A stretch of 22,071 nucleotides of DNA, from positions 1 through 22,071 of the IMG/VR virus record IMGVR_UViG_3300025133_000660; one strand, 5' to 3'. Each line of letters opens with the position of its first letter. The first letter of the stretch is position 1. The stretch comes from a virus. Positions 1 through 22,071 of the stretch are shown here, piece by piece. The notes below the pieces were generated by a model. The model was not told where the DNA came from and made no database searches. It worked only from the letters and a program-made list of their open reading frames with translations. Both the position numbers and the translations under genes were made by a program.

Positions 1-603
1 ATGAAGTTCTGTTATTTCTATTTGGTCTAAAGCTACATTCCAAATTCCTATCTCATCTATTTTGCCTGGAAAAGCACCTGTTGATGGTGATCTTCTCGCA
101 CCTATTACTAAGTCATTTGTTGTTGTAAAAGTACCATTACTTGCATAAGTCGTTGCAACAGTTTTTAATAAAACCCCGTCTTTATACAACTTTAAGTTAA
201 CTTGATCCCAAGTAACTAAAATATGTTGCCAAGTATTTAAAGTAACTGTACCTGCAGCAGTATCTAAAGAAGTTAAAACTGTTCCATTTGTACTTAGTGA
301 AAATCTGAAATTAGTGCCATTAAATAGACCTAAATAAAATGCTCTTGGCGAAGCTGCATCTGTACTAACAAAACTTTCCGCTGTAGCCGAACCATAAGCG
401 GTTGGATAAATCCATGCTGAAATTGATAAGGCAGTTTCTCCACTCAAGGTAGATGCGCCACAATTAACACTATCGTCAACACCATCAAATGCTAAAGATT
501 TGGTATTACTAAACGAAGGTGGTGTAGGTGTAGGACTTTTCGTACCTCCTGAAGGTATCATAAAAACTCCTTTTTTCTTTGCAAAATTATATAATGTAGG
601 CAT
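1..603 (-). CDS. LamG / concanavalin A-like lectin domain protein (3' end outside window)
   Basis: The frame is open from an ATG at 603 to the window edge, giving 201 residues without a stop; the C-terminus is missing. After a short Pro/Thr linker (about residues 22-32) the sequence has a clear LamG jelly-roll pattern: SLAFDGVDDSVNCG, ALSISAWIYP, TWQHILVTWD, LKLYKDGVLL, and FPGKIDEIGIWNVAL near the edge. LamG domains bind carbohydrate or protein ligands, so a virion role in contact with the host surface is likely (inference). The 603 start sits 4 nt after the upstream stop and gives MPTLYNFAKKKG. An internal ATG at 561 has an AGGAG in front of it and is the alternative start. The gene follows the head connectors rather than the tail-fibre genes. 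Confidence 0.85.
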   Translation of the reverse strand, partial: MPTLYNFAKKKGVFMIPSGGTKSPTPTPPSFSNTKSLAFDGVDDSVNCGASTLSGETALSISAWIYPTAYGSATAESFVSTDAASPRAFYLGLFNGTNFRFSLSTNGTVLTSLDTAAGTVTLNTWQHILVTWDQVNLKLYKDGVLLKTVATTYASNGTFTTTNDLVIGARRSPSTGAFPGKIDEIGIWNVALDQIEITELH

Positions 604-607
604 ATCT

Positions 608-1075
608 TTATATTAACGGATTATCACAATTATCATAATTAAAAGGCATCGTAAATGATACTCCACAACTCCACCCCGTAAGATCATCTTCAAACCTCTC
701 TGTAAAACTTGTCATTGTTCCGGATTTCTGAATATTAACTTTTAACCAATCAACATTGTTAGTTGTTGCCGTTCTCTGCTCAAAATAAGCAATCATATCC
801 ATTAACACCTGAGCCATATCGCTTTTTACTTCATTTTCATTACTCTCATTCTTTTCAATTATTGACATTGCTAAAATACTAAAGTTCCATGTAAAAACCC
901 CTTCACCTAACGTTGCCGGACTATCCACAACCCACAACAAAGGGTAATTAAAATCTGCTAATTGATTATGCTCAACCGCTTCCCATAGGTTGCCGTTTCC
1001 AAAGCTTTCAATCTGTCTATGAGCATCAGCAAAATCATTAAACTCCTTTATAATTTGATTATACGTTAAAATCAT
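608..1075 (-). CDS. putative neck / tail-completion structural protein
   Basis: A 155-residue soluble alpha/beta protein with no signal peptide or membrane segment. It starts 3 nt after the connector-like gene at 1079-1630 and ends 4 nt before the LamG gene, so it is read in the same late transcript. I do not recognise a named domain with certainty. Its length, acidic composition and place directly after a portal and a head-tail connector are what one expects of a tail terminator or completion protein of a siphophage. The pattern of an N-terminal helix (IIKEFNDFADAH), a strand-rich middle and a long helix (SDMAQVLMDMIAYFEQ) fits tail-terminator-like folds, but this is inference. Confidence 0.6.
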   Translation of the reverse strand: MILTYNQIIKEFNDFADAHRQIESFGNGNLWEAVEHNQLADFNYPLLWVVDSPATLGEGVFTWNFSILAMSIIEKNESNENEVKSDMAQVLMDMIAYFEQRTATTNNVDWLKVNIQKSGTMTSFTERFEDDLTGWSCGVSFTMPFNYDNCDNPLI

Positions 1076-1078
1076 CTA

Positions 1079-1630
1079 TTAACAATCTTTATAATAATTA
1101 TATTCATCTCTCCAGCACATCGTACTTTTAGCTCCGCCTAAATAAAAATTAGTTTGATAAGCAGTTACCCTTGGGTTTAGATCATCGCTCGACTCAGAAT
1201 AAGCAGCAAATAAACTCCTATTATCTATTAAATAATTAATTAGTCTTTTATCCCTTTCCTCTGCCTTATTTTTCCATTCATCCCTTAAAAATTGAAGATC
1301 CTGAAAACTTATAGGTTGACTATTTTCAGAGCTTTTCGTTGCTACCGATTTATTTCTGTATTTAAATAACATTGATGCTGAACACTCATACATAGTCCAT
1401 TGAAGCATGCTTGGTGCAACATAACCGTCAAGTAAATCAATCTCATCAGCATTTAATGTTCCGGCAGTTATCTTTGCTTTTAAATCATCATAAAGCGGTG
1501 TGCCAAGTATCGGATGTATTCTCAATTCTTGTGCGTCACGTATTGACGGTAATATAAGTCGCATATCAACATTCTCGTCAATTAGAGTATTGTTCTTAAC
1601 GTATGTTTCTGAAATAAATAACACTGCCAT
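1079..1630 (-). CDS. head-tail connector-like protein (DUF6712-like)
   Basis: 183 residues. The N-terminal stretch LFISETYVKNNTLIDENVD followed by RDAQELRIHPILGTPLYDDL, then a mostly helical body, matches the pattern I know from DUF6712-type proteins of Bacteroidota phages, which lie beside portal and capsid genes and are thought to act as head-tail adaptors. It starts 4 nt downstream of the portal gene and is followed 3 nt later by the next structural gene. The C-terminus carries a Trp/Tyr-rich tail (MCWRDEYNYYKDC). The head-tail role is inferred from position and family resemblance, not from a visible catalytic motif. Confidence 0.65.
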   Translation of the reverse strand: MAVLFISETYVKNNTLIDENVDMRLILPSIRDAQELRIHPILGTPLYDDLKAKITAGTLNADEIDLLDGYVAPSMLQWTMYECSASMLFKYRNKSVATKSSENSQPISFQDLQFLRDEWKNKAEERDKRLINYLIDNRSLFAAYSESSDDLNPRVTAYQTNFYLGGAKSTMCWRDEYNYYKDC

Positions 1631-1634
1631 AATT

Positions 1635-3530
1635 TTATCTTTTTATTCTGACCACTTGTTGTTGCCAAATGTGGCGACAAAACGGTCTATGTAAAACCTC
1701 CTCCTCTGGGTTAATAACCTCACCTCTTGCATTTCTTTCCCTTGGTATTGTGTACCATCCGCCACGTTTTGTAAAAATATCCCATCCGCTCCAATTAAAG
1801 TCGTTGTGAAGCATTTTTAATTGATCTAAAGTATATAACCTTCCTAATCCTATCATCTGTCGGCAGAAGCCACGTGAGGTATCTAATAAAATTGGTTCTC
1901 CTCTCAATCTGGGCGATAAAGCATATTTATAAACCACAAATATCTTTTCGTCTGGAATCTGTATTGAACTTATGGCTTCATCCGTTGGAATGAAATCTTT
2001 TGTTAATGCTCCGACATCCTGTAAAGATTGAATCGTTTTATTAACACTTTCAACATCCATATTTAAAGCTTTACCAATTTCAGTAACCGGCATTTTAGGA
2101 TCTGCTTTTAAAATTTCTAATACCTTTTTTTCAGATTCTGTTAAAACCATCCCAATAGCAAAAGAATAATTATTTAAAAATTTATTTTCCAACTCCTCCG
2201 CATCCTTCATGCAAGTAATTGGTTCATTGAAAGTCTGGATGATTTCCAACTCGCTTTCTCGATACCCAGAATCTTTTAATTTTTCAAAAATAAAATCATC
2301 CGTCTGGTCATCCATCATAACCCTCTCTCTTGCCTCTAAAGGTTTTAAACCTATTTTTTCGCGCAACTCGTCTTGAGTCATTACAGAAACAATAGTCTGT
2401 TCACTTAATGCTTTCTGTACCGGTTCAATTTTAACAATTTTTAAGACTTTCGGCAATCCATTGAAATTAATTAATTCGTTAAAAATCTCATTCAACGTAT
2501 CTTGCTCCGGATCTATATATAAATTTTGATATAATTCCGCTGCCGTTCTCAATTCATCTGCGTTGTTTCCAAGTCCTGTATTATCTTTTATCCCAAATAA
2601 CATTGGTGAGGTCACTCCATGAGCAGTATAAATTTCTTCTCTAATCTGTTTATTTAAACTATTGAAACGATCATCTTGCCCATTCGTTGGTATTGGAATT
2701 ATCTGCGGATGGTCTGAATTTTGATCCGTAAAACTCAATAAAGGCTTACCAGCATTATCACTTCCCGTAGCGTATTCTTTGAAACGTCTTTCAATGACCT
2801 GCATTTCCTCCTCTGTTGGTTCTCCGTTGTTAAACGATATGATGTAACCAGCAGATAAATTATTTTTTATGTTTTGAAGCGTAAAATTTGCAATTTCAAC
2901 ATCAGCTTCAAGATACGGAACTGCCGGAATGTAATCCCCTAAAGGATAAATATGTAAGTCTGGTCTATATTCTTTGTAATAAATGATATAATTCGTTGTC
3001 GTATTAATAGATTCATCAAAAGGAAATAATCTAAGCTCTGTAAAATCCTCGTTATTTTCTGGACTCCTTGCTTTCCAATCATCTGTATAAAAGTATTTAT
3101 CCTCGTCCTCTATTGCTTTCCTGACATTTCCGAAATTAATATGCTCTAAAGCAGTAATTTTTTTATTCGCATTGACCATCACTTGCATACAAAATCCTCC
3201 GTAAACCTTTTTATCTTTTACGATCTTATACAATAAATCGGTCATATTATCAATGTCATTCGTTGTCCTTAAAAAAGCATCTATCTGTGCCCTCTCCTTA
3301 AATGAAACATCTCTGCTTATTGCAAAACCCTTTCCCACAATAAAATTAGTCTTTGCATTGATTATCGTTGCGTGTTTACTCGATTCATTATAAAGCTTTG
3401 TTAAGAAATCCGGATACGTATTTTTATAAGGTCTTTCGCTTCCATATTCGTACCAATCGCCACGTCTGGATTCTTTGAAAATCGGCAATTCGTAACCTTT
3501 GAAATTTAATGTAATTAATTTAACACTCAT
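1635..3530 (-). CDS. portal protein with C-terminal winged-helix-like and Cys/His extension
   Basis: 631 residues. Residues about 30-410 look like a phage portal protein: KHATIINAKTNFIVGKGF near residue 52, a helical clip/stem region, IYTAHGVTSPMLFGI at 300-314 and the LGNNADELRTAAELY segment after it, all typical of the Bacteroidota portal group. The protein then continues unusually far. Residues about 462-512 (LTESEKKVLEILK, MPVTEIGKALNM, SVNKTIQSLQDVGALT) read as a winged helix-turn-helix. Residues about 528-628 form a separate domain with C556-R557 and a C618-R619-H620 triplet around an LYTLDQLKML and a GGWYTIP segment. The portal ring is the DNA entry and exit channel and docks the terminase. 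The gene starts 1 nt after the preceding gene ends. Confidence 0.85.
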   Translation of the reverse strand: MSVKLITLNFKGYELPIFKESRRGDWYEYGSERPYKNTYPDFLTKLYNESSKHATIINAKTNFIVGKGFAISRDVSFKERAQIDAFLRTTNDIDNMTDLLYKIVKDKKVYGGFCMQVMVNANKKITALEHINFGNVRKAIEDEDKYFYTDDWKARSPENNEDFTELRLFPFDESINTTTNYIIYYKEYRPDLHIYPLGDYIPAVPYLEADVEIANFTLQNIKNNLSAGYIISFNNGEPTEEEMQVIERRFKEYATGSDNAGKPLLSFTDQNSDHPQIIPIPTNGQDDRFNSLNKQIREEIYTAHGVTSPMLFGIKDNTGLGNNADELRTAAELYQNLYIDPEQDTLNEIFNELINFNGLPKVLKIVKIEPVQKALSEQTIVSVMTQDELREKIGLKPLEARERVMMDDQTDDFIFEKLKDSGYRESELEIIQTFNEPITCMKDAEELENKFLNNYSFAIGMVLTESEKKVLEILKADPKMPVTEIGKALNMDVESVNKTIQSLQDVGALTKDFIPTDEAISSIQIPDEKIFVVYKYALSPRLRGEPILLDTSRGFCRQMIGLGRLYTLDQLKMLHNDFNWSGWDIFTKRGGWYTIPRERNARGEVINPEEEVLHRPFCRHIWQQQVVRIKR

Positions 3531-3531
3531 A

Positions 3532-3933
3532 TCATGATGGGTTATATACTATGTTTGTTGTTGGTGAAACTGAATGCTGAGTAAAATCTGGTAATTCTGT
3601 TGAATCTAATAACCTCATTTTTCCGGATTCAACTTCCGTTAATCCCGTAGGATCTAAATTCGTTGCTGATACTTGCTCAAATGCTTTGTAACTATAATAT
3701 CCTCCCTTTCCTAAAATCAACTTTCCATTAATGGCATCATCCACACCCTCAATAAAAGAAAACATATTATAACGATCTATATTAGTAGATATATCTGCAA
3801 TAACCGTATAATAATCGACCTTTGTCTGTGCTGATGTAAATTGAAAGAGATAATAATAAGTACCCGTAAGGGTTGTCTTTTCCCAAAGAGTAGCTACAAA
3901 AATTGTCGTTGCATTTTTATTCAGCACTATCAT
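3532..3933 (-). CDS. small virion structural protein, beta-rich
   Basis: With the ATG at 3933 (MIVLNKNATT) the protein has 133 residues. An in-frame TTG at 3963 would add ten mostly Lys residues, but that stretch is better explained by the Lys-rich tail of the gene at 3917-4069 in another frame. The protein is rich in alternating hydrophobic residues and in Thr, Ser and Tyr (TGTYYYLFQFTS, GKLILGKGGYYSYKAFEQ), consistent with a beta sandwich. Similar proteins lie beside portal and capsid genes in flavobacterial phages and are probably minor head or tail parts. No enzymatic motif is visible. It ends 1 nt before the portal start. Confidence 0.65.
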   Translation of the reverse strand: MIVLNKNATTIFVATLWEKTTLTGTYYYLFQFTSAQTKVDYYTVIADISTNIDRYNMFSFIEGVDDAINGKLILGKGGYYSYKAFEQVSATNLDPTGLTEVESGKMRLLDSTELPDFTQHSVSPTTNIVYNPS

Positions 3934-4069
3934 TTTCCTTTTTTTTCTTTTTTTTTGGTTCAAATACGTCAGCTCCTAATTTCTTTAAAATTCCTTTATT
4001 TTCGTCTTTTATAACTATTTTAAATCCTTTTCCACACCATTGTTGTCCTTTTAAGCCTTTTTTAAACAT
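3917..4069 (-). CDS. small basic hypothetical protein with a Lys tract
   Basis: A 50-residue gene, MFKKGLKGQQWCGKG at the start and ending in a run of six Lys and ENDSAE. It begins 27 nt after the promoter-like motif at 4096-4113 and is the first gene after the terminator at 4120-4152. Its end overlaps the next gene by 17 nt, a typical coupled arrangement in this window. The composition (KIVIKDENKGILKKLGAD) reads like a small folded protein of Bacteroidota phages, but I know no function. The Lys codons form an A9-G-A7 run on the coding strand, so replication or transcription slippage here is plausible. Confidence 0.6.
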   Translation of the reverse strand: MFKKGLKGQQWCGKGFKIVIKDENKGILKKLGADVFEPKKKKKKENDSAE

Positions 4070-4095
4070 AATTTTACGTTTTATGGTTTGTTTAA

Positions 4096-4113
4096 TATAT
4101 GTGAAATTTTTGA
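4096..4113 (-). promoter_or_regulatory. repeated promoter-like motif, copy 1
   Basis: The minus strand reads TCAAAAATTTCACATATA here, 27 nt before the ATG at 4069 and just downstream of a terminator. It matches 17 of 18 bases of the copy at 16275-16292 and shares the TTTCACATATA core with 6391-6401. It does not resemble the Bacteroidota -7 consensus TAnnTTTG. It is therefore a candidate promoter for a phage-specific sigma factor or another regulator (inference). Confidence 0.5.
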
Positions 4114-4119
4114 ATTATT

Positions 4120-4152
4120 AAAAAAAAAAGGGACACTATTTAAAGCATCCCT
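4120..4152 (-). terminator. rho-independent terminator after the tube-like gene
   Basis: On the minus strand AGGGA (4152-4148) pairs with TCCCT (4133-4129). Further T-G, G-T, C-G and T-A pairs extend the stem inward, and ten T residues follow. The two wobble pairs work only in minus-strand RNA. It lies 27 nt after the stop of the gene at 4179-4694. Confidence 0.75.
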
Positions 4153-4178
4153 CAATAAAAGAAAATATAAAGTAGAAA

Positions 4179-4694
4179 TTAAGTGCTAATTGTTAATCCA
4201 GCTACGACAGTTGCATCAATTTGGTAAGGAGTTTCAGACTCTTTTGCCATCAGTTCTATGTCATATCCGTTACGATCTCCAAACGCAGTACCGGTATTAG
4301 CTACTAAAGATTGACCTTCAGCAAATGATTGAAAACCTAAGCCCCAATACACACCGTTGTTGTCCTTAACAATAACTGCCAAACGACCTAAAACCATAAG
4401 TCTAAGTTCGTTGCTTTTAGCATTACTAAACTTATTCAATGAAAAGGCAATTACACCCTCACTAAATCTTGTACCGTTTGCCGGATCAATCGTAGTAGTT
4501 GCTACAACGCTTCCAACTTCTTTTTTTAGTTCATATTTGTACCATGTTGCACCGCCATCTGTAATAGCAGTTACCTCATGATTTACTATTGAATAAGCGG
4601 TCATTGTGTCCCGCGACAATAGGTATAATTCTTCGATCCCACCGACACTGTCTGAGCAGTCCCTTGCAAAACCCGTAGCTAATTCACATGCCAT
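4179..4694 (-). CDS. putative major tail tube / structural protein
   Basis: 171 residues. The start MACELATGFARDCSDSVGG is characteristic of a very common Bacteroidota phage structural protein (MAC...GRxxDCxDxVGGI). It is followed by beta-rich sequence: TWYKYELKKEVGSV, GTRFSEGVIAFSL, LMVLGRLAVIVKDNNG, and a Gly-rich AFGDRNGYDIELMAKES near the end. By size and fold pattern I take it as a tail tube-like protein, although a capsid-associated structural role is also possible because it sits directly after the major capsid gene. The hairpin at 4709-4732 separates it from the capsid gene and the terminator at 4120-4152 follows it, so its level may be set separately. Confidence 0.65.
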   Translation of the reverse strand: MACELATGFARDCSDSVGGIEELYLLSRDTMTAYSIVNHEVTAITDGGATWYKYELKKEVGSVVATTTIDPANGTRFSEGVIAFSLNKFSNAKSNELRLMVLGRLAVIVKDNNGVYWGLGFQSFAEGQSLVANTGTAFGDRNGYDIELMAKESETPYQIDATVVAGLTIST

Positions 4695-4708
4695 GCTTTT
4701 ATAGTTTT

Positions 4709-4732
4709 AAAAAGAGGACTATTATACCCTCT
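4709..4732 (-). terminator. hairpin with T-run between capsid and tube-like genes (attenuator)
   Basis: On the minus strand AGAGGG (4732-4727), loop TATAATAG, then TCCTCT (4718-4713), followed by further T residues to 4709. The innermost G-T pair forms only in minus-strand RNA. It lies 12 nt after the major capsid stop, a place where phages often use a partial terminator to raise capsid mRNA relative to downstream genes (inference). Confidence 0.6.
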
Positions 4733-4743
4733 AAAGTTATTAT

Positions 4744-5673
4744 TTACGATATTTTTAATTTACACGCTTCCGCTGGAAAAGCCCAATTAATCCCACGTCT
4801 AAATGCAAAAGTTGTTTTAAAAATTCTATCATTTGGATCGTACCATGCTCTGTAATCATTTGCTTCCTCGTCTGGTAAATCAACACCAATAACAATGTTT
4901 GAAGCTCTTGTTAAATAAGCAACAGGATCACCAACAACCGCACTGTTTAATCCTGAAAGACCTACAGTTCCAACAACTGTAACTTGCGGAAAACCTACTA
5001 ATGGTAGTTCATTTCCGGGTGCGCCATCAACAACATAATGAAAATAATTTCCATCAGCAATAGCTCTTTGATACATTAAAAATAAATCCATTCCTAAGAA
5101 GATTTTAATATCATCTGCATCTGCAATATCCTCATCCATTGATTCAGCTAAAAACGATAACGATTCAATAATGATCGAAGCAGTTTGAATACCAGCCGTT
5201 GGTGAAGTAACATCTACTACAGCAGTATGTTGTGCCATTAAACCAGCATAAGAACCAGCACCAGCAGTACCCGTCCAATCTAATATTTCAATTTGTTTCT
5301 GAATTTTAGCAATCTTTAAACCAAAATATAACTCAGCAAAAGGAATCTCTTCTTTTTCGTTTGTTACTCCTTGTTTAAGCATTGTTTGTGTGTACTTTGC
5401 AGCAAGGTCGCTCATGCATAAATCTTCGTGAACTGCCAAAGCATTTGGAGTTATAGTTCTTTGAGATAAAGTAGTAGTGCCATCTGCAGATCTCGAGCAT
5501 CCATCGTCTTGCAATACCACATCGGTATCTAAAATGTTAATGGTTGTCGGTCCCTTTACATCGGGTTGTATTTGTGCGTATTTTGATAATTGCCCACCAG
5601 CAACACTTTCAACGATAAGCTTCATTGCTTGTTCGTCTACGTAATTTGTTAATCCTGTTACATCAAAACTCAT
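4744..5673 (-). CDS. major capsid protein
   Basis: 309 residues. The start MSFDVTGLTNYVDEQAMKLI and the following pattern (GPTTINILDTDVVLQDDGCS, ALAVHEDLCMSDLAAKY, FAELYFGLKIAKIQKQIE) are those of the major capsid proteins of Bacteroidota siphophages, expected to have an HK97-like fold. A middle region (IKIFLGMDLFLMYQRAIADG, about residues 188-207) and a C-terminal RIFKTTFAFRRGINW fit the core of that fold. It lies 15 nt after the scaffold gene, which lies after the protease, giving the standard protease-scaffold-capsid block. It should be the most abundant virion protein; the hairpin after it supports differential expression. Confidence 0.85.
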   Translation of the reverse strand: MSFDVTGLTNYVDEQAMKLIVESVAGGQLSKYAQIQPDVKGPTTINILDTDVVLQDDGCSRSADGTTTLSQRTITPNALAVHEDLCMSDLAAKYTQTMLKQGVTNEKEEIPFAELYFGLKIAKIQKQIEILDWTGTAGAGSYAGLMAQHTAVVDVTSPTAGIQTASIIIESLSFLAESMDEDIADADDIKIFLGMDLFLMYQRAIADGNYFHYVVDGAPGNELPLVGFPQVTVVGTVGLSGLNSAVVGDPVAYLTRASNIVIGVDLPDEEANDYRAWYDPNDRIFKTTFAFRRGINWAFPAEACKLKIS

Positions 5674-5688
5674 AAGTTCAATTTTTAT

Positions 5689-6369
5689 TTAGTTAATAAT
5701 ATTTTTTGCTTTTAATCTTTCTATAATATCTGCTTTTTTATCTTTCTTTAAATTCTGGAAACCACTTTTTTGTTTTTTAACAGAATTTGTTGTTGGTTGA
5801 TTGACTAATTTTTCGGTCAATTCCAATAAGCTTGTAAATGCAGTTTTTAATTGAATAATTTCTTTTTTCAATCCATCTATGTCCTCTGCTTTGCCAAAAT
5901 GCTTTTCAGTAACAATAGATTCAATAATTTTCTTTGCTTCCTTTTTTTGATCCTCTGTTAAAGGTTCATTTTTCAATTCCTCGTCTTCAGATGGCACCGC
6001 CTCATCCTCCTCTAATTCAGGCTCAGTAATCGCCACAATAACACCGCCCTCAGTCGTAACAACCCTTCCGTCTGCTAAAGTCCAATCTCCGTCTGGAGCT
6101 GGTACAAGTTCATCTTCAATCATTACTACCATTGCAGCACCAAGAGTAACGTCCGGCTCAATTTGAGCAACCGTACCATCTTCAAGCACAACGTCTTCAA
6201 ATTTTTCTGTTTTTGGGGTTTCTGTAACTTCTGTTTCCTTTTCCTCAGTTACTACTGTTTCCGGATTTTCTGTTACTTCTTTATTTTCTACTGTTGGGAC
6301 TTCAACGTCCACACCTTCAGTTTTAAAAATATTTCTAATATCTTGAAATAATTGTCTTGCTTCATTCAT
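5689..6369 (-). CDS. capsid scaffold-like protein
   Basis: 226 residues, strongly acidic, with a low-complexity Glu/Thr/Val region at about 25-55, a short repeated strand motif (LEDGTVAQIEPDVTLG and LADGRVVTTEGGVIVAI, residues about 60-115), a Glu/Asp-rich linker and a long helix at about 135-190 (EDIDGLKKEIIQLKTAF). It ends in a basic tail. Acidic, coiled-coil, low-complexity proteins between the protease and the major capsid gene are normally scaffolds removed during maturation. The ADGRVV...EGGVI motif is familiar from Bacteroidota phage proteins at the same place. It is the first gene after a promoter-like motif at 6391, so it probably heads a scaffold-capsid transcript. Confidence 0.75.
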   Translation of the reverse strand: MNEARQLFQDIRNIFKTEGVDVEVPTVENKEVTENPETVVTEEKETEVTETPKTEKFEDVVLEDGTVAQIEPDVTLGAAMVVMIEDELVPAPDGDWTLADGRVVTTEGGVIVAITEPELEEDEAVPSEDEELKNEPLTEDQKKEAKKIIESIVTEKHFGKAEDIDGLKKEIIQLKTAFTSLLELTEKLVNQPTTNSVKKQKSGFQNLKKDKKADIIERLKAKNIIN

Positions 6370-6390
6370 AACTTTAAAGTCTTTACTATA

Positions 6391-6408
6391 TATATGTGAA
6401 AAAAATAA
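6391..6408 (-). promoter_or_regulatory. repeated promoter-like motif, copy 2
   Basis: The minus strand carries TTTCACATATA at 6401-6391, 22 nt before the scaffold ATG at 6369. It is preceded by a T-rich stretch and lies in the 56-nt gap after the protease gene. The 11-base core is identical to the copies at 4096 and 16275; the upstream TCAAAWA part is replaced by a T-run. It is a likely start of the transcript for scaffold and capsid (inference). Confidence 0.45.
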
Positions 6409-6425
6409 CTTTTTAAAAAAAATAT

Positions 6426-7016
6426 TTATTTATTCTTATAATTTTTAATTACATCCCTGATTCTTGTAATAATTTTTTCTTTTAATTCCCTTCCGTTATC
6501 TTGACCAAAAAGTCCCTCTACACTAAAACCGTTAAAAACTCCGGCTTTAATTTGTTTCCACAATTCGTCATTTTCAACTCTCATAGATCCCCACCATGAG
6601 CCATCCGGAACTTCGTCAAATCCCTGTGGAGTATTAATACCTCTTTCCTTGTCAATAATCAAACTTTCAATAACGTAAACCCCTTCCGCTTCATCATTTT
6701 TATTATGCATGATATTTATATTATTTGAATAACCATGCTTAAAAAATTTATTTACAATTTTATTAATAGTATCTTTTTTAAAGACAACATAAAATTTTTC
6801 GCCCTGATCGTTAGATCTTACAATAGGTAAGTCAGCAATCATGAAAAAACCGGAAACAATTCTCTTGTCCGCATCCTGAATTTTAAATTGTAAATCCACT
6901 TCTTTTTGTTTATTGAAAGCCATCCAAAGCTTCTCAACTGCCGGAGCATCTACTAAAGCGATAAAATCAACGCCAGATTCGTCCTCCTCATTTATTACTA
7001 ATTCTAATAGTTCCAT
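6426..7016 (-). CDS. prohead maturation protease, XkdF-like
   Basis: 196 residues. It fits the XkdF-like / HK97-type prohead protease group: an N-terminal EESGVDFIALVDAPAV-like segment (residues about 11-27), strand IVSGFFMIADLPIVR near 53, NIMHNKND with the probable catalytic His at 104, VYVIESLIID at 113-122, GSWWGSMRVENDELWKQIK, and GVFNGFSVEGLF with the probable nucleophile Ser at 165. These proteases cut scaffold and capsid delta regions inside the prohead. Its place just before scaffold and capsid agrees. The C-terminus is basic (KNYKNK). It follows the tape measure gene by 5 nt, so it is read through from the tail operon. Confidence 0.8.
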   Translation of the reverse strand: MELLELVINEEDESGVDFIALVDAPAVEKLWMAFNKQKEVDLQFKIQDADKRIVSGFFMIADLPIVRSNDQGEKFYVVFKKDTINKIVNKFFKHGYSNNINIMHNKNDEAEGVYVIESLIIDKERGINTPQGFDEVPDGSWWGSMRVENDELWKQIKAGVFNGFSVEGLFGQDNGRELKEKIITRIRDVIKNYKNK

Positions 7017-7021
7017 AATTT

Positions 7022-9241
7022 TTATTTTATTGTAGCCTGTGTTTCAATCACAGCCACTTTGTTTTGTGTATTACTTATATCGGTTTCCGTTACATATACT
7101 TGTTGTGGTTCTTGTGGAACTAAAGTAGATGTATTTGTTACGGGTGCTATTTTAGGTGCTCCCGTTCCTCCACCTCCTGAAATATTAGGTGCTGAGGCTG
7201 ATCCACCTCCAGAAAATTGTTGTTGACTTATTTTCGCTATCTGAGCCGTTGTTACTGCCGCTAAAATTCCTAATTGACCTACCTTGTAAACCGTTCCAAA
7301 TGGATCAGGTATAGTAGATGCATTCGCTAATATATTAACAACCCCCTGACTTGCTGAAATCAAAGCTTGTGCAATCTGTAACTTTTTATTCCTTTCAAAT
7401 GCTTTCTTTTGTTGTGCTTCTGTCTGACCTTGAAAAGCATCATTTAATTGCATTAAAGCATCTATTCCACCCAGAGCTAAATTAAAAGATTCATCTTGTA
7501 CTTGTTTTTCAAACTCAAGCTTTTTCTCTGCTGCTTCTTTATCTGCTTCTAATTTTTTCTCTCTCGCTTCTTTCTCATTCTCGATTTTTTCATCTTGTAA
7601 CTCTGCCAATCTCTCTGCTTCTGCCTGTTCCCTTTCAAACTCTGCATCTATAAACTCCTGAGAAATATCTGCAATCCTTTGTTGATACTCAAATTCTAAT
7701 AATTCCTTTTCAGCATCCGTTAATTTTTTATTCTCTAATTCCTTTTCATGCTTGAATCTTTCAATATTAATTAATGCTTCTGCTTTCTTTTTTTCATCAA
7801 GTATATCTTCTGCATCTGCTTCCTTTCTTGCAACCTCCAGATCAAACAATGCCTGTTTATCTCTTTCTAATTTTTCCTCTCTCTCTTGCTTTTTTTTCTC
7901 GCTTCTTTTATTGCTTTTTTCTCCTCTTTCCTTTTCAATTTTATTTTCAAATACTAATAAATTAGTTTGTGCATCTTTAATATTTTGTGTTGATTTTTTA
8001 AGCTCTAAATCTAATTTATTAAATGTATCTTCTTGTGATTTTAAAAGCGCATCCATCCTTTCTTTAGACAAGCCCATTAGTCTGAAATTAGCGTTTATTT
8101 CATCATAAAGAATACTTAATTCTAATTGTTTTAATCTTATGCGTTCCCTTGTAAGTTCATCTTGTTCTTTTGCACTTTCGACTAATACTTTTAATTTTTG
8201 CCGTTCAAGTTCAATAGTTTCTTTTCCTAATGATTTTTGTATTTTAATTTCATTGTCTAAACCTTTAATTTTTAAATCAGATATTTCCTTTTCACGCTTT
8301 GCAAGTTTTTCAAGTTCTTTAATTTGGTTTGCTATTGATTCTAATTTTGCTTTAGTTCTTTTTGCTTCTGCTTCGGCACGTTCACGCTTCGCTTTTTCCT
8401 CCTCACTTTCTAAAATTCCTAATTCTTGAAGTCCCCATTTTATCGCATCAATAACCCACATTAAAGGTGCTAAAGCAAAGTCAATAACCTTTTTAACACC
8501 CTTACCAAAAGCACCCATTCCACTTGTGATGTTTTTAACCCATGTAACAAGTTTTCCGAAGTTCATCACTAAAGCCACAACGCCAATAATAATAGCTCCG
8601 ATTCCTGTTGCCATTAAAGCAATCCTAAACAATTTCAATGCTCCAGAAGTAGCCCCAACAGCAGTAGTCCATAACCATTGACCAGCCGTAACGATCTTTT
8701 GACCAATAGCAGTTTCTTTTAAATTTTGATTCCAGATTTTCATTGCTCCGGAAACGCTTTTAGCAACACCCTCAAATGTTAATGCCACTCCAATCGCTTT
8801 TTCTAATTGTTCTGTGTCTTCCTCAGATGCTCCTGTTAATAACATAAAACCGGCAGCTGCTTCCCCTAATGATGCACCAAATCCGAGTACGGTTTCAGTA
8901 GATTCAACAAACTCATTGCTCATTGCCTTCATGTCACGCTTCATGTTGCTGAGTTGTTTTTTCTTTAATCTGAAATTCTCTAAAGCATGATTGTTATCCT
9001 TAATTGATGCTTTCAGGTGATCCATTTGATCGCCAATTTGTTTTCTTGCCTGTAAAGCAGTTTTTGGGATTTTCTTAAATCTTCTTTCAAGTTCAATTAA
9101 TTCTAATTTAAACTCTTGGTTGATTTCTGTCAAATCGGTCATTTCTTTATTAATACCGGAAATGTCTTTCTCTATTTTTCCAAGGGTTTGACCGCTTCTG
9201 CCGGCATCAACATCTATTTGTAACGCAACTCTTTCTGCCAT
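7022..9241 (-). CDS. tape measure protein
   Basis: 739 residues, among the longest in the window. Residues about 20-110 are a helical coiled coil; a hydrophobic region follows, with GFGASLGEAAAGFMLLTG near 120 and a strong membrane-type segment at about 204-227 (MATGIGAIIIGVVALVM). A long charged coiled coil of Glu/Lys/Ala runs from about 278 to 600. Near 610-670 there is a second hydrophobic helix set, and the tail end is a Gly/Ser/Ala-rich linker (FSGGGSASAPNISGGGG). This architecture is typical of siphophage tape measure proteins, which set tail length and help DNA cross the membrane. At 739 residues it predicts a tail of roughly 100 nm by the usual rule of about 0.15 nm per residue (estimate). 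No tail sheath gene is visible, so a non-contractile tail is likely. Confidence 0.85.
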   Translation of the reverse strand: MAERVALQIDVDAGRSGQTLGKIEKDISGINKEMTDLTEINQEFKLELIELERRFKKIPKTALQARKQIGDQMDHLKASIKDNNHALENFRLKKKQLSNMKRDMKAMSNEFVESTETVLGFGASLGEAAAGFMLLTGASEEDTEQLEKAIGVALTFEGVAKSVSGAMKIWNQNLKETAIGQKIVTAGQWLWTTAVGATSGALKLFRIALMATGIGAIIIGVVALVMNFGKLVTWVKNITSGMGAFGKGVKKVIDFALAPLMWVIDAIKWGLQELGILESEEEKAKRERAEAEAKRTKAKLESIANQIKELEKLAKREKEISDLKIKGLDNEIKIQKSLGKETIELERQKLKVLVESAKEQDELTRERIRLKQLELSILYDEINANFRLMGLSKERMDALLKSQEDTFNKLDLELKKSTQNIKDAQTNLLVFENKIEKERGEKSNKRSEKKKQEREEKLERDKQALFDLEVARKEADAEDILDEKKKAEALINIERFKHEKELENKKLTDAEKELLEFEYQQRIADISQEFIDAEFEREQAEAERLAELQDEKIENEKEAREKKLEADKEAAEKKLEFEKQVQDESFNLALGGIDALMQLNDAFQGQTEAQQKKAFERNKKLQIAQALISASQGVVNILANASTIPDPFGTVYKVGQLGILAAVTTAQIAKISQQQFSGGGSASAPNISGGGGTGAPKIAPVTNTSTLVPQEPQQVYVTETDISNTQNKVAVIETQATIK

Positions 9242-9253
9242 GATCTACTTTTT

Positions 9254-9589
9254 TTAATCTCTTATATTTTTGCACCTACTATGTTTATAATCTTTACAAA
9301 CTTTAGGTCTATTATTATATATACTGCATTCCATTTTACTATCCAATAATATACAATTACCATTATCATCTTTTATAACTTTTGCAAATATATCTTTGTG
9401 CATTTCATCTAATTCTTTACGCTTATTTTTATACTTTACATTTTGCTTTAAAAATATATCCGTATAAGTTATCATTTTATCTTTAATACCTACTTCAATT
9501 AATCTATTGTATTCCTTAATATCTACTTCTATTTTTAATCTGCAACAAGCTGAACTAATACACTTTAAGCAATCTACCATTAATCCCAT
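9254..9589 (-). CDS. YkgJ-like cysteine-cluster (metal-binding) protein
   Basis: 111 residues with eight cysteines in the YkgJ / CxxCxxCC pattern: C7, C10, C15, C16 at the N-terminus (DCLKCISSACC), then C79, C88, C98 and C106 in CILLDSKMECSIYNNRPKVC and the following SRC. The SIYxxRPxxC signature is diagnostic of that putative zinc/iron-chelating family. Between the two halves lies a helical insert rich in Lys (about 45-70). Its start overlaps the fibre-like gene by 10 nt and it ends 12 nt before the tape measure, so it is firmly within the tail operon. What a metal-cluster protein does there is not known to me; a virion or tail-assembly role, or protection of the host, are both possible. Confidence 0.8.
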   Translation of the reverse strand: MGLMVDCLKCISSACCRLKIEVDIKEYNRLIEVGIKDKMITYTDIFLKQNVKYKNKRKELDEMHKDIFAKVIKDDNGNCILLDSKMECSIYNNRPKVCKDYKHSRCKNIRD

Positions 9590-10098
9590 TTTTGTATTAA
9601 CATTCTACCATGATGTATCGTAGTAATATCTTCATTATCATTATTAACATAGATAGCTATAACATCATTAGTTACAAGACTATCCATAGCATAAGTTAAT
9701 TGAATACTTTGATTTTCATTTTTCTTTGCAAAATCCATAGTTTCAGAATAATCTTCTTTTACTCCGTTTTTAAATATCATTAATCCCATAGGCTTCATAT
9801 CTGAATTGTCTATGTCTACTGAAATCATAGCATATATAACATAATCACCATTTGCTGGTATAGTGTATGTTAAGCTTGGTACTGCTACATCTGAATTACT
9901 GCCATTAATAGAACCGCTTGTTATTAATACTTCTGCCTTTGTGTATGTTAACCCACCCGTATAAGTTATATCCGTTCCTGAGCTGTCGCGAGTTGTTAAA
10001 GCATTTGAGTTATTGCTATCCAAAAAGATATAAAACTCATTACTTGCTGGATTGCCTAACGTACTGCCATTCTCTGTTGTTATTATTAATTTTCCCAT
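9580..10098 (-). CDS. C1q/TNF-like tail fibre head protein
   Basis: 172 residues. The N-terminal third (MGKLIITTENGSTLG, NEFYIFLDSNNSNAL, TRDSSGTDITYTGG) is like the attachment segments found in short phage fibres. The rest resembles a C1q/TNF-type jelly roll: PSLTYTIPANGDYVIYAMIS, LMIFKNGVKEDYSETM, SIQLTYAMDSLVTNDVIAIYV, and a final GRMLIQKWD strand. Such heads form trimers and often bind receptors or cap a fibre. The ATG is shared with the stop of the preceding 49-residue gene (TAATG), and its own stop overlaps the next gene. Host receptor binding is inference. Confidence 0.65.
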   Translation of the reverse strand: MGKLIITTENGSTLGNPASNEFYIFLDSNNSNALTTRDSSGTDITYTGGLTYTKAEVLITSGSINGSNSDVAVPSLTYTIPANGDYVIYAMISVDIDNSDMKPMGLMIFKNGVKEDYSETMDFAKKNENQSIQLTYAMDSLVTNDVIAIYVNNDNEDITTIHHGRMLIQKWD

Positions 10099-10247
10099 TA
10101 TTTTAATATTAAAGTTCCTTTTATTATTATATCTCCTTTTATATTTAGACCACCGTAATTAGTCATTTGTTTATTATCAATTATCATTAAAATAGTATTT
10201 ACTGATATACTTTCAACACCACTATATATGTCTGGAAAATAAGTCAT
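10098..10247 (-). CDS. short tail-fibre-associated protein (49 aa)
   Basis: A 49-residue gene, MTYFPDIYSGVESISVNT at the start and ending NIKGDIIIKGTLILK. Its ATG overlaps the stop of the large tail protein (ATGA at 10247-10244) and its own TAA overlaps the ATG of the fibre-head gene (TAATG at 10100-10096). This double coupling, plus clean coding sequence, makes it a real gene despite its size. The C-terminal GGLNIKGDIIIKGTLILK has the alternating pattern of a beta-solenoid rung, so it may pack on the fibre or be a fibre cap; no function is known to me. Confidence 0.75.
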   Translation of the reverse strand: MTYFPDIYSGVESISVNTILMIIDNKQMTNYGGLNIKGDIIIKGTLILK

Positions 10248-13200
10248 ATTATTATATAATTTGTACCGTCATACTGTACGGTGTATGAATGATTCAGTCC
10301 TGTAATATTTAAAGTTGCAGCACCGTCTATTGTTTCACTACCAGCAGTTCTTAATTGTAAAGTATTAGCTGCTACAGTCTTTTTAAAATTCCATATTTTG
10401 CCAATGGTTGGCGAGGATGGTAGTGTTACTAATATCGAACCACCTGAAGTATCTGCTTCATAAGTAACTATACTTTCATCCGCTGCCGTTGATGATGTTA
10501 TTATAACAATACTACCAGCACCCCGTATCTCACCATTAATATAAGTAACTCCAGAATTTACAACTTGAATATCATTTGTGTTAATTAATGATACATCACT
10601 TGCACCTTCTATTGAGTTTCCATTACCTTGAATTAATACGTTATCTGAGTTAGCAAATACAAAATTATTATCACCGTTAATATCAACATTTCTGCATGAT
10701 GGATCAATATAATTGTTTTGTCCTTTAACTTCTATATTCCTATCACTTACAAAATTGCTATCAATTAAACGCTGTTCACCTCTTTTTAATAATGGTACAA
10801 ATTCACTTCCCATTTTTTCATCGCTTCCGCCTGTTGCCGTTGTTGTGCTTGGTGTAAATGGATCAGCATCTTTAATTTTTAGAAACTCGCACTTTGTTAC
10901 AGGGTTATCCGGATTATAGTTTTCTATTTTGTTTAGTCTAAAATACGCACCATCAAAAAAGTAATAATTTTTAAAAGATAAATTTCTAATATCTGAAGGT
11001 CGTAAATAAAACCAACCTTTAACAATCTTTGAATTTACGTCTGTAATTTCTTCTATAAATGTTTTATAATAAGTATTATATAAATTATTATCACTCCAGA
11101 TAATATCATAGAAAGTATCATCGTAATAAATTTCTTTTGTCAATCCAAAATTAATATCTACTGTAGGTGTAAAAGGATCAGAGTAATGACCAGCATAAGG
11201 ATATTGACTTTCTATAGTATTGGCAACTAAGCTGCTTCTATGTTCCCAATTATACAAACAGTTTTTTAAACCAGCATAATACAAGATTCTAATATTACTT
11301 TCAGTTCTTATATTACCATTATTTGTATCATATTTTTTAATCGCTGGTATAACCCTATCATGATAATTTTGACCAACTGAAGGTGTAGGTGAAAAGATAA
11401 TTTCTGTTTTATATTCTTTATTTAAAAAGTCATTATCTATTTCATGTTTTCTTTGCCCGTAAATTTCACCCCAAGTATCATTATATAATTCGTTATAATA
11501 GTCTTTATCTTGCTTGTAGGTAAATAAATATTCTTTACTATCTAAAGCACCCATCGGCAAAAACTCAAGCTGTTTACTTACATCTAATTTCTGTGACCAA
11601 TCTTTAATAGTATTGTTATAAAAGTCATCTCTTGGCTCTATAAATAAATGCTTTTCGTTTGACTTATCAGGCTCTATATATAAATTAAACATCTTTACAA
11701 GTGACATAAAAAAGTCTTTTTGCTTAACCTTTTTAGGAATAGCACCAAACATATCTATTGTATTTCCTTCAGCATAAGATTTATTTACAACTCTATTTCT
11801 AAAAACACCGCCTGAAATATTCAAACTTATATTTCCTTCAAAGCCTTCATTTGCATTTGAATAAACTGCTAAATCCCATTTAAACTTTAATTGTGTTGCA
11901 AATGATATAAAAGAACCATTATAATAAAAAGCATTTAATTCATTTTGAATAGTATATGTATTAGCAACAAGTTCAATTTTTATTTTGTCCGTATCTTCAA
12001 CATATAAATTTGATACTTGAACAATGTATCTATTTGGCTGCGATGATGTTGTTCGTGGATCTGTTGTTGAATAATCACATCTACCATAAGGTGTTGTTGC
12101 TCCTGTAGTCCATAAACCAAAATTATCAGTAGTTTCTATATAATCATTATCTGAATACGAAGCCCCTGAAGTAGTTACAGATGGCGTTCCATTTGGAATT
12201 GTATCTGTATAAGTTATGTTAAATTTTTCTACTCCTACTACTCCAGAATTAAGAATGCCACCAATCGCTGTACCTCCAGAATCTGTATGTCTAATAAGTA
12301 TATTACCTATAATAGCACAAACACAATCAACATCAACAGAAGGTGGTAATCCTGTGCCATATTCTAACGGTTCGAAAGTTCCCGTAAGATCAACTTCAAA
12401 ATAAAAATCATACGTTCCTGTTTCATTACAAGTATATATACCTGTTGCTGGATCAAATACTAAATTAGGATCAGTTTCAACTGACATCGTTACGTCTGAA
12501 AAATCTGAAGATTGTAAAACATTACTTGTTGATGCAGGGTTAATTACTTTAGTTGTAGAACTTGCAGGTGAAACATATTCAATCGTATTAGATGTAAATA
12601 ACCTTTGCTCGATTGCAGTTTTAGATAAATTAAACTCTTTTGAATTAAAAGGTATTATAAGCTTTTCGAATGGATCATCATCAAAGAAATTAGAAGTATA
12701 TGTAAAACCAGCAGCGGCAAACATTCTATCAATATATTCTTTTGTATATACTGCTGGAAATAATTGATTAACATGAAATTGAATGCCAGAAAAATTACTG
12801 CTAAAACCGTAATCAATCATCGGATATACATAACCCGTAGTTGCTGACCATGAAGCTTGTTGTATTGCTAAAGTATAATCATGATCTAAATTACCCCACA
12901 ACATTGTAGTATCATCAATTTCTTTATCATCTAAAGCTTTAATAAAATTAGCAGTACTCCCTATTATAGTACATTTATATATTACATCGTCATTATCTAA
13001 AATATCAACTTGCTTTAATTGTAGATAGCCATCCAGGTTAATTTCACCATCAACTAAATAAAGTACATCAGTTTTTAAATTAGGATTGAAAGTTTGTAGG
13101 TCAATATTGACTTCAAAGATGTTTTCGAATACTTGATTCAATTTCTTTGATCCGGGTAGGGTTATCGTTTTAGAATAATCGCTTTTACGTTGATCTGGCT

Positions 13201-13540
13201 TCGCTATGTCGGCAATATTAAAAGTTATATTAGGTCTTAAACTTTTAAGTAATTCAACTCGTTCTGTAATCTTTTTATATATCTTATATCCAATCGGTGA
13301 GCTACCCGTTGGAAATATATCCACACTTAGTGTTAATTGTGTATCACTATCAACGCTAACAACTTTAGCAGATAGATTAGTATTAGTATTAAATACAAGA
13401 TCATTCTCACTTATTGGTGTTGTTCCTGTAATAAATAAAGCACCACTATCTATAAGCTTATCCGTTGTATCGCTTGTAGTAGTTCCTGTTATATATATCT
13501 GTTTTGATATATAGCTAATATATAGTTCCTCTTTAATCAA
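10244..13540 (-). CDS. large tail tip / baseplate protein with C-terminal beta-solenoid
   Basis: 1098 residues, the longest gene here. Residues about 35-85 (DKLIDSGALFITGTTPISEND) resemble a beta tail domain, and residues about 95-300 (LLKSLRPNITFNIADIAKPDQRKSDYSKTITLPGSKKLN) carry a segment common in large Bacteroidota tail proteins, followed by long beta-rich tracts. A Cys-containing stretch (SVDVDCVCAIIGNILIR) lies near 400. At about 935-997 there are four tandem rungs of 15-16 residues (NIEVKGQNNY, NVDINGDNNF, NVLIQGNGNS, VSLINTNDIQ), a short beta-solenoid. Residues about 1016-1098 form a tail-spike-type end domain (GGSILVTLPSSPTIGK, LQLRTAGSETIDGAATLN, SYTVQYDGTNYIII). It is probably a tail-tip or receptor-contact protein. 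Confidence 0.75.
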   Translation of the reverse strand: MIKEELYISYISKQIYITGTTTSDTTDKLIDSGALFITGTTPISENDLVFNTNTNLSAKVVSVDSDTQLTLSVDIFPTGSSPIGYKIYKKITERVELLKSLRPNITFNIADIAKPDQRKSDYSKTITLPGSKKLNQVFENIFEVNIDLQTFNPNLKTDVLYLVDGEINLDGYLQLKQVDILDNDDVIYKCTIIGSTANFIKALDDKEIDDTTMLWGNLDHDYTLAIQQASWSATTGYVYPMIDYGFSSNFSGIQFHVNQLFPAVYTKEYIDRMFAAAGFTYTSNFFDDDPFEKLIIPFNSKEFNLSKTAIEQRLFTSNTIEYVSPASSTTKVINPASTSNVLQSSDFSDVTMSVETDPNLVFDPATGIYTCNETGTYDFYFEVDLTGTFEPLEYGTGLPPSVDVDCVCAIIGNILIRHTDSGGTAIGGILNSGVVGVEKFNITYTDTIPNGTPSVTTSGASYSDNDYIETTDNFGLWTTGATTPYGRCDYSTTDPRTTSSQPNRYIVQVSNLYVEDTDKIKIELVANTYTIQNELNAFYYNGSFISFATQLKFKWDLAVYSNANEGFEGNISLNISGGVFRNRVVNKSYAEGNTIDMFGAIPKKVKQKDFFMSLVKMFNLYIEPDKSNEKHLFIEPRDDFYNNTIKDWSQKLDVSKQLEFLPMGALDSKEYLFTYKQDKDYYNELYNDTWGEIYGQRKHEIDNDFLNKEYKTEIIFSPTPSVGQNYHDRVIPAIKKYDTNNGNIRTESNIRILYYAGLKNCLYNWEHRSSLVANTIESQYPYAGHYSDPFTPTVDINFGLTKEIYYDDTFYDIIWSDNNLYNTYYKTFIEEITDVNSKIVKGWFYLRPSDIRNLSFKNYYFFDGAYFRLNKIENYNPDNPVTKCEFLKIKDADPFTPSTTTATGGSDEKMGSEFVPLLKRGEQRLIDSNFVSDRNIEVKGQNNYIDPSCRNVDINGDNNFVFANSDNVLIQGNGNSIEGASDVSLINTNDIQVVNSGVTYINGEIRGAGSIVIITSSTAADESIVTYEADTSGGSILVTLPSSPTIGKIWNFKKTVAANTLQLRTAGSETIDGAATLNITGLNHSYTVQYDGTNYIII

Positions 13541-14811
13541 AATCTTTGTCTATAATTATCAACACTAAACTCTAAGTTAATCTCTAAATTAAATACTGTA
13601 TCGACAACCGTAACTTTCTGTTCCCAATCACCTTTAATATTCTGTACTGCTATTCTCTGCCCATTTTCGTATAAATAAATCTCCGGACTTTCTATTAATT
13701 CTACTAACCAATTAAAAGTGTCAGCATCTACCCAATCACTTGTTAATTTCATTTTTGGTGTTCCCTTAGTATAATATTGAGTTTTTTCTTTATCACTTTG
13801 AGCATAAGTAATAACTCCGCTTGTCATATTATCTGGGTTCTGCTTATAAAATTTCCTTTCAACCTTTTCACTAATTCTGCTAACCTTCGTAAAATTGAAA
13901 CAATCGAAGCCACCCAATGCATTTAAAAATTCTAATCTTCTAACTTCGTACCTACATTCTGAATCTACGTTAAAGTAAATTTCCTCACTTACTACGCTTG
14001 GGGGATCTAATAAAAATATTTTATATGACGTTACGCTATTTGTAATTACTGGCTGAGTACCAACTGAAAATTCTGAATTATCAATATTATTTATTGAGTT
14101 AGGAGCTGAAGGAATTTTAAGCATCTTTACATCCGTTAATGGAGTTACTTTATTATCAATATCAAAAGTAGCAATAACACTTCCCGAGCTATCGTATGTA
14201 ATACATTGAAATTTATCAACAGGATTAGAGCCATGATCGTATAAAAAGTATATCCAGCCTTCATCAGTTAATTCTACACTTTGATTGTCTGACTTATTTG
14301 CTCCTGAACCTTTAGGTGCATTTGTTAGCCATTTCCTGTCTGTCGTATTTACTGTAAAGTTTTCAAAATAATCCGTTGCCTGATAATCTACAAAGTTTAA
14401 ATCACCACCTCTATAATTAGGTAAACATCCATTATATGTAATTACTGTTTTTGTTTGTTGATCTGCATATTGTGTTAATACCCCAGCAACATCGTATTCC
14501 TCTCCTATTTTAACTGTAAATTCTTTATAGCTATTAGGATTATCTGTAAAAGCATCAGCAGTAGTAGTAGTGTTAATAGTACCCAAATCTTTAGTAAGAT
14601 AACTTTCACATATTCCATGTATATCGCTTCTGCCATATCCATCAGGATCGGCTGGTACTTTTAAACGTGCTATTTGTGAAACACCATCATAAATATCAAA
14701 TAAGTATTTAAACCTATTGTTTGCTGTTGCATTACTTGTTGCAACGTATTCAATAGGATTGTAAACCGTTCTATAATCTTGAGGTTCGTATGTTACTCCT
14801 GTAATTGCCAT
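13537..14811 (-). CDS. distal tail / baseplate-like protein
   Basis: 424 residues. The start (VYNPIEYVATSN, FKYLFDIYDG, ARLKVPADPDGYGRSDIHGICESYL) is a pattern I associate with conserved tail-tip proteins of Bacteroidota siphophages. The rest is beta-rich, with a conserved-looking C-terminal half (YEVRRLEFLNALGGFDCFNF at about 310, then RKFYKQNPDNMTSGV, and a final VDNYRQRF). It overlaps the large tail protein by 4 nt (ATGA), which implies co-translation and probably a physical complex. A role like the Dit protein, linking tube and tip, is inference from order. No enzymatic motif is seen. Confidence 0.65.
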   Translation of the reverse strand: MAITGVTYEPQDYRTVYNPIEYVATSNATANNRFKYLFDIYDGVSQIARLKVPADPDGYGRSDIHGICESYLTKDLGTINTTTTADAFTDNPNSYKEFTVKIGEEYDVAGVLTQYADQQTKTVITYNGCLPNYRGGDLNFVDYQATDYFENFTVNTTDRKWLTNAPKGSGANKSDNQSVELTDEGWIYFLYDHGSNPVDKFQCITYDSSGSVIATFDIDNKVTPLTDVKMLKIPSAPNSINNIDNSEFSVGTQPVITNSVTSYKIFLLDPPSVVSEEIYFNVDSECRYEVRRLEFLNALGGFDCFNFTKVSRISEKVERKFYKQNPDNMTSGVITYAQSDKEKTQYYTKGTPKMKLTSDWVDADTFNWLVELIESPEIYLYENGQRIAVQNIKGDWEQKVTVVDTVFNLEINLEFSVDNYRQRF

Positions 14812-14812
14812 T

Positions 14813-15463
14813 TTATCTTTTTTTAAATAAGTCTTTCATTCCTTTTACTATCGCCTGTCCTCCGGCTTTGTTCAGCTCCATTACAAACCTCCTTTTAATC
14901 TCTCCATTATTAACAGACTCCAGAACCCTGTCAAAATAATATTTAGGTGTTATTCCTGAATGATAAATAATTTCCCTTAATACAAAAGGGTTAAATCTTT
15001 TTAAATAAGCCCACTCAAATAATAAAGGTGGTTTTTTATCCTTGTAAAAATATTTAGATCCTGTTGCTTTTACTACCCATGCTATTTGTTCCGGATTTCC
15101 TTGAGAATCTCTTTTTATTCTTTTATACTTATTCCCATTTTTACTTGTAACTGTTTCATATACATTTTTGAATCCACCAACTCCCTTTACCCCTTGGTTG
15201 ATAAAATCATAATAATCAGCCATATAAAGAGTAGCAGTAAACGTATCTCCAAACAACTCAACCGGCATACTTACTTTATGTCTCAAAGTGCTTTCCTGTA
15301 ATCCTTCGGCATCAATTTCCTGTAATGTTTTGTCAATAATTCTAATAGCAAGGTTATTCATTACATCCCCTAAAGACTTAGGATCTGCAACAATTTCATT
15401 AACATTAACAAAATTATTATCTGCTCCTATATTTAAATTCTGTGCTAAATTATTACCTGCCAT
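14813..15463 (-). CDS. neck / tail completion protein, gp10-like
   Basis: 216 residues. A helical N-terminus (VMNNLAIRIIDKTLQEIDAEG, about 34-53) precedes VELFGDTFTATLYMADYYDFINQGVKGVGG near 69-98, a motif style found in HK97 gp10-like and tail-completion proteins; the basic RIKRDSQGNP loop and a long helix region follow, ending GMKDLFKKR. Its start overlaps the end of the chaperone extension by 11 nt, and its stop lies 1 nt before the next start. In phage gene order this place, after the tail chaperone, suits a tail completion or neck factor. The assignment rests on motif style and position. Confidence 0.55.
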   Translation of the reverse strand: MAGNNLAQNLNIGADNNFVNVNEIVADPKSLGDVMNNLAIRIIDKTLQEIDAEGLQESTLRHKVSMPVELFGDTFTATLYMADYYDFINQGVKGVGGFKNVYETVTSKNGNKYKRIKRDSQGNPEQIAWVVKATGSKYFYKDKKPPLLFEWAYLKRFNPFVLREIIYHSGITPKYYFDRVLESVNNGEIKRRFVMELNKAGGQAIVKGMKDLFKKR

Positions 15464-15746
15464 GTTTTGCCTTTTGCATCATATCTCTATGTTGTTGATC
15501 CTCCATTCTTTGTTTATCCTTATAATAACAACAAACATTTAAAGCCTTTATGACTTCCCATTCTAAAATTTGATCCCACTTGTCAACCCTTGAATTTGTC
15601 AAAGCATCTACAAGCGACCACCATCCCCAACTGTCTGCAAATCCGTCTCCGTTTTCAACTCCTTTTTTACTTCCGTCACTATCTTCTCTGCTTCCTCCGT
15701 CAAAGAAGTTTTTATAGTTTGCATTAAGTCTGGATAACGATTGCAA
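15453..15746 (-). CDS. tail assembly chaperone, -1 frameshift extension (gpGT-like)
   Basis: This frame is open for 97 codons from an ATG at 15746, but its first part lies inside the 15608-16267 gene and is probably not translated alone. The part after 15662 reads GVENGDGFADSWGWWSLVDA, then a helical VDKWDQILEWEVIKALNVC and CYYKDKQRMEDQQHRDMM. This W...L..AL....D.I.......AL....Y.KDK pattern is that of the C-terminal extension of tail assembly chaperones. A -1 slip at A AAA AAG (15668-15662) would give a 271-residue fusion: 202 residues of the upstream protein plus 69 from here. Extensions of this type recruit the tape measure for tail assembly. It overlaps the next gene by 11 nt. Confidence 0.7.
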   Translation of the reverse strand: MQSLSRLNANYKNFFDGGSREDSDGSKKGVENGDGFADSWGWWSLVDALTNSRVDKWDQILEWEVIKALNVCCYYKDKQRMEDQQHRDMMQKAKHGR

Positions 15747-16267
15747 AAAAAAACAGCAATAGGATAAGCATCTGCAATACTCATATTTTTGAGAATATTA
15801 TCTGCAGTTTCTCTTATTACTTTGCCATTCATTTTTTTTGATTTCCATAATAAACCATATTTTTTGTCTATCGGTCTAAATATTACAGTCAGTATCTTGT
15901 GAAGATTATCAAATAATATAGCATCATTTTCACTTGCTTTCTGCATGATTTCCATAATAGAAATATATTCACCAAATAACATGTTCTTAGCATCCCACTT
16001 CCACTCGTACCATTGATTGTTAAGCTTAATTCTTTTTTTCTTTATTTCTTTAGGTAGCTCAGTATTCAAGAAAGACATTTTTTTAAGCAATAGCTTATAA
16101 TCCGGAAGTGTAATATTTTCGACATCCTCTCTTTTTTTATCCGTAAGAATACATAAAGTGTTTATGATCTTGGTAACCGGTTCTTGCTCTGTTTCCAATA
16201 CAGGTTTTAATTTGATATACATTTCAATTGTAATATCATTCCATGACGTAGGTATAGTAACTTCCAT
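15608..16267 (-). CDS. tail assembly chaperone, zero-frame product (gpG-like)
   Basis: 219 residues. The start MEVTIPTSWNDITIEMYIKL, with EPVTKIINTLCILTDKKRED next, is the usual beginning of tail assembly chaperones in Bacteroidota phages (xxWxDITxxxYxxL). It is helix-rich, with an ISIMEIMQKASENDAILFDN segment near 106-125. The end is Glu/Lys-rich (EEAEKIVTEVKKELKTET), a fitting linker for the frameshift. In the lambda-type system this form coats the tape measure and the frameshifted form brings the tube subunit. It is the first tail gene after the terminator at 16399-16426 and lies only 8 nt from the motif at 16275, so the mRNA leader may be very short or absent. Confidence 0.75.
   Translation of the reverse strand: MEVTIPTSWNDITIEMYIKLKPVLETEQEPVTKIINTLCILTDKKREDVENITLPDYKLLLKKMSFLNTELPKEIKKKRIKLNNQWYEWKWDAKNMLFGEYISIMEIMQKASENDAILFDNLHKILTVIFRPIDKKYGLLWKSKKMNGKVIRETADNILKNMSIADAYPIAVFFCNRYPDLMQTIKTSLTEEAEKIVTEVKKELKTETDLQTVGDGGRL
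15662..15668 (-). promoter_or_regulatory. -1 programmed ribosomal frameshift slippery site A AAA AAG
   Basis: In the zero frame the minus strand reads GTA AAA AAG, so the heptamer A AAA AAG is exactly in X XXY YYZ register. It is the same heptamer as in E. coli dnaX. Only 17 codons remain in the zero frame before the stop at 15608-15610, while the -1 frame stays open to 15453. Slipping joins K202 to GVENGDGF. I could not test for a downstream pseudoknot. Confidence 0.75.
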
Positions 16268-16274
16268 ATTATAG

Positions 16275-16292
16275 TATATGTGAAATATTTGA
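16275..16292 (-). promoter_or_regulatory. repeated promoter-like motif, copy 3
   Basis: The minus strand reads TCAAATATTTCACATATA, 17 of 18 bases like the copy at 4096-4113. It lies 8 nt before the tail chaperone ATG, with a TATAAT-like sequence right at the start. The phased A-tract block at 16331-16360 and a terminator lie upstream, so it is a good candidate for the start of the tail transcript (inference). Confidence 0.5.
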
Positions 16293-16330
16293 GAATTAAC
16301 ATAATGAAGGTAACTTTATTTTTTTATAGG

Positions 16331-16360
16331 TACAAAAAAGTTCAAAAAAGTCCAAAAAAG
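16331..16360. repeat. three tandem 10-bp A6-tract repeats (intrinsic bend)
   Basis: Three direct decamers, TACAAAAAAG, TTCAAAAAAG and TCCAAAAAAG. A6 tracts at exact 10-bp spacing fall on one face of the helix, which is the classic arrangement for intrinsically curved DNA. They lie about 40-85 bp upstream of the promoter-like motif at 16275-16292, suited to an UP-element or a protein-induced bend. Confidence 0.7.
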
Positions 16361-16398
16361 TTCATGACACTATTTAGGCACTTTTTTTTATTATAAAC

Positions 16399-16426
16399 AA
16401 AAAAAATCCCCCCACGTCTGGGAGGA
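16399..16426 (-). terminator. rho-independent terminator after the lipoprotein cassette
   Basis: On the minus strand TCCTCCC (16426-16420) pairs with GGGGGGA (16413-16407) around the loop AGACGT, followed by eight T residues. The single T-G pair forms only in minus-strand RNA, which fixes the direction. It is the strongest terminator in the window and separates the cassette at 17070-16638 from the tail operon. Confidence 0.9.
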
Positions 16427-16637
16427 TAAAAATTTAGTTAGGAGTTTTAAACCTCAAGGGAATTTTATACCTAATCTTTCTATCATTTTTGAAAAAGAGA
16501 TTAAAATTTTGATTTCTTTAATTGCTGGTTTCTCAGTAGGTCGGATTCCTTGACTAATATTCTTTTATTAATCTCTCTATACTTATTATACGGATTTTAT
16601 AGATAAAAAGTTACACTTTTATTCAATTATTTTTGAA
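16427..16637 (-). other. transcribed non-coding stretch before the terminator
   Basis: About 210 bases between the lipoprotein stop and the terminator. No ATG-started gene of useful size is present. On the minus strand a stop-to-stop frame at 16454-16564 encodes a peptide-like sequence containing RPTEKPAIKEIKILISF and KMIERLGIKFP, but it has no plausible start. It could be a decayed gene, a long 3' UTR, or a small RNA ending at the terminator. Confidence 0.35.
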
Positions 16638-16835
16638 TTATTTTATTTCTATCTGATTAATAGAATTTAATCTGTATAATTTTCCTATAATTAAACTGTC
16701 TTTAGTAATTATGATCTCAATTTCTTTAGTTCTTGGGTTATGTAAATGATACATATTTACTCTTACTTCTGAAACCACTTGGTATTTAGAGCATCCAGAT
16801 ATTAAGACTAATATTATTAAGCTAATTATCTTCAA
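16638..16835 (-). CDS. small lipoprotein, moron-like
   Basis: 65 residues. The N-terminus MKIISLIILVLISGC is a short signal peptide with a lipobox (ISGC, modified Cys15), so the mature 51-residue protein should be attached to a membrane. The mature part (KYQVVSEVRVNMYHLHNP, IEIIITKDSLIIGKLYRL) is polar and beta-rich. Phage-encoded lipoproteins are often expressed in lysogens and block superinfection or alter the surface. Here it shares a cassette with the gene at 16822-17070, overlapping it by 14 nt, and its own terminator follows. The exclusion role is inference. Confidence 0.75.
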   Translation of the reverse strand: MKIISLIILVLISGCSKYQVVSEVRVNMYHLHNPRTKEIEIIITKDSLIIGKLYRLNSINQIEIK

Positions 16836-17070
16836 TTAATTTTTTTTTCATTTCTTTTAATCCGGATTCTATTGATTCAACAGTTAACTCCTCTTGCTTT
16901 CTTCTTTCCTTTAAAGATAATGTCATTAAGTGAGGTATCTCATTGAAAAAATTATCTCCATTAATTACGATTAAATCATGTGTGTCTGTCTGTAAATATA
17001 TCTCTCCATTTTCACTCCAGATTGTTACAATCTCATGAACATAAATTGTTTTAATTTCTTTCTTTGCCAT
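16822..17070 (-). CDS. hypothetical protein of the moron-like cassette
   Basis: 82 residues, no signal peptide and no membrane segment. N-terminal strands (IKTIYVHEIVTIWSENGEIYL, HDLIVINGDNF) are followed by a charged helix (LKERRKQEELTVESIESGLK) to the end. The region before its start holds a pentanucleotide repeat and a palindromic repeat block, so it is probably the first gene of its own transcript, and it overlaps the lipoprotein gene by 14 nt. I do not recognise its family; a cytoplasmic partner or regulator for the lipoprotein is possible. Confidence 0.65.
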   Translation of the reverse strand: MAKKEIKTIYVHEIVTIWSENGEIYLQTDTHDLIVINGDNFFNEIPHLMTLSLKERRKQEELTVESIESGLKEMKKKLIEDN

Positions 17071-17120
17071 TTTATTTGTTTTTATTGTTTACTTAAAGAT
17101 AAAAAAAAATCTTAAAAACT

Positions 17121-17146
17121 CTTTTCTTTTCTTTTCTTTTCTTTTC
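17121..17146. repeat. pentanucleotide tandem repeat (CTTTT x5)
   Basis: Five perfect copies of CTTTT on the plus strand (GAAAA-type on the minus strand), starting 51 nt from the ATG at 17070. Such repeats slip in replication, and at this place copy number would alter promoter spacing or leader length. Confidence 0.75.
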
Positions 17147-17162
17147 TCCTCTACTCTTAATA

Positions 17163-17188
17163 GTTGAGTATAGTTAAGTATAACTTAA
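17163..17188. promoter_or_regulatory. operator-like direct and inverted repeats
   Basis: Two direct 10-mers, GTTGAGTATA and GTTAAGTATA, run into TTAAGT-ATA-ACTTAA, a perfect 6-bp inverted repeat at 17174-17188. The block lies in the gap between the large terminase stop and the cassette gene at 17070. It is a candidate binding site for a phage regulator controlling the cassette (inference). Confidence 0.45.
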
Positions 17189-17209
17189 GCACCCCTTCAA
17201 TATAAAACT

Positions 17210-18406
17210 CTAACGTATTGAGTACCAGCCTCTTTTGTTCTCTTTTAAATGGATCAATGCAACGTAACGCAAAGAATCGATTAAATGATTGAATTTATCG
17301 ACAGGAATATTAAGTTTTTTGCCGTTTTTATCCACTTGCCATTTATAATTTTTGAACTCTTTTATTAAATTTAATGATGAATTTTCAATGTATATTTTAT
17401 GCCTTTTTAATATATCAATTCCATTCTGGATTGAATCCCGACCTTTCGTTGCCGGTTTACTATTGATTCCCATACGATAAAGCTCCTCAATGCTTTTTGG
17501 TTCAGCTGAGTCGCAAATTACTTCCGATCTTTCAATAATAGGTTTTAACTTCTCTGCTACATCTTGATTCGTTAACCCTTTCTCGTACATAATCTCTTTT
17601 AAATATAAACTATCATCATGCTTATAAACACCCACAACTGCCGTAGGGTCAATAGAATAACCAAAGTCTAAGCCAAATGATATAAGTTTAGCTTTTTCCG
17701 GAATATCGTCAATCATCTTAAAGTTATTAAACACATTATCTTCACTCGATCCCTGTAACCCTAATCCATAGACTCGCCAATAGTTTTTATCAAGTTCCTT
17801 TAATCTTAATATTTCATCTTTAATGCTCTGCTCTAAAAATGGATTATCATAAAAAGTAGTACGATGGAACTCCGCATCTTTCCTTGGTATTACTTTCTCA
17901 TATATCCAATGATATTCGTCTGCCGGATTATAGTCAATTATTATTCTGCCTGTTGTTCTGAATATTAACTGTTGCCAATCTTCATAAGATAATTCGTTAG
18001 CTTCGTTAATGAATAGTAAGTCCCTCTTTCGACCTCTGACCTTCTGTGCTTGATCCAAGCTGATGAACTCGACTAAATTATCATAAAGCCAATACTCACT
18101 GCTCGATTTATTATGGTATTCCGGATCATATATATTATTGGTTCTCAGGATGTCGATAAAATCCCGCATTACCGTTGCCCTAATAGCTGGGAAAGTTTTC
18201 CGACATATCGTTATGACCTTTCCAGAATTTTGACTGCAATAAACACAAATGATCCATAAAAGAATGTTATAAGTCTTTCCGGATCTCGCACCCCCCTGTT
18301 CAATGATTATCTTTTTATCAGAATTAAGAAGATGTTTAAAAACCTTATTCGTTTGGAGTTTCGTTTGTGTCAATGATCTCAATTTTAAATGAAGTAGGAC
18401 TCCCAT
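17210..18406 (-). CDS. terL: terminase large subunit (TerL)
   Basis: 398 residues, of the PBSX / Terminase_3 type. The ATPase has a Walker A GGARSGKT at 38-45 and a Walker B RDLLFINEA at about 128-136; QKVRGRKRD before it fits the usual arginine-rich strand. The C-terminal nuclease shows the three expected acidic residues: D247 in FGLDFGYSIDPTA, D299 in VICDSAEPKSIEEL and D377 in FNHLIDSLRY. It packages concatemeric DNA through the portal. The ATG at 18406 overlaps the small subunit by 62 nt; an in-frame TTG at 18373 would cut the overlap to 29 nt. Its size is near normal for this family. Confidence 0.95.
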   Translation of the reverse strand: MGVLLHLKLRSLTQTKLQTNKVFKHLLNSDKKIIIEQGGARSGKTYNILLWIICVYCSQNSGKVITICRKTFPAIRATVMRDFIDILRTNNIYDPEYHNKSSSEYWLYDNLVEFISLDQAQKVRGRKRDLLFINEANELSYEDWQQLIFRTTGRIIIDYNPADEYHWIYEKVIPRKDAEFHRTTFYDNPFLEQSIKDEILRLKELDKNYWRVYGLGLQGSSEDNVFNNFKMIDDIPEKAKLISFGLDFGYSIDPTAVVGVYKHDDSLYLKEIMYEKGLTNQDVAEKLKPIIERSEVICDSAEPKSIEELYRMGINSKPATKGRDSIQNGIDILKRHKIYIENSSLNLIKEFKNYKWQVDKNGKKLNIPVDKFNHLIDSLRYVALIHLKENKRGWYSIR

Positions 18407-18713
18407 CAGCTCCCGTTATCTCTTGTCTTTCTACGTAACCTCTCCTCTTTCCTTTGGTCTTTAAATAGAATATTGTAGCAGTAGAATTACCATCTTTAAT
18501 CTGCTTATGTAACTGACTTTCAGCAAAGTCTAAAGCTATATCTCCAATACTATCAACTTCTTTTTTAAACTCCTCATCCTTATTATACCAATCATAAAAT
18601 GTTGATCTATTAACTCCCGTTTGTTTACAAGCAGTAGTTACCACTCCTAAAGATTTTTCCAGAGATTCAACTAACTTCTTTTTTAATATGTCCGATTTTG
18701 TAGGTTTACTCAT
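18345..18713 (-). CDS. terS: terminase small subunit (TerS)
   Basis: 122 residues. A helix-turn-helix of terminase small subunits lies at about 22-54 (LGVVTTACKQTGVNRSTFYD, WYNKDEEFKKEV), followed by a helix (DIALDFAESQLHKQIKDGN) and TATIFYLKTKGKRRGYVERQ, the usual signature next to terminases of this type (FYLKTKGKxRGY). The end, GSPTSFKIEIID, is also typical. The protein binds the packaging start site and hands the DNA to TerL, whose gene overlaps. It follows the glycosyltransferase operon by 36 nt. Confidence 0.9.
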   Translation of the reverse strand: MSKPTKSDILKKKLVESLEKSLGVVTTACKQTGVNRSTFYDWYNKDEEFKKEVDSIGDIALDFAESQLHKQIKDGNSTATIFYLKTKGKRRGYVERQEITGADGSPTSFKIEIIDTNETPNE

Positions 18714-18749
18714 GATAATAATATACTTATTTTTTTTAATAAAGTTGCT

Positions 18750-19493
18750 TTAAATCCCCTTTATAGGTATTTTCAATATAGGGTTTATGTCAAAAGTTTT
18801 TTTCTTTTTACCTCTTTGCGTAGTATCATTTTTAACAATGCCTTTCCCCCATTTATTCTGTAATATTTGTAATTGTTCAACTTCTCTGTTCAATGTTCGA
18901 TAGTCTGCACATCCTCCTTTATTGCCATGATCTCTTTTAACCATGAATGTATGGTTGAATCTTAATAGTTTTCTGTATGTATTTAAGTTCTGAATTGAGT
19001 AATCGTAATCCTCTTTTAATGGTATTCTTTCATCAAATCTAAGCTCATTGTCTATAAATCCCATAAATGCGCCACTAATCGGATTTGTTAAACTAAATGG
19101 ACTGTATTCTCTGTATGATCCTTTGTCGCCAATTATATTCAAACCCCATAATCTCGCACCAAATTCTTTACAATGATTAAAGCCAAATTCTATAAACTCC
19201 TCTATGTTATCTAAATTAACTGCTTTAGGTTTATCATTTACTATCGTCCATCTTTTAAATGCCTCAATATCATCGTCTATTATAACACCTTTATCTTTAA
19301 TAAAATTTTTTAATATGTAATTCCTTACTCTCGAAATATTTCCTTGTACTTCATTTGGAATAATTTCAACGTTAACTCCTTTTTGTTTGTATTTGTCTGC
19401 TTCAAATTCAGCAACGCAATAAATTATGTCTGGTATTAATTTATGAGTTTTAAGTCCGTCACTTCTTTTGTAGCTTGGTGCAAATATTTTCAT
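18750..19493 (-). CDS. TAGT-like GT-A glycosyltransferase, second copy
   Basis: 247 residues. GT-A features: N-terminal FAPSYKR at 4-10, a GNISRVRN segment at 51-58, the metal-binding DDD at 73-75 (VIIDDDIEAF), SPFSLTNPISGAFMGF at 131-146, FDERIPLKEDYDYSIQNL with the putative catalytic E161-D162, and a Gly-rich DHGNKGG near 190. The arrangement matches the neighbouring gene at 19490-20206, so the two are tandem paralogues. It resembles TET-associated glycosyltransferases (TAGT) that modify hydroxymethyl bases in phage DNA. I saw no TET/JBP enzyme in the window. The start overlaps the first copy by 4 nt (ATGA). Acceptor and sugar are unknown. Confidence 0.75.
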   Translation of the reverse strand: MKIFAPSYKRSDGLKTHKLIPDIIYCVAEFEADKYKQKGVNVEIIPNEVQGNISRVRNYILKNFIKDKGVIIDDDIEAFKRWTIVNDKPKAVNLDNIEEFIEFGFNHCKEFGARLWGLNIIGDKGSYREYSPFSLTNPISGAFMGFIDNELRFDERIPLKEDYDYSIQNLNTYRKLLRFNHTFMVKRDHGNKGGCADYRTLNREVEQLQILQNKWGKGIVKNDTTQRGKKKKTFDINPILKIPIKGI

Positions 19494-20206
19494 GCTCCCT
19501 TTATTGGTATTTTAAATTCAAATCTTGTTCTGTTCCAGATCATTGCTTTATATCCCCATTTATTATTTATCATGGTAGCATAATGTCTTTGTTCTTTTTT
19601 ATCATAACCTATTGTACTATTATTTCCCCCGTCCTCTCCAAAGCACCTAATGCAGTATTGGTTATCCCTAATCATTCGTCTGTTATTATTCATTTTCTGC
19701 ACCCAAAATTCAACGTCTTCATTAATTCTTAGTCTTTCATCATATCTAATATTATCGTTAACATTAATTAATGCTACTTGAAAAACTCCTTTTGTTAATG
19801 AAAATGGCTGAAAATCTTTTAATTTAATATTGTCCGCTGAATAATCAAAGCCACCATAGTTAGCACCCATATCTTTTGCCATGATATAGATTCGTTCAAA
19901 ATGTTCTAAGCACTCCTCTCCAGACAATTTAATGTTTTCTTTTTTTCTTACTAAATGAATAAAATCATCATCACATACCCAGCCGTAGCCATCTGCTTCA
20001 TTTTCTTTTATTAAATCAAGTACTGCGTTTCTTTTTTTTGCTACTGATCCATCCCTTTTGTCTGGGATACTAACAACTGCATTTCCATATCTTTTTTTGT
20101 AATCTTTCTCCTGACTTTCAGGTACTACAATATGTCCGCATCCTAAATATTCGTATGTTCTAACTTTGTCGTGTCTATTATAAGATGGTATGTAGATATT
20201 ATTCAT
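19490..20206 (-). CDS. TAGT-like GT-A glycosyltransferase, first copy
   Basis: 238 residues. It carries IYIPSYNRHDKVRTYEYL at the start, GSVAKKRNAVLDL at 53-65, WVCDDDFIHL with the metal-binding DDD at 79-81, FQPFSLTKGVFQVAL at 132-146, and YDERLRINEDVEFWVQ with putative catalytic E163-D164. A final IRCFGEDGGNN mirrors the KRDHGNKGG of the second copy. The pattern fits GT-A transferases and is close to TET-associated types that glycosylate hydroxymethyl pyrimidines. The ATG overlaps the ParB-like gene by 8 nt, so the three proteins are made together. Modification of DNA is more likely than of virion proteins because of the ParB and terminase neighbours, but this is inference. Confidence 0.75.
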   Translation of the reverse strand: MNNIYIPSYNRHDKVRTYEYLGCGHIVVPESQEKDYKKRYGNAVVSIPDKRDGSVAKKRNAVLDLIKENEADGYGWVCDDDFIHLVRKKENIKLSGEECLEHFERIYIMAKDMGANYGGFDYSADNIKLKDFQPFSLTKGVFQVALINVNDNIRYDERLRINEDVEFWVQKMNNNRRMIRDNQYCIRCFGEDGGNNSTIGYDKKEQRHYATMINNKWGYKAMIWNRTRFEFKIPIKGA

Positions 20207-20795
20207 CTTTTAACTTTTTTAGATAATCAGCACCGTTAATTACTCTACCAATTCCTTTGCTCCATGGTTTGCCATTCTGTCTTTTTGAATATACGCTTTT
20301 TAATTCGAAATGAGTTTGTGCTGATAGCCAGTCTATGTCATTATCAAATAATAAAACAACATAGTTATGTGATTCATCCATGTACTCGCTAAACTCAATT
20401 TCTTGCTCCTCAATTTCTAATTTTTCATCTAAAATAGGTACATCTAATCCCCACTCTGTTAGCTTCTCTGCATCCCATTCATTTGCCAACATATCCCAAT
20501 CCCACTCGCCAAATCCAACGTTGTCTTTAATAATAAATTCTTGTTGTTGTTCTGGAGTTAGATCACTTGCTTTGATTATCGGAACTTCTTTTAATCCGGC
20601 TTTCTGACAAGCTTTTAATCTCATGTTCCCACCCAAAACAACCATGTCCTCGTTTACTACAATGGGTCTGAGTTCTAACATTTCTGGAAGTTCCTTTATT
20701 GATTCAACCAATTTTTTAAACTTTTCCCCTTTTATGTTTCTCGGGTTATTAGGATTCGTTTTAATGTCTTTAATCTTCGTTTTTATCGTCTTCAT
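20199..20795 (-). CDS. ParB/Srx-type domain protein
   Basis: 198 residues. A ParB N-terminal domain spans about residues 5-95: NPNNPRNI at 14-21, a helix KFKKLVESIKEL, RPIVVNEDMVVLGGNMRLKA with the conserved box GGNMRLKA at 55-62, and EVPIIKASDLTPEQQQEFII. A FGEWDWDMLANEW stretch follows, then a second part (SHNYVVLLFDNDIDWLSAQT) often found after such domains in phages. ParB-fold proteins in phages can be nucleases or NTP-binding adaptors and are known to accompany DNA-modifying enzymes. It heads the operon with two glycosyltransferases. It is not a plasmid partition protein, as no ParA lies next to it. Confidence 0.85.
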   Translation of the reverse strand: MKTIKTKIKDIKTNPNNPRNIKGEKFKKLVESIKELPEMLELRPIVVNEDMVVLGGNMRLKACQKAGLKEVPIIKASDLTPEQQQEFIIKDNVGFGEWDWDMLANEWDAEKLTEWGLDVPILDEKLEIEEQEIEFSEYMDESHNYVVLLFDNDIDWLSAQTHFELKSVYSKRQNGKPWSKGIGRVINGADYLKKLKDE

Positions 20796-21003
20796 CTATA
20801 TAGCATAAGTAGAGTATATCAACTCCGATGCTTTCGGAAATCTCACACACTCCGTTAATATCAAATTCTTGGTACAACTCCCCAGCCATTGTACTCTTAT
20901 AATATAAACCATAATCATCAATATAATAACCATAATTAATTTTTGTTTGTTTTTTTTGGGGCATTTTTAGGTTTTCTTTTTTTGGGTTTCTTTGTGTTTT
21001 CAA
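20770..21003 (-). CDS. small hypothetical protein, acidic C-terminus
   Basis: 77 residues from the ATG at 21003, or 64 from an in-frame ATG at 20964 (MPQKKQTKIN). The body has a Tyr-rich strand pair (YGYYIDDYGLYYKS), then MAGELYQEFDINGVCEIS and a DILYLCYIDEDDKNED end. The first 68 nt overlap the Lys-rich tail of the upstream gene in another frame; the later start reduces this to 29 nt. The end overlaps the ParB gene by 26 nt. I do not recognise it; it is probably a cytoplasmic small phage protein of the same operon. Confidence 0.6.
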   Translation of the reverse strand: MKTQRNPKKENLKMPQKKQTKINYGYYIDDYGLYYKSTMAGELYQEFDINGVCEISESIGVDILYLCYIDEDDKNED

Positions 21004-21190
21004 TCTCTTGCCATCTTATAAGCATATTCATATAATTTTTCGCACACATTTGACAAGCCCAATTAATATTTAATTTAGGATCTATTGTTTTTAATATCGG
21101 ATTTAAGTTCTCTTTTATCCAATTCAAATGGTATTTTCTATGAATACACTTCGTTTCGTTATAAAATTTTATACAATCTTTTACTGTCAT
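20936..21190 (-). CDS. small Cys/His protein with Lys-rich tail
   Basis: 84 residues. C6, C15, H17, H21, C46 and C49 (WACQMCAKNY) suggest a small metal-binding fold, with a helical middle (NWIKENLNPILKTIDPKL) and a basic low-complexity end (KKPKKRKPKNAPKKTNKN). Its ATG overlaps the stop of the membrane protein by 4 nt (ATGA), and its end overlaps the next gene by up to 68 nt. The basic tail could bind nucleic acid. It is a typical small phage accessory gene with no known function. Confidence 0.65.
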   Translation of the reverse strand: MTVKDCIKFYNETKCIHRKYHLNWIKENLNPILKTIDPKLNINWACQMCAKNYMNMLIRWQEIENTKKPKKRKPKNAPKKTNKN

Positions 21191-21408
21191 AATAAACGTC
21201 TTTCAATGATTCTAACAAACAAAGGGGTGGCAAGAACAAACCACCACCCCTGAGCTAAACAAACAAACAAAATGCTTATCCAAAAAGATAAGCAGAAAGT
21301 ACAATTAAAAGGTTTATAAAATAATTTTCCTTTTAGCATTGGTAAAATATAATCTACCCATGTACTTGTAAAGGTAATAATTAATATTATAATTTTAATG
21401 TCATTCAT
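21187..21408 (-). CDS. small membrane protein with CxxC and two membrane segments
   Basis: 73 residues. The first membrane segment is at about 4-24 (IIILIITFTSTWVDYILP), then a basic loop, then FNCTFCLSFWISILF with C36 and C39 at the start of a second segment at about 41-66, ending IIERRLL. The CxxCxSFW membrane motif resembles a small DUF1360-type family. It sits between the sigma-like gene (8-nt overlap) and the Cys/His gene. A holin is possible by topology but not supported by position, since no endolysin lies nearby. Confidence 0.65.
   Translation of the reverse strand: MNDIKIIILIITFTSTWVDYILPMLKGKLFYKPFNCTFCLSFWISILFVCLAQGWWFVLATPLFVRIIERRLL
21223..21251 (-). other. strong GC hairpin inside the membrane-protein gene
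   Basis: On the minus strand AGGGGTGG (21251-21244) pairs perfectly with CCACCCCT (21230-21223) around a 13-nt loop, an 8-bp stem in an otherwise AT-rich region. AAAC-type repeats flank it on both sides. It lies 36 nt before the gene end; a TTGTTTGTT stretch follows instead of a T-run. Confidence 0.5.
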
Positions 21409-21895
21409 AAAAATCTGTTAACTCCCAATTTTTTTTTATTCTTTCTGCCAAATTATCTAACATCATATTTATTGTCGAATAACTAATATTAGCTTTTTTT
21501 GAAAATGAATATTTATTGCCTCTACATACTAATAATTGTTCAAGTAATTGTTTATCCATTCCTTTTAATGATTCAAGCAAATCACTTAATCTCTCCTCCT
21601 TAAAACTTATAATTTCTGTTTTTTCGATTCCTGTTAAATCAGATCTTATGTTTTTATGCTGAATATATTTTTTGTAATAAGCACCCTCTTTTGAATAAAG
21701 AAGCAATACGCATATTTTATAAACGTAATTTTTAAGTTTATTATCAGCATTTAGCTCTAAAATAAAATCTTTTCCTTTCTCGAATAATATTAAAAGAACT
21801 TCTTGCCTATAATCCTCTAATGCCGGAACTCTATAATGTTTGCCTATATTTTCAATATACACTTCTAATTCCTTGACAATCATTGTAAAGTCCAT
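21401..21895 (-). CDS. sigma-70-like phage transcription factor
   Basis: 164 residues. Residues about 25-75 look like sigma region 2: ALEDYRQEVLLILFEKGK at 25-42, a helix NKLKNYVYKICVLLLY at 52-67, and the aromatic KEGAYYKKYIQH. After a linker, residues about 104-155 (LSDLLESLKGMDKQLLEQLL, YSFSKKANISYSTINMMLDN, AERIKKNW) fit region 4 with a helix-turn-helix. Such divergent sigma-like genes are often found just before the terminase genes of Bacteroidota phages, where they turn on late genes. It is the natural candidate reader of the repeated motif at 4096, 6391 and 16275 (inference). The start gives a 32-nt gap to the cut-off gene before it; an ATG four codons in is possible. Confidence 0.65.
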   Translation of the reverse strand: MDFTMIVKELEVYIENIGKHYRVPALEDYRQEVLLILFEKGKDFILELNADNKLKNYVYKICVLLLYSKEGAYYKKYIQHKNIRSDLTGIEKTEIISFKEERLSDLLESLKGMDKQLLEQLLVCRGNKYSFSKKANISYSTINMMLDNLAERIKKNWELTDFYE

Positions 21896-21927
21896 TCATG
21901 GTAAATGGTAAAGTTAAAGAAATTTTT

Positions 21928-22071
21928 TTATATACTTTTTTTCCTCAAATCCTCCAATTCTTTAATGATGTTTAAAAAATCTTCAAACTCAAGTGTTATG
22001 TAATCCCTTTCATGATTCTTTGTGAATACTACAACGGGCATTTTTCTTTGAGGAGCATCGTTTCTGGACTG
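21928..22071 (-). CDS. small hypothetical protein (5' end outside window)
   Basis: The frame is open from the window edge to the TAA at 21930-21928 and codes for 47 residues, with a possible internal ATG at 22041. The visible sequence has a strand (MPVVVFTKNHERDYITLEF) and a helix (DFLNIIKELEDLRKKS). The pattern is that of a small phage protein upstream of the sigma-like gene; no function is known to me. The start is outside the window. Confidence 0.55.
   Translation of the reverse strand, partial: QSRNDAPQRKMPVVVFTKNHERDYITLEFEDFLNIIKELEDLRKKSI

What the first reader, a model, noticed from the sequence alone, without database searches (positions are those of the whole stretch)
18750..20795. 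ParB-like protein plus tandem TAGT-like glycosyltransferases beside the terminase: candidate glycosylation system
Three genes overlapping by 8 and 4 nt encode a ParB-fold protein and two paralogous GT-A enzymes, each with SYxR, a DDD metal motif and an ED catalytic pair. Enzymes of this look (TET-associated glycosyltransferases) add sugars to hydroxymethylated bases. Two copies suggest two sequential sugars or two acceptors. No TET/JBP or hydroxymethylase is in the window, so the substrate base may be made by genes upstream or by a new route.
Basis: partly seen in the sequence, partly recalled or inferred. Interest (0 to 1): 0.8.

Follow-up and report, generated by a model that had tools for sequence, protein, structure and literature searches.

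The report
Swappable ParB-linked DNA-sugar cassette in phages
Next to its DNA-packaging genes this phage carries a small plug-in of a ParB-like protein and two sugar-transferring enzymes, and related phages swap that same plug-in for other DNA-modifying enzymes, so it most likely coats phage DNA with sugar against bacterial defences, with no base-preparing enzyme found so far.

Summary
In detail: 20795-18750 (minus strand) encodes a ParB-fold protein and two paralogous GT-A enzymes, both above the Pfam cut-off for TAGT (PF20691), directly upstream of TerS and TerL. A ParB-only search found the second enzyme (GTb) beside it in 77 of 80 loci, and a GTb-only search found the ParB in 75 of 80; all eight misses lie at contig ends. 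GTb is the constant enzyme; GTa occurs in 45 of 80 and 51 of 80.

New here: the ParB N-domain is a constant socket. In otherwise alike phage backbones the part from about codon 118 of ParB to the end of the enzyme gene is exchanged as a block. It can hold a TAGT, an N6/N4 DNA methyltransferase, a C5 methylase, Mom, an ABC-GNAT protein, or a 7-deazaguanine-type transferase, which in the one cassette read gene by gene brings precursor genes along. So TAGT most likely acts on DNA. No thymidylate-synthase-type hydroxymethylase was found in 32 records (two complete genomes). The TET/JBP search was also empty but had no working positive control. Cultured Microbacterium phages carry a relative.

The parts
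20442..20795 (-). ParB-like protein, constant N-domain (about codons 1-118), the 'socket'
   Evidence: ParB_N PF02195 32.3 bits; ParB CTPase fold Z 13.3; 82% identical to the N-domain of a ParB-Mom cassette (L205); DNA match to Mom-cassette locus L224 ends at codon 119 of the L224 ParB
20199..20441 (-). ParB-like protein, linker and exchangeable C-terminal domain (NYVVLxFDNDIDWLSAQTHF...NGKPWSKGIGRV)
   Evidence: conserved with the GT across loci; low-confidence model; swapped together with the GT; C-domain likeness tracks effector type, 57 of 72 pairs
19490..20206 (-). GTa: TAGT-family glycosyltransferase, optional second enzyme
   Evidence: PF20691 59.3 bits; present in 45 of 80 loci of the ParB search and 51 of 80 of the GTb search
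19964..19972 (-). GTa DDD metal motif (residues 79-81)
   Evidence: invariant
19715..19720 (-). GTa ED pair (residues 163-164)
   Evidence: D invariant, E mostly
18750..19493 (-). GTb: TAGT-family glycosyltransferase, core enzyme
   Evidence: PF20691 44.0 bits; beside ParB in 77 of 80 loci; GT-A model
19269..19277 (-). GTb DDD metal motif (residues 73-75)
   Evidence: 58 of 58 rows
19008..19013 (-). GTb ED pair (residues 161-162)
   Evidence: E 47 and D 58 of 58 rows
18345..18713 (-). terminase small subunit, right border of the swap region
   Evidence: phrog_309 terminase small subunit; similarity between differing cassettes resumes here
17210..18406 (-). terminase large subunit
   Evidence: Terminase_3 72.2 bits

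Best explanation
This is a self-contained, exchangeable phage DNA-modification cassette in which the modifying enzymes are glycosyltransferases. The ParB-like protein has a constant N-domain (a ParB CTPase-type fold), which I infer loads on or scans DNA, and an enzyme-matched C-terminal domain, which I infer holds or aims the glycosyltransferase. GTb transfers the first sugar to phage DNA after replication. GTa, when present, adds a second sugar or a second site. The sugar shields the DNA from host restriction before packaging by the adjacent terminase. Shown: TAGT membership, GT-A fold of GTb, invariant metal motif, tight ParB-GTb linkage, block exchange with DNA methyltransferases, Mom and 7-deazaguanine-type genes. 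Inferred: that DNA is the acceptor, which base, which sugar, the order of the two enzymes, the clamp role of ParB, and protection from restriction.
For: Linkage: 77 of 80 and 75 of 80 loci from two independent queries, all 8 misses at contig ends. Effector census of the 80 best ParB-N-domain loci out of at least 598: 34 fused MTase, 13 TAGT, 11 Mom, 6 ABC-GNAT, 2 TGT/DpdA-like, 2 C5 methylase, 2 unnamed (L229 type), 1 FkbM, 9 unassigned. Swaps: among 175 loci, 335 pairs (not independent) with different effectors are alike on both flanks. Similarity stops at median codon 118 (quartiles 115-120), the median covered share of the middle is 0 (0.98 for same-effector pairs), and 28 pairs are locus-disjoint at 65% or more flank identity, 12 at 75% or more (19 and 4 of them with TAGT, counted as disjoint pairs of their own). 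Examples: L230 (MTase) vs L239 (TAGT) 93% left and 86% right, the right flank being only 100 nt; L210 (MTase) vs L211 (TAGT) 78% over 929 and 80% over 572 nt; L215 (MTase) vs L216 (Mom) 91% and 92% over 3.9 and 2.9 kb; window vs L224 (Mom) 74% over 369 and 69% over 295 nt. Streptococcal prophages Javan291 (ParB + TAGT) and Javan447 (ParB N-domain fused to a DPPY MTase) are 66% identical over ParB residues 1-128. C-domain tracks effector: 57 of 72 alike pairs against a 23% baseline. Self-containment: in L247 the slot holds PTPS/QueD-type, radical SAM and GTP cyclohydrolase I genes beside the TGT-like gene. T2/T6 TAGT adds glucose to glucosylated hmC (PMC13216743, passages).
Against: No biochemistry. 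The best solved structural matches act on protein, cellulose or teichoic acid. With no hydroxylase found, the nucleophile on DNA is unknown. FkbM-type and class I methyltransferases beside some ParB-GTb pairs fit sugar methylation on any glycan. Only one TAGT swap pair has both flanks at or above 80%, and its right flank is 100 nt. Javan291 and Javan447 share the N-domain and the gene before it, but their terminase genes are only distantly alike, so they are no clean swap. MTase labels rest on a motif and length in all but the two cases checked by Pfam. Fifteen of 72 alike C-domain pairs have different effectors, and near-copies may inflate the rest. Most contigs are fragments.
Confidence: 0.72

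Rival explanations
1. Classical route: the TAGTs glycosylate hydroxymethylated (or otherwise hydroxylated) pyrimidines made by a TET/JBP or thymidylate-synthase-type enzyme encoded elsewhere in the genome or by a host or prophage gene.
For: Relatives S16 and ctUhy936 have TAGT beside a dCMP hydroxymethylase or 'pyrimidine hmase'; T6-type TAGT acts on such DNA (PMC13216743, passages).
Against: PF00303 absent from 32 of 32 records, including complete Javan291 and Smarties. PF12851 absent too, but without a positive control. Pfam scans of 36 of 67 Javan291 and 52 of 100 Smarties features list no such enzyme (3 of the 28 Javan291 families were not displayed). Alike backbones carry MTase or Mom cassettes, which need no such precursor (established knowledge).
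Confidence: 0.2
2. The glycosyltransferases modify a non-DNA target: a virion or terminase protein, or the host surface glycan (superinfection exclusion).
For: Top solved structures are GalNAc-T2 and BcsA, with TarP lower; sugar-methyltransferase-like genes lie in some cassettes; the authors of PMC11946311 (passages) list LPS modification as one option for a flavophage glycosyltransferase.
Against: The constant partner is a ParB-fold protein; block exchange with DNA methyltransferases, Mom and 7-deazaguanine-type genes in alike backbones. Membrane or export signals were not searched for.
Confidence: 0.12
3. ParB is an independent nuclease/NTPase or partition protein that merely lies beside a mobile enzyme slot; the two do not work together.
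For: ParB-fold domains can be nickases or NTPases (PMC5512222, passages).
Against: The breakpoint lies inside ParB, so its C-domain travels with the enzyme, C-domain type mostly follows enzyme type, and in MTase cassettes the two are one polypeptide.
Confidence: 0.1

Closest known systems
T2/T6 beta-glucosyl-HMC-alpha-glucosyltransferase (TAGT, PF20691) of T-even phages
   Same: Same Pfam family and GT-A fold, used on phage DNA (PMC13216743, passages; PMC13390438, passages)
   Different: The T-even-type gene in S16 lies beside dCMP hydroxymethylase and beta-GT, and the T2/T6 enzyme adds the second sugar; here the partner is ParB, the position is beside TerS, and no hydroxymethylase was found
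ParB_N-DNA methyltransferase fusions of phages
   Same: Same N-domain, same slot before the terminase; homologous exchange with the TAGT cassette
   Different: Effector is a separate glycosyltransferase gene joined through a different ParB C-domain. PMC12783734 (passages) notes the ParBc-methyltransferase fusions and says the function in that context is unknown
Dpd systems (DpdA with ParB-like DpdB)
   Same: ParB-fold protein paired with a DNA-modifying enzyme (PMC12839542, passages); a TGT-like cassette with precursor genes occupies the same slot in L247
   Different: Different chemistry and a different ParB-fold protein; homology of DpdB to this ParB was not tested
Variable islands of cryoconite phages (PMC7468147)
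   Same: Reports variable MTases, and an acetyltransferase in the same region, in a Mu-like phage whose variable region lies between integrase and TerL; a ParB gene is among those labelled in the figure legend (passages)
   Different: In the passages seen, no TAGT in that slot, no breakpoint inside ParB, and no ParB C-domain plus enzyme unit

Membership tests
TAGT (Pfam PF20691) | profile score above the curated cut-off | tested here: met
   59.3 and 44.0 bits against 27.5
TAGT (Pfam PF20691) | GT-A fold with conserved acidic metal motif | tested here: met
   GTb model matches GT-A enzymes, best Z 13.9, rmsd 4.1, 215 aligned; DDD 58 of 58. GTa was not modelled
TAGT (Pfam PF20691) | genomic association with TET/JBP (the family's namesake; meaning of the name recalled) | tested here: inconclusive
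   PF12851 in 0 of 25 and 0 of 10 records, but the profile rang in no control
TAGT (Pfam PF20691) | transfers sugar to DNA | not testable with these tools
   needs enzyme assay or mass spectrometry
T-even hydroxymethylcytosine glucosylation system | phage-encoded dCMP hydroxymethylase (thymidylate-synthase fold) | tested here: not met
   PF00303 in 0 of 32 records of kindred phages, 2 of them complete genomes and the others IMG/VR contigs that may be fragments; rings in S16 and ctUhy936. ParB is visible in 31 of the 32 (the contig of L053 begins inside GTa). The window itself, a fragment, was not put through this search
ParB_N-linked phage DNA-modification cassette | ParB_N domain joined to, or directly upstream of, a modifying enzyme | tested here: met
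ParB_N-linked phage DNA-modification cassette | same slot and N-domain as methyltransferase- or Mom-bearing cassettes, by homologous exchange | tested here: met
   for the window itself one pair, with Mom locus L224
ParB partition protein (ParABS) | ParB CTPase domain fold | tested here: met
   Z 13.3, rmsd 1.4, 90 aligned, to 7bnr
ParB partition protein (ParABS) | parS-binding HTH and C-terminal dimer domain (recalled) | tested here: inconclusive
   solved matches mostly span residues 1-114; the C-domain model is of low confidence
ParB partition protein (ParABS) | ParA partner and parS sites | not tested
   no search was made

The most novel reading that the evidence does not exclude
ParB-linked TAGTs glycosylate DNA directly at a canonical base, with no hydroxylated precursor. 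The ParB N-domain would be a general loading socket onto which phages plug any DNA-modifying enzyme (methyltransferase, Mom, deazaguanine transferase, glycosyltransferase), each through its own adaptor C-domain.
Probability: 0.33. Interest if true: 0.9.

Novelty: new variant of a known kind. Interest (0 to 1): 0.74.

Why it matters
PMC13216743 reports solitary TAGT homologues in 288 of 753 phage genomes and calls them potential novel transferases (passages). The present data may give some of them a context, a ParB-coupled slot shared with known DNA modifiers (overlap with that set was not checked). This points to DNA as the target, and perhaps to sugar transfer without a hydroxymethylated base. 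It also bears on ParB-methyltransferase fusions, whose ParB function PMC12783734 calls unknown (passages), and it names cultured phages (Microbacterium cluster EC) in which the chemistry can be read by mass spectrometry.

Tried and rejected
Rejected: (1) Fold search as proof of substrate. The GT-A matches are to protein-, polysaccharide- and teichoic-acid-directed enzymes; no sequence relative turned up among solved structures, and the weak hits there (calmodulin, heparosan synthase, dUTPase) were set aside as chance. (2) 'GTa and GTb are a recent tandem duplication': each has its own group across phages and they are 27% identical, although deep branches of the tree are weak and long branches meet. 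(3) The contig-end homology of 3300031841_000591 as a plain end overlap: the cassette in the middle differs. (4) N-domain tree as a measure of swap number: 37 label changes against a shuffled mean of 45.2, with few resolved forks, so I rely on DNA breakpoints. (5) A first swap count with other criteria gave 600 pairs, 244 of them TAGT-TAGT; the count replaces it. In one search I dropped the 9 unassigned loci, L204 and L274 (same contigs as other rows), and 16 loci listed in the script (same-contig repeats, window copies including L003, and L008).

Led nowhere: a positive control for PF12851 (a Mycobacterium phage record recalled as TET-bearing is not held). The Iyer 2013 paper that I recall as defining TAGT is not held. 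The single genome scan found one bacterial-genome locus, L130, in an Acidobacteria MAG. Literature searches for ParB with phage glycosyltransferases and for ParB with Mom or methyltransferases in phages showed no ParB-TAGT report in the listings and passages I read. Search 24 asked for any two of three terms and listed 25 of 157 papers; one search listed 20 of 108; of the 5 rows of 126 and 127, PMC7326821 and PMC6536676 were not opened; the library lacks most subscription journals. A search on phiLdb and Ld17 listed 8 of 262 papers and none was opened.
Full report
What is there. The three genes lie on the minus strand at the stated coordinates with overlaps of 8 and 4 nt; 36 nt separate GTb from TerS, and TerL follows. 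Both GTs pass the TAGT cut-off and both hit phrog_842, labelled beta-glucosyl-HMC-alpha-glucosyltransferase. They are 27% identical. The AlphaFold2 model of GTb is confident (pLDDT 88.9, pTM 0.87) and matches GT-A enzymes: GalNAc-T2 at Z 13.9, BcsA 13.6, TarP 11.8. Among predicted viral proteins the best named matches are TAGT-domain proteins and glycosyltransferases, among them a Klebsiella phage beta-glucosyl-HMC-alpha-glucosyltransferase with query TM 0.80. The ParB-like protein has a ParB CTPase-type N-domain (Z 13.3 to a Myxococcus ParB with a CTP analogue), a stretch of pLDDT under 50 at residues 123-134 and a poorly predicted C-domain (pTM of the whole 0.55).

Linkage. A scan of viral contigs with a GTb alignment gave 102 relatives (80 kept), and a scan with the ParB alignment gave 148 (80 kept). 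GTb is present in 77 of the 80 ParB loci and ParB in 75 of the 80 GTb loci; all eight misses are at contig ends. GTb starts within 60 nt of the gene before it in 63 of 77 and 71 of 75 loci. GTa is present in 45 of 80 and 51 of 80. A GTa scan gave 64 loci, 46 of them with new ids. In these, GTa is followed by GTb or a second GTa-type gene (L193) unless the contig ends; L188 and L192 score as a single GTb-type gene after ParB, and L196 begins inside a GTb-type gene. GTb is therefore the core and GTa the addition. Between ParB and GTb some loci carry class I methyltransferases (L098, L103, L109, L112) or an FkbM methyltransferase (L119; L120 reads alike), and L022 carries a C5 DNA methylase between GTa and GTb. 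L186, L193 and L194 hold further unread sequence in the slot. The terminase type can change while the cassette stays (L006, L017, L023).

Reach. The pair occurs in streptococcal prophage Javan291 as ParB, one TAGT, TerS, TerL, and in the lytic, cultured Microbacterium Quhwahvirus (cluster EC) phages as sigma factor, ParB, GT, UDP-glucose dehydrogenase (Smarties). The Smarties GT matched 56 records, all of them Microbacterium phages. That GT did not reach the Pfam TAGT model at E 0.01 and was linked by tblastn to GTb at E 5e-6. Gingerbug has ParB beside a weak phrog_842 protein, E 1e-4. Lactobacillus phage phiLdb has ParB followed, before TerL, by a 168-residue gene, the length of the phiLdb TAGT-labelled protein in the viral fold library. 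PMC7302621 and PMC12614000 mention the glycosyltransferase and dehydrogenase genes of cluster EC phages; the passages I saw make no DNA-modification claim.

The slot. One contig (3300031841_000591, 31,929 bp) has alike ends: 88% identity through the ParB N-domain, then unrelated sequence through ParB C-domain and GT (apart from one 59-nt match), then 95% identity from TerS. That suggested exchange, so I scanned viral contigs with the ParB N-domain alone. The C-domain and the next gene vary: 34 fused methyltransferases (by a [DNSH]PP[YFWM] motif and length; two checked, both PF01555), 13 TAGT, 11 Mom (two checked, PF25680, E 3e-34 and 8e-50; the others by BLASTP to these), 6 ABC-GNAT (one checked), 2 C5 methylase (one checked, PF00145), 2 TGT/DpdA-like (one checked, phrog_887; the other, in L247, by BLASTP, and without a Pfam hit), 2 of an unnamed kind (L229; no Pfam hit, only a weak PHROG hit of unknown function; I labelled it GTB from its look), 1 FkbM (PF05050), 9 unassigned.

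Exchange in alike backbones. Over 175 loci, 335 pairs (not independent of one another) with different effectors are alike on both flanks. Similarity ends at median codon 118 of ParB (quartiles 115 and 120; 85% of pairs within 105-130) and resumes after the effector. The median covered share of the cassette is 0.0, against 0.98 for 1,604 same-effector pairs. Locus-disjoint pairs number 28 at 65% flank identity and 12 at 75%; counted for TAGT pairs alone, 19 and 4. At 80% there are 7, and one for TAGT. Clear cases are L230/L239 (methyltransferase/TAGT; right flank only 100 nt), L210/L211 (methyltransferase/TAGT), L239/L249 (two TAGT types), L215/L216 and L217/L222 (methyltransferase/Mom). The window itself has one such partner, the Mom locus L224: 74% over 369 nt to codon 119, then 69% over 295 nt after the cassette. 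The streptococcal prophages Javan291 and Javan447 share the ParB N-domain (66% over residues 1-128) and the gene before it (67%), but their terminase genes are only distantly alike, so this is a shared socket rather than a clean swap. Among 37 unfused loci, C-domain likeness goes with effector type in 57 of 72 pairs (baseline 23% of 666; the 15 exceptions join GTB, TAGT and FkbM, or C5MT and TGT); the N-domain's nearest neighbour shares the effector in only 14 of 37.

Why DNA, and why perhaps an unmodified base. The identified other occupants of the slot (methyltransferases, Mom, TGT/DpdA-like) are enzymes known to modify DNA bases (established knowledge). In L247 the TGT-like enzyme comes with PTPS (QueD-type), a radical SAM protein and GTP cyclohydrolase I, all between ParB and TerS, so at least that cassette brings its own precursor genes. 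TAGT cassettes like the window's consist of ParB and GTs only. PF00303 is absent from 32 of 32 records (25; 7 more, where Javan291 was repeated; ParB is visible in 31 of them), while S16 and ctUhy936, which carry TAGT beside a hydroxymethylase, ring. PF12851 is absent too but had no positive control, so TET is not excluded. Pfam scans of 36 of 67 Javan291 features and 52 of 100 Smarties features list no thymidylate synthase or TET/JBP family among the families shown (25 of 28 shown for Javan291). A host-made acceptor, or an unrecognised hydroxylase, remains open.

Prior knowledge. PMC13216743 (passages) gives TAGT as the T2/T6 enzyme that glucosylates already glucosylated hmC, and reports solitary TAGTs in 288 of 753 phage genomes. 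PMC13390438 (passages) describes T6-like TAGT. PMC12783734 (passages) notes ParBc fused to DNA methyltransferases with unknown role. PMC12839542 (passages) describes DpdB as a ParB-like ATPase with DpdA. PMC5512222 (passages) describes nicking and NTPase activity of ParB-type domains. PMC7468147 (passages) found variable methyltransferases, and an acetyltransferase in the same region, between integrase and TerL of one phage whose figure legend labels a ParB gene, so exchange at such a slot has been partly seen. The ParB-TAGT pair, the breakpoint inside ParB and the coupled C-domain did not appear in the listings or passages I read.

Judgement. TAGT membership: met. T-even hmC system: a defining part was tested in relatives and not met. 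It works like a ParB-linked DNA-modification cassette and belongs to that kind as a new variant. Which base and which sugar are unknown.

Noticed in passing
L247:4001-8043: A 7-deazaguanine-type cassette (ParB, small ORF, TGT-like, PTPS, radical SAM, GTP cyclohydrolase I) fills the same ParB-TerS slot as Mom in a kindred phage (L223).
   Followed up: partly
L212:3538-4668, L228:4483-5550: ParB followed by an ABC-ATPase fused to a GNAT domain (L212: phrog_11143, function unknown); 6 of 80 N-domain loci. A possible uncharacterised DNA-modifying enzyme.
   Followed up: no
L143:1-2476 and L144:9800-11929: The two ends of one 31.9-kb phage contig carry two alleles of the cassette, which suggests alternative cassettes within one population.
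   Followed up: yes
L022:3029-3640: A C5-type DNA methylase gene inserted between GTa and GTb.
   Followed up: no
L098, L103, L109, L112, L119, L120 between ParB and GTb: Class I or FkbM-type methyltransferase genes, possibly methylating the transferred sugar (L120 judged by its reading like L119).
   Followed up: partly
window 18753-18767 and 19493-19507: Both GTs end in a conserved PIKG-type tail (P243 58 of 58, G246 55 of 58 rows); role unknown, maybe a docking peptide for ParB.
   Followed up: no
L229:2162-3064, L235:707-1720, L257:4581-5375: Further unidentified genes in the same slot after ParB, with no Pfam hit; candidates for new DNA-modifying enzymes.
   Followed up: no
L006, L017, L023 downstream of the cassette: The large terminase scores far lower against the window's TerL profile (122-127 bits) than in most loci, yet the ParB-GT-TerS order is kept.
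   Followed up: no
L286:848-1713: In phage phiLdb the TAGT-length gene after ParB is short (168 aa) and followed by a small ORF; perhaps a split copy.
   Followed up: no
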